Source: Parvularcula sp. (GTDB lineage: Bacteria > Pseudomonadota > Alphaproteobacteria > Caulobacterales > Parvularculaceae). From it: DNA of 64,000 bases. The position numbers were made by a program, and so were the translations under genes. Below the pieces are notes generated by a model that was not told the origin of the DNA, made no database searches, and saw only the letters and a list, made by a program, of their open reading frames with translations. This document shows positions 1-64,000 of the stretch, piece after piece; position 1 is the first letter of the stretch, and the number at the start of each line of letters is the position of its first letter. The stretch is taken from assembly GCA_002704915.1 (NCBI GenBank), contig PAIP01000068.1, forward strand, positions 62,001 to 126,000, in the 5' to 3' direction.

Positions 1-442
1 GCCCCTGATCGTGCGCTGGCCGGGACGAATTAAAAAACACGGTGAAAGCGCGCAAACCGCGATGAGCATGGACTGGCTGCCCACCATGCTCGATGCGGCG
101 GACATTGCTTATGATCCATCCGCTTTCGACGGCGTTAGTCTTCTGCCGGTTTTAACTGGCGGCGACCGCTTTGAGCGCAAGCTTTTCTGGCGTCATCAGG
201 CCCATGAGCAGAAAGCCATGCGCCAGGGGCCGTGGAAATATCTCTCCATTGGCGGCCATGACTATCTCTTCAACATTGAAGCCGATCCCATGGAGCGGGC
301 GAACAAGAAAACGGTCGAGACGGAGCTTTTTGCGCGCATGCAAAATGAATGGGCCGCCTGGAACGATACCATGCTCGCCTATCCGGAAGACAATGCGAGC
401 TGGACCAACAAGTTCGGCGGTCATATCCCTGACCGGTATTAA
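1..442 (+). CDS. Sulfatase family protein, C-terminal part (5' end outside window)
   Basis: The reading frame is open from the first bases of the window and ends at TAA 440-442, so only the last ~146 residues are present. The order of elements fits the C-terminal half of arylsulfatase/choline-sulfatase-like enzymes: a segment naming the target as WPG, the D-W-L-P-T-M stretch, the D-G-V-S-L-L-P-V-L motif, a WR-H segment and an M-R-Q-G-P-W-K-Y stretch, then the LFNIEADPMER motif found near the end of sulfatases. The catalytic formylglycine motif (C/S-x-P-x-R) would lie upstream and cannot be checked. Substrate unknown; the family hydrolyses sulfate esters, usually in the periplasm. The next gene, an MFS transporter 135 bp downstream on the same strand, may belong to the same unit. 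The family call is firm, the exact substrate is not. Confidence 0.85.
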   Translation, partial: PLIVRWPGRIKKHGESAQTAMSMDWLPTMLDAADIAYDPSAFDGVSLLPVLTGGDRFERKLFWRHQAHEQKAMRQGPWKYLSIGGHDYLFNIEADPMERANKKTVETELFARMQNEWAAWNDTMLAYPEDNASWTNKFGGHIPDRY

Positions 443-577
443 GGACGGCCTTTCTGCGCGCTCTCAGTCGCCTTCTCCTGCGCCGGTTTCTCTGGCCGGG
501 CGCCCTCCCCTGACCTAAAGTGGAGCGCATAAGGCGAACCCATTGCGCCACATAACAACTTCAAGGGAGCGGGGCCG

Positions 578-1960
578 TTGGATCAAACGCAAAACGCGGA
601 GCAAACGGAGCAAGCCGTCCTCAAGAGAGACGACTGGCCGTCGCCGGGGCGGGCCTATTGGGGACTTACGGTTCTCACCATCGCACTTATGGTGGCGACG
701 CTCGACCGCTCCATCATTTCGCTGCTGGTCGAACCGATCAAAGCGGACCTCAATCTTTCCGACACGCAATTTTCGCTGCTGACCGGTTTCGCTTTCGTCT
801 TTTTCTATGCGTTTCTCGGGCTTCCCATCGCGCGCCTCGCCGATGTCAAAAGCCGCCGCGTCATTATCGGCGTCGGGATCGCCTTCTGGAGCTTCGCCAC
901 CATGCTGTGCGGCCTGGCCCAGAATTTCTGGCATTTGTTCTGGGCGCGGGTCGGTGTTGGCGCCGGCGAGTCGTCCTTTGCACCGGCTACATATTCCATC
1001 ATCACCGACAGCTTTCCGCCGGAAAAACTGCCTCGCGCTTTCGCCATCAATTCCCTCGGCTTTATCGCCGGCGCCGGCATTTCGAACCTTGCCGGCGGCG
1101 CGATCATCACCGCGGCGACCGCAGTGGGCGTCATCAACCTGCCTTTTCTCGGCGAGCTTAAACCCTGGCAGCTCGTGTTCATCCTTGTGGGGCTGCCGGG
1201 CTTCATCGTTGCGGCGATGATGGCGACAGTCGAGGAGCCGAAACGTAAAGGTCAGTTGAAACAGAGCGGCGGCAAGGCGAAAGCCATCCCGATCAGGGAG
1301 ATTTTCGGGTACCTCAAGCAGGAACGGCGCACCTATGCGCCCATGTTCATGTCGCTCGCTGTAAAAGTGCTCCTCAGCTATGGCGCCGTTCTCTGGCTGC
1401 CGGCTTTGTTCATTCGCACCCATGACTGGACGGCGGCGAAAATAGCCTTTGTCCTGGGCATGCTGTCGCTCATCACGGCGCCGCTCGGCTTGTGGCTCGG
1501 CAGCACGATTTCAGAACGCTGGGCGAAAGCGGGCCGAAATGACGCCTATATGCGGCTTGTGCTGTACGCCTCGATCGGGCTCATGCCCTTTGCCATCGCC
1601 TATCCGCTGGTGGATAACGCGTGGCTCGCTATCGTGCTTTACGGGTTCAACACTTTCATCGCCTCCATTGGCATCGCGCCCGGCAATGCGGCGCTGCAAG
1701 TGGTGACGCCGGCGGAAATGCGCGGACAGGTGCGGGCGCTCTACCAATTCGTTTTCAATGTGGTCGGATATGCTGCAGGTCCGCTCGTCATCGCTCTGTT
1801 TACCGATTACCTGTTCGGCGCCGAAGACCAGTTGCGTTACTCTATGGCGCTGCTCGCCTGCATCCTGGCGCCGACCGCCTGTCTCGTCACCTGGATCGGC
1901 GTCAAGCCCTATGGCGAAAGCTATGCGCGCGCCATGGCGCGTTACGCCGCCGGCGCCTGA
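578..1960 (+). CDS. Spinster-like MFS transporter
   Basis: A 460-residue inner-membrane protein with about 12 hydrophobic segments. It has the signature of the spinster-like major facilitator branch: a first helix ending in LDRS, then P-I-K-A-D-L-N-L-S-D-T-Q, and the loop 2-3 motif GLPIARLADVKSRR. The start is TTG 578 because a strong ribosome site (AAGGGAG) lies about 8 bases upstream and the first residues are hydrophilic. Substrate is unknown; in this window close relatives sit beside catabolic genes, so import or export of an organic acid is a reasonable inference. It ends one base before the end of the convergent dehydrogenase gene, leaving no room for a terminator. Four other members of this branch are encoded at 2924-4300, 32189-33469, 41860-43263 and 61885-63222. 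Confidence 0.9.
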   Translation: MDQTQNAEQTEQAVLKRDDWPSPGRAYWGLTVLTIALMVATLDRSIISLLVEPIKADLNLSDTQFSLLTGFAFVFFYAFLGLPIARLADVKSRRVIIGVGIAFWSFATMLCGLAQNFWHLFWARVGVGAGESSFAPATYSIITDSFPPEKLPRAFAINSLGFIAGAGISNLAGGAIITAATAVGVINLPFLGELKPWQLVFILVGLPGFIVAAMMATVEEPKRKGQLKQSGGKAKAIPIREIFGYLKQERRTYAPMFMSLAVKVLLSYGAVLWLPALFIRTHDWTAAKIAFVLGMLSLITAPLGLWLGSTISERWAKAGRNDAYMRLVLYASIGLMPFAIAYPLVDNAWLAIVLYGFNTFIASIGIAPGNAALQVVTPAEMRGQVRALYQFVFNVVGYAAGPLVIALFTDYLFGAEDQLRYSMALLACILAPTACLVTWIGVKPYGESYARAMARYAAGA

Positions 1961-2902
1961 TCACTTATTTCCGGATTTATCCAGCGCCGGCACGTCTTCC
2001 TGTTTGTCGTAAATCGGATTGTAGATCAGCGTGCCGAAGAGCTTTACCACCTCAGCGCGTTCGCGATTAGGCGGGTCGTTTGGAATCGACCGCAGCAAGG
2101 CTTCGTTACGGGCCACAAGGCCGTCGCGAAACTCCGGATGCGACATGATAAAAAGATCGCCGCGCCGAACCCCGCGCAAAACGCGTTCGCCCACCTCTTC
2201 CGGGTCCATAAAGACATTCGGGTCGAAAGACGGCATCTTCCGCGGCGGGGCTTCCCCGCCCGGCGGCGGCGCGTCATCACGCAGATGCGCAGGCCGCACT
2301 TCATGAGTGGTCTGACCAAGGCTTGTCTTGACCGGGCCCGGAAAGAAAACCGATGCGCCCACATTGGTCCCCTGCAAATCCGTCGCCAGCGACTCCATCA
2401 TGCCCGCGACCGCGTATTTCGCCGTGCAATAAAGCCCGGCCCCGCCTACAGCGGAAAAGCCGCCCGTCGATGATGTGCTGACAACATGCCCCGGCTCGCC
2501 ATGGGCGATCATGCGCGGCAGGACCGTGACAAGGCCGTTCACTACGCCGCCGACATTGACGCTGAGATTGAAGTCCCAGTCCTTATAGGTGCAATTCTGC
2601 ATGGGCTTGCCGGCGATGCCGACACCCGCATTCAACGCGAGCAGGTGGATATTGCCGTAAACTTCTTCGGCCTCGTCTGCGGCTTTCACCCATTCATCCC
2701 TGTCTGCGACATCGAGCTTGACCGCGTGGACAGGAAAGTTCGTATCACTGAAACCGGACACAGCTTCGTCGAGGGCGCTCTGGCGAATATCGGCGATCAC
2801 GACATTCATGCCATGCTTTGCGAAGACTTTCGCCATGCCAAGCCCCATGCCGCTGGCGCCGCCGGTAATGAAGGCGGTTTTTCCGCTCACGTCTTTCAGC
2901 AT
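1961..2902 (-). CDS. Short-chain dehydrogenase/reductase (SDR)
   Basis: A 313-residue classical SDR, expected to be a cytosolic NAD(P)-dependent alcohol/ketone oxidoreductase. Visible motifs: the TGGASGMGLG dinucleotide-binding loop near residue 14, an acidic residue after strand 2 (VIADIR, favouring NAD over NADP), LNAGVG at about residue 92, the catalytic Ser in S-T-S-S-T-G-G and the YCTAK Tyr/Lys pair at about residues 158-162. The C-terminal extension with a DLFIMSHPEFRD stretch is shared with the SDR at 38818-39696 (DLYILPYPEFRQ), so the two are paralogues. The start ATG at 2902 has a GGAAGACGGA ribosome site. It is the last gene of the minus-strand aconitase X cluster, 21 bp after an MFS gene. 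Substrate not identifiable from sequence. Confidence 0.9.
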   Translation of the reverse strand: MLKDVSGKTAFITGGASGMGLGMAKVFAKHGMNVVIADIRQSALDEAVSGFSDTNFPVHAVKLDVADRDEWVKAADEAEEVYGNIHLLALNAGVGIAGKPMQNCTYKDWDFNLSVNVGGVVNGLVTVLPRMIAHGEPGHVVSTSSTGGFSAVGGAGLYCTAKYAVAGMMESLATDLQGTNVGASVFFPGPVKTSLGQTTHEVRPAHLRDDAPPPGGEAPPRKMPSFDPNVFMDPEEVGERVLRGVRRGDLFIMSHPEFRDGLVARNEALLRSIPNDPPNRERAEVVKLFGTLIYNPIYDKQEDVPALDKSGNK

Positions 2903-2923
2903 TCCGTCTTCCTTTTTCTCAAA

Positions 2924-4300
2924 TCAGTCATCGCGTTCACGCGCGGCCGCCACAGCGCGCGCATAAGGTTTCAACGCTTTCCAGCTAAGAAAGAGGCCAA
3001 CCGGACCAAGGATCGCAGCGGCCGCCGCCATGGAGGCGCCCAGCATCGCTTCATTCTTGAAAACATTATCGGTCATCAAGGCGACGACGAGCGGCCCCGC
3101 GCCATAGCCCATGACATTGAAGATCGCGATATAAAGCGCCGACACCGTGCCGCGCATGCGCCCCGGCGTGATCACCTGCATGGCCGCGTTGGCCGGCCCT
3201 GCGCCCAGCGAGCCCAAAAACAAAAGCGCGCCGTAAAGCGCGAACGCCATCCACGCCGCCGGCGCCAAAGGATAGATAATGGCGAGCGGCACAAGCGCGA
3301 TCGACACCCATAATACGATGCGCATATTGGCGTCGTCCTGACCTTTGGAGGCGAGCCATGTCGCCGCCTGCCCGCCTATAATCAATCCGAGCGGCGCAAC
3401 GATCAGGCCGATGGCGCCGAGAATCGGCCCGGGCTCACCCGGCGCATAACCGAAGCTGCGCTCGAAAAAGGCCGGCGACCAGACGGCGTTGCCGAAACTC
3501 AGCATCGATTTCACGCCGGCTGCGAAAAACATCGGAAAATACGCCGCGCCCCAAAAACCGAAAAAGCTCAAAACCTTTCCGAAGGACGGCGTCACCGCGC
3601 CCGTCCCTTCATCCTTTCGCGGCGGTTCCGGCACCGTCAGCACCATGAGCAAGGCCCATAAAATGCCCGGCAGGCCGACAATGACGAAAGTCATCTGCCA
3701 CGGTTTCAACGTGCCGATGACAGGAAAGGTTTGAGGCCCCAGTTCCGTTAGCCAGACGATCAGATAGCCGCCGACCAGAAGCGCCATGCCGGAGCCCATG
3801 ACCATGCCGATATTGATGATGGAGATGGGGCGCGCGAGTTTGTCCCGCGGGAACATGTCCGCCGTCATGGAATAGGTCGCCGGGCCGTTGCAGCTTTCGC
3901 CGATGCCGACGCCCATGCGCGCAAGCGCCAATTGCCAGAAATTCTGCGCAAGCCCGCAGGCCGCCGTCATCAGCGACCAGAAGGCGATGCCGGCGCCGAT
4001 AATCCATTTGCGCGGACCGCGGTCGACCAGCCGGGAAATGGGAATGCCGACGCTAATATAAAAAAGAACGAACATGAAGCCGACGAGAATGCTGATCTGC
4101 GTGTCGGTCAGATTGAGATCCGCCTTGATCGGCGTGATCAGCAGAGTCAGCAATTGCCGGTCGAGGAAGTTGAACATCAGCGCGATAGTGAAGATAAAGA
4201 TCGCCCACCAGGCGCGGAAGGGACTTACGGGATTGGCCGGCGGCCGCGCCGGCGCCGGTTTTTGCGAGGGAGACGGCGCCGTCGCCGAAATGTCTGTCAT
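2924..4300 (-). CDS. Spinster-like MFS transporter
   Basis: 458 residues with a proline-rich cytosolic N-terminus (~30 residues) followed by about 12 membrane helices. It shares the spinster-like signature NFLDRQ...P-I-K-A-D-L-N-L-T-D-T-Q and loop motif GIPISRLVDRGPRK with the other members in this window. It starts 4 bp after the preceding transporter gene (stop at 4305), so the two are almost certainly translationally coupled. Two different MFS carriers next to one aconitase X enzyme suggest uptake of more than one related substrate, or an uptake and export pair; neither can be decided from sequence. Confidence 0.9.
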   Translation of the reverse strand: MTDISATAPSPSQKPAPARPPANPVSPFRAWWAIFIFTIALMFNFLDRQLLTLLITPIKADLNLTDTQISILVGFMFVLFYISVGIPISRLVDRGPRKWIIGAGIAFWSLMTAACGLAQNFWQLALARMGVGIGESCNGPATYSMTADMFPRDKLARPISIINIGMVMGSGMALLVGGYLIVWLTELGPQTFPVIGTLKPWQMTFVIVGLPGILWALLMVLTVPEPPRKDEGTGAVTPSFGKVLSFFGFWGAAYFPMFFAAGVKSMLSFGNAVWSPAFFERSFGYAPGEPGPILGAIGLIVAPLGLIIGGQAATWLASKGQDDANMRIVLWVSIALVPLAIIYPLAPAAWMAFALYGALLFLGSLGAGPANAAMQVITPGRMRGTVSALYIAIFNVMGYGAGPLVVALMTDNVFKNEAMLGASMAAAAAILGPVGLFLSWKALKPYARAVAAARERDD

Positions 4301-4304
4301 GGTT

Positions 4305-5657
4305 TCAGGCGCCTTCCTGCTTAAACGCCGCGCTGGCGCCTTTCAGAGCGCCGATCGGCGTCTGACTTTCTACCGGGAAGCTGTCCACAGGCATAAGCTT
4401 CTTGTCATAGCGATACTTCCCGAGGAACCAGTAGAGGAAGAATGTGATGGCCATCAGGATCGCCATGATCACAAAGACAAGCTGGTAATCGCCATAGGCA
4501 TCATAATACATGCCGACCAGCAGCGGCGAAACTCCCATACAAAAAGTCTGGAATGGTGTTTGTATGCCCACTAGAGTTCCAAAGGACTTCAGTCCGAAGA
4601 ACCGCAACTGGAACACCGTTCCCATGGGCCGCTTTGCGCCGCCGGAGAAGCCGATCAGGATTGTCGCCATCAAGAGGAAGGCGATGCCCGCCGCGCCGCC
4701 AGTCAGCAATAAATAAAACAACAGCCCTACCGCGGTCATGGCGCTGAACGGCGCCGCAATTTTTGCCGTGTCCATCTTATCCAGAAGAAAGCCGCCGGCG
4801 ACTGTGCCTGCCGCCATCGCCAGTTGCGATATTGAAACCATCCAGACGGCCGTGTCCATGCTGATGCCCCGCGATACGATAAACGGGATCAGATGCGGCT
4901 GAAGCCCCATGGCCGGCGCCATGGCGATGACGCTGGCGAGAAGTATAAACCAGAAGTCGCGTGTCTTCATTGCCTCCATCGGCGTCAGCCCCGGAGGCTC
5001 CGCCGGCGCGCCGACTGGCGCACCTGGAGCGGCCGCCGGCGCTTGCGGGGCTTCCGGCTCTCTGAGCCAGATCAACAGGAGCGGGATAACCGACAGGATA
5101 ATGAGACCGAGTCCCACAAACATGCCGCGCCATCCATATCCCTCAATCAGAAACTGGATAAGTTTCGGCGCGAAGACGCCTGCAATGCTCGATTCAACGC
5201 CAAAAATCGCCAGCGCTTTGCCGCGATGCTTGTTAAAAAGCGCGCCAATGATTTTCGAATACCCGATCGCTGTTGTGCCGGCGAAACCCAAAACAGCGAA
5301 ACCGAGATAAAATTGCCAGAGTGATCCGTCCTGACGAGAGAGCGCCATGGTGATCAAGCCAACAAGAAAAGTGCCGCCAATAATCATGACCCGGGCGCCA
5401 ATCTTGTCCACAAGCCTGCCCAGAAAAGGCGCTGACGTTCCCCCTACCAGCATCATCGCCGTGAGGCCGCCGGAAAACTGCGTTCGCGTCCAGCCGAACT
5501 CTTCAGTCATCGGCAAGGTCAAAAGCATGATCGCAGTGAAAGGAAGGATGGATGATCCGAAAAGAACGCCCACGGTCACTGCAAACATGATCTTCAGCTT
5601 GCGGATGGAAAAATCGGATTCCTCTTCCGGCGCGCCGGACTGAACATCCGCTGTCAT
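4305..5657 (-). CDS. MFS transporter, oxalate/formate- or monocarboxylate-like branch
   Basis: About 450 residues with 12 predicted helices. It differs from the spinster-like carriers in the window: a hydrophilic N-terminus, then the pattern P-F-T-A-I-M-L-L-T-L-P-M-T-E-E-F-G-W-T-R-T-Q-F-S, which is typical of the oxalate:formate antiporter/monocarboxylate porter branch (the E-F-G-W-x-R stretch after helix 1), and the loop L-G-R-L-V-D-K-I-G-A-R. A central Ala/Pro-rich linker (APAAAPGAPVGAPAEPP) separates the two halves. I chose ATG 5657 over the in-frame TTG 5660 because GGGAGG is then six bases upstream. Predicted to move an organic anion for the cluster. Confidence 0.85.
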   Translation of the reverse strand: MTADVQSGAPEEESDFSIRKLKIMFAVTVGVLFGSSILPFTAIMLLTLPMTEEFGWTRTQFSGGLTAMMLVGGTSAPFLGRLVDKIGARVMIIGGTFLVGLITMALSRQDGSLWQFYLGFAVLGFAGTTAIGYSKIIGALFNKHRGKALAIFGVESSIAGVFAPKLIQFLIEGYGWRGMFVGLGLIILSVIPLLLIWLREPEAPQAPAAAPGAPVGAPAEPPGLTPMEAMKTRDFWFILLASVIAMAPAMGLQPHLIPFIVSRGISMDTAVWMVSISQLAMAAGTVAGGFLLDKMDTAKIAAPFSAMTAVGLLFYLLLTGGAAGIAFLLMATILIGFSGGAKRPMGTVFQLRFFGLKSFGTLVGIQTPFQTFCMGVSPLLVGMYYDAYGDYQLVFVIMAILMAITFFLYWFLGKYRYDKKLMPVDSFPVESQTPIGALKGASAAFKQEGA

Positions 5658-5697
5658 CAAATCCTCCCTGACATTTCAACGCGCCGTTTTCCGGCGT

Positions 5698-6129
5698 CTA
5701 TTGTTTCCAGACTTCCACAATTCCCCTGCCGCCATCGACGCGCACCCGGTCGCCGGTTTCGATGACGGAAAAGGGGTCCGTCTCAAAATCGGTGACGGTC
5801 GGCGCATGGGTGACGACAGCGCCGAGCGCAGCCTTCGCCGTCATATCGACAAAGAGCATCGCCGCCGGCGCCGTTCCGGCAAGCCGCGCGAAATGAAAGA
5901 TCGCGGACCATCCGGACGAGCCCTTGGCGCCGCGAAACAACAGCACCTTGCCGGCGAAACTTTGCCCCACAAGTTCGTGGCGCGTCTCGATGATCTCGCC
6001 TTTCATGGGATTGACGCCGCCCCAGCCGGAAATTGTCTCGCGCGTCACCAGCGCTTCCGCCTCGGCGACGCCCGGCACGATGCCGCGCCCATGAATGACG
6101 ATGGGTTTTGACAGTTCCGCCGCGCTCAT
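5698..6129 (-). CDS. Aconitase X swivelling-domain (small) subunit, DUF126
   Basis: A 143-residue protein matching the DUF126 swivelling domain of aconitase X. It begins with the family's H-G-R-x-I-V-x-G-x-A-E-A-x-V-x stretch, then SGWGGVNPMKGEI, and the L-L-F-R-G-A-K-G-S-S-G-W-S segment, where the conserved Ser near residue 70 is the catalytic Ser of the family. The start ATG 6129 overlaps the large-subunit stop as ATGA and follows GGGGAGA; an upstream in-frame ATG at 6147 is less likely. It should form a heterodimer with the 6126-7415 product, as in two-subunit bacterial enzymes. Known aconitase X activities are cis-3-hydroxyproline dehydration and, in archaea, mevalonate phosphate dehydration; the substrate here is not determined. 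Confidence 0.9.
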   Translation of the reverse strand: MSAAELSKPIVIHGRGIVPGVAEAEALVTRETISGWGGVNPMKGEIIETRHELVGQSFAGKVLLFRGAKGSSGWSAIFHFARLAGTAPAAMLFVDMTAKAALGAVVTHAPTVTDFETDPFSVIETGDRVRVDGGRGIVEVWKQ

Positions 6130-7415
6130 GAGAGCTCTCCCCGCCATTTGCCGGTGAGCGCCGCATGGATGCAGTCTTCGGTTGTGCCGAACCAGGCCTC
6201 GATTCCAAGAAAAGCGGGCAGATAATGGGTCTGCTTGGCGCTGTCGAGCGCAACGACTTTTGTGCCTTTAGGGACGCTCTGCGCAATCGCTGAACAGGTG
6301 TCTGTCATCACAAGACCGCCGGCTTGTTTAATAATGTCGACATACCCTTTCGCCTGCGCCTCCGCCTTCACATAGCGCGAGGTGAAGATCCACAAAGCGG
6401 TTCCATCATTCAGTTTCTTGCCGTCGAGAAGCCGCGTCGCCTCCTCAATCTGATCGATGGCGGCGTGCGGACAACCGAGCATCACATAATCGACATCAGT
6501 CGACTTGCCGCGAATGTTGAGGTTGTCATAGGTCTTGCGGCGTTCGTCGGCGCCATAGCGGATGCGACTTTTGATCTGATTGCCGCCAAAGGCTTTCTCG
6601 CGCGTCGGCGCCTCGGGCGTAACGCCGACCAGATGATACATCTCCACGCCGCCGGATGAGGCCGCCGCCGCCCCGAAATGTTTAAGCTCAGCAAGCCCTG
6701 CATTCGAGATCGCGCCGTCGATGACCGGAATTTCTTCCTGCACGATCTCGCCGATATAATAGCCCAGCATCCCCCATTCGAAGATATTGTTTACGGAGAC
6801 AGCCACTTCGACCAGATGATTGCCGAGACGGAACTCGTCGCGGTGAAAGCCCCAGTCGGGAACGCGGTGCGTGATCATCGCGGCGCTCGTCGATTCGCGG
6901 CCTTCCGTGTTCGTGCGCGCGCCGAGCACGGAATTACAATAGACCACGGCCGAGCTTTCCATCCAGGCGCAATGCTCGCCGAATTTCGGCTCATTGCCGG
7001 CGAGATAAGGCGTGCAAGTTTTCAGATTCTTGATGTTTAATGCCGCGGTCTTTTTTTCATCGCTTTGCGCGTTCTCGAATGCCTCGCGGGAATAGCCCTG
7101 TTCGCGCCACAGCTCCGGGTCCATGCCTCCCTGCAAGTGGCACGCATTGCCGGTCATTGCCGGAATATCGAACACATCGTCAGCGTCGAGATCGAACTTG
7201 CAGAAAACGGCGCGATAATCCCCGCCATCTTGGCTGTATTGATCCTTGAGCCATTGCGGCGCAGAGCCCGGCACGCCCGCGACATTGTGTGTTTCGACAA
7301 AACGCTCAGCGCCCAGCGCATTGGCGTAGCGGATCAAAAGATCCATGGCTTTTTCGGCGGCCTTGCCATGGGCGCCGGACGCCATCGCCTCTTCTTCAGG
7401 CGTTAACCGCAGCAT
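6126..7415 (-). CDS. Aconitase X catalytic (large) subunit, DUF521
   Basis: A 429-residue cytosolic iron-sulfur hydro-lyase of the DUF521 family. Recognisable elements: N-terminal L-T-P-E-E-E-A-M, the HNVAGVPGS loop, the T-C-T-P-Y-L stretch, the E-S-S-A-V-V-Y-C-N-S-V-L-G-A-R-T-N segment, and the late VMTDTCSAIAQ cysteine, all positions where the family carries cluster or active-site residues. The start at 7415 is preceded by GGAGG; a longer frame to 7472 would overlap the upstream gene far more. It overlaps the end of the upstream MFS gene by 20 bp and the small subunit by four. With an FAD oxidoreductase and three carriers in the same run of genes, a dehydration step in breakdown of an imported hydroxy acid or hydroxyproline-like compound is likely. 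The exact substrate is open. Confidence 0.92.
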   Translation of the reverse strand: MLRLTPEEEAMASGAHGKAAEKAMDLLIRYANALGAERFVETHNVAGVPGSAPQWLKDQYSQDGGDYRAVFCKFDLDADDVFDIPAMTGNACHLQGGMDPELWREQGYSREAFENAQSDEKKTAALNIKNLKTCTPYLAGNEPKFGEHCAWMESSAVVYCNSVLGARTNTEGRESTSAAMITHRVPDWGFHRDEFRLGNHLVEVAVSVNNIFEWGMLGYYIGEIVQEEIPVIDGAISNAGLAELKHFGAAAASSGGVEMYHLVGVTPEAPTREKAFGGNQIKSRIRYGADERRKTYDNLNIRGKSTDVDYVMLGCPHAAIDQIEEATRLLDGKKLNDGTALWIFTSRYVKAEAQAKGYVDIIKQAGGLVMTDTCSAIAQSVPKGTKVVALDSAKQTHYLPAFLGIEAWFGTTEDCIHAALTGKWRGELS

Positions 7416-8766
7416 GAGCGCCTCCATCTTCTTGTTTCGTCGCCCGCACGACCGAACCAATGCCGATAACACAGAGCGTCAGGATCGCCGGCCCCATCAT
7501 CAGGAACAAAAAAATCTGAATGACCGGCAGTCCGCTCGACAAGAACAGCCCCCCGAGTATCGGCCCGGCGACGCCGCCGACCTTGGCGATGGAAGACGCC
7601 CAGCCGCCGCCATTCGCCCGGATCGCCGTCGGATAATAGATGCTGGTGATGCTCAAAATGCCGTAATGCCCGCCGGAAATAAGCGCGACTACCAGCACAT
7701 TCATGAAAAGAAAGAGCGCTGTCGGCATGGAGGCCGCGCCCATGAAAAGCAGCACCGGTAAGCTTGCAATGGGAAAAACCGCAATCGCGAAGGGCCCGAT
7801 CCGGTCCGTAAAGCGCATCAGCGAAAGCCCGGCGACGGCGCCGGCGAGCGCCGAGCCGGACGCCACCCAGGCGGCGGTTTTTCTCGCCACGTCAAGATTT
7901 TCAAGAATGATCGGGCCCCAGCTTGCGTGAAGATAAACCGTCAGCGTCGAGACCGCATATCCCAGCCATATGAGCGGCGTGATGAGCAACAGCCGGCCTT
8001 CGAAAAGCTGTCCGACGCGGAAAGACTTTTTGATCCCCGGCTCGTCGCTCAGGATAAAATCCGTCTGCGCGCTGACCCCGACAGCCGGGTCGAGTCTTTT
8101 GATAATAGTTGCGATCTTGTCCTGGTTTCGCCCGCGCGCAACGAGGAAACGGATCGATTCCGGCAGGTTGAAATAAAGCCCGGCGGCGCAAAGCACGGTC
8201 GCGGCGCCAGCGGCGAAATAGACGCCCTGCCAACCGAAAGGCGGCGCGAGCCAATTGGTGATGGGGCCCGCCAAGGTCGTGCCCAGGGAATAGCCCACCA
8301 TGATGAGCGTGACGACTGTGGCGCGCAGCCTCTTCGGCGCATATTCGATATTGAGGGCCCATGCGAGCGGCAACATGCCGCCGAGCGCAAGTCCGTCAAT
8401 GAAACGGAACCATAGAAGCTGTTCGTAGGTCTGCGCGAAACCGGTGGCGAAGGTGATTACGCCAAAAGCGAACGCTGCAATGATAATGGAGATGCGCCGT
8501 CCGATGCGGTCCCCGAGATACGCGAAAGCGAACCCGCCCAACACCGTGCCGAGCAGCCCGGCGCTGAACACATTGCCGAGCATCGTTCGGTCCAGCGCCA
8601 TCTCATCTGCGATATAGGGCGCCGTATAGGAAATCATCATCATGTCGAGGCCGTCGCAGAAGGTGATCAACCATGACAAAACGATGAGGCGAATGTTGAA
8701 GGCGCTGAGCTTGCGCTCATCCATGAACGCCGACACATCGAAAACCGGTTGAGAGCGTTCGCGCAT
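7396..8766 (-). CDS. MFS transporter, aromatic acid:H+ symporter (AAHS)-like
   Basis: 456 residues, about 12 helices. It carries the AAHS/sugar-porter hallmark after helix 1, F-C-D-G-L-D-M-M-M-I-S-Y-x-A-P-Y-I, with the acidic residues that matter in 4-hydroxybenzoate carriers of that family, and the loop 2-3 motif G-D-R-I-G-R-R. It starts 4 bp after the FAD oxidoreductase stop, which indicates translational coupling, and its own end overlaps the aconitase X gene. Prediction: proton-linked uptake of an organic or aromatic acid that the oxidoreductase and aconitase X then process. The substrate range cannot be narrowed from sequence. Confidence 0.88.
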   Translation of the reverse strand: MRERSQPVFDVSAFMDERKLSAFNIRLIVLSWLITFCDGLDMMMISYTAPYIADEMALDRTMLGNVFSAGLLGTVLGGFAFAYLGDRIGRRISIIIAAFAFGVITFATGFAQTYEQLLWFRFIDGLALGGMLPLAWALNIEYAPKRLRATVVTLIMVGYSLGTTLAGPITNWLAPPFGWQGVYFAAGAATVLCAAGLYFNLPESIRFLVARGRNQDKIATIIKRLDPAVGVSAQTDFILSDEPGIKKSFRVGQLFEGRLLLITPLIWLGYAVSTLTVYLHASWGPIILENLDVARKTAAWVASGSALAGAVAGLSLMRFTDRIGPFAIAVFPIASLPVLLFMGAASMPTALFLFMNVLVVALISGGHYGILSITSIYYPTAIRANGGGWASSIAKVGGVAGPILGGLFLSSGLPVIQIFLFLMMGPAILTLCVIGIGSVVRATKQEDGGAHAAVNA

Positions 8767-8769
8767 CGC

Positions 8770-10068
8770 CTAGTCTTCGATGTTGTGACGGATGCGCTGT
8801 TTCAGGGCGCCGATATCGATCTGGTGAACGCTGCCGGAGCCTGCAAGATCGAGCGCATGGGCCGCCGCCGCGCCCATGGCGATGCACGGTCCCATCACAC
8901 GCACGGAGGAAAGGGCAGCCGAGTCCGCGTCGATGCAACGGCCGACAGCACAGAGATTATCTGCGCCTGCGACGGTGATCGACCCGAGCGGCACGGTATG
9001 AACATGGTCCTCGTCAAAGACCTCCCACACATAGCCTTCGCGATTGTGATGCTGTTCCAGGGGCCAGGAACAGCGGGCAATGGCGTCGTCGAATTTTTTG
9101 CCCGCGCGCACTTCGTCGACCGTGAGATGATGGGTTCCGACAATCCAGCGCGTCTGGCGAATGCCTGGCAGGCCATAGGCGCGGATTTTCGCCTTGCCGA
9201 ACGCTTCGGGAAACTCATTGCGCAGGAAGACAAGCGTCCTGTCCGCCTGGTCCTTTCCGTCGATCTGTTTTTCCGCCGCCTCGAACGGATCGAGCGGCGT
9301 TTCGATATGCGTCATGTTGACGATAGCGACGTCGCGGTCGGGATAACGCAAGGCGAAACCGTCGCGGCGCATCATGCCGTAATCGCCGCCCTTATCGCGG
9401 ATGCGCGCGCCCATCTCTTCCCAACCGGGACGTTTATCGTCGTTGAAATTTTCGATGACCAACATCTGCGAGCCATAGACCTGCCCGTTTTTGTGCATGC
9501 GGCAATCGAAACCGGCTTCCCATGTAATCGCCGCATCGCCGGTCGCATCGATAAAGGCGTCCGCCTTGACGCGCACATCGCCATGGCGCGTGGCTGCATC
9601 GATGGAGGTCACGCGCCGCCCATCGCGGTTGACGCGGCGGATGATGGCGCCGGTGAGCGGCGTCACGCCGGCTTCCAGAATTTTTCGCTCAACCCAGCGG
9701 CCCAGCGCCACCTCGTCATACATGGCGACTTTCATGACCCCGCCGCCGACCACTTTTAGATCGCCAGCGGCGCCCAGCTCTTCCAGTAATTCATCCGCGA
9801 CGCCATGGGTGAGCTGACGCCCATTGTCGCCCGGCGTGAAAAGACCGCAGAACATCCCGATGATGGAATTGACCGCCTGTCCGCCAAGCGACGGAAGGCC
9901 GTCAATCAGAATGACATCGCGCCCCGCACGCGCAGCCTCAATCGCTGCGGACATGCCGGACGCGCCCGATCCCACGACGCAGATATCGCAGCCTCGCTCA
10001 AGGACCTCCGGACGCGAAGACCGCGAGACGATTTTCGTTTCCGGATCAAACGGACGGTCAAGCGCCAT
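8770..10068 (-). CDS. FAD-dependent oxidoreductase (FAD_oxidored family)
   Basis: A 432-residue flavoprotein. The Rossmann motif VVGSGASGMSAAIEAARAG sits at about residues 31-49, followed by an acidic strand end (LIDG) and the S-L-G-G-Q-A-V-N-S segment typical of the FAD_oxidored family. A second conserved region is D-A-F-I-D-A-T-G-D-A. No signal peptide is seen, so it should be cytosolic. It is the first gene of the minus-strand cluster and faces the PQQ alcohol dehydrogenase across a 244-bp divergent region that contains an inverted repeat. The start ATG 10068 has AAGGGA nine bases upstream. It probably oxidises the first imported intermediate; the substrate is unknown. Confidence 0.88.
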   Translation of the reverse strand: MALDRPFDPETKIVSRSSRPEVLERGCDICVVGSGASGMSAAIEAARAGRDVILIDGLPSLGGQAVNSIIGMFCGLFTPGDNGRQLTHGVADELLEELGAAGDLKVVGGGVMKVAMYDEVALGRWVERKILEAGVTPLTGAIIRRVNRDGRRVTSIDAATRHGDVRVKADAFIDATGDAAITWEAGFDCRMHKNGQVYGSQMLVIENFNDDKRPGWEEMGARIRDKGGDYGMMRRDGFALRYPDRDVAIVNMTHIETPLDPFEAAEKQIDGKDQADRTLVFLRNEFPEAFGKAKIRAYGLPGIRQTRWIVGTHHLTVDEVRAGKKFDDAIARCSWPLEQHHNREGYVWEVFDEDHVHTVPLGSITVAGADNLCAVGRCIDADSAALSSVRVMGPCIAMGAAAAHALDLAGSGSVHQIDIGALKQRIRHNIED

Positions 10069-10197
10069 GCAACGGTCCCTTCAATAGGCGCGCCAGATTT
10101 GAACAGCGCCCCATTACAAACGCCGCGCGGTTTTTGCATTGCAGCAACCGGCGACGCCTCTTTTCAGCATTGAAGCATACTTCCCGCCCTATTCAGC

Positions 10198-10231
10198 CAT
10201 CGAACCAAGAACGAATTCGTTCCTTTCGATG
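10198..10231. promoter_or_regulatory. Nested inverted repeat in divergent promoter region, candidate operator
   Basis: A perfect 14-bp palindrome, GAACGAATTCGTTC, at 10209-10222 lies between outer arms CATCGAA (10198-10204) and TTCGATG (10225-10231). It sits between the divergent FAD oxidoreductase cluster (start 10068) and the PQQ dehydrogenase (start 10313). The symmetry suggests a dimeric regulator site that could control both directions. No regulator gene is adjacent, so the binding protein is not identified. Confidence 0.45.
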
Positions 10232-10312
10232 AACGCAAGGGCGCGAAGGTTCAGATTGAACCGGCGCATCGCAACAGGGTAACTTTTTCGTTCGGTCAAA
10301 GAGGCGGCGGGC

Positions 10313-12487
10313 ATGGGGCGCATCAGAACAGTTTTCTTCATCTTGTCAGGCGCCGTTCTCGCCGCCTGCGGAGGCGGGTCGGAACACACTGCGCCGGGCG
10401 CAACAGAACTCCCTGCCGCAGAAACTGCAAAAACTGACTCGCCGGCCGTCGCCGCCGTTGACGCGGCTCGCCTTTCCAATGCAGCTGCCGATCTCGACAA
10501 CTGGCTTTCCTATGGCCGCAGCTATGCGGAGCAGCGTTACTCCCCGCTCGATCAAATCAATGACGAAAACATCGATGAGCTGGGCCTCGCCTGGGCGGTC
10601 GAGCTCGACACCAATCGCGGACAGGAAGCGACGCCGCTCATTATTGACGGCGTCATGTATGTCTCCACCGCCTGGTCGAAGGTGATGGCGCTCAATGCGG
10701 CGAGCGGCGAAGTCCTCTGGCGGTTCGATCCGGAGAATATCGGCGCCAAGGCAGCCCATGCCTGCTGCGATGTGGTCAATCGTGGCGTCGCTGTCTGGAA
10801 CGGCAAGATCTATGTGGGCACGATCGACGGACGCCTGATCGCCCTTGCCGCGGCGACCGGCCGTAAAGTCTGGGAAACGATCACCGTCGATCAGGAAAAG
10901 CCCTACACCATCACCATGGCGCCGCGCGCCGTGAAGGGCAAAATCATCATCGGCAACTCCGGCGCGGAACTCGGCGTGCGCGGCTATGTCTCCGCTTACG
11001 ATGCGGAAACCGGCGATCTTGTCTGGCGGTTTTACACCGTGCCCGGCGATCCGGCGGATGGACCCGACGACGCCGCGTCAGACGAGGCGCTCGCCGAGCT
11101 TGCCCTGCCCACCTGGCATGGCGAATGGTGGACGCTGGGCGGCGGCGGCACGGTCTGGGACTCCGTCGTTTATGACGAAGCGTTCGACCAGTTGCTTGTG
11201 GGCGTGGGCAATGGCGCGCCGTGGAATCATCGCTACCGGTCAGAGGGCAAGGGCGATAATCTTTTCCTGTCCTCGATCCTCGCCCTTAATCCCGACACCG
11301 GCGCCTATAAATGGCATTATCAGGCAAGCCCCGGCGACACCTGGGATTACACCAATACGCAGCAGATCACGCTTGCCGATCTTGAGATCGACGGCGAGAT
11401 GCGAAAGGTGCTGATGCAGGCGCCGAAAAACGGCTTCTTCTATGTGATCGACCGCGAAAACGGAAAGCTGATCTCCGCCGAGCCATATGTCTACCAGAAC
11501 TGGGCGGAGCGCATCGATCTTGAAACCGGCCGTCCCGTGGAAACGCCGAACGCGCGTTATACTGACGGACCGCAAATGGTGCTGCCCGGCGGCATTGGCG
11601 GACATGCCTGGCAGCCCATGAGCTATAATCCCGACACCGGCCTTGTTTATATTCCGGCGATGACTGTGCCCCTCGTTTACGAGCACAACGAGAATTACGA
11701 AGTTCACTATGGCCGCTGGAATACCGGCGTGACCTTCACCGATCCGCCGGAAACGCCCGAACTCCGTGGTGACGTGGACGCGCGCCGGGCGCAAATGCGC
11801 GCCTTGCAGAAAGGCTATCTCATCGCCTGGGATCCGGTCGCGCAAGAACCGCGCTGGACCGTTGAGCGCGAATGGCCGTGGAATGGCGGCACGCTGACCA
11901 CCGGCGGCAACCTCATCTTCCAGGGCACGCCCCACGGGGCGTTCGAGGCGCGCGCCGCCGATAACGGCAAGCTTTTATGGTCGTTTCAAAGCCATCGCGG
12001 GATTATGGCGGGCCCCGCAACCTATCGCGTCGAAGGCGAGCAATATGTAGCGGTCATGGGCGGTTATGGCGGCTCCATGGGTATGGCGACGCCCGATGAA
12101 CGCAACAGATACACCCCCCCCAACGGCTTACTGATGGCGTTCAAGCTCGATGGCGATGCGACGCTGCCGACTTATGAACCTGTTCCGCGCCCGGACCCGG
12201 CGCCGTCGGATGAGACCTTCTCCGATGCGCAGCTACAAACCGGCCAGGACAAATACTTCACCTATTGCGCGATCTGTCATAACGGGCCGACAAATCCCGA
12301 CCTTGATCGCACGCCTTATATGCAAGACGCCGGCGCCTGGGAAGCAATCGTCATCGACGGCGCGCTTGAAGACAGTGGCATGGCCAGCTTCCGGGATTAT
12401 CTGAGCACAGACGAATCCGAAGCGATCCGGGCTTACGTGAACACGCTGGCGCGCGATCTCGCAGAACGGGAAGGCGGCGCGCAATAG
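10313..12487 (+). CDS. PQQ-dependent quinohaemoprotein alcohol dehydrogenase, lipoprotein
   Basis: 724 residues. The N-terminus is a lipoprotein signal with lipobox V-L-A-A-C (Cys 19), so the mature enzyme is probably membrane-anchored in the periplasm. The body is an eight-bladed PQQ propeller with repeated W-motifs (A-x-D-x-x-T-G-x-x-x-W) and the vicinal disulfide pair HACCDV near residue 150 that stacks on PQQ. A C-terminal cytochrome c domain has the haem site C652-A-I-C-H656. This arrangement is that of type II quinohaemoprotein alcohol dehydrogenases, which oxidise primary or secondary alcohols and pass electrons to the respiratory chain. No pqq biosynthesis genes are in the window. It is convergent with, and four bases from, the TfdA-like gene. 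Confidence 0.93.
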   Translation: MGRIRTVFFILSGAVLAACGGGSEHTAPGATELPAAETAKTDSPAVAAVDAARLSNAAADLDNWLSYGRSYAEQRYSPLDQINDENIDELGLAWAVELDTNRGQEATPLIIDGVMYVSTAWSKVMALNAASGEVLWRFDPENIGAKAAHACCDVVNRGVAVWNGKIYVGTIDGRLIALAAATGRKVWETITVDQEKPYTITMAPRAVKGKIIIGNSGAELGVRGYVSAYDAETGDLVWRFYTVPGDPADGPDDAASDEALAELALPTWHGEWWTLGGGGTVWDSVVYDEAFDQLLVGVGNGAPWNHRYRSEGKGDNLFLSSILALNPDTGAYKWHYQASPGDTWDYTNTQQITLADLEIDGEMRKVLMQAPKNGFFYVIDRENGKLISAEPYVYQNWAERIDLETGRPVETPNARYTDGPQMVLPGGIGGHAWQPMSYNPDTGLVYIPAMTVPLVYEHNENYEVHYGRWNTGVTFTDPPETPELRGDVDARRAQMRALQKGYLIAWDPVAQEPRWTVEREWPWNGGTLTTGGNLIFQGTPHGAFEARAADNGKLLWSFQSHRGIMAGPATYRVEGEQYVAVMGGYGGSMGMATPDERNRYTPPNGLLMAFKLDGDATLPTYEPVPRPDPAPSDETFSDAQLQTGQDKYFTYCAICHNGPTNPDLDRTPYMQDAGAWEAIVIDGALEDSGMASFRDYLSTDESEAIRAYVNTLARDLAEREGGAQ

Positions 12488-12491
12488 CGAT

Positions 12492-13403
12492 CTACTGCGC
12501 GGCTTTCGCCATAAGGGCCCCGGTCGACGACGTCTCCGGCCCGGATTCATTGATGGTGGCGCGGCGGAGATCGCGGCGATCCTTAAAGCGATTGAAAGCC
12601 GTGCCGCGATGAAGCGTGCAGCGATTATCCCAGATGAGAAGGTCGCCGGGCCGCCAATGATGGGAATAGATAAATTGCGGCTCCGTCGCTAATTCCATTA
12701 GCTCGGCGAGCAGCGCATCGCTCTCCTTTTCATTCATCCCGACAATGTGAGACGCATGTTTGCCGATATAAAGCGCCTTGCGGCCATTGGCGGAAATCCG
12801 AACGAGATCATGCTCCACCGGCGGCATAAGGCGGCGCATCTCTTCGGAAACGGCGCCGCCATATTCATATTTCGCGCGCACGCCCCACAGGTCATGCACC
12901 GCCTTCAACCCGTCGAGACGCTTTTTCATGTCGTCTGGAAGCGCGTCATAGACCGCGCGCGTGTCTACGAATTCCGTGTTGGCGCCTGTCTCTGGCGTTT
13001 CATAAGCAAGCAGTAGCGACCATTTCGACGGCAACGCATTGAAGGAGCTGTCAGTGTGAAACCGCTCATTGCCGAGATTGAATTTTGTGCGCGGGTCGTC
13101 CGGCGGAATGATCTTGCCGTCTGCATCGAGGTTGGAGATGTCGTAAAGTTCAGGACTGATGCGGTATTTTATTGTTGAAGGGCGATCGGACATTTTCGGC
13201 GGAAGCTCAAGCGGGCCGAATGCTCTTGCAAACCGCAAATGACCTTCGTCGCTGGGATGCAAACCGCGCAGGACAAGAACGGCGTGCTCGGCCATCAACT
13301 CTTCAATAAGATCTATCTGATCCGGGGTGATGTCTGCTTCGAGGTCAAATCCCAGCATTTCGGCGGCGAATAGCGGATGCAATTTGTTGACCTGATAGTC
13401 CAT
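12492..13403 (-). CDS. TfdA-like Fe(II)/2-oxoglutarate dioxygenase
   Basis: 303 residues of the TauD/TfdA family. It has the iron ligands H-x-D in E-R-F-H-T-D-S-S-F, the distal His in DNRCTLHRGTAF, and the Arg that binds 2-oxoglutarate in D-L-R-R-A-T. The phrases LMAEHAVLVLRG, RAFGPLE and DNRCTLHRG are closer to TfdA (2,4-D type ether-cleaving enzymes) than to TauD. A paralogue is encoded at 30229-31119. The start ATG 13403 has GGGAGAG upstream, and the longer frame to 13514 would run through the TonB receptor's terminator. Cleavage of an ether, or hydroxylation next to a carboxylate, is expected; the natural substrate is unknown. Confidence 0.9.
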   Translation of the reverse strand: MDYQVNKLHPLFAAEMLGFDLEADITPDQIDLIEELMAEHAVLVLRGLHPSDEGHLRFARAFGPLELPPKMSDRPSTIKYRISPELYDISNLDADGKIIPPDDPRTKFNLGNERFHTDSSFNALPSKWSLLLAYETPETGANTEFVDTRAVYDALPDDMKKRLDGLKAVHDLWGVRAKYEYGGAVSEEMRRLMPPVEHDLVRISANGRKALYIGKHASHIVGMNEKESDALLAELMELATEPQFIYSHHWRPGDLLIWDNRCTLHRGTAFNRFKDRRDLRRATINESGPETSSTGALMAKAAQ

Positions 13404-13418
13404 CGTCAGCGCTCTCCC

Positions 13419-13455
13419 AAAAAAAGCCGCCGCCCCGAAAATACGGAGCGGCGGC
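13419..13455 (-). terminator. Rho-independent terminator of the TonB receptor gene
   Basis: A GC-rich 12-bp stem (13426-13437 with 13444-13455, one mismatch) and a 6-base loop are followed on the minus strand by seven T residues (A run at 13419-13425). It lies 29 bp after the stop of the TonB receptor and ends 16 bp before the dioxygenase start, separating the two transcripts. Confidence 0.85.
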
Positions 13456-13483
13456 CGCTTTCGCAATGGATTTTGCGATAGCC

Positions 13484-16030
13484 TTAGAAGCTCTTCTTGA
13501 CCTGGATGTACCACTCACGGGGCGCGGCCGGCTGGCCCTCCGTCCCCGGCTGACCGAAGGCGGTCAGGTCGAAGATGTTGTGGAAGTACTCTTTGTCGAA
13601 GAGGTTTGTGGCGCCGACAGCGACCTGGAAATCGCCATCGTCATTCACATAGGTGACGCGGCCGTTGAACACCGACTGAGACGGAATGCTGGCAATCGCC
13701 GTCGTCGCATTGAACGCAATCGACGACTGATAGAACCAGTCGATCCGCGGCGTGATGGAGCCGCCGAGACCCGCCGCCGGGATCTCATAGGCGACGCCCG
13801 CCGAGCCCGTCCATTCCGGAACATAGACCGGATCGGTGTTGACGATCGCGGGATTGTTCTGCAGCTCAGGCGCTTTGAACTGAGTCCAGCCGCCTGAAGC
13901 GTTGATCATCAGACCTTCCACCGGACGCCAGTCGATCTCGGCCTCGATGCCTTTCACTTTGCCTGGCGTGTTGATGTAATTGGTCTTGGGAATACAGGTG
14001 ACGCCTACAGCCGCGACGGTCCCTGACACCGTACCCTCATTTCCGACATCGACACAGGTCGAGGTGTTCTCGCCCGTGATGATATAGCTTTGGGGACCCG
14101 GCACGACGCAGTCGCCGGTTGTGCCGCTGTCAATACACTCCGCGCCGCCAGCCGGCGTGATGCGCTGCTTATAGTCTGTATAGAAGCCGGCAATGTTCAC
14201 CCGCATCGTATTGTCAAAGAGGTCGCCCTTGAAGCCAAGTTCGTAGGCGATCGCTTCTTCCGGATCCACGGCCACAAGTTGGGAAGCCTGGAACGGACGC
14301 GGGTTGAAAGCGCCCGGGCGATAGCCGGACGCCGCTGAGCCATAGACCGTGACCATATCGGTCAACTGGTAATCGAGGCCTGCGCGCCAATCGAAATTGT
14401 CACTGGCGACCACAACCTGCGTATCGATGGGGCCGTTATTGAAGTCGACGATCTTTTCATCATCCGAATAGCGACCGCCCAGGGTGATGCCGAGACGCGG
14501 CCCGAACGGACGGAAGACGCCTTGCGCAAACGCAGCCTTGGCGCTTGAGTCAAAGACGATAACCGCATTCTGCTGCAAGTTGATAAACGGAATCGATACA
14601 TTCGACGTTGTCTGGCCGTCCGATGAATAGAAGAAACCGCCAAAAGTCAGATCCATGAACTCGCTGTTATAATTAAAGCGAGGTTCAACCGTCCACTGTT
14701 GGTGATCGATCTGCGACTTCACCGTCTGGATGCCGAGCGGAGACCCGTCCGTATCGTTGATGCCGGTTGTGTAGACATCGCGGAAGCCGGCGTTCATCGT
14801 GAAGCTCAGATTATCGGAAAGTTCGATATTGGTTTTTAGAGCAAAGCCGTAATTCTCGATTACCGCTTTCCGGGGAAGTTGCGCCCCGCCGCGATCGCCG
14901 CTGCCGTTATAATAGGTGCAGTCCACCATCGGATCGGTGGCGCAACCGGCGGGATACTCGCTGCCCGCCGGAATAGGATCGGCATAGGTAGCGTATGTCG
15001 TATAAAGACTGTCCGTCAGGAAGCGCTCATCGTAGCGTATGCCCCAGAGAGGCTCATAGATGAGATCCGACAGAGTTTCCGTCGATGCGATAGGATTGAT
15101 CTGGACCTGCTTGTCCGCCACCGGCGACGACTGGTCATTTGTGTAATCAGTCGTGAAGGTGACATCCCAGTTCGCGCCTTCATATTTCAAGGATCCGCGA
15201 AGCGCCTGCACATCCTGCCCCCCATAAGTGTCGAGAACGCAGTCATCGCCAGAGGTCGCGCCCGCAGTTGGGTTTGCGAAACCGCCAGAAGGATCGAGAG
15301 ACGGGAATGTTCCCGCCAGTTCCGGCGTGCCGTTCTGGAACATGGCGCATCGGAAATCGAGGAGGTCCTGATAGCCTTTACGGCTTTTCGAAACGCCCGA
15401 CATGCGGAAGTACAGGTTATCCGCGAGCGGATAGTTGAAGCCGGCGCGAATATCGGTGCGGTTAAAGGCGCCGTAGGTCGCGTCAATATAGGCTTCGGGC
15501 TCCGGTCCGGGCTCCTTGGCGATGATGTTCACCGCGCCGCCAATGGCGTTACGGCCAAAGGTCGTACCCTGCGGGCCGCGCAGCACCTCGACACGCTCGA
15601 TATCGAGCAGATCGAATACAGATCCGGCGAGCAGTGCGTAATACTGATCGTCGACATAGAAAGCGACGCCAGGTTCAAAGGCGAGGTTGAAGTCGTTTTG
15701 ACCAATGCCGCGAATATACGCGGTCACTGCACGACCAAAAGCGACCTGAGCCTGCTCAAAGCTGGCGTTCGGCACAAGTCGGCCCACATCTTCGATGCTG
15801 TCCATGGCGCGTGCTTCGAACTCGCCAGCCGTCACTGCGGTGATGGCGAGCGGCGTGTCCTGAAGATTGGTCTCGCTGCGCGTGGCCGTAACCGTAATCT
15901 GGTCCAGGCCGCCGCGGTCTTCTTCATCGTCCTGTGCAAACGCCGGCGCGGTGAGCGCCAGCGCCCCGACGGACGCACTGAGCAGGACGGAGGTCCGCCG
16001 GCTCACAGTTATATGGGATTTCGCTTTCAT
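13484..16030 (-). CDS. TonB-dependent outer-membrane receptor
   Basis: 848 residues. A signal peptide (~residues 1-32, ending A-P-A-F-A) is followed by a plug domain with R-S-E-T-N-L-Q-D-T-P-L-A, the I-R-G-I-G segment, and the E-R-V-E-V-L-R-G-P-Q-G-T-x-F-G-R-N-A-I-G-G-A-V-N motif. A long beta-barrel follows, ending in an aromatic C-terminus (VKKSF) as outer-membrane barrels do. The barrel is large and rich in Asp/Asn/Gly loops, as in receptors of Caulobacterales and Sphingomonadales that import plant- or algae-derived compounds. The ribosome site GGGAAGGGAAGGG precedes ATG 16030. No regulator is adjacent; the ligand is unknown, although the neighbouring dioxygenase and dehydrogenase hint at an aromatic or alcohol compound. 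Confidence 0.93.
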   Translation of the reverse strand: MKAKSHITVSRRTSVLLSASVGALALTAPAFAQDDEEDRGGLDQITVTATRSETNLQDTPLAITAVTAGEFEARAMDSIEDVGRLVPNASFEQAQVAFGRAVTAYIRGIGQNDFNLAFEPGVAFYVDDQYYALLAGSVFDLLDIERVEVLRGPQGTTFGRNAIGGAVNIIAKEPGPEPEAYIDATYGAFNRTDIRAGFNYPLADNLYFRMSGVSKSRKGYQDLLDFRCAMFQNGTPELAGTFPSLDPSGGFANPTAGATSGDDCVLDTYGGQDVQALRGSLKYEGANWDVTFTTDYTNDQSSPVADKQVQINPIASTETLSDLIYEPLWGIRYDERFLTDSLYTTYATYADPIPAGSEYPAGCATDPMVDCTYYNGSGDRGGAQLPRKAVIENYGFALKTNIELSDNLSFTMNAGFRDVYTTGINDTDGSPLGIQTVKSQIDHQQWTVEPRFNYNSEFMDLTFGGFFYSSDGQTTSNVSIPFINLQQNAVIVFDSSAKAAFAQGVFRPFGPRLGITLGGRYSDDEKIVDFNNGPIDTQVVVASDNFDWRAGLDYQLTDMVTVYGSAASGYRPGAFNPRPFQASQLVAVDPEEAIAYELGFKGDLFDNTMRVNIAGFYTDYKQRITPAGGAECIDSGTTGDCVVPGPQSYIITGENTSTCVDVGNEGTVSGTVAAVGVTCIPKTNYINTPGKVKGIEAEIDWRPVEGLMINASGGWTQFKAPELQNNPAIVNTDPVYVPEWTGSAGVAYEIPAAGLGGSITPRIDWFYQSSIAFNATTAIASIPSQSVFNGRVTYVNDDGDFQVAVGATNLFDKEYFHNIFDLTAFGQPGTEGQPAAPREWYIQVKKSF

Positions 16031-16097
16031 AGTTCCCTTCCCTTCCCGTAGTTGAGTTTAGATGGTTAACGAGCTTTTAGTTCTCATAGTCTTGAAA

Positions 16098-16115
16098 AAT
16101 CCTTACCTAAGGATT
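16098..16115 (-). terminator. Perfect palindrome at the crystallin-like gene end, probable terminator
   Basis: AATCCTTA and TAAGGATT form an 8-bp perfect stem with a two-base centre. On the minus strand it is followed by T residues (A run 16095-16099), and it contains the stop codon of the 16107-16787 gene. This reads as a weak intrinsic terminator; it also lies 68 bp upstream of the TonB receptor start and could be an operator instead. Confidence 0.4.
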
Positions 16116-16787
16116 GCGGGTCGGCTCCGCGCAAAGGAGATCGCCGATAACCTGACGCTCTCCCCGGGCGACCGCCTCTGAAAACTGGACCTCTTCAAAT
16201 CCCGCCTCACGACAAAAGTCCCGGGCCGCCGATTTGTCGGCAGCCTCAATAGGTTCGCCGTCAAACATCGGGGTTTTGAAGAAATGCGCTTTATGACCGC
16301 GCAGCACTGCCTCGGCGCTGGCCACAGGCTCGGCCGGCGCCCCGCCAGCGACCGGCGCTGACTGCGCCGCTGCACGAGGCCGGCTGACAATCTCAGGCGT
16401 TTTCGGGGTTTCCGCCGCCATTGCGGCCGGCGCCGCCGCCTCTTCAATGGGGCGCAGGGACCGCACGCGGGTGAAGAAACCGAACTCTTTTTTCAGGCTG
16501 GTGATCTCGGTTCCCGCATCCACATCCATGCAGGCGCCGCGAAAATCGTTTCGGGTGCAAATCTCCCACCGCCCCGACACGACCGAGGCTGAGTGAAACG
16601 GAAAGCGGACGTCAATATCGGCCACGGCGCCGCTGAAGGTGACCTTCTTCCCCGACATTCCGACTTTTTCGTACATCTCGAGCACAGGCGGCTCCGAACT
16701 CTCACTGGCGCCCGCCTGCGAAATGGAAACGATCGCAGCGATGGCGCTGACACTGAACGCCCAGGCGCATTTTTTTAAACAGCGCAT
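16107..16787 (-). CDS. Secreted beta/gamma-crystallin-fold protein
   Basis: 226 residues. A signal peptide (residues 1-27, ending Q-A-G-A-S) is followed at about residues 33-113 by one beta/gamma-crystallin-like domain: L-E-M-Y-E-K-V-G-M-S-G-K-K-V-T-F, a W-E-I-C-T-R-N-D-F-R-G-A-C-M-D-V strand pair, and the closing R-V-R-S-L-R-P-I. The rest is Ala/Pro-rich linker and a short Cys-containing tail. Such domains bind calcium or stabilise envelopes in bacteria, but the calcium motif (N/D-N/D-x-x-S/T-S) is not clear here. It stands alone between two TonB receptor transcripts. Function not known; the periplasmic location is an inference from the signal peptide. Confidence 0.75.
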   Translation of the reverse strand: MRCLKKCAWAFSVSAIAAIVSISQAGASESSEPPVLEMYEKVGMSGKKVTFSGAVADIDVRFPFHSASVVSGRWEICTRNDFRGACMDVDAGTEITSLKKEFGFFTRVRSLRPIEEAAAPAAMAAETPKTPEIVSRPRAAAQSAPVAGGAPAEPVASAEAVLRGHKAHFFKTPMFDGEPIEAADKSAARDFCREAGFEEVQFSEAVARGERQVIGDLLCAEPTRNP

Positions 16788-17376
16788 TCCAAATCCCCCC
16801 GGACCTGAAAAACATCATGACTTGCTTTCAGAGGGCCTTCAATATTGTTTCGGAAGCCTTATTTTGCGGAATTCCTCCGCATATGGATGGTTTGTTCTCG
16901 GCGACTGAGCGCAGCGCTTCGAAACAATTTTCGGTATGTAGCGCGGCTACAACAGCGATTACGCAAGCGCAAAAATAACCGCTGCAACGCAACAAAAGCG
17001 CACTACCAGAATCAAGCCTTTGAAAAAACTTGTAAACGGCTGCCAGATACCATGCTGAACTGCGAAGGGCGCAGTCAGGCCACAAAAATGGCGTTTAGAG
17101 ATTTCATTTGTAGAGTTTCCACTTTGCAGCACGGTCAGCCAGAGAAACGAAAAAGCCCGACGTTTTTTGTCGTGAAAAATTTCGCCAAACGTCGCTAGTG
17201 ATTTCTCAGTAGGTCGCCTGCGCAAGGACGTTGCAGGCCGTCCGCCGCCAACGCCGGTCGACTTCATGTGAATTTCAGCGAAAAACCGATGCCGCCATCA
17301 TGATCATGGCGATCGGAACAAGTGGGTCTCGCAAAGATTAACCAGCCGGCCTTGGCTGCACCGTCATCAGATTTGT
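16788..17376. other. Intergenic stretch without a convincing gene
   Basis: About 590 bp between the crystallin-like gene start and the TonB receptor stop. Short open frames on both strands have no family features and poor codon pattern. It contains small inverted repeats (for example GCGGA-N5-TCCGC near 16867) and is visibly more AT-rich than its neighbours. It presumably holds the promoter of the minus-strand crystallin-like gene; nothing more can be supported. Confidence 0.5.
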
Positions 17377-19494
17377 TCAGAAGCGGTATCGCAAGCCGGC
17401 GTACACAGAAGGACCTGCGCCGGGCGAGAAAATACGCCCGTCCTGAACATTCTGTTCCAGAACCGGCGTGAGACCGGCGGCGAAGTTCGCATCGGTCAGA
17501 TTCTCACCTGACAGATAGAGTTCTGCATGATCGCTCATGCGCATCCCGGCGCTGAACCCCACAAGCGTATAAGTCGGCGCCGACACCTCGTTCTCGTGGT
17601 CGGCAAAATAATCACCCGCAGCCATCTCAACATTGACGGCGGCAAACCATCTGTCGGCGGCCGCATAACGCAACTCGCCGCGATAGACATGGGTCGGCAT
17701 GCCGGCGAGCTGATTGCCGTCAACTCGAAGAAAGCCAGAGTCCACAAAACTGAAGTCATTGAAATTATAGACATTCCGCAGGGTAAGCGCATGCCCGGAG
17801 CGGGCGAAACGCTGCGGAAAAAGATTAAGGTCGAGGCCAGCCTCTATCCCCTTGTGGTTAGTCTCGTCGACATTGGCGAAGAGCCCGCCAAACCCGTTTT
17901 CTTCCGGCTCTTCGATATTGATGATTTCGTTTTCAATATCGGTGTTGAAATAGGTGAGATCCCACCCGATCCAGTCATTGACCCGGCCGCGCAGGCCCGC
18001 TTCGTAGGAAAAGGCGTCCTGCTCCTCCAGACCGTTGAAGTCTTCAGGATCGTCGGAGGTGAGTTCGTCCATGCTGGGCGGCTCGTAAGAGCGGAAAGCA
18101 CTGGCGAAAACCTGAAGCGTCCTGGTCAGATTATAGACGACGCCGCCTTTGGCGGTGACGCCGGTGAAGGTGCGCTGCTCGTCGATGTCGTCGCCGCCAT
18201 CAGCGGTCAGATAGCGTTTTGTGCGCGTGAATTTCGCGCCAAGGCTGATCACGAGGTTACGCAGCGGCGAGGCCGCCGCCTCCACAAAGCCGGCCATTCG
18301 TTTCGATTTCAGATCCGTTTCGAAGAGAAGATCCCCAGACTCCCCGCGGAGATTTTCAAACCGGTTCGAGGATTTCGAGCCGGTCGCATAATTGCCGCCA
18401 AGCCGGATCATGGTCTCCACGCCGAAAAGACCGAATGCGCGTTCCGCCGCCAATCGCGCGCCCCATTCGGACCCTTGGTCTTCAATGACGCCGATATAAT
18501 CGATCTGTGCGTTCTCAATATCGCGCCGGACATAATGCGCGCCCGCATCGAAATCGACGCCGAAAAGACTGAACTCGGTCGCATTGGCGATCCGCGCCGA
18601 CAGCACTGTGCGGCCGTGCTCGTCTTCCGCGGCCCCGTCGGCGAGATAGAGGATCGGACCGCCGGGAAAGAGCGGGCCGAGGGTCACATCGCCGAGCGCC
18701 TGGGTCGGATCGTCCGCCGCACTTTGAGGGCTTAACATGCCGGGAAACTCGACATCGCTGCGCAGCGCCTCAAAGAAAAATCGGGTCGAGAAATTCTGCG
18801 CCAGTTCCAGCCCAAGATTGGCGTTGAAATGTCCGTCCAAGCGCTGGCTGTGGTCGCGATAACCGGTCTCGTAGCGCCCGGTCAGGCCCATGAAATAATC
18901 CAGGTTGCCGCTAGCCGCCGCGACGGAGACGTGCGCCTGTCCGCCGGGGCTCGCCTCGATTGACGAGCCGCCATCGAACCGCAAGATTCGGCCCGGCGCG
19001 ACACGCCCGGTGGGCGAAACAAAATCAAGAACGCCGCCGAGATTATCGCCGCCGAACATGAGGTCGCCTACGCCGCCGCGAAACACATCCACATGGGCGA
19101 CGGACATGAGGTCGACCTCGACCATATTGGTTTCACCGTGGACGTCCGTGAGCGGCGCCCCGTCGCGCAACACAATAACCGTTGAGCGATGCTGGCTGTT
19201 GCCTAGCGTAAACCCGCGAATAACAATCCGCGGTTCGTTGAGATCAAGGGCGTTCACCCAAACGCCGGGCGCAAAAAAGAACGCGTCGCCTGCATCATTG
19301 GCGTAATTGTCGACGTAATCGCTCGCCTCAATTCGGCTCGCCGGCGCGGGCCGGTCCCATTGCGCCAGTTCCTCCAAGGGCCGGTCGCGCAGCAATCCGG
19401 GCGCAGGCGTCAGACTTTCGGACTGCGCCGCGATGGCGACGCCGGAAAGGCTGAGGCCCGCCGCTCCAAGCATAAACGCTTTTTTCAAAAACAT
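17377..19494 (-). CDS. TonB-dependent receptor of the DUF1800/DUF1501 operon
   Basis: 705 residues. Signal peptide (residues 1-26, ending V-A-I-A-A), plug domain with R-I-V-I-R-G-F-T and V-D-V-F-R-G-G-V-G-D-L-M-F-G-G-D-N-L-G-G-V-L-D-F, then a beta-barrel ending in the aromatic YRF. The N-terminal part between signal and plug is unusually short. The start ATG 19494 follows an AGGGGCG ribosome site; a longer frame to 19542 would overlap the upstream gene's end region without a better signal. It follows DUF1501 by 48 bp and is the last gene of the operon, so uptake of a substrate freed or bound by the two exported partners is likely. Confidence 0.9.
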   Translation of the reverse strand: MFLKKAFMLGAAGLSLSGVAIAAQSESLTPAPGLLRDRPLEELAQWDRPAPASRIEASDYVDNYANDAGDAFFFAPGVWVNALDLNEPRIVIRGFTLGNSQHRSTVIVLRDGAPLTDVHGETNMVEVDLMSVAHVDVFRGGVGDLMFGGDNLGGVLDFVSPTGRVAPGRILRFDGGSSIEASPGGQAHVSVAAASGNLDYFMGLTGRYETGYRDHSQRLDGHFNANLGLELAQNFSTRFFFEALRSDVEFPGMLSPQSAADDPTQALGDVTLGPLFPGGPILYLADGAAEDEHGRTVLSARIANATEFSLFGVDFDAGAHYVRRDIENAQIDYIGVIEDQGSEWGARLAAERAFGLFGVETMIRLGGNYATGSKSSNRFENLRGESGDLLFETDLKSKRMAGFVEAAASPLRNLVISLGAKFTRTKRYLTADGGDDIDEQRTFTGVTAKGGVVYNLTRTLQVFASAFRSYEPPSMDELTSDDPEDFNGLEEQDAFSYEAGLRGRVNDWIGWDLTYFNTDIENEIINIEEPEENGFGGLFANVDETNHKGIEAGLDLNLFPQRFARSGHALTLRNVYNFNDFSFVDSGFLRVDGNQLAGMPTHVYRGELRYAAADRWFAAVNVEMAAGDYFADHENEVSAPTYTLVGFSAGMRMSDHAELYLSGENLTDANFAAGLTPVLEQNVQDGRIFSPGAGPSVYAGLRYRF

Positions 19495-19542
19495 GGGATC
19501 GCCCCTATTTGCTCGCCATTGCGCCGGACTGGCAGCCGCCAC

Positions 19543-20961
19543 TCAGACGACGCCCCCGCCCATAAATCCGAGATCGGTTGTGCTGAATCCGCTCAAGCCA
19601 GGCAGCGCGTCATTGAGTTCCGTGTCGTTGAGCCCGAACCAGCGTCCGAAGGTGGCTGCAAACTGGTCGACCGACGTGGTCGGAATGAGGCGGCCATTGC
19701 CGGAATCCTGATCGTGCCCGAGCACGGGCGGCGGAAAGCTTCCATACATCCGGTTGCCGCGCACGCCGCCGCCGACAACGAAGTGGTGCGCGCCCCAGCC
19801 ATGGTCAGTGCCGTCGCGATTGACGGTGAGCGTGCGCCCAAAATCGGACGCAGTGAAGGACGCAACATCATTAGCGACGCCCAGCTCTACCGTGGCGTCA
19901 TAGAATGCGCGCATGGCGCCGGCGATGCCTCCATGAAGGTTCGGGATTGAATTGGCCTGGTTCGAATGGGTGTCGAAACCGCCGGTCGCAACGAAAAACA
20001 CCTGGCGCCGGACGCCGAGCACATCGCGCAAGGCGATAATGCGCGCGACCACCTGAAGCTGCCGCGCAAGCCCCGTTTCAGGAAACACAGTGGTGAACGG
20101 CGCTTCATCATCAAAAGACTCGCTCAAGGTCCGGTTGGCGTCGATGGATTGGCGCACCGCATTGGCGTAGTCCTGCTGAAGGTAGTTGATCAGCGTCTCG
20201 TTCTCAGCGCGAAGATGCGATTCATATATGCCGGGCAGCGTATTGGAGCCGAGAAAGGCTTCGTTGCTGATCGCGCGGATGTCCTGGGGGCCGCCCGAGC
20301 CGACCTCGAACTGACCCGCGAGCTCGCCGGACAGAAAGACCGTGTTGCCCGCCGTCGAAATCACCGTGAAGGTGGCATCCGGATTGGCGCTCGCCCCCAG
20401 CATGATGTCGGCAAGGCGTCCGCCCCAACCGAAGCGCGCGCCTTCGGGCTGTGAGGCCATCCAGACCGACTGCTGGTCATTGTGGGAGAACAGCCGGGGC
20501 GGCAGCGGCGCCGACCGCGATTCATAGTCGGTTCGAGTCACCGGCGTCACCAGCGGGCCCACATTGGAAACGATCGCCGCATTGCCGCCAGTGACGAGAT
20601 CATGCAAGGGGCCGAGCTCAGGCGGCAAGGCAAACTGTCTTCCGCCGAAGTCGGACGCGTTGGCAAGCGTCATCGCCAAGAGCCGGTCGCGGTCCCGGGT
20701 CGAGCCGCCTTCAAGATCGTCATAGCGGTTGAAAAGCGCGCTGCGGATATCGGCATATTGATTATAGCTGCCGGTATCGTAAGGCAGGACCGTATCATGA
20801 CAATCCATGCCGCCGAACAGAAAGACACAGACAAGCGCGCGATAGCCGCCTGTATCGGCTGCAAAGGCGTTGAAGCGATGAAGATCGCTCATAAAACCTG
20901 CTGCGCCGCCGAGCGACAGAGCCGCAGACGTTTTCAGAAACTGTCTTCTGGTTGACCGCAT
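19543..20961 (-). CDS. DUF1501 protein, Tat-exported
   Basis: 472 residues. The N-terminus has a twin-arginine signal, S-T-R-R-Q-F-L-K, followed by a hydrophobic stretch, so folded export to the periplasm with a bound metal is expected. The body shows DUF1501 hallmarks: V-C-V-F-L-F-G-G-M-D-C-H-D-T at about residue 47, FSHNDQQSVWM in the middle, G-G-F-D-T-H-S-N-Q, and D-F-G-R-T-L and D-H-G-W-G-A-H-H near the end. The His/Asp pattern fits the alkaline-phosphatase-like fold to which the family is assigned. It is encoded 17 bp after a DUF1800 gene, a widely seen pairing. The reaction is not known. Confidence 0.9.
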   Translation of the reverse strand: MRSTRRQFLKTSAALSLGGAAGFMSDLHRFNAFAADTGGYRALVCVFLFGGMDCHDTVLPYDTGSYNQYADIRSALFNRYDDLEGGSTRDRDRLLAMTLANASDFGGRQFALPPELGPLHDLVTGGNAAIVSNVGPLVTPVTRTDYESRSAPLPPRLFSHNDQQSVWMASQPEGARFGWGGRLADIMLGASANPDATFTVISTAGNTVFLSGELAGQFEVGSGGPQDIRAISNEAFLGSNTLPGIYESHLRAENETLINYLQQDYANAVRQSIDANRTLSESFDDEAPFTTVFPETGLARQLQVVARIIALRDVLGVRRQVFFVATGGFDTHSNQANSIPNLHGGIAGAMRAFYDATVELGVANDVASFTASDFGRTLTVNRDGTDHGWGAHHFVVGGGVRGNRMYGSFPPPVLGHDQDSGNGRLIPTTSVDQFAATFGRWFGLNDTELNDALPGLSGFSTTDLGFMGGGVV

Positions 20962-20978
20962 GACAGCGCCCCTTGATT

Positions 20979-22703
20979 CTAACGTTGCGTGATATAATCG
21001 GCGGAATTCATCATCATCAGGACAGCCAGCCCCGCTCTAGCGCGCCGCTGCTCCTCGCCGGCGCCGCCGACTCCCTGAACAGCGTTGATGATGCGCGTGC
21101 GGGATTCAGCCCGCAGCGAGCCATAGGTGAGAATTTCATCCAGGTGATCCACCAACGCCGCCGGATCGTTCGCCAGCGATAACTCTTCTGAATAGTCGGC
21201 GACGTAATTGACGTCCTCTTCATCCCTGAAGACGAAGCCTTCCATGAAATTCGCATAGCCTGTGATGCTTGACCCCGTGGTGATCTGAAGCTCAGGCGCC
21301 ACAAGCCCCGCCGCGGCGCTTTCGGTTCCCGGCGCTACAAAACCCGGGCGGTAAAAGTTAAACACCGAGGGCGAGCGATAGGCCTGCTGATTCAATGTCG
21401 ATGGGGAGGCGGTGTTGCGCAGGATTTCCGCATCTTCGGTGCGCGTCTCCTCGACCCCGAAAGCGCGGGCCCAGTGCGTGAAGCGCAGGACCGGTTCGCG
21501 GATCTTGCCGAATGCAGGGTCGTTGATGCGCGCCGGGTCGCGCGCTTCCGGGTCGAGGAGAATGGCCGCCGCCACGGCGCGCAGATCGCCGCGGGTTCCA
21601 TCGCCCGCCATGGAGCCGTCCGGCAACTGGAACGAGCCGCTGCGGAACGCGTCGGCGACACGACCCACATAAGCGCTGCTGGGATTGCTCGTGACAAGAC
21701 GCTGGATCAACTGACGCGAAATAAAGGGTGGCGTGTTGCGGTGATTGTATAGCGCGTCAAGCGCCATGGAGATGCTCTGATCGCCCGGCGTATTCGCCGG
21801 TATCGTGGTTCCGAGAAAGCTTTTCGGTTCGGGCGAGTGCTGCTCCTCAAACATCATCAGCGGCAGATACTCGGCGTCGTTCGTTTCGCCGCGGCTGAAG
21901 AAATTGTCGGAGTCGGCCCAGGAAAGACCCGTGAAAACTTTCGCGAGCTCGGTCACATCGCCATTGTCATAGGTTTCAATCGGCTGACCGCCGCCATCAA
22001 GACGCAACTCGCCATTGGGCTCGAGCTCCAAAAGCCCGATGGTGAAAAGCTGCATCACCTCGCGGGCGTAATTTTCGTCCGGAACGACTTCGCCCTCGTC
22101 ATCGGCTTTCTGATTTTGCAGGTAAGTGAGAAAGATCGACATGGCCGGGCTATAGGTGACGTTCTCCAACGTCTGCCTAAAATTGCCGAGCCCCCCCGCG
22201 GACATGATGTCCATGTAATTGGCCATGGCGATGGGACGCTCGGCGAGCTGCGAGTCACTGAAAGACGCGACGAAGATCTGCGACAGGGCGAAGCCCATGC
22301 GCTGGCGCAACTGGTCGTCGCTTTTGATGGCCCGCGTCCAGAACGCTTCCGACAAGGCGCCAGGGCCCACATCCTCGCCGGATTGCTCGCGGATCAGGAC
22401 TTCCTCCAGCATCGATTCCTGCTGCTTTGTGAACTCTGCCTGAAACCAAGCGGAGACGCCCATGGCGACGAGCTCTTCGATATCCTCCTCGCCAGGGCCG
22501 AAGGTCGCCTGAGAGAGAAAACGGGACGCCTCTAGACTGCTCATGACGTCGCCTACAGCAGTCGGCGGCGTCACCGGCGCTGCGGGCGCTTGCGTTTCTT
22601 CATCACTACCGCCGCCGAAACACGCCGACAACGCCAGAACAGAAGATGCAGCCGCTATGGCCTTTGCAGATTTCCAGATTATGCATGAATGAAAGTCACG
22701 CAT
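20979..22703 (-). CDS. DUF1800 lipoprotein
   Basis: 574 residues. The signal peptide ends in a lipobox (L-S-A-C, Cys at about residue 28), followed by a GGGSDEE linker, so the protein is anchored to a membrane. The DUF1800 core begins with F-L-S-Q-A-T-F-G-P and includes NYAREVMQLFTIG, the A-K-V-F-T-G-L-S-W segment and F-I-S-R-Q-L-I-Q-R-L-V-T-S-N-P-S. DUF1800 proteins are of unknown function and nearly always accompany DUF1501. It is the first gene of a three-gene operon with DUF1501 and a TonB receptor, which suggests an envelope uptake or processing system. The 168 bp before virB11 hold no gene. Confidence 0.9.
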   Translation of the reverse strand: MRDFHSCIIWKSAKAIAAASSVLALSACFGGGSDEETQAPAAPVTPPTAVGDVMSSLEASRFLSQATFGPGEEDIEELVAMGVSAWFQAEFTKQQESMLEEVLIREQSGEDVGPGALSEAFWTRAIKSDDQLRQRMGFALSQIFVASFSDSQLAERPIAMANYMDIMSAGGLGNFRQTLENVTYSPAMSIFLTYLQNQKADDEGEVVPDENYAREVMQLFTIGLLELEPNGELRLDGGGQPIETYDNGDVTELAKVFTGLSWADSDNFFSRGETNDAEYLPLMMFEEQHSPEPKSFLGTTIPANTPGDQSISMALDALYNHRNTPPFISRQLIQRLVTSNPSSAYVGRVADAFRSGSFQLPDGSMAGDGTRGDLRAVAAAILLDPEARDPARINDPAFGKIREPVLRFTHWARAFGVEETRTEDAEILRNTASPSTLNQQAYRSPSVFNFYRPGFVAPGTESAAAGLVAPELQITTGSSITGYANFMEGFVFRDEEDVNYVADYSEELSLANDPAALVDHLDEILTYGSLRAESRTRIINAVQGVGGAGEEQRRARAGLAVLMMMNSADYITQR

Positions 22704-22871
22704 GCCTCGCCCTTTCGCCCGATCAATGCCGTCCCATATTGTCAGAGAGATAAGCAGCGGGCTGGAAAGAGGCCGTCAATTTGCGCTGAGCAATTTATCT
22801 AAATCTGTAGAACGAGGCCGCATGCTTGCTGACTCTTTCTACGCTCAAATCAGCATTACAAATTTGTGTGC

Positions 22872-23894
22872 TTAATTCTCTTCTGCGGGTGAGAACACAA
22901 TGCGTTCGATGACGCGTGCGCCGTCAATACGCGATACGTGTATAATTATATCCACAATTGAATTTATGTAGCGGATAGTTTCGCCGCGACTGAGCGGAAG
23001 GCCGGCTTGCATGGTCATCAACGACAATTGCTCCAGCGCACCTTCAGGGCTGTCCGCATGAACTGTCGTAATGGATCCGGGGTGGCCTGTGTTGATGGCG
23101 CGCAGCCACGCCGCCGCTTCCACGCCGCGAATCTCACCGAGAATGATGCGGTCGGGGCGCATTCTGAGCGCCGCTTCGAGAAGGTCGGTCATATTAATGC
23201 GCGCTTCGCCCATCTCGCCTTTGACGGCGGATAGGCTGAGATGGTTCGGCTGGGAAAGGCGCAGCTCCGCCGCATCCTCGGCGGTGATAATGCGTTCTCC
23301 ATCGCCGATCTCGCGCAACAGCGCGTTCACAAGGCTGGTCTTGCCCGTCGACGTGCCGCCCGAAACCAGCATTGTCTTGCGCGCCCGCACCGAGGCGCGC
23401 AAAAACTCTTCAATGCAGCCTTCATCGAGCAGCGATTTCAACCGCCGGTCGGTCTCGCTCATGCCTTTCGCGCGCCCGACCGCAACATGGGCGAAATTGC
23501 GCGCGCCGCCGAAATCGGAAAGCGTCAGCTCGCTCGTTACATGGCGGCGTATCGCAAGCGCCCAGTGCTCGCCCGCCGCAGGCGGCCCCGCAATCTGGAT
23601 GCGTTCGCCGGACGGCAAGGACGCCGCAAGAAGCGGCTGCTCGCGATTGATCGCCTGATGGCTTACCCTGGCGATCTGCACGGCAAGGCGCTGCAGCAGA
23701 AGGGCGTTGATGTTCGGATCGTCAAAGCGCTCGAACCCTGTCGCCGCCTGGCGTTCGATCCAGACCTCGCCCGGACGGTTGACCATGATTTCCGTCACGC
23801 CCGGATCGTCGAGCCAGCGCTCGAATGGCTTCAGGAAGGATTTGAGATAGACGTCTCTCTCCGCCGCAGAAGGAATGGGTTCGACAGCGCTCAT
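22872..23894 (-). CDS. virB11: VirB11-family secretion ATPase
   Basis: A 340-residue hexameric traffic ATPase of the VirB11/TrbB type, acting at the cytosolic face of a type IV secretion channel. Motifs: N-terminal E-I-M-V-N-R-P-G-E-V-W, Walker A GGTSTGKTS at about residue 179, the Asp box EDAAEL, Walker B R-P-D-R-I-I-L-G-E-I-R-G, and the His box N-T-G-H-P-G-S-I-T-T-V-H-A. All catalytic elements are intact. It starts inside the end of virB10 (ATGA overlap) and is the last gene of the operon. The C-terminus matches the family, so no truncation is seen. Confidence 0.95.
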   Translation of the reverse strand: MSAVEPIPSAAERDVYLKSFLKPFERWLDDPGVTEIMVNRPGEVWIERQAATGFERFDDPNINALLLQRLAVQIARVSHQAINREQPLLAASLPSGERIQIAGPPAAGEHWALAIRRHVTSELTLSDFGGARNFAHVAVGRAKGMSETDRRLKSLLDEGCIEEFLRASVRARKTMLVSGGTSTGKTSLVNALLREIGDGERIITAEDAAELRLSQPNHLSLSAVKGEMGEARINMTDLLEAALRMRPDRIILGEIRGVEAAAWLRAINTGHPGSITTVHADSPEGALEQLSLMTMQAGLPLSRGETIRYINSIVDIIIHVSRIDGARVIERIVFSPAEEN

Positions 23895-25021
23895 GGGCGC
23901 AGCCCTCCCGTCTCCGCAGGCGACGGGAAATAGAGATCGCGCGCCAGGAAAATGCGGATCTCCGTTCCCTGTTTCACGGTGATCGTCGGCGGAATATTCA
24001 TCTGCTGGGACAGGGCCTGCGCGGCGACGGCCTGCGCCTCCGATGTGGAGCCGATCACAATGCTGGAATTATTGTCATAGATGAGCGCGTTGGCGCCGAC
24101 ATCGATCACCGACAACAATATCGCCGAGCCGAAACGCTGGAAGAAATGCCGGTTGACCTTGCCGTCGAGACCGGCGCGCCCAAGCGTGTCCGTCGCCGGC
24201 GAGGCAAGCTCGATGGAAACCCCTTCTGGCGTCAAAAGCCGCGTCCAGATGACAAAGGCGCGGGACTCGCCGATGGCAAGACCCGACCGGTACTGACCGA
24301 TGAGCCGGCTGCCGCGGGGGATCAACACCGTGCGATTGTCGAGGCTGCGGATATTTTCGGATACGATGGCGCGCGCGAAGCCCGGCAGATCCGAATTGAT
24401 CGCCGTTTCAAGAACGCCGGAGACGATCGTGCCCTGTGGCACGACGCGGGACATGTCCTCTATCCTGGTCGCGCGCACGGTTTCGGGCCCCGCCCCGCCG
24501 ACGCGCTGAGCAAAGGCTTCCGACGCCGTAAGGCCGCTCACGGCGTTTGCGACCGCGCCGGAGGGGTCGCCCGCTTCGCCGCCGCCGCCATCGCCCGCGC
24601 GGCTGTTGTCCACCACCAGCGCAGGGGAGCGCAGATTGGCCTGGGCTGGCGAAGCGTTATCCGTTTGCACGACTGTGCGGCGCGATGGCGTGCGTGCATT
24701 CACGGCGGCGCGTTGTTCGGCGCGCCTCGCCTGCGCTTGCGCCTGTTGAGCTTCGCGCCTCGCCTCTTCCGCCTGCGATTGCGCAAGGGAAAGTTGCGCG
24801 CGCGTTTCCGCCATCATGGCGTCGATGGATGCGGCTTCGCGGCCCTTGCTCAACTGGTTGAAGACAAAAAGCCCGAGCATCAGCAAAACCGTGGCGCCGA
24901 GAAAGCCGGTGAGCCTGTCGCCATTGCTTTCCGCAACGCGCGGCATGGCGTAAGCGTTCGCCGTTTCAAGCGCGCTTTCAGACATGCCGGATCGCGGGTC
25001 GCGCCCGCCTTTCGTCCACAT
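23891..25021 (-). CDS. virB10: VirB10-family channel protein
   Basis: 376 residues. A short cytosolic N-terminus and one membrane helix (~residues 39-57) precede a coiled-coil, Gln/Ala/Arg-rich periplasmic linker (~residues 75-107), where most VirB10 proteins have a proline-rich linker. The C-terminal TrbI/VirB10 domain shows V-P-Q-G-T-I-V-S-G-V-L-E-T-A-I, L-I-P-R-G-S-R-L-I-G-Q-Y, the antenna region S-V-I-D-V-G-A, and the closing V-K-Q-G-T-E-I-R-I-F-L-A-R-D-L. It bridges inner and outer membranes in the core complex. The ATG overlaps the virB9 stop by one base (TGATG). Confidence 0.94.
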   Translation of the reverse strand: MWTKGGRDPRSGMSESALETANAYAMPRVAESNGDRLTGFLGATVLLMLGLFVFNQLSKGREAASIDAMMAETRAQLSLAQSQAEEARREAQQAQAQARRAEQRAAVNARTPSRRTVVQTDNASPAQANLRSPALVVDNSRAGDGGGGEAGDPSGAVANAVSGLTASEAFAQRVGGAGPETVRATRIEDMSRVVPQGTIVSGVLETAINSDLPGFARAIVSENIRSLDNRTVLIPRGSRLIGQYRSGLAIGESRAFVIWTRLLTPEGVSIELASPATDTLGRAGLDGKVNRHFFQRFGSAILLSVIDVGANALIYDNNSSIVIGSTSEAQAVAAQALSQQMNIPPTITVKQGTEIRIFLARDLYFPSPAETGGLRP

Positions 25022-25833
25022 CAGCCCGCCTCCCCGTCATTGTCGTCGCCGCCGAAAACGCGGCCGAAAAATCCCCGCTTCTTCTTACGGGCGCGCGGCG
25101 CCTCTGGCCCCGGATCGATAGGCGCATAGCCGTCATTGAAGATAAGCGTTTCAAAGCCGCCATGTTTTAGAGAAAAGATCGGCGCGATGCGGTCGACGAC
25201 AACGAAGCCGTCTTCGAAACCGTGATTGATGACGCTTTCCTTGTCATCATCATCAACGAGGAAGATCGCCGGCGCGGGCATACCCTCCGCCCATCGGAAA
25301 TAGGTATGGCGGCCATCGTCAAAGACCTGCGCCGGAAGGATCTCCCGGTCGCCTTCATAGGTGTAATCGCGGTTGACGGCGCGGTCTTCTGGCGATGGCG
25401 GCGGCGCGACGCTTGCGGTTTCGGCCTCAAGCGCTTCTTGCACTTTCTCTTCGCCTGGATAGGAAAAGCGCAGCACGAATACCATTTCGCCCGGTTTCGC
25501 TTCCGACGCCTTCTCGACCCGCAGCTCGAATATGTAGTGACGCAGAGACGTGACCACCGTCATGTTGGTGGGCGGCGCCTCGGCGATGGGCTTCAGGATC
25601 ATCACATCGCCGCGGCGGTTCGGCGTCACCTGCCAGGCGACGGAATCGCCGATGGCCACATTTTCGATGATTTCATCGTCGTTAAACTCGATCACGGTCT
25701 GAAAGCCAAGATGACCGGTCAGGGCGTAAACCCGATTCTCCGCATAGGTTCGCGTCTTGATGCGCGAATCGGCCTGCGCCGCTGTTGAGAACGCGCAAAG
25801 AAGAAGCGTCAGCATGATCGAAAGGCGTTTCAT
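25021..25833 (-). CDS. virB9: VirB9-family outer-membrane core protein
   Basis: 270 residues. A cleavable signal peptide (residues 1-21, ending A-Q-A) is followed by the VirB9/CagX domain: Y-A-E-N-R-V-Y-A-L-T-G-H-L-G-F-Q-T-V-I-E-F at about residue 29, MTVVTSLRHYIFEL in the middle, and a C-terminal domain with T-Y-F-R-W-A-E-G-M-P-A-P-A-I-F. A basic tail with a run of R-K-K-K-R closes the protein. VirB9 builds the outer-membrane ring with VirB10 and normally the lipoprotein VirB7; no VirB7 gene fits in the operon because flanking genes overlap this one. Confidence 0.94.
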   Translation of the reverse strand: MKRLSIMLTLLLCAFSTAAQADSRIKTRTYAENRVYALTGHLGFQTVIEFNDDEIIENVAIGDSVAWQVTPNRRGDVMILKPIAEAPPTNMTVVTSLRHYIFELRVEKASEAKPGEMVFVLRFSYPGEEKVQEALEAETASVAPPPSPEDRAVNRDYTYEGDREILPAQVFDDGRHTYFRWAEGMPAPAIFLVDDDDKESVINHGFEDGFVVVDRIAPIFSLKHGGFETLIFNDGYAPIDPGPEAPRARKKKRGFFGRVFGGDDNDGEAG

Positions 25834-26981
25834 GCGAACTTGCCTTTCATCGCACCGGCGCCGAAACCGCGAAAGCGCTGGCGCGTGCGCCGGCTTGAAA
25901 GCGTTGAGCCAGCGGGCGCGGCGCCCTGCGCCCCTTCAATGACGCCGCGCGTGCGCGAGGCGGCGCTGGTTCGTTCCACGGCAACCACCATGTCGGCGAC
26001 CCGGGCGTTGTCATTGGACGGTCTAGCAGACGCCGCAGCAGTTTCAGTTTGCATTTGCGTTGTATTCTGCGGCGCCTGTCCGCCAGGCAGGCGCCAGCCC
26101 GACGTCAGCTTCCCGCACATGCGCAGGACCTGCGCCATCAACAAAGCGAAGATGAAGGCCGTCACCGCCAGCACGAACACCGGTTGCGGATCGGCGAGAC
26201 CGGAACGGCGCATATCGGCAATCTCGATCACCATGGGCTCGACGAGCTGCATTAGTCCGCCAGCGAGCGCCGTCGCGAAGGCGGCGACCAGCGCATAGAG
26301 CGCCAGCGTTTTCAGCCAGCCTTCGAAAAGACCGCGCGTGCCCGGAAATAGGGCCGTCAGGATCAGGAGCGGCCCGACCGCCAGCAAAACACCAAGCAGA
26401 ATTTTGGCGATGATCAACACGCCCGCTGTCGACAGCGCCAGCGTAATGGCGCTGAACCAGAGAAGATTGACCGCGCCTGCAGATTTCGGCAGCGCGGCTT
26501 CAGCATCCGACAGTTGAGCCGGCGCCGCGCCGAAGGCGTCCGGCTGGGCAGCGGCTGTCATGTTCCATTCATTGGCGAGGCGGATGATTTCTTTCAGCAC
26601 AGCGTCGAGACGGATGAAGACGCTGTCATGACCGCCGCCAAGCATCGCCGCCGCGATCTCGTCCGCGCCGCCGTAAAAAAGGTTGAGGAACACCGCCTGA
26701 TAGGCGCCCCAGCGCGTCGCGAAGGCGAGCACCAGTCCGATCAGCAGGACTTTCGGCGCAAGGCCGGAAAGACTCAGCGCCCCTCGCCCGGTGATCAACT
26801 GAAACCCGTAGAACCCTATATATAATGTAAGCGCCGCAGTAAGCGCGGGTTCGAGAAAGCCGAACGGGCCGAACAGCGTTCCGTAGGTCGTCTCGACATA
26901 GGTCGCGATCTGGCAATCCACTTCATTGAGAAGCGGCGCAATCATGCCGTCGACGGGCGCGTTGCAGTAAGCCGCTGTCAT
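25830..26981 (-). CDS. virB6: VirB6-family inner-membrane channel protein
   Basis: 383 residues with six or so hydrophobic helices after a short periplasmic N-terminus (Q-I-A-T-Y-V-E-T-T-Y-G), matching the TrbL/VirB6 family. The conserved W-x-x-A-Y-Q-A-V-F-L-N-L segment lies around residue 92. The C-terminal ~90 residues are hydrophilic and low in complexity (Gln, Thr, Ala, Arg). The start ATG 26981 overlaps the virB4 stop (ATGA) and has GGAGG directly upstream; a frame reaching 27056 would run into virB4. VirB6 lines the substrate path through the inner membrane. Confidence 0.92.
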   Translation of the reverse strand: MTAAYCNAPVDGMIAPLLNEVDCQIATYVETTYGTLFGPFGFLEPALTAALTLYIGFYGFQLITGRGALSLSGLAPKVLLIGLVLAFATRWGAYQAVFLNLFYGGADEIAAAMLGGGHDSVFIRLDAVLKEIIRLANEWNMTAAAQPDAFGAAPAQLSDAEAALPKSAGAVNLLWFSAITLALSTAGVLIIAKILLGVLLAVGPLLILTALFPGTRGLFEGWLKTLALYALVAAFATALAGGLMQLVEPMVIEIADMRRSGLADPQPVFVLAVTAFIFALLMAQVLRMCGKLTSGWRLPGGQAPQNTTQMQTETAAASARPSNDNARVADMVVAVERTSAASRTRGVIEGAQGAAPAGSTLSSRRTRQRFRGFGAGAMKGKFA

Positions 26982-29386
26982 TCCGCCGCCTCCCGATAAA
27001 TCCGGCCTTTGAGACCAAAGGATTTGGCGTCGCGGCCAAGAAATGCAGGCAACCACGCAGCAGGGTCGTCGCCATGCTCGCCGCGCAAACGGTTAACGAC
27101 ACGAACGCTTTCCTCGCGTCCCGACAGGATTTTCAAAACACCCGGCAGCCCGGAAAGATCGAGGCGCGCGACAACACTGTGCCCGCCTTTCTTGATCAGC
27201 ACGCAACGCGACTGTTCCGGCAGGGATTTGACAATATCGAATTCATGGGACGTAAGCCCGAAGCCGCCGCAATATTCCTTTTCCTGCGCCCGCGCATTAG
27301 GCAGGAAAAACTGCGCCGCCGTCTGTTCAGTGATAGTTGCGGCGATCTGGCTGTCGAGCGCGTCGCGGGCGGATTGCGTCACGAAACCGACAATCCCGTT
27401 GCGTTTACGGATCGTCTTGAGCCAGTCCTTTAGGCGGCGCGAGAACACCTCATCGTCGAGCGCCTTCCAGCCTTCGTCGATAACGATGGCCGTGCGCGTT
27501 CCGTCAAGCCGCTGACCGATGCGATGAAAGAGATACATCATCGCCGGCCCGCGCAAATCGGGCGCATCGAGAATGTCGGTCATGTCAAAGCCGAGGACCG
27601 GCGCGTCGATGCGTAAATGATCCGCGGCGTTGTCGAACAGCCAGGCATATTCGCCGGTCCCGTGCCAACGCGCCATGCGCGCGGCGAGCCCGCCGGCAAC
27701 GCTGCGGCTCACCCCGCTCAACAGCTCGACGAAATAGCGCAGGCGCCGGAAAGACGGGTCCTGTTCGAAATTGCTGTCGACCGCATCTGCGATCACGCCG
27801 CGCTCTTCCGGCGTCAGCTCCATGCCGGGCGCGCTCACCAGCCGCGCAATGAAGGCGCGCAGAAAGGCGCGATTCGCCGGCGTGTCTGCGATCGCGAGAG
27901 GATTGAGACCGGAAGGCTCGCCCTCGCGCAGAATGTTGTAATGCCCGCCGATGGCGCGCAGGAAAATTTCGGCGCCGCGATCCTTGTCAAAGAAGATCAT
28001 GCGCGCATCGAGCTTGCGCGTTTGCGCCATCAAAAAGTTCAGCAAGACGGTCTTGCCCGAGCCCGAAGGCCCGATCATCAGGAAATTGCCGAGATCGCCT
28101 TCATGGAAATCGAAATAATAGGGCGTCGCCGCCGTCGTTTCGAAAATCGTGACCGGCGCGCTCCAATAATTGTCATCCGCGGCGCCGATGGGAAAGCCGT
28201 GCATGGAACACAGTCCCGCAAAATTCGCCGTCGAAATCATGGCCTTTCGCGCAATGTACTCTTCATTGCCTGGGAACTGCGCCCAGAAGGCGGGCTCGAG
28301 GTTCAGATCCTCACGCACGGCGATGGCGCCGATATCGGCAAGCGCAGCCTGGCTTTGCGCCGCGACGTTATCGAGCGCCTCGACCGTCCCGGCGCGCGCC
28401 ATGACGGTCAGGTGATGTTCGCCAAACCCGCCAGCGCCGGACGCCGCGTCGTCTTTCGCCGCTTTCAGCCCACGTTTCAGTGTCACTGTGTCGTCATCGG
28501 CGGCGCGCAGGCGGCGAAGCGCGAGATCGATCCTCTCCTGCGCCGCCTGACGGTCGGCGAAGTGAAAGCTTTCGGAAACGACAAGTTCAAAAGGCAGGCG
28601 CAGGAGATTGTCGATGACGCCGGGCGTCGTCACGGAAGGGTAATCCTTGACAGAAAGAATGGCGGCAAGCGAGGAGGCGTCGCGCCCCGCGCCGCGTTGT
28701 TCCAGCGCATCGGCGCCAAAGGACGTGCGTTTGTAAGGAATGTAGTCGCCGCAATCCTCATCCGGCGCGAGCACCGGCTGCAATTCGCCGTTGTAAAGGA
28801 GCGACAAAAAGGCGAGCGGCTCGGAATAAAGACGCCCCTCGTCTTCGTAACATTGCAGCAGGCGCGGCCCATAGGCGCCGAGCGACGCCATGAGGCTTTC
28901 CCGGGCGCTGTTGAGTGCCTTGATAGTTTGCGCAAGCTGCGCATCCGCATTCGCCTTGCGCGCTGAAAGGCGATGAAGAAGGCCGCGCTTTCCTGAAGCG
29001 GGGCGATAGACAAGCGTCAGAAAGAGTTCATTCACGAAAAGCCGGCGCTCAGACAAACGTCCCTGCCACAACCGATCGATGCCGTCGCTGACCGGATCTG
29101 CAAAACGCCCCTCTAACGATGGCGACACGCGGCGGCGGACAATATGATGATGCAGCGTGAATTGAGGACTGCCCACAGCCCGCAGCATCACGTCGCGCAC
29201 AGCCTGACGGTGGTTCAGCTCTTCGGTGTCGGCGGTTTCGAATGCAAGCCCGGTTACATGGAGGGTCTGCATCAGCGCGCCATCGCGCAAGAGCAGCGTC
29301 GCGGCGTCCGCGTGGCGCCGATAAGGCAGACGCGAGCCCGCTTTCTGCTCCCGGCGCGCAAGCCGCGCCGCGGGATTATGTTTCAT
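26978..29386 (-). CDS. virB4: VirB4-family secretion ATPase
   Basis: About 802 residues, the usual VirB4/CagE length. The N-terminal CagE domain is followed by a RecA-like motor domain with Walker A I-G-P-S-G-S-G-K-T-V at about residue 422, R-M-I-F-F-D-K-D-R-G-A-E, and Walker B T-A-I-V-I-D-E-G-W-K-A-L. The latch GFVTQSARDAL is present. Two starts are possible: ATG 29386 with GGGAAGG close upstream, or ATG 29398; I chose the former. VirB4 energises pilus subunit movement and substrate transfer. All motifs are intact, so the motor should be functional. Confidence 0.95.
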   Translation of the reverse strand: MKHNPAARLARREQKAGSRLPYRRHADAATLLLRDGALMQTLHVTGLAFETADTEELNHRQAVRDVMLRAVGSPQFTLHHHIVRRRVSPSLEGRFADPVSDGIDRLWQGRLSERRLFVNELFLTLVYRPASGKRGLLHRLSARKANADAQLAQTIKALNSARESLMASLGAYGPRLLQCYEDEGRLYSEPLAFLSLLYNGELQPVLAPDEDCGDYIPYKRTSFGADALEQRGAGRDASSLAAILSVKDYPSVTTPGVIDNLLRLPFELVVSESFHFADRQAAQERIDLALRRLRAADDDTVTLKRGLKAAKDDAASGAGGFGEHHLTVMARAGTVEALDNVAAQSQAALADIGAIAVREDLNLEPAFWAQFPGNEEYIARKAMISTANFAGLCSMHGFPIGAADDNYWSAPVTIFETTAATPYYFDFHEGDLGNFLMIGPSGSGKTVLLNFLMAQTRKLDARMIFFDKDRGAEIFLRAIGGHYNILREGEPSGLNPLAIADTPANRAFLRAFIARLVSAPGMELTPEERGVIADAVDSNFEQDPSFRRLRYFVELLSGVSRSVAGGLAARMARWHGTGEYAWLFDNAADHLRIDAPVLGFDMTDILDAPDLRGPAMMYLFHRIGQRLDGTRTAIVIDEGWKALDDEVFSRRLKDWLKTIRKRNGIVGFVTQSARDALDSQIAATITEQTAAQFFLPNARAQEKEYCGGFGLTSHEFDIVKSLPEQSRCVLIKKGGHSVVARLDLSGLPGVLKILSGREESVRVVNRLRGEHGDDPAAWLPAFLGRDAKSFGLKGRIYREAAE

Positions 29387-29406
29387 GCGCCTTCCCATCC
29401 GCGCGC

Positions 29407-29691
29407 TCAGGGTGCGTAGCTATTGCAGCGCCAGAAGGCGTAGTTGCACACGCGCGGGCAGCGGCTCACCTTGGTGATCCACAGATCGAAAATGCGCGGA
29501 TCGTAAAGACAGGCGAGATATCCGGCGGCGTGGATCACAAGCGCCGCCAGCAGCGACCATTCAGACCGAGTGATGAGGAAAATTTCGGTTGTCGCCACAA
29601 GGTTGATGACAAAAAAACTATAGGTGACGCCCGCGAACATCTGCGGCTGGGTCAGCGCGCGGAACACCGGCGCCGTATGAAGCGTTTCCAT
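29407..29691 (-). CDS. virB3: VirB3-family membrane protein
   Basis: 94 residues. The N-terminus (V-F-R-A-L-T-Q-P-Q-M-F-A-G-V) and two adjacent hydrophobic segments are typical of VirB3, followed by Y-D-P-R-I-F-D-L-W. The C-terminal tail is unusual in holding three cysteines (C-P-R-V-C-N-Y and W-R-C). VirB3 sits in the inner membrane with VirB4 and VirB6. The gene begins 3 bp after virB2, with a GGGGGGTGAG ribosome site inside its end. Confidence 0.9.
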   Translation of the reverse strand: METLHTAPVFRALTQPQMFAGVTYSFFVINLVATTEIFLITRSEWSLLAALVIHAAGYLACLYDPRIFDLWITKVSRCPRVCNYAFWRCNSYAP

Positions 29692-29694
29692 GGC

Positions 29695-30006
29695 TCACCC
29701 CCCCGCCGCAGCACGGATGCCCGCGACAATGGAGGTCGCGCCAAACAGAATGAAACAGCCGATGACGACGGTGATGCCATAACGCCAGTTGAGACGGCCT
29801 GTCAGCATCATAAAGCCCACCGCCGCAACCGCGATGACCGCCGCCGTTGTCGCCACATTGCCGAGGAGGCTTCCCTGCAGCCAGTCGAGCGCAGCGACGA
29901 TCGGCCCGGAGCCTTGAGGGTCGTTGATCGGCGCCTGCGCTGCAGCGGGCGTCAGCGAAGCCGTCATCGCACCTGCAATCGACCAGCTTGTTTTCCAATG
30001 ACTCAT
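29695..30006 (-). CDS. virB2: VirB2-family pilin
   Basis: About 103 residues. A signal peptide ends in P-A-A-A-Q-A near residue 25, followed by the mature pilin with two hydrophobic helices, L-L-G-N-V-A-T-T-A-A-V-I-A-V-A-A-V-G-F-M and W-R-Y-G-I-T-V-V-I-G. This is the TrbC/VirB2 layout. I chose ATG 30006, which gives a compact signal peptide, over the earlier in-frame start at 30057. It is the first gene of the operon; the 222 bp upstream should hold the promoter. A pilin implies that the system makes a surface filament even though several scaffold genes are not seen. Confidence 0.9.
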   Translation of the reverse strand: MSHWKTSWSIAGAMTASLTPAAAQAPINDPQGSGPIVAALDWLQGSLLGNVATTAAVIAVAAVGFMMLTGRLNWRYGITVVIGCFILFGATSIVAGIRAAAGG

Positions 30007-30228
30007 GCGCGCGCCCCGTAAAATTTTGAACGGCATTTTATTCAGATGCCGCAACAATTTCCGGTATATTCGTCGCGCACTTAAAATCGATTTAAATGCA
30101 CAATTGCAATTGTCCGCCGGCCCCGTTCACAGCGCCGCCTTGCCGATAAGTAATAATCAAAGCTGGAGAACCGAAACAGTTGATGCAAATTTGAATCAGC
30201 TTTTTGAGAAAAACCGTGCAACGACGCT

Positions 30229-31119
30229 TCAGGACGAGAGCGACGTCGACGCGATTTCCGGCCCGTACTCGTTGATCGTGGTGCGGCGCATGTCGCGCTT
30301 GTATTTCTGGTCCTCAAAAGCAGTCGCCCGGTGCAGCGTGCAGCGATTGTCCCAGATGACAAGATCGCCGTCCTGCCATTTATGGGCATAGATGAAATGC
30401 GGCTGGGTTGCGAAAGCATTGATTTCGTCTATCAGCGCCAGCCCTTCCTCGGGGTCCATGCCGACGATATTGGCGGCATGGGCGCCCAGATAGATCGCCT
30501 TGCGGCCGTTCGCCGATTCGCGCACCACGGGGTGCCGCGCCGGCGGCATGGCTTTTTTCATTTCATCGGTGACGGTCGTAAATCCGCCGCGGGCGCGCGA
30601 ATGCCAGATATTATGCTCGGCGACGAGGCCGTCGATTTTCTGTTTCATTTCTTCCGGCAGCGCGTCATAGACCTCCCGCGTGTCGATAAATTGCGTGTCT
30701 CCGCCCTCGGGCGGCACCACATGCGCAAGCAGAAGAGACCATTTTGTGGGGAGCGAGTTAAACGTGCTGTCCGCATGAAAAAGCTCATTGCCTTTTGAAT
30801 ATTTATGGCGCGGCGAATCCTTGATCACGATATTGCCCTCAATATCGAGATTGGAAGCATCGTAAAGTCCGTAACCAATGCGCGGCTTGAACCCGCTCTT
30901 GATTTTCATATCAGGCGGAAGTTCAAGCGGGCCGAAAGCGCGGCTGAATGCAATATGCTGCTCATCGGTTGCCCTCGATCCGCGAATGCAGAGGACGGCG
31001 TGCTCGGCCATCAGATCTTCCACGGTATTCACCGTCTCTTCATTTGGAACTTGAGAAAGATCGATTCCGGTAACGATCGCCCCGCAAAGCGGGTGGGGTT
31101 TTTCTACCTTCACATTCAT
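30229..31119 (-). CDS. TfdA-like Fe(II)/2-oxoglutarate dioxygenase
   Basis: 296 residues, paralogous to the 12492-13403 product over its whole length (shared LMAEHAVLxxRG, RAFGPLELPP, SKWSLLLAH/Y, VYDALP-EM and DNRCTLHR stretches). Iron ligands are His and Asp in E-L-F-H-A-D-S-T-F and the distal His in TLHRATAF; the 2-oxoglutarate Arg is in D-M-R-R-T-T. The start ATG 31119 has GGAG upstream; an upstream TTG at 31137 would overlap the preceding gene. It follows another TauD-family gene by 14 bp and shares its transcript. Probable role: oxygenase opening of an ether or side-chain hydroxylation of an imported acid. Confidence 0.9.
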   Translation of the reverse strand: MNVKVEKPHPLCGAIVTGIDLSQVPNEETVNTVEDLMAEHAVLCIRGSRATDEQHIAFSRAFGPLELPPDMKIKSGFKPRIGYGLYDASNLDIEGNIVIKDSPRHKYSKGNELFHADSTFNSLPTKWSLLLAHVVPPEGGDTQFIDTREVYDALPEEMKQKIDGLVAEHNIWHSRARGGFTTVTDEMKKAMPPARHPVVRESANGRKAIYLGAHAANIVGMDPEEGLALIDEINAFATQPHFIYAHKWQDGDLVIWDNRCTLHRATAFEDQKYKRDMRRTTINEYGPEIASTSLSS

Positions 31120-31133
31120 CTCATCATTCTCCG

Positions 31134-32033
31134 TCAATGCACGCCCGTGAGTTTTACACCGCCCGTCGTGACGCGCTCAAGATAACGGTATTTTCCGGGA
31201 TAGTCGGCAATGGCGCTGTGATGGGCCGCCCAATTATCCCACACAAGCACGGTTCCCTTGCTCCACCGCACCCGGCCGGTGAACGCCATGGACGCAATGT
31301 GACTGTTGAAGAACTCAAGGATCAGGCGGCTTTCCTTTTCCGAAAACCCTTTCAGGCGCCGCGTATAAACCGGGTTGAGAAACAGATGCTTAAGCCCCGT
31401 GCGCGGATGAACGCAAACAATAGGATGTTCGACCTCACGGTCACCTTCTTCCGTTTTCATCTCTTTCATCATGACGCGCTTTTGATCGGCGCCGGCGCCG
31501 AATAGAACACTGGCGTTGTTCACGCCAATCAGGGTCTCGGCGAAAACCTGCATCGGCGGCGAAAGTGTCTCATAAGCGAGATAGAGATTGGCGAAGGCGG
31601 TGTCGCCGCCATAATCAGGGACATTGATCGCATGCATGGTGACGCTTGTGGGGGGCGTATCCATGAAGGTGGAATCATTGTGAAAGCCTTCCCCGACCAC
31701 AAGCCTGCTGTCGTCAGGCTTGCGCTCCACAATCTGCACGTCCGGATAGCCGTCGACGCTGAAAATATGCGGAATTTTCTGCAACGGCCCGAAACGTTGC
31801 GCGAAGGCGATGTGATCCTCTCGGGAGAATCCCTTCTGATCGCGAAAATAGATGACGAGGTTTTCCGCAAATGCCCTTTCGATTTCGCTCCAGACTTCAT
31901 CCGGCAGGGGTTTAGTCAGATCGGCGCCGCGGATTTCTGCGGCGACGGCGCCGTTCTGCGGCAGAACTTCGATATGACGGTATCCTTCGCTCCGATCGAA
32001 ATCGCGCCAGCTTTTCTGGTTTGTGTTTGTCAT
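31134..32033 (-). CDS. TauD/TfdA-family dioxygenase
   Basis: 299 residues. H-x-D iron ligands in E-G-F-H-N-D-S-T-F, distal His in D-N-W-A-A-H-H-S-A, and a 2-oxoglutarate Arg in Y-L-E-R-V-T. Unlike the TfdA-like pair it has the TauD-type middle H-P-R-T-G-L-K-H-L-F-L-N-P. The start ATG 32033 has AGGAG nine bases upstream. It is the first gene of a two-gene minus-strand operon diverging from the MFS-dehydrogenase-kinase operon. Two different dioxygenases in one operon suggest sequential oxidations or two related substrates. Confidence 0.88.
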   Translation of the reverse strand: MTNTNQKSWRDFDRSEGYRHIEVLPQNGAVAAEIRGADLTKPLPDEVWSEIERAFAENLVIYFRDQKGFSREDHIAFAQRFGPLQKIPHIFSVDGYPDVQIVERKPDDSRLVVGEGFHNDSTFMDTPPTSVTMHAINVPDYGGDTAFANLYLAYETLSPPMQVFAETLIGVNNASVLFGAGADQKRVMMKEMKTEEGDREVEHPIVCVHPRTGLKHLFLNPVYTRRLKGFSEKESRLILEFFNSHIASMAFTGRVRWSKGTVLVWDNWAAHHSAIADYPGKYRYLERVTTGGVKLTGVH

Positions 32034-32155
32034 CTCAAGGGCTCCTGTCGCGCCATGGGCGAAATCTCTTGCATTCAAACTGGCTTTGCGAAAGGATTTG
32101 CCGCTTTCGCGTTACCGTCATGTTAGCCGAACCAGCGCCCTGAGAAATACAACAT

Positions 32156-32174
32156 GTAAGGAAATCACCCTTAC
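32156..32174. promoter_or_regulatory. Inverted repeat upstream of MFS operon, candidate operator
   Basis: GTAAGG and CCTTAC are separated by seven bases just upstream of the ribosome site (GGAGG at 32179) of the 32189 gene. This 6-7-6 symmetry in a divergent intergenic region fits a repressor or activator dimer site. The regulator is not adjacent. Confidence 0.35.
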
Positions 32175-32188
32175 TCCTGGAGGAAATC

Positions 32189-33469
32189 ATGACGGATGAA
32201 ACTGCCGTCGAACCCCATAAGCCGGCTTACAGAAACTATGTTTTGTTTGTCCTCTTTCTTGGCTATGTGGTCAACGCACTCGACAGGTCGATACTCAACA
32301 TTCTTCTTCCCGCCATTCAGGAAGAATTTTCCCTGAATTACACGGAGCTGGGCTTTCTAGGCGGCATCGCCTTCGCTTTATTCTACGCAACCTGCGGCAT
32401 TCCCATTGCCAGCCTCGCCGACCGCACCAGCCGCAAATGGATTTTAAGCGGCTCCATCGCTTTCTGGAGCATCATGACGGCGCTCTGCGGGCTTGCGCGG
32501 AATTTTCCCATGCTGCTGGCGGCCCGCATCGGCACAGCGATTGGTGAAGCCGGCGGATCGCCGCCGTCGCATTCCCTTATCTCCGATTATTTTTCGCTGA
32601 AGAAACGTGGCACAGCGCTGTCGCTTTACGCGCTCGGCGTACCGCTTGGCGGCATGCTTGGCCTCTACCTCGGCGGACACGGTAATGACTGGTGGGGCTG
32701 GCGCACGACTTTTATCGTTGCCGGGCTCCCCGGCGTCGCCGTTGCGCTGCTCGTCGCCCTGACGGTAAAGGAGCCAAAAAGAGAAAAGCAGAACGCTGGG
32801 AAAATATACAACCCGTTATCAGCGCTCAGTCTGGTGGCGAAGCGTCCCGCTTTTCTTCACATGTGTCTTGCCGCCGCGATGCATGCGCTTGTCTGGTATG
32901 GGGCGGGCAATTTCAACGCCGTCTTCCTTGTCGAAACGCATAACATGACCACAAGCCAGGTCGGCACTTTTTTCGCTTCATTCGCGCTTGTGGGCGCGTT
33001 CGGAACCTTCTTCGGGGGATTTCTGTCCGACCGCCTTTCGCAGAAATATAATGATGAGCGGTTTTACATGCTGGTGCCGGGCGTATCGGTGCTGCTGAGC
33101 GTGCCATTTCAGCTAATTTGTTATCTGCATCCAAATGTGAATCTCGTGATGGCGGGCTTTGCGGTCAACGCTTTCTTCGCGTCCGTTTTCTTTGGCCCCT
33201 CTTTCGCCATGGCGCAGGCGCTTGTGCCCGCGAGCAACCGCGCTCTTGCCGCGTCGCTGTTGCTCTTTATCCAGACCATGATCGGCCTTGGCATTGGGCC
33301 GCTGATCGCCGGCATGATTTCTGACGCGCTCGTGCCGGCATTCAGTGACAATGCGCTGCGATATGCGCTGGTGGCGGTCGCGCTCTTCAATATCTGGTCA
33401 GGCGCACACTATTACCTAGCTTCGCGCACCGTACGGGCGGACATTGCGTCGGCCAAGGCGGAATCATGA
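32189..33469 (+). CDS. Spinster-like MFS transporter
   Basis: 426 residues, about 12 helices. It has the spinster-like layout NALDRSILNILLPAIQEEF and loop motif GIPIASLADRTSRK, with the second-half L-S-D-R-L motif. It starts with a good ribosome site and ends in an ATGA overlap with the 2-hydroxyacid dehydrogenase gene, so the three genes 32189-35309 form one operon. With a hydroxyacid dehydrogenase and glycerate kinase downstream, uptake of a hydroxy or keto acid is a reasonable guess. Confidence 0.9.
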   Translation: MTDETAVEPHKPAYRNYVLFVLFLGYVVNALDRSILNILLPAIQEEFSLNYTELGFLGGIAFALFYATCGIPIASLADRTSRKWILSGSIAFWSIMTALCGLARNFPMLLAARIGTAIGEAGGSPPSHSLISDYFSLKKRGTALSLYALGVPLGGMLGLYLGGHGNDWWGWRTTFIVAGLPGVAVALLVALTVKEPKREKQNAGKIYNPLSALSLVAKRPAFLHMCLAAAMHALVWYGAGNFNAVFLVETHNMTTSQVGTFFASFALVGAFGTFFGGFLSDRLSQKYNDERFYMLVPGVSVLLSVPFQLICYLHPNVNLVMAGFAVNAFFASVFFGPSFAMAQALVPASNRALAASLLLFIQTMIGLGIGPLIAGMISDALVPAFSDNALRYALVAVALFNIWSGAHYYLASRTVRADIASAKAES

Positions 33470-34443
33470 ATGAGAATGGCTTGCGGATTCTTGTGACGAG
33501 ACGATGGCCGGCCGCCGCCGAGCACTATCTTGCAGAGCGTTATGACGCTGCGTTCAACACCGAAGATATTCCCCTTGCGCAAGAGACGTTGTCGCGAGCC
33601 TTCGATGAGTATGACGTCATCTGCCCTACGGTCTCGGACAAGATCGACGCCGCCGTCATCGGCGCCGCGCCGCGCCGCGCGCGCCTCCTCGCCAATTTCG
33701 GCGTCGGTTTCGATCATATCGACATAAAGGCCTGTGAAAAGGCCGGCGTGATGGTGACGAACACGCCAGGCGTGCTGACAGACGCGACCGCCGATCTCGC
33801 CATGACGCTGATGCTGATGGCCGCACGGCGCGCCGGCGAAGGCGAACGCGAATTGCGCGCCGGAAAATGGACAGGCTGGCGGCCGACACATCTGATGGGC
33901 CGTCAGCTTTCCGGCAAGACCCTGGGCCTCATCGGGTTCGGGCGCATTGCACAAGCAACGGCGAAGCGCGCCCATGATGGTTTCGGCATGAATATTCTTT
34001 ATTATTCCCGCAGCGCTGCGCCAGAGAACATTGAACGCAATCTCAGCGCCAAGCGTATCGGCAGCCTGGAAGAACTCTTGTCTGCAAGCGACGTCATATC
34101 GCTGCATGTGCCCGGCGGCGCCGACACGCAAAATATGATCGGCGCCCCGGAAATCGCTGCGATGAAACCTGATTCAATTCTCATCAATACGGCGCGGGGC
34201 GGCGTTGTCGATCATGATGCGCTGGCGGCGGCATTGAAGTCCGGCGCCATTCGTGTGGCGGGACTTGATGTTTATCCTGAGGAACCGAAAATTCCCGAAG
34301 TGCTGACTGAACTTGAGAACGTGGTGCTCCTGCCCCATCTCGGCAGCGCGACGGAAGAAACCCGCGAAGCCATGGGACGACGCGCAGCGGCAAATGTGGA
34401 CGCCTTTGCCGCAGGCGCGCCCCTTCCCGACCGCATTGTGTGA
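33466..34443 (+). CDS. D-2-hydroxyacid dehydrogenase (glyoxylate/hydroxypyruvate reductase-like)
   Basis: 325 residues of the D-isomer-specific 2-hydroxyacid dehydrogenase family. The NAD-binding loop is L-G-L-I-G-F-G-R-I-A-Q, the catalytic Arg lies in N-T-A-R-G-G-V-V-D, the Glu in Y-P-E-E-P, and the His in LPHLGSAT. The substrate loop N-F-G-V-G-F-D-H-I-D matches glyoxylate and hydroxypyruvate reductases. Next to a D-glycerate kinase the likely reaction is reduction of hydroxypyruvate to D-glycerate (or of glyoxylate to glycolate). Its start overlaps the MFS stop and its end overlaps or abuts the kinase start. Confidence 0.92.
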   Translation: MNENGLRILVTRRWPAAAEHYLAERYDAAFNTEDIPLAQETLSRAFDEYDVICPTVSDKIDAAVIGAAPRRARLLANFGVGFDHIDIKACEKAGVMVTNTPGVLTDATADLAMTLMLMAARRAGEGERELRAGKWTGWRPTHLMGRQLSGKTLGLIGFGRIAQATAKRAHDGFGMNILYYSRSAAPENIERNLSAKRIGSLEELLSASDVISLHVPGGADTQNMIGAPEIAAMKPDSILINTARGGVVDHDALAAALKSGAIRVAGLDVYPEEPKIPEVLTELENVVLLPHLGSATEETREAMGRRAAANVDAFAAGAPLPDRIV

Positions 34444-34445
34444 AA

Positions 34446-35309
34446 ATGTCCGCTGAAAAGATCGATGAACTGATCGAAAGAGAGCGCCTTCCCGCTTCCT
34501 ATAGGAAAACTGTCGATCGGCACTGGCGCCCACTCGCCCGTCAGATCGCCGATTGGAGTAGAGAAAAAGCCGGACCGGTTGTCATCGGCGTCAATGGCGC
34601 GCAAGGCAGCGGGAAGACCACGCTATGCGCATTCCTTTCCGAATTATTGCTGCCCGAACTCGGACTCTCGGGCGCTGTGTTGTCGCTCGATGATTTTTAT
34701 CTTTCCAAGGCAGAACGCCTGGCGATGTCTGAGAAAATCCATCCACTGTTGGGCATTCGCGGCGTCCCCGGCACCCATGACGTCGCACGCATCTGCGCCG
34801 CTCTCAACAAGCTTTGCGCCGGTGAGACTGCTTTCGTTCCGGTCTTTGACAAGGCCAACGATGATCGCAGTCCTGACCAAAGACTCATTAAAGCGCCCAT
34901 TGACGTCATCCTGTTTGAAGGCTGGTGCGTCGGCGCCTCGCCGCAAAACGAGAAAACGCTTGCCGAACCTTTAAATACGCTGGAGCGTGACGAGGACAAG
35001 ACCGGCAAGTGGCGGCGATATGTGAACGAACGGCTGAAGACCGATTACAGAGATCTCTTCGCGCGCGTCGATCGGGTGATCATGCTGCGCGTGGATAGCA
35101 TGGACGCAGTTTTTCACAATCGCTTGCGACAGGAGCAGAAGCTCCGCACCGCCAAGCCTGATGCGCCTGGCCTTCTAAGCGACGAAGGCGTTGCGCGCTT
35201 TATTCAGCACTATGAACGGCTGACGCGTCATTGCCTTGAAACGCTGCCCCTACGCGCAGATATTGTCATTGACGTTGCAACAGTCGCCGCTAACGGAACG
35301 ATGGTTTAA
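34446..35309 (+). CDS. D-glycerate 3-kinase-like P-loop kinase
   Basis: 287 residues of the phosphoribulokinase/uridine kinase-like fold, resembling plant and fungal D-glycerate 3-kinase (GLYK). The P-loop is G-V-N-G-A-Q-G-S-G-K-T-T at about residue 46, with LSLDDFYLSKAER after the next strand, the R-G-V-P-G-T-H-D loop, V-P-V-F-D-K-A-N-D-D-R, and I-L-F-E-G-W-C-V-G. These loops are shared with GLYK. Glycerate phosphorylation would bring the dehydrogenase product into glycolysis as 3-phosphoglycerate. Start: ATG 34446; a GTG at 34440 overlapping the previous stop is possible. Confidence 0.85.
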   Translation: MSAEKIDELIERERLPASYRKTVDRHWRPLARQIADWSREKAGPVVIGVNGAQGSGKTTLCAFLSELLLPELGLSGAVLSLDDFYLSKAERLAMSEKIHPLLGIRGVPGTHDVARICAALNKLCAGETAFVPVFDKANDDRSPDQRLIKAPIDVILFEGWCVGASPQNEKTLAEPLNTLERDEDKTGKWRRYVNERLKTDYRDLFARVDRVIMLRVDSMDAVFHNRLRQEQKLRTAKPDAPGLLSDEGVARFIQHYERLTRHCLETLPLRADIVIDVATVAANGTMV

Positions 35310-35320
35310 GGTAACGGCGG

Positions 35321-35350
35321 AAAAAAAACGCCGGCGTTTCCGCCGGCGTT
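35321..35350 (-). terminator. Intrinsic terminator between convergent genes
   Basis: Perfect 10-bp stem AACGCCGGCG / CGCCGGCGTT with a 4-base loop and an eight-base A run on the left side (35321-35328), which reads as a U tract on the minus strand. It ends the O-demethylase transcript and may also stop the kinase operon from the other side. Confidence 0.85.
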
Positions 35351-35373
35351 CTCACGTTTATCGAGTTACGGCG

Positions 35374-36771
35374 CTAGAGCTTGCCGCGCCACCCGTCATT
35401 GCCGGCGTAGGAGGTGCGCGCCACTTCCGCATAAGGCACGGGACTGACAATCGCGCTAATCGCATATTGCGAATGCGGTTCGACAGTCGGCTTTTTGGAA
35501 CCGCCATTCTCCTCGCCCCAGATGAAGGTCACTTTCTGGCCAGGCTTGGCGTGTTCCGCATCAAGCACGGCGAGGGTGAGCATCTTGCGCTCGTTTGACG
35601 AATAGCCAACCCAGGTGGAGACGCCCGCGAGGTCATCGCCGACCATAACGCGGTCGAACGGGTGCATCGAGTAAACCGCTGACGGGAACTCCATGAATTT
35701 CGCGCGGTCTTCTTTGCCAAATTGCGACCCGATGCAACGCAGGACGTCTTCGTCATCAAGCGCGAGCGTGACTTTTACCCGGTGCTTGTCTTCCTGCTTT
35801 TCCTTCAACGCCTCGGCGCCGATGAAGTCGTGATCGAACTTCACGAAGCCGCCATAGGAAAGATCCCAGGGCGTGAAATAGTAATCTTCGATCTTGTCCG
35901 AATAGAAGCTTCCGCCAATGGAGGCGTTGGCTTCATAACTCGTTCCCGGCAACCATTCACGATAGTCTTTAAGGCTATCGCCGGAATAAACGGCCGGAAG
36001 CGGAGACGGAATCCAGCCGGATTCCAGCGTATTCGAAGAATAGGCGCGCCCGCCCACAAGCTTCAGGCCGAACTCTTCGCCGGCTTTCACAAGCGCTTCG
36101 TGAACCGCCTCGCCGTCCTCCCAAGGACCGTAAAGCTCAAAGCCCGGCTGGCCCGCCATGCCGTGACGCAACGCGCCGACTGCTTTGCCTGCGATCTTCA
36201 GCGTCGTCATATTGAAAAATTTAAGATCCGGCGGCGTTTCGCCGAGCGCCTTCTCCATGAGCTTCATCGCATTGGGGCCCTGGATCTGATAGCGATAGGC
36301 CTTCCGGCGCGACTTGTCCTTGCGCACCGCAGTCCGCTCATCGAGTTCCACCTTCACATCCCATTTGCCGGTTTCGGCATGGAAAATGATCCAGTTGAGC
36401 GTGGGTATGCGGCCCACGAGATTGAACTTGTTTTCAGCAAGGTAAAAAAGGATGACGTCGCCGATCACATAGCCTTCAGGCGTCACCGGCACGAATTGCT
36501 TCGCCTTGTTGACGGCGAAATTCTTGAAGCTGTTGATCCCGAGATAATTCAGAAATTTGAACGCGTCCGGTCCTTCAACGGCAAGATCGGCCATGTGATA
36601 GGATTGATTAAAAAGAACGCAACTCTCCTGCCATGCACGCTGTTCGTCGCGCCAGTTTGTATATTCCGGCGGCACGCCAGGATAGACATTCGGACCGGCT
36701 TGCGAATCGCGGAGCATGCTCACCGGCCCGCCCGCCGCCTTCATGGCTTCTTCAAGATTTTTCGACGTCAT
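35374..36771 (-). CDS. LigM/DesA-like tetrahydrofolate-dependent O-demethylase
   Basis: 465 residues of the aminomethyltransferase (GcvT) fold, but with the length and sequence character of vanillate and syringate O-demethylases (LigM, DesA) rather than glycine cleavage T protein. Points of agreement: an opening A-G-G-P-V-x-x-L-R-x-S-Q-A-G-P-N-V-Y-P-G-V-P, the E-Y-T-N-W-R-D-E-Q-R-A-W stretch, YLGINSFKNF, R-H-G-M-A-G-Q-P-G-F-E-L-Y-G-P-W, GGRAYSSNTLESGWI, and W-G-E-E-N-G-G-S-K-K-P-T-V-E. The enzyme would transfer an aromatic O-methyl to tetrahydrofolate in the cytosol. Substrate not fixed; no ring-cleavage genes adjoin. It has its own terminator, and an inverted repeat lies upstream. Confidence 0.87.
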   Translation of the reverse strand: MTSKNLEEAMKAAGGPVSMLRDSQAGPNVYPGVPPEYTNWRDEQRAWQESCVLFNQSYHMADLAVEGPDAFKFLNYLGINSFKNFAVNKAKQFVPVTPEGYVIGDVILFYLAENKFNLVGRIPTLNWIIFHAETGKWDVKVELDERTAVRKDKSRRKAYRYQIQGPNAMKLMEKALGETPPDLKFFNMTTLKIAGKAVGALRHGMAGQPGFELYGPWEDGEAVHEALVKAGEEFGLKLVGGRAYSSNTLESGWIPSPLPAVYSGDSLKDYREWLPGTSYEANASIGGSFYSDKIEDYYFTPWDLSYGGFVKFDHDFIGAEALKEKQEDKHRVKVTLALDDEDVLRCIGSQFGKEDRAKFMEFPSAVYSMHPFDRVMVGDDLAGVSTWVGYSSNERKMLTLAVLDAEHAKPGQKVTFIWGEENGGSKKPTVEPHSQYAISAIVSPVPYAEVARTSYAGNDGWRGKL

Positions 36772-36861
36772 CGATCACAGCTCCCTTGAGTTTTGACTAT
36801 TGTCAGTTTTCTCATCCTATACGTGATTAAAGCGGGAAAAACTTTCCGTCACGCGCTTCGA

Positions 36862-36897
36862 TTAGCAATGAAAAGGGAAACCTATTACCTTTGCTAA
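36862..36897. promoter_or_regulatory. Inverted repeat upstream of O-demethylase gene
   Basis: TTAGCAA (36862-36868) and TTGCTAA (36891-36897) flank a 22-bp AT-rich centre about 95 bp before the demethylase start. It may be a regulator site with two half sites or part of a distal operator. Evidence is limited to the symmetry. Confidence 0.25.
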
Positions 36898-36976
36898 CAT
36901 TATGTTTTGCATGAGTTTCTCACCTTTAGATCAGTCCGTCGCAACGACTGCAACCTGCCTGGCCAGTATGGCGGCT

Positions 36977-37819
36977 TCACGCATCGACATGTTCTTTTTT
37001 CATTGCGTCTTTTATACTTTCAAGGCGCGTCTTGCTGAGTTCGTTTTCCGGCGTATACAAAACCATACGCTGGCCAAGAACGCCTTCCACCGCATAAGAG
37101 GTGTGGTGGAAATCGATGCGGCCGACGCTTTCAAAATCAATAGCGTGTGATGCTTCAAAGCTGTCGGTGATCTCCGTACCTTGCCAGTATTGATCGAATA
37201 CGTGACATTGAGCGCGCATCTCGGAAATCAGCTTATCGAAAAAGGCCTGATCTTTTGACCGACTGTAATCCCAGCGTAGTTTCGCCGTCAGACGCTTCAC
37301 CATTTTATCGAATTCGTCTGGATCTTTCTGATAGCGCTTCGACAAGAGGAGCACGCGCAACATGTTGCGCTCTTCCTGCGGCAAGGCGCCGTAATCGCGA
37401 AAGATATGGGCGTAGAGTTCATTCCATCCGATCACGGACCAGTTTTCATTGATGACAATCGCCGGCACGCCCACGGTGTCGAGCGCAAGCCGCACGCCGG
37501 GATTGAGCTTTTCATGCACGTAAGGGACCAGCGGCGGCGGTCGCCCCTGCGCGAGATGGAAGAGAAACGCCCGCTCCTTCTCATCCAGCCGCAAAACGAC
37601 GCTCAGATTGTCGAGCACTTCGGCTGAAGGCCGTATATCACGTCCCTGTTCGAACCATGTGTACCAGGTGAGGCTGATGCCAGCGAGCGTCGCCACTTCC
37701 TCGCGCCTCAAGCCCGGCGTCCGACGCCGGCCCGTCGTCGCGATACCGAAATCAGCCGGATTGAGCCGGTTCCGGGCGTTTCGCAAAAAGCGCGCGAGTT
37801 CAGTCCGATTCTGCTGCAT
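36977..37819 (-). CDS. XRE-family regulator with MmyB-like ligand-binding domain
   Basis: 280 residues. An N-terminal helix-turn-helix (R-x-P-G-L-R-R-E-E-V-A-T-L-A-G-I-S at about residues 33-49) with the W-Y-T-W-F-E-Q-G-R-D stretch is followed by the MmyB-type domain (L-D-T-V-G-V-P-A-I-V-I-N-E-N-W-S-V-I-G-W-N and N-M-L-R-V-L-L), thought to bind fatty-acid-like ligands. It diverges from the BKACE operon, with a near-perfect 18-bp operator immediately before its own start codon, so it probably regulates itself and that operon. No ribosome site is visible before ATG 37819; the operator occupies that place, suggesting leaderless or weakly initiated translation. Confidence 0.9.
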   Translation of the reverse strand: MQQNRTELARFLRNARNRLNPADFGIATTGRRRTPGLRREEVATLAGISLTWYTWFEQGRDIRPSAEVLDNLSVVLRLDEKERAFLFHLAQGRPPPLVPYVHEKLNPGVRLALDTVGVPAIVINENWSVIGWNELYAHIFRDYGALPQEERNMLRVLLLSKRYQKDPDEFDKMVKRLTAKLRWDYSRSKDQAFFDKLISEMRAQCHVFDQYWQGTEITDSFEASHAIDFESVGRIDFHHTSYAVEGVLGQRMVLYTPENELSKTRLESIKDAMKKEHVDA

Positions 37820-37822
37820 GGC

Positions 37823-37840
37823 TTATCGTATTACCGATAA
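37823..37840. promoter_or_regulatory. Operator of the MmyB-type regulator
   Basis: TTATCG (37823-37828), six bases, then CGATAA (37835-37840): a perfect 6-6-6 inverted repeat three bases from the regulator's start codon and 80 bp from the divergent BKACE start. Regulators of this family commonly bind such a site in their divergent promoter, so autoregulation is expected. Confidence 0.6.
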
Positions 37841-37919
37841 TAGTAGCCCTCGAACAGACTGAATTGAGATTCATATTGCGACCAAGGGCGAAATCATCGC
37901 CGATGTGAAGGGAAAACCC

Positions 37920-38804
37920 ATGAGCGGAAAAGTCATCATCACCTGCGCCCTGACCGGCTCCTCCCCCCTGCCGGATCATCCGAATTTCCCTGTCACGCCG
38001 CAGGAAATTGCTGAGGCGGGCCTCGCCGCCGCGGCGGCCGGCGCCTCAATCCTGCATATCCATGTGCGCAATCCGGACACCGGCGGCATCTCAACCGAGC
38101 TTGAACATTATCGCGAAGTCGCCTCGCTGATCCGCGAGAAAAACAATGAGGTGATCTTCAACATCACCACTGGACCGGGCTGCACCTGGATGCAAAGCGA
38201 CGAAGACCCGTCTCTTCCCGCGCCGCCGGAAAAGGGAACGCTGATGTTCACGGCGGAAAAACGGCTCGAACATGTGCTCGATCTGAAGCCGGAAATGTGT
38301 ACGCTCGATATCTGCACCATGCAATTATGGGGCGGCGTCGCAATCAATCTCGATCCCATGATCACGCGCATGGGCCACATGATCCAGGACGCCGGGGTCT
38401 TGCCGGAAATCGAATGCTTCGAAGCAGGCGATTTCGTCTTCGCCGACGATCTCATGGAAAAAGGCGCGATCCCGAAAAACTCCCCCTTCTCTTTCGTGCT
38501 CGGCACCAAATACGGCCTGCCTGCGACCACGGAAGCGATGATGTATTCGAAGAACCAGATTCCGCGCGGCGCAGTGTGGACCGGCTTTGGCGTCAGCCGG
38601 CATTCTTTCCCCATGGCGGCGCAGGCGGTTCTGCTTGGCGGCAATATGCGCGTCGGTTTCGAGGACACGATTTACCTCCGCCGCGGCCGCAAGGCTGATT
38701 CCAACGCCGATCTTGTACAATGGGGCGTTGAGCTTGTGGAAAGACTTGGACGCGATGTGGCAAGCCCCGGGGAAGCGCGCAAAATGATCGGCCTCGCCGA
38801 GTAA
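37920..38804 (+). CDS. Beta-keto acid cleavage enzyme (BKACE, DUF849)
   Basis: 294 residues of the BKACE family, a zinc-dependent TIM-barrel that condenses a beta-keto acid with acetyl-CoA to give acetoacetate and a new CoA ester. Zinc ligands: H-I-H-V-R in S-I-L-H-I-H-V-R-N-P near residue 47, and the Glu of G-F-E-D late in the chain. T-C-A-L-T-G-S at the N-terminus and F-N-I-T-T-G-P-G are also family marks. ATG 37920 has AAGGGA upstream; an earlier GTG at 37905 is less likely. It leads an operon with an SDR and two cupins, regulated by the divergent MmyB-like protein. The keto acid substrate is unknown. Confidence 0.92.
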   Translation: MSGKVIITCALTGSSPLPDHPNFPVTPQEIAEAGLAAAAAGASILHIHVRNPDTGGISTELEHYREVASLIREKNNEVIFNITTGPGCTWMQSDEDPSLPAPPEKGTLMFTAEKRLEHVLDLKPEMCTLDICTMQLWGGVAINLDPMITRMGHMIQDAGVLPEIECFEAGDFVFADDLMEKGAIPKNSPFSFVLGTKYGLPATTEAMMYSKNQIPRGAVWTGFGVSRHSFPMAAQAVLLGGNMRVGFEDTIYLRRGRKADSNADLVQWGVELVERLGRDVASPGEARKMIGLAE

Positions 38805-38817
38805 TAAGGAGACAATT

Positions 38818-39696
38818 GTGACAGACGTAAAAGGCAAAGTCGCTTTTATCACCGGAGGCGGATCGGGTGTCGGCCTCGGTCAGGCGGAAGTTTTCGGCAA
38901 GGCTGGCGCGAAAATCGCCATCGCCGATATACGCAAGGACCATCTGACAAGCGCTGTCGCCGCACTCGCCGAAAAGGGCGTGGAAGCAACGCCCGTTCAT
39001 CTCGATATAACCGATCCGGAAGCTTATGCTCGCGCAGCAGACGACGTCGAAGCAAAGCTCGGTCCGGTGCAGCTTCTTTTCAATACAGCAGGGGTTTCCA
39101 TCTTCGGCCCCCTGCAGCAGGCGACGCTCGATGACTGGAAATGGCAGCTCGATGTCAACGTGATGGGCGTCATAAATGGCGTGCAGACATTTCTGCCGCG
39201 CATGCTCGAACGCGGGGACGATTGTCACATCACCAACACGGCGTCGATGTCGGCTTTCGTCGCCCTGCCTGGCACGGGGATTTATTGCACGTCGAAAATG
39301 GCGATCCGGGGATATTCGGAATGTCTTTCCATGGATCTGAAAGACACGAAAGTCCGCGTCTCCATGCTGTGCCCCGGAGCCGTCGACACCAATATCCACG
39401 AAGCGGTGTTGACGAGACCCGCCCACCTGCAAAAGACCGGCTATTACGGCGCTGACCCGAATGTGATGGCGCATTTGAAAAAAGTCATCGAGATCGGCAT
39501 GAAGCCGGCTCGGCTTGCGGAATATGTATTGAAAGGCGTTGAAAAGAACGATCTTTACATTCTCCCCTATCCGGAATTCCGGCAGACACTGGAGGATATT
39601 CACGCCCGCGTCATGGCTGCGCTTGCCAAACCCGAGGATGACCCTGAATATGAAAAACGCATCGCCCATGGCGTGCCCGGCGGCGACAAGAAATAG
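38818..39696 (+). CDS. Short-chain dehydrogenase/reductase (SDR)
   Basis: 292 residues, classical SDR. T-G-G-G-S-G-V-G-L-G loop, acidic V/I-A-D-I-R strand end (NAD preference), F-N-T-A-G-V-S, catalytic Ser in T-A-S-M-S, and Y-C-T-S-K. Paralogue of the 1961-2902 protein. The start is GTG 38818, preceded by AAGGAG. It lies 13 bp after BKACE, so the natural guess is that it oxidises a hydroxy acid to the beta-keto acid that BKACE cleaves. Confidence 0.9.
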   Translation: MTDVKGKVAFITGGGSGVGLGQAEVFGKAGAKIAIADIRKDHLTSAVAALAEKGVEATPVHLDITDPEAYARAADDVEAKLGPVQLLFNTAGVSIFGPLQQATLDDWKWQLDVNVMGVINGVQTFLPRMLERGDDCHITNTASMSAFVALPGTGIYCTSKMAIRGYSECLSMDLKDTKVRVSMLCPGAVDTNIHEAVLTRPAHLQKTGYYGADPNVMAHLKKVIEIGMKPARLAEYVLKGVEKNDLYILPYPEFRQTLEDIHARVMAALAKPEDDPEYEKRIAHGVPGGDKK

Positions 39697-39722
39697 AACA
39701 TGAATATGAGAGGAGACGTGAG

Positions 39723-40271
39723 ATGAGCAGCGTAGCCGACACTTCAAAAACAGCGGCGGAAGCCGGCGAATTCAAGATCGTCAACGTCCCCGAGCCGCTC
39801 AAGGAAGTCATTGAAAGATGCGGCATAGAAGGCACCTATGTCGGCGCCAACGATGTTGAAAGCCCGTGGGTGCCATTCGGCGAGAATGCGGCCATCCGAT
39901 ATCTCGCCTTCGACGTCAGGAACAACTGGGTGGGTAATATTCTCTGGGTGAAATCGCCGGGCGTCGTCTCAACGCACAAACATCGCGGCCAGGTGCTGAT
40001 GCTCTGCCTCGAAGGCTCGTTCCGTTATCTGGAATATGACTGGGTCGCCTATCCGGGAGCCTTCATTCATGAAATGCCCGGCGAGGCCCACACCCTCGTC
40101 ACCGACGACCCGAACGGCGTGAAACTCTTCGGCTGGATGCAGGGCGCCAACGAGTTTTATGACGAAGAAGGCAAACTGATCGATACGGTCGATGTCTGGT
40201 GGTTCCTCGATCACTATGAAAGCTATTGCGAGGAAAAAGGCATTCCGGTCAACAAGCAGCTTTACATTTAA
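39723..40271 (+). CDS. Cupin protein, 2,4'-dihydroxyacetophenone dioxygenase-like (copy 1)
   Basis: 182 residues with one cupin domain. Metal-binding His residues are in the T-H-K-H-R-G-Q-V stretch (~residue 85) and in G-E-A-H-T-L-V later. The overall pattern, W-V-P-F-G-E-N-A-A-I-R-Y-L-A-F-D-V and GVKLFGWMQGANEFYD, resembles the 2,4'-dihydroxyacetophenone dioxygenase family, which cleaves a C-C bond next to a ketone using iron. The second copy 21 bp downstream is a tandem duplicate. In this operon it may process a keto intermediate; this is an inference from the family, not a demonstrated activity. Confidence 0.85.
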   Translation: MSSVADTSKTAAEAGEFKIVNVPEPLKEVIERCGIEGTYVGANDVESPWVPFGENAAIRYLAFDVRNNWVGNILWVKSPGVVSTHKHRGQVLMLCLEGSFRYLEYDWVAYPGAFIHEMPGEAHTLVTDDPNGVKLFGWMQGANEFYDEEGKLIDTVDVWWFLDHYESYCEEKGIPVNKQLYI

Positions 40272-40292
40272 GCGCCGAAAAGGAGAGCGATC

Positions 40293-40832
40293 ATGAGCAC
40301 GATTGGCGCAGTCACCAAGTCGAATTCCAATTACAAAATCATCGATGTGCCGGAAAATCACAAAAAGGTTTTGGACCGGCACCTCGTCTCCGGCGGCTTT
40401 GTGGGACACGAAGAAGTCGACAGCCCGTGGGTGCCCTTCGGCGACAATGCCGCGATTCGCCACCTCGCTTTTGACGTCCGCCAGAACTGGTATGGCAATG
40501 TCCTGTGGATCAAGTCGCCTGGCGTCATCGGCACGCACAAGCATCGCGGCCAGGTCATCATGATGTGCCTTGAGGGCAGCGTGCGTTATCTCGAATATGA
40601 CTGGGTGGCGAAACCGGGCGACTTCATTTCAGAAGCGCCGGGGCAGGCTCATACTCTTGTTACCGAACATCCAGACGGCGTGAAACTCTTCGGCTGGATG
40701 CAGGGCGCCAACGAATTTTACGACGAGAACGGCAACTTCATCGAAACGCTCGATGTGTGGTGGTTCATCAACCACTACGAGACCTATTGCCGGGAGAACA
40801 ATCTGCCCATCAATAAAGAGCTTTACCGCTAG
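40293..40832 (+). CDS. Cupin protein, 2,4'-dihydroxyacetophenone dioxygenase-like (copy 2)
   Basis: 179 residues, highly similar to the 39723-40271 product along its full length, with identical metal-binding surroundings (G-T-H-K-H-R-G-Q-V and Q-A-H-T-L-V). The copies differ mainly at the N-terminus and in the segment after the first histidines, so they may form a heteromer or act on slightly different ketones. The start follows an AAAAGGAGAG site. A strong terminator ends the operon just after it. Confidence 0.85.
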   Translation: MSTIGAVTKSNSNYKIIDVPENHKKVLDRHLVSGGFVGHEEVDSPWVPFGDNAAIRHLAFDVRQNWYGNVLWIKSPGVIGTHKHRGQVIMMCLEGSVRYLEYDWVAKPGDFISEAPGQAHTLVTEHPDGVKLFGWMQGANEFYDENGNFIETLDVWWFINHYETYCRENNLPINKELYR

Positions 40833-40843
40833 GTTATATAACA

Positions 40844-40872
40844 AACGCCGGCCTTTGAAGCCGGCGTTTTTA
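40844..40872 (+). terminator. Intrinsic terminator of the BKACE operon
   Basis: AACGCCGGC (40844-40852) pairs perfectly with GCCGGCGTT (40860-40868) around a 7-base loop, and the stem is followed by a T run. It lies 12 bp after the second cupin stop and just before the end of the convergent NAD(P)-binding gene. Confidence 0.85.
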
Positions 40873-41478
40873 TTAATATCCCACGGTAAAACGCTCTCCC
40901 CGATGTCTCGGCGTTTCCACTTCATCGATCATCGCAACGGCGAAGTCTTCATAGCTGATGCGGCTGTTTCCTTCCGCATCTTTCAGAACCTCATCCTTGC
41001 CCAGGCGGAATTTCCCCGTTCTTTCTCCGGGCCCGATCATGATCGAGGGCGACAGAAACGTCCAATCGGACGCACCCTCTGCTTTTAGCCTGTTCAGCAC
41101 CTGACGCGCCGGCTCAGCTTCGGTTTTGACCTCTTCAGGAAAGCCCGGCGTATCGATAAGCGCGGGGCCGCCGGGCTCGGCATTGAGAGACGCGGCCCCG
41201 CCGACGATCAACAGACGCGGCGCATCCGAAGCGCGAAAGGCCGCGATAGCCTTGTCAAAATCAAATCCGTTGAACCGCAAAGAATAGATGACGGCGTCGT
41301 GGCCGCTAAGCGCTTTTTCAGCATCATCATCCAGCACATCTGCTTTCACAAACTTTACCGAGCCCAGAACATCGCTTTCCTTCCGTGCGATGGCTGTCAC
41401 CTCATGGCCGCGTGACAGCGCTTCGGCGCACAGGCGCTGGCCGACATTCCCGGTCGCGCCAACAACAGCAATTTTCAT
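40873..41478 (-). CDS. NAD(P)-binding protein, NmrA/YwnB-like
   Basis: 201 residues of the atypical SDR family. The N-terminus K-I-A-V-V-G-A-T-G-N-V-G-Q carries the G-x-x-G-x-x-G Rossmann motif, followed by A-R-K and the A-V-I-Y-S-L strand; D-W-T-F-L-S-P-S and I-S-Y-E-D-F-A-V-A-M-I-D-E are typical of YwnB-like proteins. No catalytic YxxxK is present. It may be an oxidoreductase or a redox sensor. GAGGAGG ribosome site before ATG 41478. It is a single-gene unit convergent with the BKACE operon. Confidence 0.85.
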   Translation of the reverse strand: MKIAVVGATGNVGQRLCAEALSRGHEVTAIARKESDVLGSVKFVKADVLDDDAEKALSGHDAVIYSLRFNGFDFDKAIAAFRASDAPRLLIVGGAASLNAEPGGPALIDTPGFPEEVKTEAEPARQVLNRLKAEGASDWTFLSPSIMIGPGERTGKFRLGKDEVLKDAEGNSRISYEDFAVAMIDEVETPRHRGERFTVGY

Positions 41479-41859
41479 ATTAGCCTCCTCACCTTGAATC
41501 GTATTTTACCGCCAAATCTAACGATCAAGGAACCGGCGGCGCGACCTCATGCGAAGCGGTTTTGATAGGGAGTTGCAGTGAGGCGACGAAATCGGCCTGC
41601 GCGTCGCTCTTTCTCCCGGCTTCTCGCTGGGAGCTATTCCTATGCGGAATTTGACGAAAACAAAGCCGGTTTGCCATGCGCGGAACTGGCAAAGCATCCG
41701 GGTTCAACTATACTTTCGCGTCGGCGGATGAGCGGCTTTCTCGATGCTGAAGCCAAGCGGGGGCGCGGGGCTTTGGCGGAAGCTGCATCCGCCGGCGCTA
41801 CAAAAAGACGTCAGGAAAAGGCGCTTCACAGACCAGCCAGGTTCGGGAAGGAACATATA
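41479..41859. other. Intergenic stretch upstream of MFS gene
   Basis: About 380 bp. A long open frame runs through the right half into the MFS gene, but it has basic, low-complexity composition and no ribosome site before 41860, so I do not count it as coding. A partial match to the 37823 operator (ATCGTATT, then TTACCG) lies near 41502. No other structure seen. Confidence 0.45.
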
Positions 41860-43263
41860 ATGGATATTCCAGCAGGCGGCGCTGACACGCCGGAAAAATC
41901 TTCAACCGCACCATCCGACGCGCCTATAATCGATGAAGCTGCTTATCCGCCCCCAATGCAGGCCTGGTACTGCGTGTCGATTCTCGCTCTTGCGGTGATG
42001 ATCAATTTTCTCGACCGAGGCATCCTCAACCTGCTGGTCGAGCCCATCAAGGCGGATCTCAATCTTTCTGACGTGCAGATGAGCCTCATCATGGGCTTCG
42101 CCTTCACGTTTTTCTACGCCATTCTCGGCCTGCCAGTGGCGCGCCTTGTCGACCGCCACAGCCGCAAACACATCATGTCCATTGGCATCGCAATCTGGAG
42201 CGTGATGACCGCCATGTGCGGTTTCGCCTCCACCTTCTGGCATCTCTTCCTCGCACGCGTCGGCGTCGGCGTCGGCGAAACGACGAGCGGGCCTTCCGCT
42301 TATTCTCTGCTGTCTGACTATTTTCCGCCATACAAATTGCCGCGGGCGATCGCCGTGATGAATCTGGGCTTCGTCGCCGGCACGGGATTGTCGCTGATCA
42401 TTGGCGGCGTCGTCATCGGATTTGTCGGCACCAGCAGCGGTTATGATCTGCCCTTCGGCATTCACTTTCGCGGCTGGCAGGTGGTGCTGATTCTCGTCGG
42501 CCTGCCCGGACTTCTCGTTTCCGCACTAATGCTGACCGTCAAGGAGCCGAAAAGACGCGGCATCGTGCAGACAAAATCCAGTCCCATCACGGAAGTCTTC
42601 CAGTTCATTTTCTATCATAAAGCGGTCTACATCCCGCTCTTCGCCGGCCTTGCTCTGCGCACCGTGCAAATGTTCGGCCTGCAAATGTGGGGCGCGCCCT
42701 TTTATAGCCGCACCTTCGGCTGGTCTGCTGAACAATACGCTTATGTCGGCGGTTTCAGCCTTCTGATCGCCATGCCGGTCGGCCTGTTCACCGGAAGCTG
42801 GCTTGCGGAGAGATGGTGGAAGAAGGGCATTTATGACGCCAATATTCGCGTCACGGTGGTCAGCACGCTCGTCGCCGTGCCGCTCGCCATTCTGCAGCCG
42901 ATCATGCCAAGCCCATGGTTTGCAGCCGGCATCGGTTTTCTGGCGGCTCTTTTCGGCGGCATGGCGGCGCCGGTGGAGAACGCAGCCCTGCAAAGCGTGA
43001 CGCCCAATCATTTGCGCGGTCAGGTGACCTTCCTCTTTCTCTTCATCATGAATGTCGTCGGCATGGGGCTGGGCCCCCTCGTCATCGCGTCCTTTACGGA
43101 TCTCATCTTCTCCGAAGCGAATATACGCTATTCGATTTTCCTATCGGCGATTTTGATGGGCCCGCCGGCGGTCGTCATCTTCTGGCTCGGCATGAAGCCT
43201 TACGGGCGCGCCATGGAAGCCGGGGGCGTCCTGCCGCCACCGCCGAAAATCGCCGCAAAATGA
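41860..43263 (+). CDS. Spinster-like MFS transporter
   Basis: 467 residues, about 12 helices after a ~35-residue hydrophilic N-terminus. Signature INFLDRGILNLLVEPIKADL and loop motif GLPVARLVDRHSRK mark the spinster-like branch. Start ATG 41860 is preceded by GGGAAGGA; a frame beginning at 41578 adds an implausible basic tail. It overlaps the next gene, a thioesterase, as ATGA. It is very similar to the 578-1960 protein. Substrate unknown; the partner thioesterase suggests a compound handled as a CoA ester. Confidence 0.9.
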   Translation: MDIPAGGADTPEKSSTAPSDAPIIDEAAYPPPMQAWYCVSILALAVMINFLDRGILNLLVEPIKADLNLSDVQMSLIMGFAFTFFYAILGLPVARLVDRHSRKHIMSIGIAIWSVMTAMCGFASTFWHLFLARVGVGVGETTSGPSAYSLLSDYFPPYKLPRAIAVMNLGFVAGTGLSLIIGGVVIGFVGTSSGYDLPFGIHFRGWQVVLILVGLPGLLVSALMLTVKEPKRRGIVQTKSSPITEVFQFIFYHKAVYIPLFAGLALRTVQMFGLQMWGAPFYSRTFGWSAEQYAYVGGFSLLIAMPVGLFTGSWLAERWWKKGIYDANIRVTVVSTLVAVPLAILQPIMPSPWFAAGIGFLAALFGGMAAPVENAALQSVTPNHLRGQVTFLFLFIMNVVGMGLGPLVIASFTDLIFSEANIRYSIFLSAILMGPPAVVIFWLGMKPYGRAMEAGGVLPPPPKIAAK

Positions 43264-43682
43264 CGGCGTTCTTCTCCCGTACTTTGCGGATCGAATGGGG
43301 CTGGTGCGATCCGGCAGGGATCGTCTTCGCACCGCGCTTCATCGACATGATGAGCGAAAACACCGTGCAGATGTTCGAATTCGCAGGTCTGCCGAAAAAA
43401 CGCCAAATGCGCGCCGAAATGAATATCGCCGGTTATCCGCTGGTGGATTTGCAGGCGCGTTTCATCTTCCCTGCAGCTTATGGCGACAATGTCATCGTCG
43501 AAAGCGATGCGCCCGTCTTCGGAAAATCGAGCTTCACGATTGGACACCGCATCATAAAAGACGGAACGCTGTGTGTAGAAGGCGCTGAAAAGCGTGTCTG
43601 GACGGTCTTCGATCCCAGCACGCCAGGCGGCATCAAATCGGCGACTGTGCCTGAGGACGTTCGGCGCCTTTTCGAAACATAA
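43260..43682 (+). CDS. 4HBT-family acyl-CoA thioesterase
   Basis: 140 residues, hotdog fold. The catalytic signature W-C-D-P-A-G-I-V-F-A-P-R-F near residue 15 is that of 4-hydroxybenzoyl-CoA thioesterase/YbgC-type enzymes, where the Asp attacks the thioester. The size is normal for the family. Start ATG 43260 overlaps the MFS stop by four bases, so the two genes are coupled. It probably hydrolyses an aromatic or medium acyl-CoA, perhaps releasing an acid that is then exported or imported by the MFS partner. Confidence 0.88.
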   Translation: MTAFFSRTLRIEWGWCDPAGIVFAPRFIDMMSENTVQMFEFAGLPKKRQMRAEMNIAGYPLVDLQARFIFPAAYGDNVIVESDAPVFGKSSFTIGHRIIKDGTLCVEGAEKRVWTVFDPSTPGGIKSATVPEDVRRLFET

Positions 43683-43787
43683 AAAGGGCCATGAGAAGGA
43701 ATTGTCCCAAGTAAGAAAACTCCGCAATACGCGGAGTCCGCTTAGGCTGACGCTATTAAAGAATCTAATACCTGCGCAGACGCCTCT

Positions 43788-43973
43788 TTAAACATCGCGC
43801 GTAGCAGGCTCACCATTGCGGCTGAGAATAACCCACAAAGCATGGATGATGCCGGGGATATATCCGAACAGGGTCAGCACGACATTAATCCAGAATTGAG
43901 TCGAAATGCCAACCTGAAGCGCAACGCCCAGGGGAGGCAGCAAAATCGACAGCAAAATGCGTAAAATATCCAT
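43788..43973 (-). CDS. YqaE/Pmp3-family membrane protein
   Basis: 61 residues, two hydrophobic helices with I-L-L-P-P-L-G-V, F-W-I-N-V-V-L-T-L-F-G-Y-I-P-G-I-I-H-A-L-W and a short polar tail, the full Pmp3/UPF0057 signature. These proteins modulate membrane potential and are stress-induced. A 28-residue gene and a GGAAC-N17-TGTT promoter lie upstream on the same strand, so the gene is probably part of the general stress response. Confidence 0.93.
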   Translation of the reverse strand: MDILRILLSILLPPLGVALQVGISTQFWINVVLTLFGYIPGIIHALWVILSRNGEPATRDV

Positions 43974-44000
43974 TTTTCAATTCTCCCGAAATCGCAGAAA

Positions 44001-44087
44001 CTAAGAACGGTCACAGAAGAAAAAAGACGACGCGCCGAGCGCTGACACGCTCACGATAAATCCAAATAAAACAGTCGCGATCAACAT
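44001..44087 (-). CDS. Predicted 28-residue membrane miniprotein
   Basis: A short reading frame starting at ATG 44087 and ending at TAG. It has a very good ribosome site, AGGAG seven bases upstream, and lies 25 bp downstream of a GSR-type promoter and 27 bp before the Pmp3 gene, so it is probably co-transcribed. The product is one hydrophobic helix (residues 2-18, many Val, Ile, Ala, Phe) followed by a S-S-F-F-F-C-D-R-S tail. I do not recognise a family. The evidence is the ribosome site, position and composition only; comparison with relatives would show whether it is conserved. Confidence 0.5.
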   Translation of the reverse strand: MLIATVLFGFIVSVSALGASSFFFCDRS

Positions 44088-44112
44088 GGTTTTCTCCTGC
44101 TATCCTCACCCA

Positions 44113-44138
44113 AACACCATGGCGGCATCAACGGTTCC
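44113..44138 (-). promoter_or_regulatory. GSR-type promoter of the miniprotein-Pmp3 unit
   Basis: On the minus strand GGAAC (44138-44134) is followed after 17 bp by TGTT (44116-44113). The spacing and boxes fit EcfG-type promoters of alphaproteobacterial stress regulons, with TGTT in place of the more common CGTT. The start codon of the 28-residue gene is 25 bp downstream. Confidence 0.75.
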
Positions 44139-44154
44139 TCAAACCGGAGAACGC

Positions 44155-44172
44155 AAAAAAGCCCTTTCGGGC
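44155..44172 (-). terminator. Terminator after the 44258-44917 gene
   Basis: GCCC-TTTC-GGGC hairpin at 44161-44172 with six A residues on the left side, forming a U tract for the minus strand. It lies 86 bp after the stop codon at 44258 and just before the miniprotein promoter. Confidence 0.6.
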
Positions 44173-44257
44173 CGTTTGTCATTACCATTCGGTAAGGCCA
44201 GCCGACTCTACGGTTAACAGAGAGTTCCTCGAACGCGTGGAAAAAGATCCCGCAGCT

Positions 44258-44917
44258 TCAAGTCCGGGATAAGGCAAAATAAATGAAGCCGGAATAGGTC
44301 CCCGAAACAGCCGCAATGATGGCGAGCCCTAACAATACCCGCAGACGAATAATACGAATGCTTGCAGTTCTCGCGACATCGCTGACCGCCAGGGCAATCT
44401 CTTCAGACAACGCCTCTTTTGTATAGGATGACAAAGCGATGGCTTGACGCGCGCCGGGTTCCGACGTCGCTTCGAGAGCTTTTTCGTAAGCCCGGTCGAA
44501 GACGATGCGCGCAATGAACTCTTTAAGGGCTGTCGCCGGCTTCCAGTGGTGCCCGCGCACATAAAGGTAACCTCGCCAGATATGCGGCGCCATAAGCATG
44601 ATATCGCGAATGGCAAATCCGGCTGTGATGACAATAACGATAAGTTGAAAACCGCGCTCCGTCAGATCATTCGCTTCATGCAAGGCGAACAAAGCGCTGA
44701 TAATGGCGACCTTCCAAAGCAACGAAACGGCGACGCTGAGGACTTTCTGGCGTACGACGCTTGTCGTCTCGCGGCTCAATTCTTCAATCGCCGCCGTTTT
44801 CGCGATTTCTACCGACTGCGAAACACGGCTTTTTACGGCCTTGTCCACCGCCGAGCGGCCGATCACAGCGCTGCCAGCCACCGCTGTTGCTGCAAAAAGA
44901 AGCGCCCTCAGCCACAT
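44258..44917 (-). CDS. Membrane protein of unknown function
   Basis: 219 residues. Hydrophobic segments at about residues 4-20, 65-83, 89-107 and 195-213, separated by helical, charged stretches (A-V-K-S-R-V-S-Q-S-V-E-I-A-K-T-A-A-I-E-E). No known domain recognised. A GGAAC box lies upstream at 45005-45001 on the minus strand, but the element at the expected -10 position does not fit, so control by the stress response is only possible. It resembles no neighbour; its place in the stress island suggests an envelope role. Confidence 0.7.
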   Translation of the reverse strand: MWLRALLFAATAVAGSAVIGRSAVDKAVKSRVSQSVEIAKTAAIEELSRETTSVVRQKVLSVAVSLLWKVAIISALFALHEANDLTERGFQLIVIVITAGFAIRDIMLMAPHIWRGYLYVRGHHWKPATALKEFIARIVFDRAYEKALEATSEPGARQAIALSSYTKEALSEEIALAVSDVARTASIRIIRLRVLLGLAIIAAVSGTYSGFIYFALSRT

Positions 44918-45009
44918 ATCCTATCTCAACAGCTCCCTTTGTAGGATCTATGCATTTTTCCTGCTTTGAACAACATAAAGTCCGTTTTCCGCCTTTAACC
45001 GTTCCGCAG

Positions 45010-45035
45010 GGAACCAAGCCCCTTACGCCTCTGTT
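45010..45035 (+). promoter_or_regulatory. GSR-type promoter of first DUF1328 gene
   Basis: GGAAC (45010-45014), 17 bp, TGTT (45032-45035). Thirty-two base pairs separate it from the DUF1328 start codon. It matches the eight other sites in the island. Confidence 0.8.
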
Positions 45036-45067
45036 TATTACCATGTCCACTTTCCGAGGAGGTAAAT

Positions 45068-45241
45068 ATGCTTGGTTGGGCCCTGACATTTCTTGTGATC
45101 GCACTGATCGCCGCCCTGTTTGGCTTTGGCGGGATTGCTGCGGCGTCTGCCGGAATCGCAAAAATACTGTTCTTTGTTTTTCTGGTCTTGTTTATTGCAA
45201 CGATGGTATTCCGCGCGGTGAGAGGCAAAAGCCCTGCCTAA
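45068..45241 (+). CDS. DUF1328 membrane miniprotein (copy 1)
   Basis: 57 residues: a first helix [16 protein letters not shown], a Gly/Ala-rich turn ([14 protein letters not shown]), a second helix and the basic end R-A-V-R-G-K-S-P-A. This is the complete DUF1328/YtjA signature. GAGGAGG ribosome site. Role unknown; family members are stress-inducible inner-membrane proteins. A nearly identical copy lies at 48742-48915. A strong terminator follows. Confidence 0.92.
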
Positions 45242-45260
45242 GTCGGGATTCCATAATTTC

Positions 45261-45289
45261 AAAAAAGCCGCCGCCAAGGCGGCTTTTTT
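45261..45289. terminator. Bidirectional intrinsic terminator
   Basis: A 12-bp stem (AAAAAAGCCGCC at 45261-45272 with GGCGGCTTTTTT at 45278-45289), five-base loop, A run on one side and T run on the other. It ends the DUF1328 transcript 20 bp after its stop codon. Confidence 0.9.
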
Positions 45290-45310
45290 CGTTTTTTGCC
45301 TTTTTTCGCG

Positions 45311-45335
45311 GGAACCTGCCCGAAAAGAGTGTGTT
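45311..45335 (+). promoter_or_regulatory. GSR-type promoter without an adjacent coding start
   Basis: GGAAC (45311-45315), 16 bp, TGTT (45332-45335). The next coding start on this strand is 200 bp away (45543). The interval holds a structured stretch that ends in a long hairpin and T-rich tract, so this site more likely drives a small RNA. Confidence 0.7.
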
Positions 45336-45341
45336 TCAGGT

Positions 45342-45460
45342 TTGTCGAGCAGGTCAGGGCCGCCCCATTCCTGGCTTGCCGTCGCAGACTCCCCGTCGCA
45401 GGTCCGCGCTGTCTGGCTCTTCGCCCCGAGATAGACAGCGCGGGCCGCGTATTTTCTTTA
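45342..45460 (+). ncRNA. Candidate GSR-controlled small RNA, C-rich, hairpin-terminated
   Basis: This ~119-nt stretch begins 6-7 bases after a GSR-type promoter. A 5' stem-loop (GTCAGG 45353-45358 with CCTGGC 45370-45375) exposes CGCCCC in its loop. A single-stranded part follows, containing CCCC at 45391-45394 and a repeated GTCGCAG. A perfect 11-bp stem comes last (45404-45414 with 45433-45443), its loop holding a third CCCC at 45424-45427; GGCCGCG and TATTTTCTTT then close it. Three exposed C runs able to meet G-rich ribosome sites resemble the layout of the Caulobacter stress RNA GsrN, but no sequence comparison was possible. No reading frame with a ribosome site fits. It could also be a long leader of the ATP-grasp gene. 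Confidence 0.55.
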
Positions 45461-45542
45461 TAGTATCCACACTCCGCGGTCTGAACGCGTTAAACCGGTC
45501 TGACGCCTGCGTTTTGGGCCGGGATCATGATATGGAAGCTTT

Positions 45543-46871
45543 ATGGCGGTGAACGGCGACAAACAGACATATGGACGGGTTATCGTCACTTACGGACGCA
45601 GCCTGATGTCGCTCGTCGCGGCCCAGAGCCTGGCCCGGCGCGGTCTGCACGTCATAGGCTGCGACAGCGTAGATATGACGGCTTTACGCTTCTCAAAATT
45701 CTGCTCGGCGTATTTTGTCCATCCCGATCCGAAGGATGATGAAAACGCCTATATTGACGCCCTTGTTCAAGAGATCGAACGCGCTCGCCCTGAGGATGAC
45801 AATCCCTATGTTCTGATGCCGCTTTTCGATAATGCGCGCCTGCTCGCGCGGCGCAAAGCAGATCTGCCGGATTATATAAAATTGGCGGCGCCGGATATTC
45901 AGTCGATTAACTGCGTCTATCCCAAAGACCGGCTCGTGCGATCCCTAACAGAACTGCAAGAATTCGCGCCTGAAAGCCGCATCATCGAAGGACAATCGGA
46001 TATTCAAGCCGCAAGCGCGGACCTGGTATTTCCCCTTGTGCTCAAACCGGCTGTTGGGGTGGGTGGGCGCGGCGTTGAATTCGTGGATGACAAGGAACAA
46101 CTCCAACAAGCCTATCAGAAAGTTTCTGAAGAGCATGAAGGACCATTCATATTGCAGGAAACCGCTGAAGGCGAAGATTTCTGCATGACCGCCATCGCCG
46201 ATCATGGCGAGGTGCGCGCGGCGATGGCGTACAAAAACCTGGACACCTTTCCCAAGAAGTCCGGCGCCGGCACCGTGCGCGAAACTGTCGATCATAATTC
46301 TTTTATGGAAGCCACTGAGGCGATATTAAAGCACTCCAACTGGACCGGTGTGGCCGAAATAGACTTCCGCTGGACTGGCGAGGAATCCGACCCGCCGCAA
46401 CTCATCGAAGTGAATGCGCGGTTCTGGGCCGGGCTTTATCACTCCATGGCGTCAGGTATCGACTATCCGTGGCTACTCTACCAATTGACCGCCTATGAGG
46501 CCATCAGCGAATCCACCACACCTGTCATAGGCAAGATCACGCGCACGCCGGTTTTATCCACCATGTCCATGATCTCATCTATCTTGTCGCGCTCCTTTCG
46601 CTTTCCCGTCACGCGCCGGATGATTGCAAGCGGATGGCGTCTGATTGGAGAGGGGCAGCGGCGGGAAGGCCTGCATCGCATTTGGCGCGGCCTCAAAGGC
46701 GCCTTCACTTTTGACAAGGCGGCATTCACGGCTCTGGAAAAGATGGAGCAATCCAAAAATGCGCCGACGGAGTTTGATTACGCCAGCGACCCTTATGCAG
46801 GCCTCGGGATTCTGTTTATTCTTAGTTCATTACGACGCCATGGCCGGCTGCCGGATGAGCTGAAATATTGA
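45543..46871 (+). CDS. ATP-grasp enzyme of unknown substrate
   Basis: 442 residues. An N-terminal Rossmann-like domain (V-I-V-T-Y-G-R-S-L-M-S-L-V-A-A-Q-S-L-A-R-R-G) precedes a carbamoyl-phosphate-synthase-like ATP-grasp fold. ATP-binding Lys is in P-L-V-L-K-P-A-V-G-V-G-G-R-G at about residue 165, the F-I-L-Q-E-T-A-E-G-E-D lid follows, and the metal-binding end is L-I-E-V-N-A-R-F-W-A-G. Such enzymes join a carboxylate to an amine or peptide. The weak ribosome site (GGAAG) is close to ATG 45543. A GSR promoter lies 200 bp upstream, with the candidate small RNA between; whether the gene is transcribed from it is unclear. Confidence 0.85.
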   Translation: MAVNGDKQTYGRVIVTYGRSLMSLVAAQSLARRGLHVIGCDSVDMTALRFSKFCSAYFVHPDPKDDENAYIDALVQEIERARPEDDNPYVLMPLFDNARLLARRKADLPDYIKLAAPDIQSINCVYPKDRLVRSLTELQEFAPESRIIEGQSDIQAASADLVFPLVLKPAVGVGGRGVEFVDDKEQLQQAYQKVSEEHEGPFILQETAEGEDFCMTAIADHGEVRAAMAYKNLDTFPKKSGAGTVRETVDHNSFMEATEAILKHSNWTGVAEIDFRWTGEESDPPQLIEVNARFWAGLYHSMASGIDYPWLLYQLTAYEAISESTTPVIGKITRTPVLSTMSMISSILSRSFRFPVTRRMIASGWRLIGEGQRREGLHRIWRGLKGAFTFDKAAFTALEKMEQSKNAPTEFDYASDPYAGLGILFILSSLRRHGRLPDELKY

Positions 46872-46881
46872 ACCAAGTGGC

Positions 46882-47115
46882 TTATGCACGCTTTTTGAGC
46901 TTGGACAATCTTCCGGCTAGTCGCTCATCTCTGTATGCGGATAGCTTGGCCTTTCGCAAAGCAGAATTAAGACGCGCTACGCTGAACATGCGATCCAGCG
47001 CATTGAGATCGCGCTTCATATAGGCGTCTACAGTTTCGGCCGCGCTTTCAGAAAGATTGCCATCTGTGAAAGCTTCGATATCAGCCGGAGACGGCGGATG
47101 TTTTTCCTCATCCAT
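46882..47115 (-). CDS. Small anti-sigma-factor-like protein (mini-domain 1)
   Basis: 77 residues without membrane helix. Shares the layout (A-D-I-E-A-F-T-D-G-N-L-S, then V-D-A-Y, D-L-N-A-L-D-R-M, and L-N-S-A-L-R) with two other small proteins at 52655-52894 and 54673-54918. It resembles the first domain of cytosolic anti-sigma factors (x-L-x-A-Y-x-D-G-E-L-x) but lacks the zinc-binding HxxxCxxC and a transmembrane helix. ATG 47115 with GGAG nine bases upstream is preferred over 47139. It is the last gene of the DUF883-holin-like unit, which has a GSR promoter. Function is an inference. Confidence 0.6.
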   Translation of the reverse strand: MDEEKHPPSPADIEAFTDGNLSESAAETVDAYMKRDLNALDRMFSVARLNSALRKAKLSAYRDERLAGRLSKLKKRA

Positions 47116-47144
47116 TATGCGCACTCCACAGCTATTCATCGTCT

Positions 47145-47561
47145 TTAGTCGTCGTCAAAGGCGTCCAGCGCGGCAACCGCAAGGCCAGCCGCCGCCGCGA
47201 TAGCCAATACGCTTGCCGGGCGCGTTTTCACCTTTTCCAGCAATAAGGCCTGGGTCGTCCGATCCACAAGGCCGCTGCTAAAAAGGCTCGTCATTGGAGA
47301 GGGCGCAGGCTGCGCCGGCGGCTGACTATGATGGTGATCCCGGTCAGCAAACACCAGACATACAAGACTGATTGCAAGTATGCCGCCAGCGCTAATCAAC
47401 AAAGAAGCCCACATGGGCATCATTGTGCTGAGCGCAAAAGCGGTCGCCGCTGCAATAAACCCGATGGCGGTGATCAGAAGAAGGGCAGCGCACAACATCC
47501 ACACTGTGCGGCGAAGGGCGTCTTCACCCTCTTCCTTCACGACTCTGAAGAGCCTGAACAT
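47145..47561 (-). CDS. Holin-III-like membrane protein
   Basis: 138 residues with two hydrophobic helices (W-M-L-C-A-A-L-L-L-I-T-A-I-G-F and M-W-A-S-L-L-I-S-A-G-G-I-L-A-I-S), an H-H-H-S/Pro-rich linker and a hydrophobic Ala-rich C-terminal stretch (L-A-I-A-A-A-A-G-L-A-V-A-A-L-D). It resembles the phage holin family III/Act-Holin-X group, which in bacteria accompanies DUF883 proteins. Seven bp downstream of the DUF883 gene and probably in the same operon. Role in membrane stress is presumed. Confidence 0.7.
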   Translation of the reverse strand: MFRLFRVVKEEGEDALRRTVWMLCAALLLITAIGFIAAATAFALSTMMPMWASLLISAGGILAISLVCLVFADRDHHHSQPPAQPAPSPMTSLFSSGLVDRTTQALLLEKVKTRPASVLAIAAAAGLAVAALDAFDDD

Positions 47562-47567
47562 GATATA

Positions 47568-47909
47568 TTACTTCCGCAGAACCGAACGACCCAACAGGAA
47601 ACCCACGGCGACAGCGGCGCCAAGGGACGCTACCGGGTTCTTGCGAACGTTTTTCTCAATGGATGAGGCGGCGTGACGTGTTTCTTCATCCGCTGCATCC
47701 ATAAGCTTATTCGCGCGCGTGCGCATTTTGGTTATTTGTTCATCAAGCGTTTCGGAGGCGTCCGTCGCCTTCTTGGCGCCGACCGCCAAGACGTCGTCTC
47801 TCAGCGCTTTCAAATCGTTCCGCAACGATTCGATATCTGCGCGGAGATCGGCGTCTGATGCTGAGTCAGCGAGTTTTTTCGCAGTATTCATAGTCTTTTC
47901 CCCGTACAT
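47568..47909 (-). CDS. DUF883 (ElaB/YqjD-like) membrane-anchored protein
   Basis: 113 residues. A long helical, charged part (D-L-R-A-D-I-E-S-L-R-N-D-L-K-A-L-R-D-D-V at about residues 20-39) is followed by a C-terminal hydrophobic anchor with A-S-L-G-A-A-V-A-V-G-F-L-L-G-R-S, the DUF883 signature. Family members associate with ribosomes at the membrane in stationary phase. ATG 47909 has AGGAG six bases upstream; a second ATG at 47891 with GGGGA is possible. Its GSR promoter lies 38 bp upstream. Confidence 0.9.
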   Translation of the reverse strand: MYGEKTMNTAKKLADSASDADLRADIESLRNDLKALRDDVLAVGAKKATDASETLDEQITKMRTRANKLMDAADEETRHAASSIEKNVRKNPVASLGAAVAVGFLLGRSVLRK

Positions 47910-47946
47910 AAATTGCTCCTATTGCAAATCTTGCAATCTCACAGAG

Positions 47947-47971
47947 AACACGCTGGCGCGGCTCCGGTTCC
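47947..47971 (-). promoter_or_regulatory. GSR-type promoter of the DUF883 operon
   Basis: On the minus strand GGAAC (47971-47967), 16 bp, TGTT (47950-47947), preceding the DUF883 start by 38 bp. The GGAAC box is part of a small palindrome with a second GGAAC on the plus strand, but that one has no matching -10. Confidence 0.75.
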
Positions 47972-48072
47972 GCCGGAACGTCTGAAAAAACCAGCCGAAT
48001 ACACGTTAAATTATTGAATATATTTATTATTTATCGCTCGCGCACGCATCGGCAAGTAGGCCTTTAAATACG

Positions 48073-48561
48073 TTATTTCCTGGCGACAGAGGCAAATTCG
48101 GCGCCCCGCGCATTCACGGCGTCCATATTCTCACTCCCATAATCGGTCCCGATGCGCGCATCAATCTGGTCCCTCTCTTCGCGCGCCCGGCGGAATGCGC
48201 AGGTCATGTTTTCGGACCGTTGCCGGGAAAATTTTAAATAGCCAGACTCAACGCAAGCCGCCTCACGCATATGCGCAGTATGGAAAGGAACATAGTCTGC
48301 GCTTTCCGCGATGTCAGAACGCAAGCCCGACAGGGATGCAACCTTCAAAGTATAACGATCGTCTCTTGAATGAAGGGGGAAAGGTCCGAAAGGCGTAAGC
48401 TTTTGCGGCCCGGATAGGGTTGTTGAGTTGGCATATTGTACAGGGGAGATAGTATCTTCAAGATTCGATAAGGGAGATTGTGCTCGCGCGCTATCTGTTA
48501 TTACGGACAGCATGCACGCACAACTTATCGCTGCATAAATTTTGAAATTATCAACCGCCAT
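48073..48561 (-). CDS. Secreted protein of unknown function, stress-controlled
   Basis: 162 residues. Signal peptide (residues 1-28, ending A-R-A-Q), then no family I recognise. A long helical, charged C-terminal half contains two cysteines (A-A-C-V-E-S-G and M-T-C-A-F-R-R-A-R-E-E-R-D). ATG 48561 has GAGG six bases upstream; a longer frame would cross its own promoter. A GSR-type promoter lies 30 bp upstream. Envelope stress role assumed from promoter and location. Confidence 0.7.
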   Translation of the reverse strand: MAVDNFKIYAAISCACMLSVITDSARAQSPLSNLEDTISPVQYANSTTLSGPQKLTPFGPFPLHSRDDRYTLKVASLSGLRSDIAESADYVPFHTAHMREAACVESGYLKFSRQRSENMTCAFRRAREERDQIDARIGTDYGSENMDAVNARGAEFASVARK

Positions 48562-48590
48562 ACAAACCTCGTCTTTATACGGGTCTGAAA

Positions 48591-48616
48591 AACACGGCAT
48601 TTTCGGCTATCGTTCC
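48591..48616 (-). promoter_or_regulatory. GSR-type promoter of the 48561 secreted-protein gene
   Basis: On the minus strand GGAAC (48616-48612), 17 bp, TGTT (48594-48591). Its position inside the longer open frame supports ATG 48561 as the real start. Confidence 0.75.
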
Positions 48617-48672
48617 CGGCCACCGTGTGCGCCGGTGACGCCACTTACTCATGTGATGGATGTAAACTCATC

Positions 48673-48698
48673 GGAACCGGTCTTTCAGCCTTGGTGTT
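48673..48698 (+). promoter_or_regulatory. GSR-type promoter of second DUF1328 gene
   Basis: GGAAC (48673-48677), 17 bp, TGTT (48695-48698), 43 bp before the DUF1328 start codon. Boxes and spacing equal those of copy 1 although the sequence between differs, which supports the functional constraint. Confidence 0.8.
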
Positions 48699-48741
48699 TC
48701 ACCCACATAGACCTAATTGTCCCAACGATACGGAGGCTCTT

Positions 48742-48915
48742 ATGCTCGGATGGGCTCTTACATTTTTGGTTATTGCACTGATTGCTGCATTCCTCGGTTT
48801 CAGTGGCGTCGCTGCAGCATCCGCTGGCGTCGCTCAGATTCTCTTCTTCGTTTTCCTGGTGCTTTTCGTCATCGCTATGGTGGCGCGGGCGGTTAGAGGA
48901 CGATCACCTATGTAG
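48742..48915 (+). CDS. DUF1328 membrane miniprotein (copy 2)
   Basis: 57 residues, nearly the same as the 45068-45241 product ([33 protein letters not shown]). CGGAGG ribosome site seven bases upstream of ATG 48742. The two copies carry similar GSR promoters and terminators, so each is an independent unit. Duplication of whole promoter-gene units suggests a dosage effect. Confidence 0.92.
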
Positions 48916-48945
48916 CCGGTTGGCCTCAGCTAAACTTATAGCTTG

Positions 48946-48977
48946 AAAAAACGCCCGGAAGGTCCGGGCGTTTTTTT
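48946..48977. terminator. Bidirectional terminator between DUF1328 and sensor kinase
   Basis: CGCCCGG (48952-48958) pairs with CCGGGCG (48964-48970); A residues precede and seven T residues follow. It ends both the DUF1328 transcript (plus) and the kinase transcript (minus), whose stop codon lies within the T tract. Confidence 0.88.
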
Positions 48978-50673
48978 ATTCTTCCGTTTCTTTCGGCATC
49001 TCGATTGTAATCATGATCTCGCCAGGGGCGGCATTTCGACTGATTTCACCAGCTAAAAACCCGCTTACGAGTCTATTCACTATGGTTTGACCAAACCCGG
49101 CGCTTTCTTGTTCATTATCACTGGGAGCAATATCAGAACTTTCTTCGCGCCATCTGAATATAAATGCGTCTTCGCCGTCCTCCCAATCTATTTCCAGCCT
49201 TCCGCCGGAATCTTTTAATGCACCATGTTTCACAGCGTTTGAAGCAAGTTCATGGACAATGAGCGCCCAAGCTGTCGCCGCGCCAGCGTCAAAAAGGTGG
49301 TCACTCCCATTCACGAATATTCGCTGTGGCGTTGTGCGCCAGGGACGCAACGTCGTTTCAAGTATGTCCTTCAAATTGGCTTTACGGTGCTTGAGATCCG
49401 CGGTTCCCACATTATGCGCTTCATGAAGTGCGAAGAGGCGACGCCGCGTCGCCTCGGCAAAATCGTCGACTGTCGTCGCATAGCGCGCACTCAAACCAAT
49501 CAAGGCATTCGTTACAGAAAAAAGGTTCTTGATCCGATGATTCAATTCCTGAACGAGCAAATCGTTGCTTTCCTCGGCGGCCTTGCGCTTCGATATGTCG
49601 ACCCCACACAAACATAGATGCAGGGGCTCGCCAAAATCAGAGTCGATAGGCGTCACCGTGAGCAACGCCCAGCCCTTTTCTCCATCATGGTTCCAGAACG
49701 GCGCCTCGCCGCTGACCTGGCCTTCCGTTGCAGCGCGCTTCACAAGATCGCGTACGGCGGATCGTGTCTCTTCAGACCGCCCCCACATTCTGAGCTCCCA
49801 AAAATTCGCGTTCGACCATTTCTCGCGGGCCAAGCCGGTCTGCGCTTCACCATATTCATTCAATTCAAGGATACGGCCATCGGGCGTTGTTATGGAAAAC
49901 AGAGCGCCAATTCCGTCGATGAGCTTACTGACGAGACTTTCTCGGTCTTTTACGTCCGTGATATCGTAGTTGACCCCTGCGAGGCTAAGCGCGCCTGAAC
50001 GCGGATCGACAATCACCCTGCCTCTCGCGGCAACCCAACGGTATTTGTCATCCGGACCGCGTATGCGAAATTCAGATCGAAACTTTCCGCTTCCCTCGCG
50101 CGCGGCGTCCACGCTCTCTCGAACATGATCCACATCATGCTCATGAATACGCGCAAAGGCATCCTCACCATGCAGGACTGATGTCGCCGGCAAGGACAAA
50201 AGTTCCCGCAACTTTGGGTTGGCGTAAAGCGCGTCAGTTTTGAAATCCAGGCGGAAGACGCCGAGGTCGGCGGCCTCCGCAGAGATTTCCGCTTGCCAGC
50301 TATATTCGAAAGCGCGCTCCTCAAGCTTGCGGATATAAAAAATGGAACCCGCTGTCACGAGGATCAGGACAAGCGCCGCCGTCAGCCATTGCAGACCGTT
50401 ATTGGTGAGTTCTCCCGGCTGCATCCACACTATAACGGCCGCAGCCAGAGCCACGCCAGCCAGCCAGACAATTGTGTTTTTGGACGGCGCAAGATAACCG
50501 GACGCCGTAGCGCCAATTAAAGACACCAGCGTCAGCAGTGGAAATTCCGAATTCGGGATGACGACGGCCAACGCCGTCAACACAATGCCGGCGGCTAGCC
50601 AGATTCGGCCCGACCGACGCGACTGCATGATGCTTCGGAAAATACGCGTAGTCGGGTTAGCCAAAAAATTCAT
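48976..50673 (-). CDS. HWE/HisKA_2-type sensor histidine kinase with PAS domains
   Basis: 565 residues. Several membrane helices at about residues 23-115, then two PAS-like domains (around residues 130-240 and 250-365) and a kinase core with the phospho-accepting His in Q-E-L-N-H-R-I-K-N-L (~residue 378). The N-box is H-E-L-A-S-N-A-V-K-H-G-A. Proteins of this class feed PhyR in alphaproteobacterial general stress responses. The gene is the third of the PhyR operon (12 bp after the ribbon-helix-helix gene), so it is the likely cognate kinase, sensing through the membrane part or the PAS domains. Confidence 0.9.
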   Translation of the reverse strand: MNFLANPTTRIFRSIMQSRRSGRIWLAAGIVLTALAVVIPNSEFPLLTLVSLIGATASGYLAPSKNTIVWLAGVALAAAVIVWMQPGELTNNGLQWLTAALVLILVTAGSIFYIRKLEERAFEYSWQAEISAEAADLGVFRLDFKTDALYANPKLRELLSLPATSVLHGEDAFARIHEHDVDHVRESVDAAREGSGKFRSEFRIRGPDDKYRWVAARGRVIVDPRSGALSLAGVNYDITDVKDRESLVSKLIDGIGALFSITTPDGRILELNEYGEAQTGLAREKWSNANFWELRMWGRSEETRSAVRDLVKRAATEGQVSGEAPFWNHDGEKGWALLTVTPIDSDFGEPLHLCLCGVDISKRKAAEESNDLLVQELNHRIKNLFSVTNALIGLSARYATTVDDFAEATRRRLFALHEAHNVGTADLKHRKANLKDILETTLRPWRTTPQRIFVNGSDHLFDAGAATAWALIVHELASNAVKHGALKDSGGRLEIDWEDGEDAFIFRWREESSDIAPSDNEQESAGFGQTIVNRLVSGFLAGEISRNAAPGEIMITIEMPKETEE

Positions 50674-50684
50674 TGGGTGCGGGA

Positions 50685-50903
50685 TCAGGCCCGGTCGAGC
50701 TGATCTAGGAGCTTGGCCGCTGCATCCGGATCCGACTTCGTCAGCTCCAAACCTAGATAGATGAGGGAGCGAATCGCCGCCGAACGGCTGGCGGCGCGAT
50801 TTTCAAAACGCCAGTCGTCAATCATCGCCAATTCAGAATCAGCGACCATGATCTGAAGTTTCTCAACTCGCTTTTCCGGCGCAGAAGACTTTTCATTGCT
50901 CAT
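50685..50903 (-). CDS. Ribbon-helix-helix-like small protein in the PhyR operon
   Basis: 72 residues. E-K-L-Q-I-M-V-A-D-S-E-L-A-M-I-D-D-W-R at about residues 14-32, followed by S-R-S-A-A-I-R-S-L-I-Y-L-G-L, fits the RHH (Arc/CopG) fold: one strand, two helices. It overlaps the PhyR stop as ATGA. The position is where many genomes have NepR, but no NepR features (a short helical pair ending L-L-x-x-L-D) are seen except at the very end. It may be a DNA-binding protein of the operon; function unknown. Confidence 0.7.
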   Translation of the reverse strand: MSNEKSSAPEKRVEKLQIMVADSELAMIDDWRFENRAASRSAAIRSLIYLGLELTKSDPDAAAKLLDQLDRA

Positions 50904-51688
50904 AAGTCACCATTTGCGCTGTCAGCATCGATTGCGAAGAAACGCTCCGTATCGAGGCAATGGGCAACCGCGGCTTGCACGGCTTCAGGCCTGTACGGCT
51001 TAACGATGACAAAGTCCGGCTCAACATCCTCTCCTTTTAAAACGTCATCCGGATAGCCGGTGATGAAAATGACGGGACATTGATGGCTGTCCTGAAACGC
51101 GATAACAGCGTCGACCCCGGTCTTTTGCCCATCAAGATTGTAATCCGCAAGCACGATATCCGGAGCGCTTTTGAGAGCTTCCCGCGCACCCTGATCAGCG
51201 GTTCGCGCAAGCCCTACTACGGTCACGCCCATATTCTCCAACACATCTTTCAGATCAGCCGCAATAAGCGGCTCGTCTTCCACGATCAGCGCTTTTCGCT
51301 CCTCGCGCTGGCGGGCAATAACCGCACGACCTTCCTTAAGCAACTCAGCGAAGGGCTTCGACAGCGGATCCAGCACATATTCGATGTCGCGTTGCGAAAG
51401 ACCGCAAATGTCGTTCAAAAGCAGCACCAGCCGCGCCTCGGAAGGGGGCGGCCCAAGGCTTCTGACATACTCGGCGCTGGAAAAAGGCCTGGGCCTGCTA
51501 TTCGCGTCGAGAATTTCCCGCCACTTCAAAATAAATTCACGGAACAAGTCAGCCTTGGCGGCGGCCGGCGGCTTTCCTGCGCGAATATTTTCTGCTGTTA
51601 TGGCGCCGGCAAGTTCGTCGCCAGCCAAACGGTCAGCCGTTACGGCGCGCGCAAATTGCCGAAGAGACGCACTAACTGGTAAAAACAC
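50900..51688 (-). CDS. phyR: PhyR-type anti-anti-sigma response regulator
   Basis: 262 residues. The N-terminal ~130 residues have ECF-sigma-like architecture (sigma2- and sigma4-like, the latter around V-L-L-L-N-D-I-C-G-L-S-Q-R-D-I-E-Y-V-L), and the C-terminal receiver domain has E-D-E-P-L, D-Y-N-L-D-G (phospho-Asp in L-A-D-Y-N) and the K-P-Y-R switch lysine. In the known mechanism the phosphorylated protein captures the anti-sigma factor NepR and frees EcfG. The start is GTG 51688 with AGGACGG upstream. A GSR promoter lies 31 bp upstream, so it is probably auto-activated. Confidence 0.95.
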   Translation of the reverse strand: MFLPVSASLRQFARAVTADRLAGDELAGAITAENIRAGKPPAAAKADLFREFILKWREILDANSRPRPFSSAEYVRSLGPPPSEARLVLLLNDICGLSQRDIEYVLDPLSKPFAELLKEGRAVIARQREERKALIVEDEPLIAADLKDVLENMGVTVVGLARTADQGAREALKSAPDIVLADYNLDGQKTGVDAVIAFQDSHQCPVIFITGYPDDVLKGEDVEPDFVIVKPYRPEAVQAAVAHCLDTERFFAIDADSANGDL

Positions 51689-51718
51689 TGGTCATCCGTC
51701 CTGAGTCTGGTTTAGGGC

Positions 51719-51743
51719 AACACTTTCACCGCCCCGGGGTTCC
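51719..51743 (-). promoter_or_regulatory. GSR-type promoter of the PhyR operon
   Basis: On the minus strand GGAAC (51743-51739), 16 bp, TGTT (51722-51719), 31 bp before the GTG start. Positive feedback of the stress response on its own regulator is expected. Confidence 0.8.
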
Positions 51744-51822
51744 GGCTCCTTCGCACAGAAGAAACAACCCAAAAACAGGGATTTGGGTAGAACCTGAACG
51801 CAATTTCACGTGTATTAGACCT

Positions 51823-52629
51823 GTGGTCAAGATCGCACATCTCTCCGACCTTCATTTCGGCCGGACCAATGAAGCCGCTCTCGCCGCCCTCGCCCGCACG
51901 CTGGATGAGGCTGAACCCGATTTGACGGTCGTCACCGGCGATCTCACCCAGAGCGGGCGCAGAAAGGAATTCGCCGCAGCGGCGGCCTTTCTGACGGAGT
52001 TGGACGGGCCTGTGCTTGCCGTGCCGGGCAATCACGACGCGCCTGTTTACAACCTCATTCTCCGATTTTTCAGCCCATGGTCGCGCTATGAAAAGCATAT
52101 CGGCGCGGCCTCCTTGCAACGTGTGTTAATCGACGACGTGTGCGTGATCGGGATCAATTCGGCTCGCCGCGCCCAAGCGAGGCTGAATTGGTCCTATGGA
52201 CGCCTGTCTCGCCGCCTTATTAAGGAGGCGGCTGACCTGGCGAAGAGCGAGCACAATGCAGGGCGATGCGTATTGCTGGCCCTGCATCATCCTCTGGTCA
52301 CCGCGCCGAACAAAGCCGGTTCTGAAATTGTCGGCAATGGCGATTACGCGCTGAAATGTTTTGCAGAAAGCGGAGTGCAGGCTGTGCTGACAGGCCATGT
52401 GCATTTAAGCGCCATAGCGCCCATCGCCGCGACGACCGGACGTATTTTGTCGGTTCAGGCAGGCACCGCGCTCAGCACACGCGAACGCGGAGAAACCGCC
52501 AGCTTCGGCATGCTGAACGCGAAACACGATGAAATTTCCCTCTCGCGCTACTGTTTTTCGGACGGGGTTTTCGAGCCCGACGAAGTGTCGATTTATAAGC
52601 TTGCGGGCGGCGCCTGGCGGCCCGAATAG
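51823..52629 (+). CDS. Metallophosphoesterase (calcineurin-like)
   Basis: 268 residues. All metal-binding motifs are present: H-L-S-D-L-H-F-G near the N-terminus, G-D-L-T, G-N-H-D-A, L-H-H-P-L and G-H-V-H. The form resembles cyclic-nucleotide-phosphodiesterase/Icc-like enzymes. Start GTG 51823; no clear ribosome site, so translation may be leaderless. A site with one mismatch in each box (AGAAC, 17 bp, TGTA) precedes it and might be a weak GSR promoter. Diverges from PhyR. Confidence 0.9.
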   Translation: MVKIAHLSDLHFGRTNEAALAALARTLDEAEPDLTVVTGDLTQSGRRKEFAAAAAFLTELDGPVLAVPGNHDAPVYNLILRFFSPWSRYEKHIGAASLQRVLIDDVCVIGINSARRAQARLNWSYGRLSRRLIKEAADLAKSEHNAGRCVLLALHHPLVTAPNKAGSEIVGNGDYALKCFAESGVQAVLTGHVHLSAIAPIAATTGRILSVQAGTALSTRERGETASFGMLNAKHDEISLSRYCFSDGVFEPDEVSIYKLAGGAWRPE

Positions 52630-52654
52630 TTTATCCTCTAACGCGGGGATTCAT

Positions 52655-52894
52655 TTATGCCGCTTGACGGCATCTGAGCCCGCGAAGTGCTTTTTTCAGC
52701 TCTTTATCCCGATAAAGCACCCCTTTTAATGCCCTTAAATCGGCATTGATCATGGCCGTACGCTGGACAAGCGCAAGTGCGCCCGCGTCAGTTTCAAGAC
52801 GCTGGCGCACTGCGTTGTGCCTTGGCTCAGCCAATTGATGATCGGCAAGAGCGTCAATATCCATCGGGGTTACAAGCGTAATTACTTCCGTCAT
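52655..52894 (-). CDS. Small anti-sigma-factor-like protein next to ECF sigma (mini-domain 2)
   Basis: 79 residues, beginning T-P-M-D-I-D-A-L-A-D-H-Q-L-A and ending L-R-G-L-R-C-R. It resembles the 46882 and 54673 proteins in layout (D-I-x-A-x-x-D, then A-L, then L-R-A-L). It is 7 bp after the ECF sigma gene and probably co-transcribed. The place and form suggest that it is the sigma factor's cytosolic partner, though no NepR-type or zinc-binding motif is visible. Interpretation is an inference. Confidence 0.6.
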   Translation of the reverse strand: MTEVITLVTPMDIDALADHQLAEPRHNAVRQRLETDAGALALVQRTAMINADLRALKGVLYRDKELKKALRGLRCRQAA

Positions 52895-52901
52895 GCACCC
52901 A

Positions 52902-53429
52902 TTACACGACAGCAGCTAAAGGAGTTCCCTCCGTCTCGATATTTTCTCCCTCAACCATGGTCATGAGCCTGCTGCGCGCCCGTGACAGGCGGGAGCGGAC
53001 TGTGCCAACCGGCACATCAAGCACCGTCGCCGCTTCCTCGTATTTCATCCCTTCGATGACGACCAGGGAGAGAATAACCTTGTCATTAAGGGGAAGGCGT
53101 TCAAAAGCTTCAACGACATCATTGTAGTGCATGATCTGCTCCTGTGTCTGGGCGCTCGCGAGACGCGATTGGGGCGCATCGTCCATTTCAACTGTAATGC
53201 CGCGGGTTTTTTCGCTACGGATTTGGTTCAGAAAAACCCGGCGGCAGATTGTGAAGAGCCAAGACCGAAGATTGGCGCCATCAAACAAGTGAGATTTGCG
53301 CAGAGCACGTTCAACGCTGTCTTGAACGAGATCGCTGGCGCGGTCCTGGTTACGGGTTAGCTGGAGCGCGAAACGATGAAGCGCGGGCAAGCACTCATTG
53401 AGTTCTGCTGTTGAAATCTGCGATTGCAT
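52902..53429 (-). CDS. ECF sigma factor (EcfG-like)
   Basis: 175 residues. Region 2 shows L-Q-L-T-R-N-Q-D-R-A-S-D-L-V-Q-D-S-V-E-R-A-L and the L-R-S-W-L-F-T-I-C-R-R-V-F stretch; region 4 shows L-P-L-N-D-K-V-I-L-S-L-V-V-I-E-G-M-K-Y-E-E-A-A and G-T-V-R-S-R-L-S-R-A-R. Its setting near PhyR makes it the best candidate for the sigma factor that reads the nine GGAAC promoters, but the class was not tested by comparison. Its own upstream region has no GGAAC box, so it may be made under other control. Confidence 0.85.
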   Translation of the reverse strand: MQSQISTAELNECLPALHRFALQLTRNQDRASDLVQDSVERALRKSHLFDGANLRSWLFTICRRVFLNQIRSEKTRGITVEMDDAPQSRLASAQTQEQIMHYNDVVEAFERLPLNDKVILSLVVIEGMKYEEAATVLDVPVGTVRSRLSRARSRLMTMVEGENIETEGTPLAAVV

Positions 53430-53824
53430 CTTGTCGTCCTCCTGTCATTCGATGACGCCAAGGTGGCCGAGCCTGTAATTGAAATCAAATGAAACCGCGT
53501 AGGTAGGATAACCACTCAAAGTAATATGCGCATAGGTGGGATGATGATTACTTTGCTTATTCTTGGTAAGCGATGGAAGACACTCAAACAACGCCATTTA
53601 CGCAAGTCGCGTAACCCACTCCAAAAAGCAGCTAATATCCTGAAATAAAAGGGATTCTACAGAGGCTTCCGATTTCTTAAAACGTGGGGTTCACCGCCTG
53701 AGAAAACCTGTTTTTGGAGATCATGAACGACCCGAAAGGCGGAATGATCAGCCCAAATGTTTTTTGGGGAAAAGAATTAAAAAATGATCATGAAAATAGT
53801 CGCTCTGGGGCACGCAGTTGAAGC
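53430..53824. other. Intergenic stretch upstream of the ECF sigma gene
   Basis: About 395 bp of AT-rich sequence between the ECF sigma start and the Crp/Fnr stop. No GGAAC-type promoter was found on either strand. A 32-codon frame at 53723-53821 with GGAGA close upstream is possible but unsupported. The region should hold the sigma factor's promoter. Confidence 0.5.
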
Positions 53825-54571
53825 TTAAAAATTAAACCCAAGTCGCCGCGGGTTGTCATCGAGATGCAGGTAATCTTCCTGAAAATCGCACATTTCAACC
53901 AGACGCTTCCGATCTACAATCGTGATATGCGCTTTCGCCCGCTCAATCACGCCGGTTTTCTCAAACTCGCGCAAAACGCGGTTGATATGTACAAAACTGA
54001 GGCCTAACGCATCGGCCAGCATCGCCTGGCTGACCGGCATATGGAATGTTTCCCCGGCGCCTTCGCCGGCGATGACTGCCCGGCGATGGAGCTCAAGCAG
54101 AATGTGGGCGACACGCTCACGCGCGGAGCGGCGCCCATTTCGGACGATATGTTCCCGCAAAATCGCCTCTTCCTGTAACGTACACCACCAAAAAGCAGCG
54201 CCGGTGCGCCCGCCTTCGGTAAATAGGGAGAGGATATCGCGCCGCTTTATTTCGAGGACTGCGACTTTATTAAGCGCGATAACCGAATGATCCGCGCCAT
54301 TGGTGACGAAAACTTGGAGATCATAAACGTCGCCCGGCAGCATGAAGTTGAGAATTTGCGAGCGCCCATCTTCCAACGAAATATAGCGCGCAGCCCAACC
54401 GGACGAGACCACAAAGGCCTCGCCTGGATCTTCGCCCCGAGACACGATTTCCTCCCCCGATTCATATGTCTCCACACGATGGGGAAGCGCATTTAAAGAC
54501 GCTAATTCGGACTCTCCCAAATCAGCGTAAAAACTCAAACGTCTGAATAGCGCGTCCATTTCTTCTCTCAT
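53825..54571 (-). CDS. Crp/Fnr-family transcription regulator
   Basis: 248 residues. A cyclic-nucleotide-binding-like domain (E-S-G-E-E-I-V-S-R-G-E-D-P-G-E-A-F-V-V at about residues 36-54; L-P-G-D-V-Y-D-L-Q) is followed by a dimer helix and a helix-turn-helix (A-D-A-L-G-L-S-F-V-H-I-N-R-V-L-R) at about residues 189-204. The N-terminal cysteine cluster of oxygen-sensing FNR proteins is absent, so it is not a classical iron-sulfur FNR. Regulatory target unknown. Confidence 0.92.
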   Translation of the reverse strand: MREEMDALFRRLSFYADLGESELASLNALPHRVETYESGEEIVSRGEDPGEAFVVSSGWAARYISLEDGRSQILNFMLPGDVYDLQVFVTNGADHSVIALNKVAVLEIKRRDILSLFTEGGRTGAAFWWCTLQEEAILREHIVRNGRRSARERVAHILLELHRRAVIAGEGAGETFHMPVSQAMLADALGLSFVHINRVLREFEKTGVIERAKAHITIVDRKRLVEMCDFQEDYLHLDDNPRRLGFNF

Positions 54572-54672
54572 GCGATGGCGTTTGGCTGCCGAACACTTTA
54601 CGGTGAAGGGAGTCCGAACCTAACAGGAAAAATTTCCAATTCCGACTTTTTCTTATCAAGGGCATAATTGTT

Positions 54673-54918
54673 TTGAAACGATCCCGAGCTCAAATATCGA
54701 GGCCTGATTTCGAAGAGCTTAGCAGCTATCTGGATGGCGAACTCTCGCCAGAACGCTTGCAAGAAATTGACATCTGGCTTGCCGACAATCCTGAAGCGCT
54801 TAATCGACTGAAAAAAATGCGCAAGATCGAAAAAGCGCTTCGCGCCGGCAAAAAACATGGCAATCTGAAGGACGGTGCGAGAAAGCCCCCGAACAGGAAA
54901 TCACATCTTAAAAACTAG
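54673..54918 (+). CDS. Small anti-sigma-factor-like protein (mini-domain 3)
   Basis: 81 residues, starting at TTG 54673 with an AAGGG site 12 bases upstream. S-R-P-D-F-E-E-L-S-S-Y-L-D-G-E-L-S at about residues 9-25, followed by L-A-D-N-P-E-A-L-N-R-L and E-K-A-L-R, then a very basic tail (K-K-H-G-N-L-K). Of the three similar proteins this has the clearest DGEL anti-sigma signature. No membrane helix. Role unknown; possibly an anti-sigma partner of another sigma factor. Start uncertain. Confidence 0.6.
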   Translation: MKRSRAQISRPDFEELSSYLDGELSPERLQEIDIWLADNPEALNRLKKMRKIEKALRAGKKHGNLKDGARKPPNRKSHLKN

Positions 54919-54970
54919 AGCACTATTAACATATATTATGCAGCTAAACTTCCGCCGACCTTCTGGGAAT

Positions 54971-54996
54971 GGAACTCAGCGTCAATCATAACTGTT
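54971..54996 (+). promoter_or_regulatory. GSR-type promoter of the DAGK-like gene
   Basis: GGAAC (54971-54975), 17 bp, TGTT (54993-54996). It lies inside the 5' part of the longest open frame, which indicates that translation starts downstream at 55023. Confidence 0.75.
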
Positions 54997-55022
54997 TAAG
55001 GAATAAAGGAAATCAGCTTTAT

Positions 55023-55919
55023 ATGTGCGTCAGAGTTTTCATAAATACGCATTCTGGCGGCGTCCGCGCAGTCGGCGCCGAAAAAATATCTTCCCTCATT
55101 TTCCATGAGCTCAAAAGTGCGAATTTCGAGTGCGAGATCACTACGGGCGGCCCCCCTGAATGCAGTGACTTCTTTGAGATAGCCAAAAACGCCGAAGACA
55201 CCACCATGGTCATTGTCGCCGGCGGTGACGGGACTATCGCTTTCGCAGCCAAGGAACTTGCTCATACAGGCATCCCAGTCGCACTACTTCCGGGCGGCAC
55301 CATGAATTTAATCGCTCATGATCTGCGGATCGGGGGCGATATTGAACAGGCCATCAAGCTCCTCACAGATTGGCGCCCGCGTCATATCGATATCGGCATG
55401 GTCAATGACAGAGCCTTTCTGAACAATATCGTCTTTGGAGATTATGCGGATATCGCGGAATCCCGGGAAGCGCTTCGTGACGCTCAAACTCTGGAAGAAC
55501 GTCTGGGGGCGATTTCGGACGCCGCCCAAACACTTATGCATTCGCAGCCAAAATCGTTCGAACTTATGATTGACGGTAAAACCGTACCGGTCGATTCGAA
55601 TGTTCTGATGATCGCGAATAATCCCTACACCAATGCAATTGACATGAGGCCAAGACGAAAGCGCATCGATAAAGGAAAACTCGCCATCTATATCGCCGAC
55701 AGCAAGGATGGCGTAGATCTCGTGGCGCGCATTATCGAAGTGCTGCGCGGCGAGATTGAATCGGCAGGAACGATTGAGTGCATTGAGACGACTGAATGCG
55801 TGGTTCGCGCAACACAAAGCCCGACGCTGGTCGCCATCGACGGCGAGCCAATGGAATTCGATAGTCCGGTGAAAGTGCGCATACTTCCGCGTGCGCTATC
55901 GGTATTGTGCCCCGATTAA
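55023..55919 (+). CDS. Diacylglycerol-kinase-catalytic-domain protein
   Basis: 298 residues. DAGKc domain: F-I-N-T-H-S-G-G near the N-terminus, A-G-G-D-G-T-I-A-F-A at about residue 69, and L-P-G-G-T-M-N-L-I-A-H-D. The C-terminal half contains the expected beta-rich domain ending near I-D-G-E-P-M-E-F. Family members phosphorylate diacylglycerol, sphingosine or related lipids. I place the start at ATG 55023 because a GSR promoter covers the longer frame's start at 54969; AAGGA is 12 bases upstream, somewhat far. Convergent and overlapping by four bases with the AI-2E-family gene. Confidence 0.88.
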   Translation: MCVRVFINTHSGGVRAVGAEKISSLIFHELKSANFECEITTGGPPECSDFFEIAKNAEDTTMVIVAGGDGTIAFAAKELAHTGIPVALLPGGTMNLIAHDLRIGGDIEQAIKLLTDWRPRHIDIGMVNDRAFLNNIVFGDYADIAESREALRDAQTLEERLGAISDAAQTLMHSQPKSFELMIDGKTVPVDSNVLMIANNPYTNAIDMRPRRKRIDKGKLAIYIADSKDGVDLVARIIEVLRGEIESAGTIECIETTECVVRATQSPTLVAIDGEPMEFDSPVKVRILPRALSVLCPD

Positions 55920-57088
55920 GCCGGGCGCGCCCGGCGCGAGGAAGCCTCCGCGTGAGGCGCCGACAATGGATGTTCGATCCGTTTCAGCTCACCGATAAGA
56001 ACGCCTACGGGGCCAAGCACTGGAACGGCGTCGCAGATAGCTTTCAGGATCAGCAATAACGGGATGGCGAGAACGCCGCCAAGCGGCCCCCAAAGAAATG
56101 TCAGCAAAGAGACCGAGACGATAATCGCAAGCGGCGTAACACGCATGCGCACGCCCAGTATCATCGGCGTTGCAAAGTTCGATTCGATGAAATTAAGAGC
56201 CATGAAGGCCGCAGCCGGCGCCAGGGCCATCCAGGGTTCTTCATAATGAACAATGCCGGCCAGCCCCAGAAGAGCGGTCAAGACCGCGGGGCCAACGAAA
56301 GGGATGAAATTGAAAATGGCGGCGAGAAGACCCCAAATATGAGGCGACGGAAGGCCCAAAGCCCACGCCGCCAGCCCCATGCATAAGCCGAGACACGCAT
56401 TGATGGTCATCATCGTGAGCATGTAAACGCCAATCTGTTTTTCGATATGGCTGAACATGCGGACCGCCCGGAGCTTTGCCGTCATTGACCGGTTGGCGGC
56501 CACCAGCTTACGCTTGAAGTCATTGCGCTCTGCGAGCAGGAAAAATACAAGCACCCAGGTAAAGAGAAATTGGATAACGGCGCCGGGCGCCGCCTTGGTG
56601 ACGCTCGCCGCAGGCTCGCTCTCCTTAACGGCGACAGCAGGCGCAGGCCCTTCGTCTTCCCCCATCTTGGCAATCTCTTCAACCTGGTCGGAAACCTCTT
56701 TAACAGTGGTTACAGCCTCTTCCAGACCGGCCAGCTTCTGACGCGCTTTCACCGCCAGTTCAGGTATGTTTTCGGCCCAGGCGATGGCGGGCCGGCCGGA
56801 GAAAACTAGCAGAGACGCAATCGATACGACGGCGATCAAGGTGACCATTCCCGCCGCGCCAGTTTGGGAGAGGCCCATACGGGTCATTCGCGTCGCTGCA
56901 GGCGCCAGGATGATGGAAATGACAAAGGCCGTAGTGAGCGGCAGCATCACAGGCTTCGCCGCATGCAAAAAGAATCCGGTCGCCAACAGCGACAGAAACA
57001 ATCCGCAAGCGGCAATGATCTGCAGGGACCGCCGCGGCGTAAAAAGCTGCGGACAGACATCGTCAATAAAACGGCTTTTGGCTGACAT
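55916..57088 (-). CDS. AI-2E-family transporter
   Basis: 390 residues. Membrane helices flank a central hydrophilic stretch (K-E-S-E-P-A-A-S-V-T); the family signature appears in F-I-P-F-V-G-P-A-V-L-T-A-L-L, L-N-F-I-E-S-N-F-A-T-P-M-I-L-G and F-L-W-G-P-L-G-G-V-L-A-I-P-L. Proteins of this class export small molecules or ions; autoinducer-2 export is not shown for most. The start ATG 57088 has GGTGGGG upstream, and the longer frame to 57178 would cross the GSR promoter at 57127-57152. Confidence 0.9.
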   Translation of the reverse strand: MSAKSRFIDDVCPQLFTPRRSLQIIAACGLFLSLLATGFFLHAAKPVMLPLTTAFVISIILAPAATRMTRMGLSQTGAAGMVTLIAVVSIASLLVFSGRPAIAWAENIPELAVKARQKLAGLEEAVTTVKEVSDQVEEIAKMGEDEGPAPAVAVKESEPAASVTKAAPGAVIQFLFTWVLVFFLLAERNDFKRKLVAANRSMTAKLRAVRMFSHIEKQIGVYMLTMMTINACLGLCMGLAAWALGLPSPHIWGLLAAIFNFIPFVGPAVLTALLGLAGIVHYEEPWMALAPAAAFMALNFIESNFATPMILGVRMRVTPLAIIVSVSLLTFLWGPLGGVLAIPLLLILKAICDAVPVLGPVGVLIGELKRIEHPLSAPHAEASSRRARPA

Positions 57089-57126
57089 AGATCCCCACCC
57101 GGCTCCCGAAACGCGACATAATCGTA

Positions 57127-57152
57127 AACATGGCGCGACACATAAAGGTTCC
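57127..57152 (-). promoter_or_regulatory. GSR-type promoter of the AI-2E-family gene
   Basis: On the minus strand GGAAC (57152-57148), 17 bp, TGTT (57130-57127), 39 bp before the start at 57088. Confidence 0.78.
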
Positions 57153-57269
57153 GGCGGATAAGAATGGATCGAAGCCATTGAATTTGCTACTGTTACAGCT
57201 TTCTTCGAGAGGGTAATCTTTGGCCAAAGCTCTTGGATAAGCCCCTAAAAGACGAAATGATGCGTTCGC

Positions 57270-58319
57270 ATGATAGAACCGCGCAAACACCCCATTTCCG
57301 TTCCGGCCAGCCGCCTCGCGCCCCTGCTTGACCAGGCTCGAACCGCCGGCATCGATCTTCAGGGACTGTCCCGGGGGCTCGATCTGCCTGTGGAGCTGGC
57401 TGCATTGCCTGAAGTCAACGCCATCTCACTCGCGGATTACTATCGCCTGCAAAACCGGCTGATGATTCTTATTGGCGATGAGACCCTTCACATGTCGGCG
57501 CGCCAGCTCCTGCCGGGCAGCACGGACTTTGTTCTGCGCAATGTCGTCGATTGCGAAACCCTCACAGAAGTGATGCAGGTCATCGCCAAGACCTACAACC
57601 TTCTCCATGGCGGCGAATACAATACGGTCAACCGCCGCTCTGAGACGGTGGACTATCTTATCGATGACCGTAATTTTCCTTATACAGATCAACAAACAGC
57701 GGAATACATCTATTTTTCCATTGAATGCATTCTCATTTTTCTTCATTGCATGCTGATGACGGTGTCAAGTCACGCAGGCGGCGCCGTCAAAAGCCTCAGC
57801 ATCCGCAGACCCTGGCCCGGCAGCGATTGCGGTCATCTAGGCTATTGGGATGCGCCGATAAAATTCGGCGCCGATGTTTACTGCGTTTCTTTTTCGCGGG
57901 CGGAAGCAGAAGCGCCCATAACCTTGCCGCCCCAACATGCGCTGTCTTCCAACGCGGTCTATCAGAAAATCGTCGACGCTGTTGCGGGCAAATACGCGCG
58001 TCATGGCGAACTGCAATCCATGACGGCGCGCGTGCGCGATTCGCTTGAGCGCGGCGTTATCGAACAAACCGACGTCGCAACACAGATTGGGGTGAGTGTT
58101 GCAACTCTGCGCCGGCGTCTCGCCAAGGAAGGCGCCGGATTTCGCGAACTGCGCCGCGAGGTGCTCAATGACACGGCGAAACGTCTTCTCGCCGAAAAAA
58201 GGTCTGTTTCTGAAGTCTCAGACGCATTGGGCTTTTCCGAATTCAGGGCGTTTAATCGCGCCTTCAAGGACTGGAACGGCGTGACGCCGAAAGCCTATCT
58301 TCGCCAAATTCACGGCTAG
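57270..58319 (+). CDS. AraC-family transcription regulator
   Basis: 349 residues. An N-terminal domain of the Arabinose_bd (pfam12625) type (residues ~20-210) is followed by an HTH_18 AraC DNA-binding region: T-D-V-A-T-Q-I-G-V-S-V-A-T-L-R-R-R-L and the second helix-turn-helix S-E-V-S-D-A-L-G-F-S-E-F-R-A-F-N-R-A-F-K-D-W. It precedes a TonB receptor-hydrolase-MFS group on the same strand and probably controls it. Ligand unknown. Confidence 0.92.
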   Translation: MIEPRKHPISVPASRLAPLLDQARTAGIDLQGLSRGLDLPVELAALPEVNAISLADYYRLQNRLMILIGDETLHMSARQLLPGSTDFVLRNVVDCETLTEVMQVIAKTYNLLHGGEYNTVNRRSETVDYLIDDRNFPYTDQQTAEYIYFSIECILIFLHCMLMTVSSHAGGAVKSLSIRRPWPGSDCGHLGYWDAPIKFGADVYCVSFSRAEAEAPITLPPQHALSSNAVYQKIVDAVAGKYARHGELQSMTARVRDSLERGVIEQTDVATQIGVSVATLRRRLAKEGAGFRELRREVLNDTAKRLLAEKRSVSEVSDALGFSEFRAFNRAFKDWNGVTPKAYLRQIHG

Positions 58320-58450
58320 AAGCCGACCGAATAGGGCCTTTTTAAGCGAAAATGTACACTATGACTGACGCTTGCCGTCATTATGGATGGCCCCCTTTTC
58401 CTTTAATTTCAGGCGAAAATAACAAACAATGCCAATCAGGGAGGCGACCA

Positions 58451-60844
58451 ATGAAGACGAGAAAATCTACAATTTTGCTCAAAGGCATGCAAAAAGCCGG
58501 ACTAATGGCCTTCTGCTCCAGCCTTGCCATCGGCGCCGCCGGCGCCTCAGCCCAGGAAGGAACGTTGGCCGATGAGGGGAGTGGCGACGTAATCGTCGTA
58601 TCCGCCCGTCGACGGGATGAATCGCTTCTCGATGTGCCGATCGCCGTTACCGCCATCAGCGGCGAACAACTGCAGCTTCAGGGCGCTCAAGACATCACCT
58701 ATCTGAGCCAGTCCGTGCCGAACCTCACGCTGGAAGTCTCGCGCGGCACCAATGCAACACTTACCGCCTTCATTCGCGGCGTCGGTCAGCAAGACCCGGT
58801 CGCAGGTTTTGAAGCCGGCGTCGGCGTTTATGTTGACGATGTCTATCTTAATCGTCCGCAAGCGGCCGTGCTCGACATTTATGATGTAGAACGCATCGAG
58901 GTTCTGCGCGGTCCGCAGGGAACGCTCTATGGCCGGAACAGCGTCGGCGGCGCGGTGAAATATGTGACCCGGCGCTTGGGCGATGAGCCGATGTTCAAAC
59001 TTCGCGCCTCCGGCGGAACTTATGGTCAGTTTGATGTTGTCGGCACGGCGGAAATACCGCTCACGGATGAATTTGCAGTAGGGGGATCGGTTGCGTATCT
59101 GTCGCGGAACGGGTTTGGCGAAAACCTGACCACGGGCGAGGAAAACTATGACAAGGACATCCTCGCCTTCCGCGCCAGCGCCGAATATGACAATGACATC
59201 CTGTTTGTTCGTCTTGCCGGCGACTATCTGAAAGACAAATCAAGCCCGAGAGGGGGGCATCGCCTGATCCCGGGCCTCTTCTCAGGCGCGCCGGTGCTGG
59301 ACGATGTCTTCGATTCGCGCGGCGGCATTACCGGTGAAAATGAAGCGGAGGCCTATGGCGCCGCGCTTCATGTGGAGCTGGCGCTCAACGACAACTGGAC
59401 CATCAAGAACATCGCAGCCTGGCGCAAGGACGATAACCTGCAACAGATCGACTTCGACGCGCTTCCGGCCGCCGATGTGGACGTGCCGGTCATTTATGAG
59501 AACGAGCAGTTTACGGAAGAACTACAGCTTCTATATGAAAGCGATGCGGTCGCCGGCGTTCTCGGCTTCTACTATATCGACGCCAACGCTTTCGACACAT
59601 TCGACGTTGTGCTGGACCTTACCGGCAGCCTGACGCCGCCGCCCTTCGGACCGCTGCCTGGCCTCAACGCCAACACCACCGGCGATGTGGATACGAAATC
59701 CTGGTCTGTCTTCGGCGACCTCACCTTCGATCTCGAAGAAATCTTCGGCCTTTCCGGCGTGGAGCTTGCTGTGGGCGGTCGCTACACCAGCGACAAGCGC
59801 TCCTCCACGGTTCTCCGTCAGACTTACGTGGGCGGCAATTCACCGGCTTTGGGTGGAACCTCATCGGTCGTCATCGCCACGACCTCCGATTTTGAGGGCG
59901 AGAAAACCTTTACGGATTTCAGCCCGCGGGTGTCGCTCTCCTGGAGCCCCAACCCTGATCATAATTTCTACGCCTCCTACAGCCAGGGCTTCAAGGGCGG
60001 CAGCTTCGATCCGCGCGGACAGTCGTCCTCCGTCACCGTCGACTTTGACGGCGACGGCGATGTCGACGGCGACGATATCTTCGAATTCTTCCTGTTCGAG
60101 CCCGAGGAAGTCGACTCCTACGAAATTGGCTGGAAATCACGGCTCGCCGATGGACGGATCACCTCCAATCTCGCGCTCTTCTACGCCGACTACACCAATG
60201 TGCAGATTCCCGGCTCGCAAGGCGGCACCGACCCCGTCACCATGCTGCCGACCTTTATTGGTGTCACGACCAACGCCGGCGGCGCGGAATTCTTCGGCGT
60301 CGAATGGGAAGGCTCCGCACTGCTCGCGGAGGACATGTTCGGCGGCGGCGATTCTTTCACCCTCGGCTGGGGCGGCGGCTGGATCGACGCCGATTACACG
60401 CAGTTCCTGGTGGGAACGGTCGACGTATCGGATCAGCGGGTCGTACAGAACACGCCTGAGTTTTCCGGCGCGATCACCACGAACTACACCCACCCTGCGA
60501 ACTTCTTCGGCCGCGGCGGCGATGTCGCTTTCATTACGCAGGCATCCTACAAGTCGCGCACGAACCAGTTCGAAGTGCCGAATGCGCTGCTCGATCAGGG
60601 CGGCTACGGCCTTCTTGACGCCAGCCTTGTCTGGACATCGGAAGACGGCAAACTCCAGATCGGCGTCCACGGCAAAAACCTTCTCGATCGTGAATACAAG
60701 GTCGCTGGCTACAACTTCATCGCCCAGAATGCGGATGGCAGCCTTGTCACGCCGTTGACGCCGACGCTCGGTCTCGAAGGCGTTCTCACAGCCTTCTACG
60801 GCCCGCCGCGCACCATCACCGGGACGGTGCAAGTTCAGTTCTAG
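58451..60844 (+). CDS. TonB-dependent outer-membrane receptor
   Basis: 797 residues. Signal peptide (ending G-A-S-A-Q at about residue 36), plug with V-I-V-V-S-A-R-R-R-D-E, L-L-D-V-P-I-A-V and ERIEVLRGPQGTLYGRNSVG, and a barrel ending V-Q-V-Q-F. The start ATG 58451 has GGGAGG upstream. A Ca-binding-like Asp-rich stretch (D-F-D-G-D-G-D-V-D-G-D-D) lies in the barrel at about residue 535, reminiscent of EF-hand-like loops. Genes for a membrane-anchored hydrolase and an MFS carrier follow, so a complete outer-to-inner membrane uptake route for an ester-like substrate is likely. Confidence 0.93.
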   Translation: MKTRKSTILLKGMQKAGLMAFCSSLAIGAAGASAQEGTLADEGSGDVIVVSARRRDESLLDVPIAVTAISGEQLQLQGAQDITYLSQSVPNLTLEVSRGTNATLTAFIRGVGQQDPVAGFEAGVGVYVDDVYLNRPQAAVLDIYDVERIEVLRGPQGTLYGRNSVGGAVKYVTRRLGDEPMFKLRASGGTYGQFDVVGTAEIPLTDEFAVGGSVAYLSRNGFGENLTTGEENYDKDILAFRASAEYDNDILFVRLAGDYLKDKSSPRGGHRLIPGLFSGAPVLDDVFDSRGGITGENEAEAYGAALHVELALNDNWTIKNIAAWRKDDNLQQIDFDALPAADVDVPVIYENEQFTEELQLLYESDAVAGVLGFYYIDANAFDTFDVVLDLTGSLTPPPFGPLPGLNANTTGDVDTKSWSVFGDLTFDLEEIFGLSGVELAVGGRYTSDKRSSTVLRQTYVGGNSPALGGTSSVVIATTSDFEGEKTFTDFSPRVSLSWSPNPDHNFYASYSQGFKGGSFDPRGQSSSVTVDFDGDGDVDGDDIFEFFLFEPEEVDSYEIGWKSRLADGRITSNLALFYADYTNVQIPGSQGGTDPVTMLPTFIGVTTNAGGAEFFGVEWEGSALLAEDMFGGGDSFTLGWGGGWIDADYTQFLVGTVDVSDQRVVQNTPEFSGAITTNYTHPANFFGRGGDVAFITQASYKSRTNQFEVPNALLDQGGYGLLDASLVWTSEDGKLQIGVHGKNLLDREYKVAGYNFIAQNADGSLVTPLTPTLGLEGVLTAFYGPPRTITGTVQVQF

Positions 60845-60867
60845 GGGAGACCTCCCCTCCTCGCGAT

Positions 60868-60903
60868 GGGCGGCGGCTGCGTTCTTGCCGTCGCCCTTTT
60901 TTT
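60868..60903 (+). terminator. Intrinsic terminator after the TonB receptor gene
   Basis: A 10-bp stem (60868-60877 with 60887-60896, one G-U pair) and T run 60897-60903. It lies 24 bp after the receptor stop. The hydrolase gene follows at 60934, so it may be an attenuating site within the operon or the hydrolase may have its own promoter. Confidence 0.8.
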
Positions 60904-60933
60904 CCTTCACTTCTTGGCGCTTGAGGGCCCCGG

Positions 60934-61884
60934 ATGAAAAAAATCCTAGTCAGTATCATTGCGCTCCTTGTCATCCTGGGCGCCGCCGCCGGCATCGCCT
61001 ATTGGCGAGCGAGCCAGGGCGCGCCGGCGAGCAGCCTTGAAACACAATATCTCCAGCCCGCTGACCGGTTTCTCGATGTCGCCGGCGCGCGCATCCGCAT
61101 TCGCGAAGAAGGCGAGCCCACTTCGCTGCCGATCATTCTCATTCATGGGTTCACGCACAGTCTTGAAACCTGGGATGGCTGGGCGAATGCGTTGAAAAGC
61201 GACTATCGCGTCATTCGCTACGATCTTCTCGGCCATGGCCTCACCGGCCCTGATCCAAAGGAGCGTTACGCGCCGGAAGAACGGGCCGCCTTTATCGGCG
61301 ACGTGATGGATGCGCTTCAGATCGAGCATGCGGCCATTGCAGGCAATTCGTTAGGCGGCCTCGCGGCCTGGCGCTTCGCGGCGAACAATCCGGACCGCAC
61401 CGAGGCCCTGGTTCTGGTCTCTCCCGGCGCCTACCCCTTGAACGGCGCCGGCGATGAGCCGGCGGAAATTCCTGCGGCCATGAAAGCCTATTTGATGACA
61501 GCGCCGGAAGCGGGCGTCCGGGCGAGCGCCGAAATCATCTATGGCGACGATGAAAAGATAACGGATGCGCGCCTCGCCTCCATGCGCGACATGATGCGCC
61601 GCGAGGGCAATGGAGAAGCGATGATCCGGTCTCTGGAGGAGTTCACCCTTCCCGATCCTACGGCGGCGCTTGCTGGCATCGAAGCGCCGACATTGATCCT
61701 CTGGGGCGAAGAGGACGCCGTCATTCCCATCGCGCAGGGCCGGACCATGGAAGAGACCATGCCCAATGCGCAGTTCATTTCCTATCCGGGCGTCGGCCAT
61801 GCGGCCCAGGAAGAGGCGCCCGAAGCGACTGTCGCTGACGCTATGGCTTTTCTGGCCAAGCATTATCCGGCGAAGGGCGAGTAA
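60934..61884 (+). CDS. Membrane-anchored alpha/beta hydrolase
   Basis: 316 residues. An N-terminal helix (residues 4-24) anchors the protein, probably with the enzyme in the periplasm. Nucleophile elbow A-G-N-S-L-G-G at about residue 137 (Ser), catalytic Asp in G-E-E-D-A-V, His in G-V-G-H-A. Oxyanion segment I-H-G-F-T-H-S. The triad is intact. It would cleave an ester or related bond of an imported compound. Followed directly by the MFS gene (stop-start junction), so co-translation is expected. Confidence 0.9.
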   Translation: MKKILVSIIALLVILGAAAGIAYWRASQGAPASSLETQYLQPADRFLDVAGARIRIREEGEPTSLPIILIHGFTHSLETWDGWANALKSDYRVIRYDLLGHGLTGPDPKERYAPEERAAFIGDVMDALQIEHAAIAGNSLGGLAAWRFAANNPDRTEALVLVSPGAYPLNGAGDEPAEIPAAMKAYLMTAPEAGVRASAEIIYGDDEKITDARLASMRDMMRREGNGEAMIRSLEEFTLPDPTAALAGIEAPTLILWGEEDAVIPIAQGRTMEETMPNAQFISYPGVGHAAQEEAPEATVADAMAFLAKHYPAKGE

Positions 61885-63222
61885 ATGTCAGACGATTCGG
61901 AGAAAGCCTCTGTTTCATCGAGTCCGCTCTACCGGGCCTATGTGCTTTTCATTCTGGTCGTCGTTTACGCCTTCAACTTTATCGACCGCCAGATTGTCGG
62001 CATTCTCGCCGTGCCGATCAAAGCGGACCTTGGGCTTTCCGACACACAGCTTAGCTTGATGGGCGGTCTCGCCTTCGCACTGTTTTACACCTTTCTTGGC
62101 ATTCCTATCGCCATGCTTGCGGACAGGGCGAGCCGCACCTGGATCATGACGGCGGCGCTCGCCATCTGGAGCGCCATGACCGCCGCCTGCGGCTTTGCAC
62201 AGAATTTTCTGCAGCTCTTTCTGGCGCGCCTTGGCGTCGGCGTCGGCGAAGCGGGCGGCGTCGCTCCCGCCTATTCTCTGATCTCCGACTATTTCCCGCC
62301 CGAGAAGCGCGCCCGCGCCCTGTCGATTTATTCTTTCGGCATTCCGGTTGGGTCCGCGCTGGGCATATTGCTTGGCGGCGTTCTGACCACTTATCTTGGC
62401 TGGCGTTCGGCCTTTATCATTGTGGGGCTCGCAGGCCTCGCCATTGCGCCCATCTTCCGGCTCACCATGCGCGAGCCCAAACGCGGCGGCCTTGACGGCG
62501 CCACAGCGGTGACGACGCCCGCCAAGGTTTCCGATGTCGCCATGACGCTGGCGCGCAAGCCAAGTTTCTGGGGCCTGTCTTTCGGCGCGGCGAGTTCTTC
62601 CATGATGGGCTACGGCCTCATCTTCTGGCTGCCGTCTTTCTTCGTGCGCAGCTATGGCGACGCCCTGCCGGGATTCTTTGCCTGGATGCCGGACTTTCTG
62701 ATCCCCGCCAATCCCAGCGCGCTGCTCTACGCTTCCTATTTTTACGCCACTATCTTGCTCCTGGGCGGCGTCGCCGGCATCTGGCTGGGCGGCGTCACGG
62801 CGGACAAATACGGTCAGGAGCGTAAGGGCGCCTATGCGCTCGTACCTGCGCTGGCCTTCATCACCACCATCCCGTTTTTCATCATCGGCGTTCTGGCGCC
62901 GTCGCTTTGGATTGCGTTTCCGGCCTTTCTTGTTCTGCAGGCGTTGAGCCTTGTCTGGCTCGGCCCGGTGCTGTCCGCCTTCCAGCATCTTGTGCAGCCC
63001 AATATGCGCGCCACCGCCTCGGCGCTGTTTCTTTTCATCAACAATCTGATCGGGATCGGGCTCGGCAATCTCGCCATCGGCGCGATTTCGGATCACCTGA
63101 GTGCGCAATATGGCGACGAGTCCCTGCGCTACGCCATTCTTTCGGGCATTGTTTTTTACGTGATCGCTGCCGGATTGTTCATCGCGACAGCGCCGCGGCT
63201 AAAGCGCGACTGGGCGGCGTAA
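61885..63222 (+). CDS. Spinster-like MFS transporter
   Basis: 445 residues, about 12 helices. Signature FNFIDRQIVGILAVPIKADL and loop motif GIPIAMLADRASRT. Starts directly after the hydrolase stop (TAA ATG), so is translationally coupled. Function likely uptake of the hydrolase product. The fifth member of the branch in this window. Confidence 0.9.
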   Translation: MSDDSEKASVSSSPLYRAYVLFILVVVYAFNFIDRQIVGILAVPIKADLGLSDTQLSLMGGLAFALFYTFLGIPIAMLADRASRTWIMTAALAIWSAMTAACGFAQNFLQLFLARLGVGVGEAGGVAPAYSLISDYFPPEKRARALSIYSFGIPVGSALGILLGGVLTTYLGWRSAFIIVGLAGLAIAPIFRLTMREPKRGGLDGATAVTTPAKVSDVAMTLARKPSFWGLSFGAASSSMMGYGLIFWLPSFFVRSYGDALPGFFAWMPDFLIPANPSALLYASYFYATILLLGGVAGIWLGGVTADKYGQERKGAYALVPALAFITTIPFFIIGVLAPSLWIAFPAFLVLQALSLVWLGPVLSAFQHLVQPNMRATASALFLFINNLIGIGLGNLAIGAISDHLSAQYGDESLRYAILSGIVFYVIAAGLFIATAPRLKRDWAA

Positions 63223-63273
63223 GGTTTTTGACCGTCTCGCGCTTTTCTCCGAGAGTCCGCAAATGCGCTCTGC

Positions 63274-64000
63274 CTAGTCCGTTACTGGAAATCCGCCAAA
63301 CGCCCGATAAAGATTGATGACGCTGACCGCATTTTCCAGCTCAACGAGCACCAGTTCCTGGCGAGCGCCATAGTCAGCGCGCTGCGCATCGAGAACGGAT
63401 AGATAATCATCGACGCCGTTGCGGAAACGCGCATCCGCAAGCTCGAATGTTCGTTCAGCCGCCGCGGCCAGGCCTTGAATCGCCTCCACCCGCTCATCAA
63501 TGGTTCGCCGCGTCGCCAATGCGTCCGCCACATCGCGAAACGCCGCCTGCACCGCCCCTTCATAATCGCTGACAGCAATATCCCGATCCACTTTGGCGCC
63601 TTTTAGCTGCGCAAGATTGCGCCCGCCCGTAAAAATCGGCAACGAGACCGATGGCGTAAACGACCATACACCCGTCCCCGCGGAAAAGAGGTTGGCAAGC
63701 TCACCGCTCGTCGTTCCTGCGCTCGCCGTCAACAGGATCCGCGGGAAAAATGCGGCGCGCGCGGCGCCAATATTGGCGTTTGCGGCCATCAAACGACGCT
63801 CCGCAGCCAGAACATCCGGGCGAACCAACAAAATCGATGACGGCACATTGGCGAAGTCGGCATTCAGCGCGACATTGGCAAGCGCATCCTCATCAATTTC
63901 CGGAAGTTGCGCGACGCCAAGCAAAAGGCGCAAAGCGTTTTCATCGCGCGCAATCTGCGCTTCCAGGGCGGCAGCATCCGCACGCGCGCGCAGAACGGAA
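63274..64000 (-). CDS. RND efflux outer-membrane lipoprotein, NodT type (5' part outside window)
   Basis: 242 residues of the C-terminal half; the frame is open to the right edge. V-R-P-D-V-L-A-A-E-R-R-L-M-A-A-N-A-N-I-G-A-A-R-A-A-F-F-P is the repeat signature of the TolC/NodT fold, repeated at the end in R-Y-x-N-G-V-D-D-Y-L-S-V-L-D-A-Q form. These proteins form the outer-membrane duct of tripartite RND efflux pumps. Pump and adaptor genes would lie to the right or elsewhere. Confidence 0.92.
   Translation of the reverse strand, partial: SVLRARADAAALEAQIARDENALRLLLGVAQLPEIDEDALANVALNADFANVPSSILLVRPDVLAAERRLMAANANIGAARAAFFPRILLTASAGTTSGELANLFSAGTGVWSFTPSVSLPIFTGGRNLAQLKGAKVDRDIAVSDYEGAVQAAFRDVADALATRRTIDERVEAIQGLAAAAERTFELADARFRNGVDDYLSVLDAQRADYGARQELVLVELENAVSVINLYRAFGGFPVTD

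Follow-up and report, generated by a model that had tools for sequence, protein, structure and literature searches.

A probable stress-sigma-dependent small RNA with a repeated C-rich loop motif near phyR in Parvularculaceae

The window, as we call the whole 64-kb stretch of DNA analysed here, contains a stress-response (GSR) locus with genes for a histidine kinase, a PhyR-like response regulator and an ECF sigma factor. To one side of these genes, between a DUF1328 gene and an ATP-grasp gene, lies a short stretch that carries a promoter, two predicted hairpins and a terminator. The features are given below by coordinates and strand; G005, G022 and G025 denote three related genomes.

44258–44917, minus: 219-aa protein, the syntenic anchor beside the sRNA in four of four genomes (64–76% identity by tblastn and alignment; no Pfam match)
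45068–45241, plus: DUF1328 protein, 57 aa (Pfam PF07043), with a GGAAC-type site at 45010
45261–45289, plus: strong intrinsic terminator of the DUF1328 gene (terminator scan; 12-bp stem and T run)
45311–45335, plus: EcfG-type promoter of the sRNA, GGAAC-N16-TGTT (from sequence; elements and 16-nt spacer the same in all four copies)
45342–45459, plus: predicted sRNA, ~115 nt (ends placed by the −10 element and the terminator; fold z −4.23)
45344–45383, plus: 5′ stem-loop of the MFE fold, loop at 45360–45368 with CGCCCC (45361–45366)
45384–45400, plus: linker with the second C run (from sequence; CCCC at 45391–45394)
45401–45446, plus: terminator stem-loop of the predicted fold, 15-bp stem, CGCCCC (45422–45427) in the loop
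45450–45459, plus: U-rich tail of the terminator, TATTTTCTTT (from sequence; the terminator scan reports a terminator-like site here)
45543–46871, plus: ATP-grasp protein (Pfam, synteny), downstream of the sRNA in the window and G005, absent from this position in G022 and G025
47947–47971, minus: exact GGAAC-N16-TGTT site, preceding a small GSR-locus gene (47568–47909, start at 47909)
48976–50673, minus: HWE-family PAS histidine kinase (Pfam PF07536), part of the GSR locus
50685–50903, minus: 72-aa ORF beside PhyR, ribbon-helix-helix-like by eye, conserved in G022 and G025
50900–51688, minus: PhyR-like response regulator (receiver domain; the NCBIfam PhyR model is the best match, below its cut-off at 161 vs 240 bits)
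51719–51743, minus: exact GGAAC-N16-TGTT site preceding phyR (pattern search)
52655–52894, minus: 79-aa ORF beside the ECF gene, conserved in G022 and G025
52902–53429, minus: GSR-locus ECF sigma factor (sigma-70 regions 2 and 4 by Pfam), with 86–87% identical counterparts at the corresponding place in G022 and G025

By its position, the ECF sigma factor probably has the role of EcfG. No NepR was recognised among the small ORFs; the 72-aa and 79-aa ORFs gave no Pfam or NCBIfam match at E 0.001. A second PhyR homolog (38% identity) is encoded on another contig of the window's genome (G000:C1:36333–37070, L048), and a second DUF1328 gene lies near the GSR locus at 48742–48915, with a GGAAC-type site before it at 48673.

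Exact GGAAC-N16-TGTT sites number three in the window against 0.35 expected, a count reached by 1 of 100 shuffles. A looser GSR-like motif occurs 12 times against 5.7 expected, about twofold, with 2 of 100 shuffles reaching 12; taken alone, this excess is weak. Among the other loci fetched, GGAAC-type sites paired with TGTT or CGTT are found directly 5′ of homologs of Pmp3, DUF1328, PhyR and ATP-grasp genes. In a further genome, G011 (L056:549, minus strand), GGAAC-N16-TGTT precedes a 57-aa ORF that looks CsbD-like by eye and is adjoined by similar DUF1328 and ATP-grasp genes. The corresponding sites of Caulobacter are given as GGAAC and CGTT at a spacing of 15–17 (PMC5869019, in part) and those of Rhizobium etli as GGAAC-N16-CGTT (PMC3892343, in part). 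The promoter of the candidate sRNA is near this EcfG consensus, with a −10 element that reads TGTT instead of the CGTT used for Caulobacter (PMC5869019, in part).

A preliminary description of this DNA had proposed that the stretch encodes a GSR-controlled sRNA, and we examined its parts on the sequence. GGAAC at 45311–45315 and TGTT at 45332–45335 are present as described, separated by a 16-nt spacer, and the claim that no gene follows for 200 bp agrees with an ATP-grasp ORF that starts at 45543, 208 bp past the −10 element. On the other side, the DUF1328 terminator separates the upstream unit from the sRNA promoter, which starts ~20 bases later. The 5′ stem-loop had been placed at 45353–45375 with CGCCCC in its loop; the motif is indeed in the apical loop, which has 9 nt (CCGCCCCAU), but the stem is longer than claimed, extending over about 45344–45383. 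The second CCCC is at 45391 as described, but its exposure is less certain than that of the two loops because the pairing of the linker run at 45391–45394 differs between predicted folds. The hairpin reported at 45404–45443 also exists, but its stem is not of 11 bp: 45401–45415 pairs with 45432–45446 over 15 bp, two G–U pairs included, and an inner 3-bp stem above it exposes an 8-nt loop, UUCGCCCC. The C run assigned to this second loop and the T-rich end were both confirmed on the sequence, at 45422–45427 and 45450–45459. None of 200 dinucleotide-preserving shuffles folded as well as the window sequence (z −4.56 for 45342–45470 and z −4.23 for 45342–45463).

The sRNA is kept at the same place in three relatives, namely Marinicaulis flavus SY-3-19 (now Hyphococcus luteus; Parvularculaceae; contig NZ_PJCH01000001.1) and two MAGs (contigs JAUIMC010000003.1 and JAUIEG010000018.1). 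The copies are as follows.

L050:9357–9476, plus: copy in G022, promoter site at L050:9328
L049:9272–9397, plus: copy in G025, promoter site at L049:9243
L059:835–956, minus: copy in G005, promoter site at L059:986

These copies came from searches with the PhyR and ATP-grasp proteins, which gave 16 stretches that were scanned for a promoter, a hairpin and a T run. About 20 sites passed the scan, and those of G022 and G005 were chosen for their place and for CGCCCC in the hairpins, so that the loop conservation reported below is partly selected. The G025 copy, missed by the hairpin rule, was chosen for its place. A fourth pick of the scan, L060, was dropped, bearing no resemblance to the other copies. 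Gene order was checked by tblastn after the copies had been picked. The window, G022 and G025 share the order Pmp3 – 219-aa protein – sRNA – small genes – kinase – 72-aa ORF – PhyR – phosphoesterase – 79-aa ORF – ECF, and among these three the window alone carries the ATP-grasp gene and the first DUF1328 gene here. The order in G005 is Pmp3 – 219-aa protein – DUF1328 – sRNA – ATP-grasp, of which the part from the 219-aa protein onward is common to G005 and the window. The distance from phyR is 5.4 kb for the window copy and 3.2 kb for those of G022 and G025; on the short contig of G005, phyR was not seen.

GGAAC and TGTT are separated by 16 nt in all four copies, and the spacers otherwise differ in sequence. 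Each copy folds better than 200 of 200 shuffles (z −4.23, −5.21, −3.27 and −3.41). The 5′ loop holds CGCCC in all four and CGCCCC in three, the linker CCC in all four and CCCC in three, and the terminator loop CGCCCC in all four. These loop motifs are kept while the stems differ. On the model-fitted alignment, 84% of cells were paired, against 34–46% when the partners were slid. Covariation in relatives had been put forward as a check of the fold, and compensatory changes were indeed found in the terminator stem, although the evidence is small (four sequences) and the 5′ stem poorly registered: both-sided changes affected 9 of 26 pairs, eight of them within the terminator helix (8 of 17 model pairs). 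Four of five covariation measures beat nearly all of 500 shuffles and the fifth was ordinary (106/500), on an alignment that was fitted to the structure and comprised four sequences only. For the 5′ helix (helix 1), the paired fraction of cells was only 67%, since its register shifts slightly from copy to copy. The weakest copy is that of G025, which has a poor U tail and lacks the 5′ stem in its centroid fold. Three MAFFT alignments (A2, A3 and A7), which misplaced the 5′ loop of some copies, were excluded from the models.

A covariance model built from all four copies, R1, finds those four at 85–113 bits, by construction, and found nothing credible beyond them in 62 family, 398 order and 385 class genomes. 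The family is thus small, with copies in 4 of the 62 family genomes. The R1 runs used strict filters, and at most 57, 9 and 9 candidates were scored per genome (family, order and class, respectively), so weak relatives may have been missed. Matches below 30 bits in G004, G012, G074, G069, G029, G075, G062, G005:C557 and G022:C7 were rejected, none of the nine having a GGAAC site within 100 bp upstream; the marginal match in G005:C557 has one GGAAT site upstream. Matches in G203, G692 and G666 had no promoter either. The G005:C557 site (L106:1501–1558) is a long hairpin whose loop contains TTCGCCCC, without a GGAAC promoter or U tail.

A second model, R2, was built from the G022 and G025 copies only, with the window left out, and was applied to 12 of the 62 family genomes. 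It ranked the window site first of all matches (26 bits, E 8.5e-4); the runner-up in the window's own 4.5-Mb genome had E 0.9, and the overall next match, in G008, E 0.004. R2 failed to recover the G005 copy, the most distant one. Five further R2 matches were examined and lacked such a promoter. Open frames were not used as an argument against the next R2 matches, since stop-free frames also cross the window site. Sequence similarity was of little help: blastn of 45290–45545 against 60 relatives found no relatives of the sRNA, giving weak matches in 53 genomes, several of them at the 5′ stem-loop, and 29 loci besides the site itself were dropped, a loose GGAA(C/T)-type site lying nearby in only 1 of 29. 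The DNA pattern GGAAC..GCCCC..CGCCCC, with 240 matches in 57 of 62 family genomes against 310 for a reversed control, was uninformative beyond the syntenic sites. Rfam 15 at the gathering threshold gave no match in the 64-kb window.

The proposal of a GSR-controlled sRNA overlooked by protein annotation is therefore supported by a place, promoter, fold and C-rich loops that are kept in three relatives, and further by the compensatory changes in the terminator stem, the terminator of its own and the convergent next gene in two relatives. From sequence and structure models, we consider it reasonably probable that 45342–45459 on the plus strand encodes a small regulatory RNA that depends on the stress sigma factor and pairs in trans, resembling GsrN of Caulobacter in action and having a repeated-loop anatomy of its own. 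We infer its expression, sigma-factor dependence, pairing and targets. Under stress, the HWE kinase and PhyR would release the ECF sigma factor; RNA polymerase would then start at ~45342 and stop at the hairpin that ends at 45446 and its U tail, yielding an RNA of ~115 nt. Two strong hairpins would hold CGCCCC in their loops, with the third C run between them, and the CGCCCC loops would serve as a repeated seed for pairing with G-rich sites in mRNAs, altering their translation or stability as described for GsrN. In the predicted fold, the feature that sets this sRNA apart is one motif repeated in two loops, one of them within the terminator, an arrangement that may let the sRNA bind two sites at once.

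Candidate targets were sought among katG and the genes of the locus. katG is present in all four genomes, as five genes, and the G-tract that a GsrN-like RNA would use in its leader was not found: GGGG is absent from the 150 bp (81 bp in L132) before the most upstream ATG of each gene and from the 60 bp that follow. The proven GsrN target katG thus does not seem to carry over. Among the start regions of 17 locus genes, GGGG occurs twice, inside the gene starting at 47909 and in the phyR promoter, which shows nothing as to targets. By eye, four of the five katG genes (loci L133, L131, L134 and L132) start with a lipoprotein-signal-peptide-like stretch, only L130 (G025) being plain, which suggests that KatG with such a start is an exported catalase-peroxidase.

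The same locus could be read in other ways. The ATP-grasp gene starts 84 bp past the U tail in the window and also follows the element in G005, as would be expected if the stretch were a stress-promoter-driven 5′ leader of that gene, with the hairpin pair serving as an attenuator or riboswitch-like element. In G022 and G025, however, promoter, fold and loops are kept without an ATP-grasp gene there (the nearest homologs, 40–41% identical, are on other contigs), and the gene after the sRNA is convergent, so that in these two genomes the sRNA is not an mRNA leader; moreover, the ATP-grasp gene of G005 has a separate GGAAC-type site between the terminator and the gene (L059:833). We regard the leader as very unlikely. 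Open frames cross the sRNA in single genomes, which we attribute to chance in GC-rich DNA. Stop-free frames of 271 codons cross the window site, where a 263-aa TTG ORF (44761–45552) spans the sRNA stretch partly antisense to the 219-aa gene. The longest, a 419-aa ORF in G022, crosses the sRNA and lies antisense to two conserved genes; the G025 site shows no open frame of comparable size, and a 410-aa part of the G022 ORF had no Pfam match. Between G022 and G025, gaps of 1, 2 and 3 nt inside the RNA make a conserved peptide unlikely. An ORF test of promoters was set aside as non-discriminating, given that an ORF of at least 45 codons started within about 200 nt at 11 of 11 other GGAAC sites, yet also at 4 of 4 sRNA sites. 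Nor does chance account well for the element. A promoter-like site might by accident precede an unusually stable, unused terminator hairpin, the loose promoter motif being common, GC-rich DNA folding well and two of the copies having been picked partly by loop motif, but four syntenic copies share promoter spacing and loop motifs, each has z −3.27 or lower, and the window ranked top in the R2 hold-out search; such a coincidence appears most improbable. Having the same motif in two hairpin loops is a typical trait of RNAs that sequester proteins, and with no mRNA target found in katG and 17 locus-gene starts, a stress-induced sponge RNA that captures an RNA-binding protein specific for C-rich loops, instead of pairing with mRNA, would fit. 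Against this, we know of no bacterial protein that reads CGCCCC loops. The precedent for C-rich loops at GSR loci works by base pairing (PMC5869019, in part), and we consider the sponge unlikely, if less so than a leader or chance.

Whether the probable trans-pairing sRNA shares its ancestry with GsrN is a separate question. GsrN is a stress-sigma-driven RNA of ~100 nt that base-pairs with the katG leader through six cytosines in its 5′ loop; related RNAs are mostly found near phyR, and the known GSR sRNAs combine that position with a C-rich 5′ loop (PMC5869019, in part). GsrN is further marked by endonucleolytic cleavage that leaves a stable 5′ isoform and by an effect of Hfq, and the same source counts signs of transcription between genes among the marks of GsrN-like sRNAs. 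The Rfam family RF01529 (CC3552) probably corresponds to GsrN of Caulobacter (ccna_R0081). Its model gave no match in the window at gathering (cut-off 50 bits), nor in 45250–45550 at E up to 10. Under strict filters, 0 of 62 family genomes exceeded the cut-off and 46 of 62 gave sub-threshold matches, the best at 26.7 bits, while 1 of 14 control genomes was over the cut-off and Caulobacter vibrioides was among four that gave signal. Of 18 genomes searched with a pattern, 4 yielded GsrN (4 of the 8 matches); all of these belong to group f3, from which six genomes had been searched. The four GsrN loci match CC3552 at 76–101 bits and lie 0.5–0.7 kb from PhyR, and R1 found no match at any of them. 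The anatomy differs too. GsrN has one main C7–C9 run in the internal loop of a long stem (three of four copies, in the right orientation), unlike the window sRNA with CGCCCC in the apical loops of two stems and a further C run in the linker. The terminator loops of GsrN differ among three copies, and only L119 has CCCC, in CTTCCCCTGG. The sRNA could still be a true descendant of the RNA ancestral to GsrN that has diverged beyond the reach of covariance models, given the shared promoter class, length, phyR proximity and exposed C-rich 5′ loop and the closeness of the Caulobacteraceae-like GsrN copies to PhyR at four of four loci. The silence of both models, the different microposition (3.2–5.4 kb from phyR, with other neighbours) and the different placement of the C run speak against common descent, which we hold to be possible but doubtful. 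On present evidence, the sRNA would work like GsrN, yet it falls outside the family as its defining model delimits it; the likeness drawn in the preliminary description thus stands only as an analogy.

We tentatively suggest, without holding it probable, that Parvularculaceae replaced GsrN or never had it, and that some members rely on a stress RNA of independent origin, whose two identical C-loop seeds, one in the terminator hairpin, can hold two G-rich sites simultaneously on one or two mRNAs. If the origins are separate, a C-rich-loop RNA near phyR would be a recurrent solution, with selection keeping the motif in the loops and the place of the gene, but neither sequence nor fold. The sRNA is likely a post-transcriptional arm of the stress response in a little-studied alphaproteobacterial group, listed neither by protein annotation nor by Rfam, and its presence in a named relative, M. 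flavus SY-3-19, makes it directly testable. In the open-access papers searched, we found no report of this RNA. The CcsR or 'cuckoo' sRNAs of Rhodobacter and relatives resemble it in their C-rich motifs in hairpin loops and their stress regulation, but differ in their motif, CCUCCUCCC, in the sigma factors involved and in forming tandem copies from one transcript. ReC64, an ncRNA of R. etli, likewise has an EcfG1 promoter motif, is reduced in EcfG mutants and lies downstream of phyR-tcrY, a different point of the GSR locus from that of the window sRNA (PMC3892343, in part). The closest likeness is to GsrN, as far as the excerpted source describes it (PMC5869019): both have a GSR sigma promoter, a length of ~100 nt, a terminator of their own and a place near phyR, the proximity to sigT/ecfG–phyR being found in the window, G022 and G025, and both have an exposed cytosine-rich loop near the 5′ end, here CGCCCC in the 9-nt apical loop of the predicted fold, which by analogy would be expected to pair with G-rich mRNA sites.
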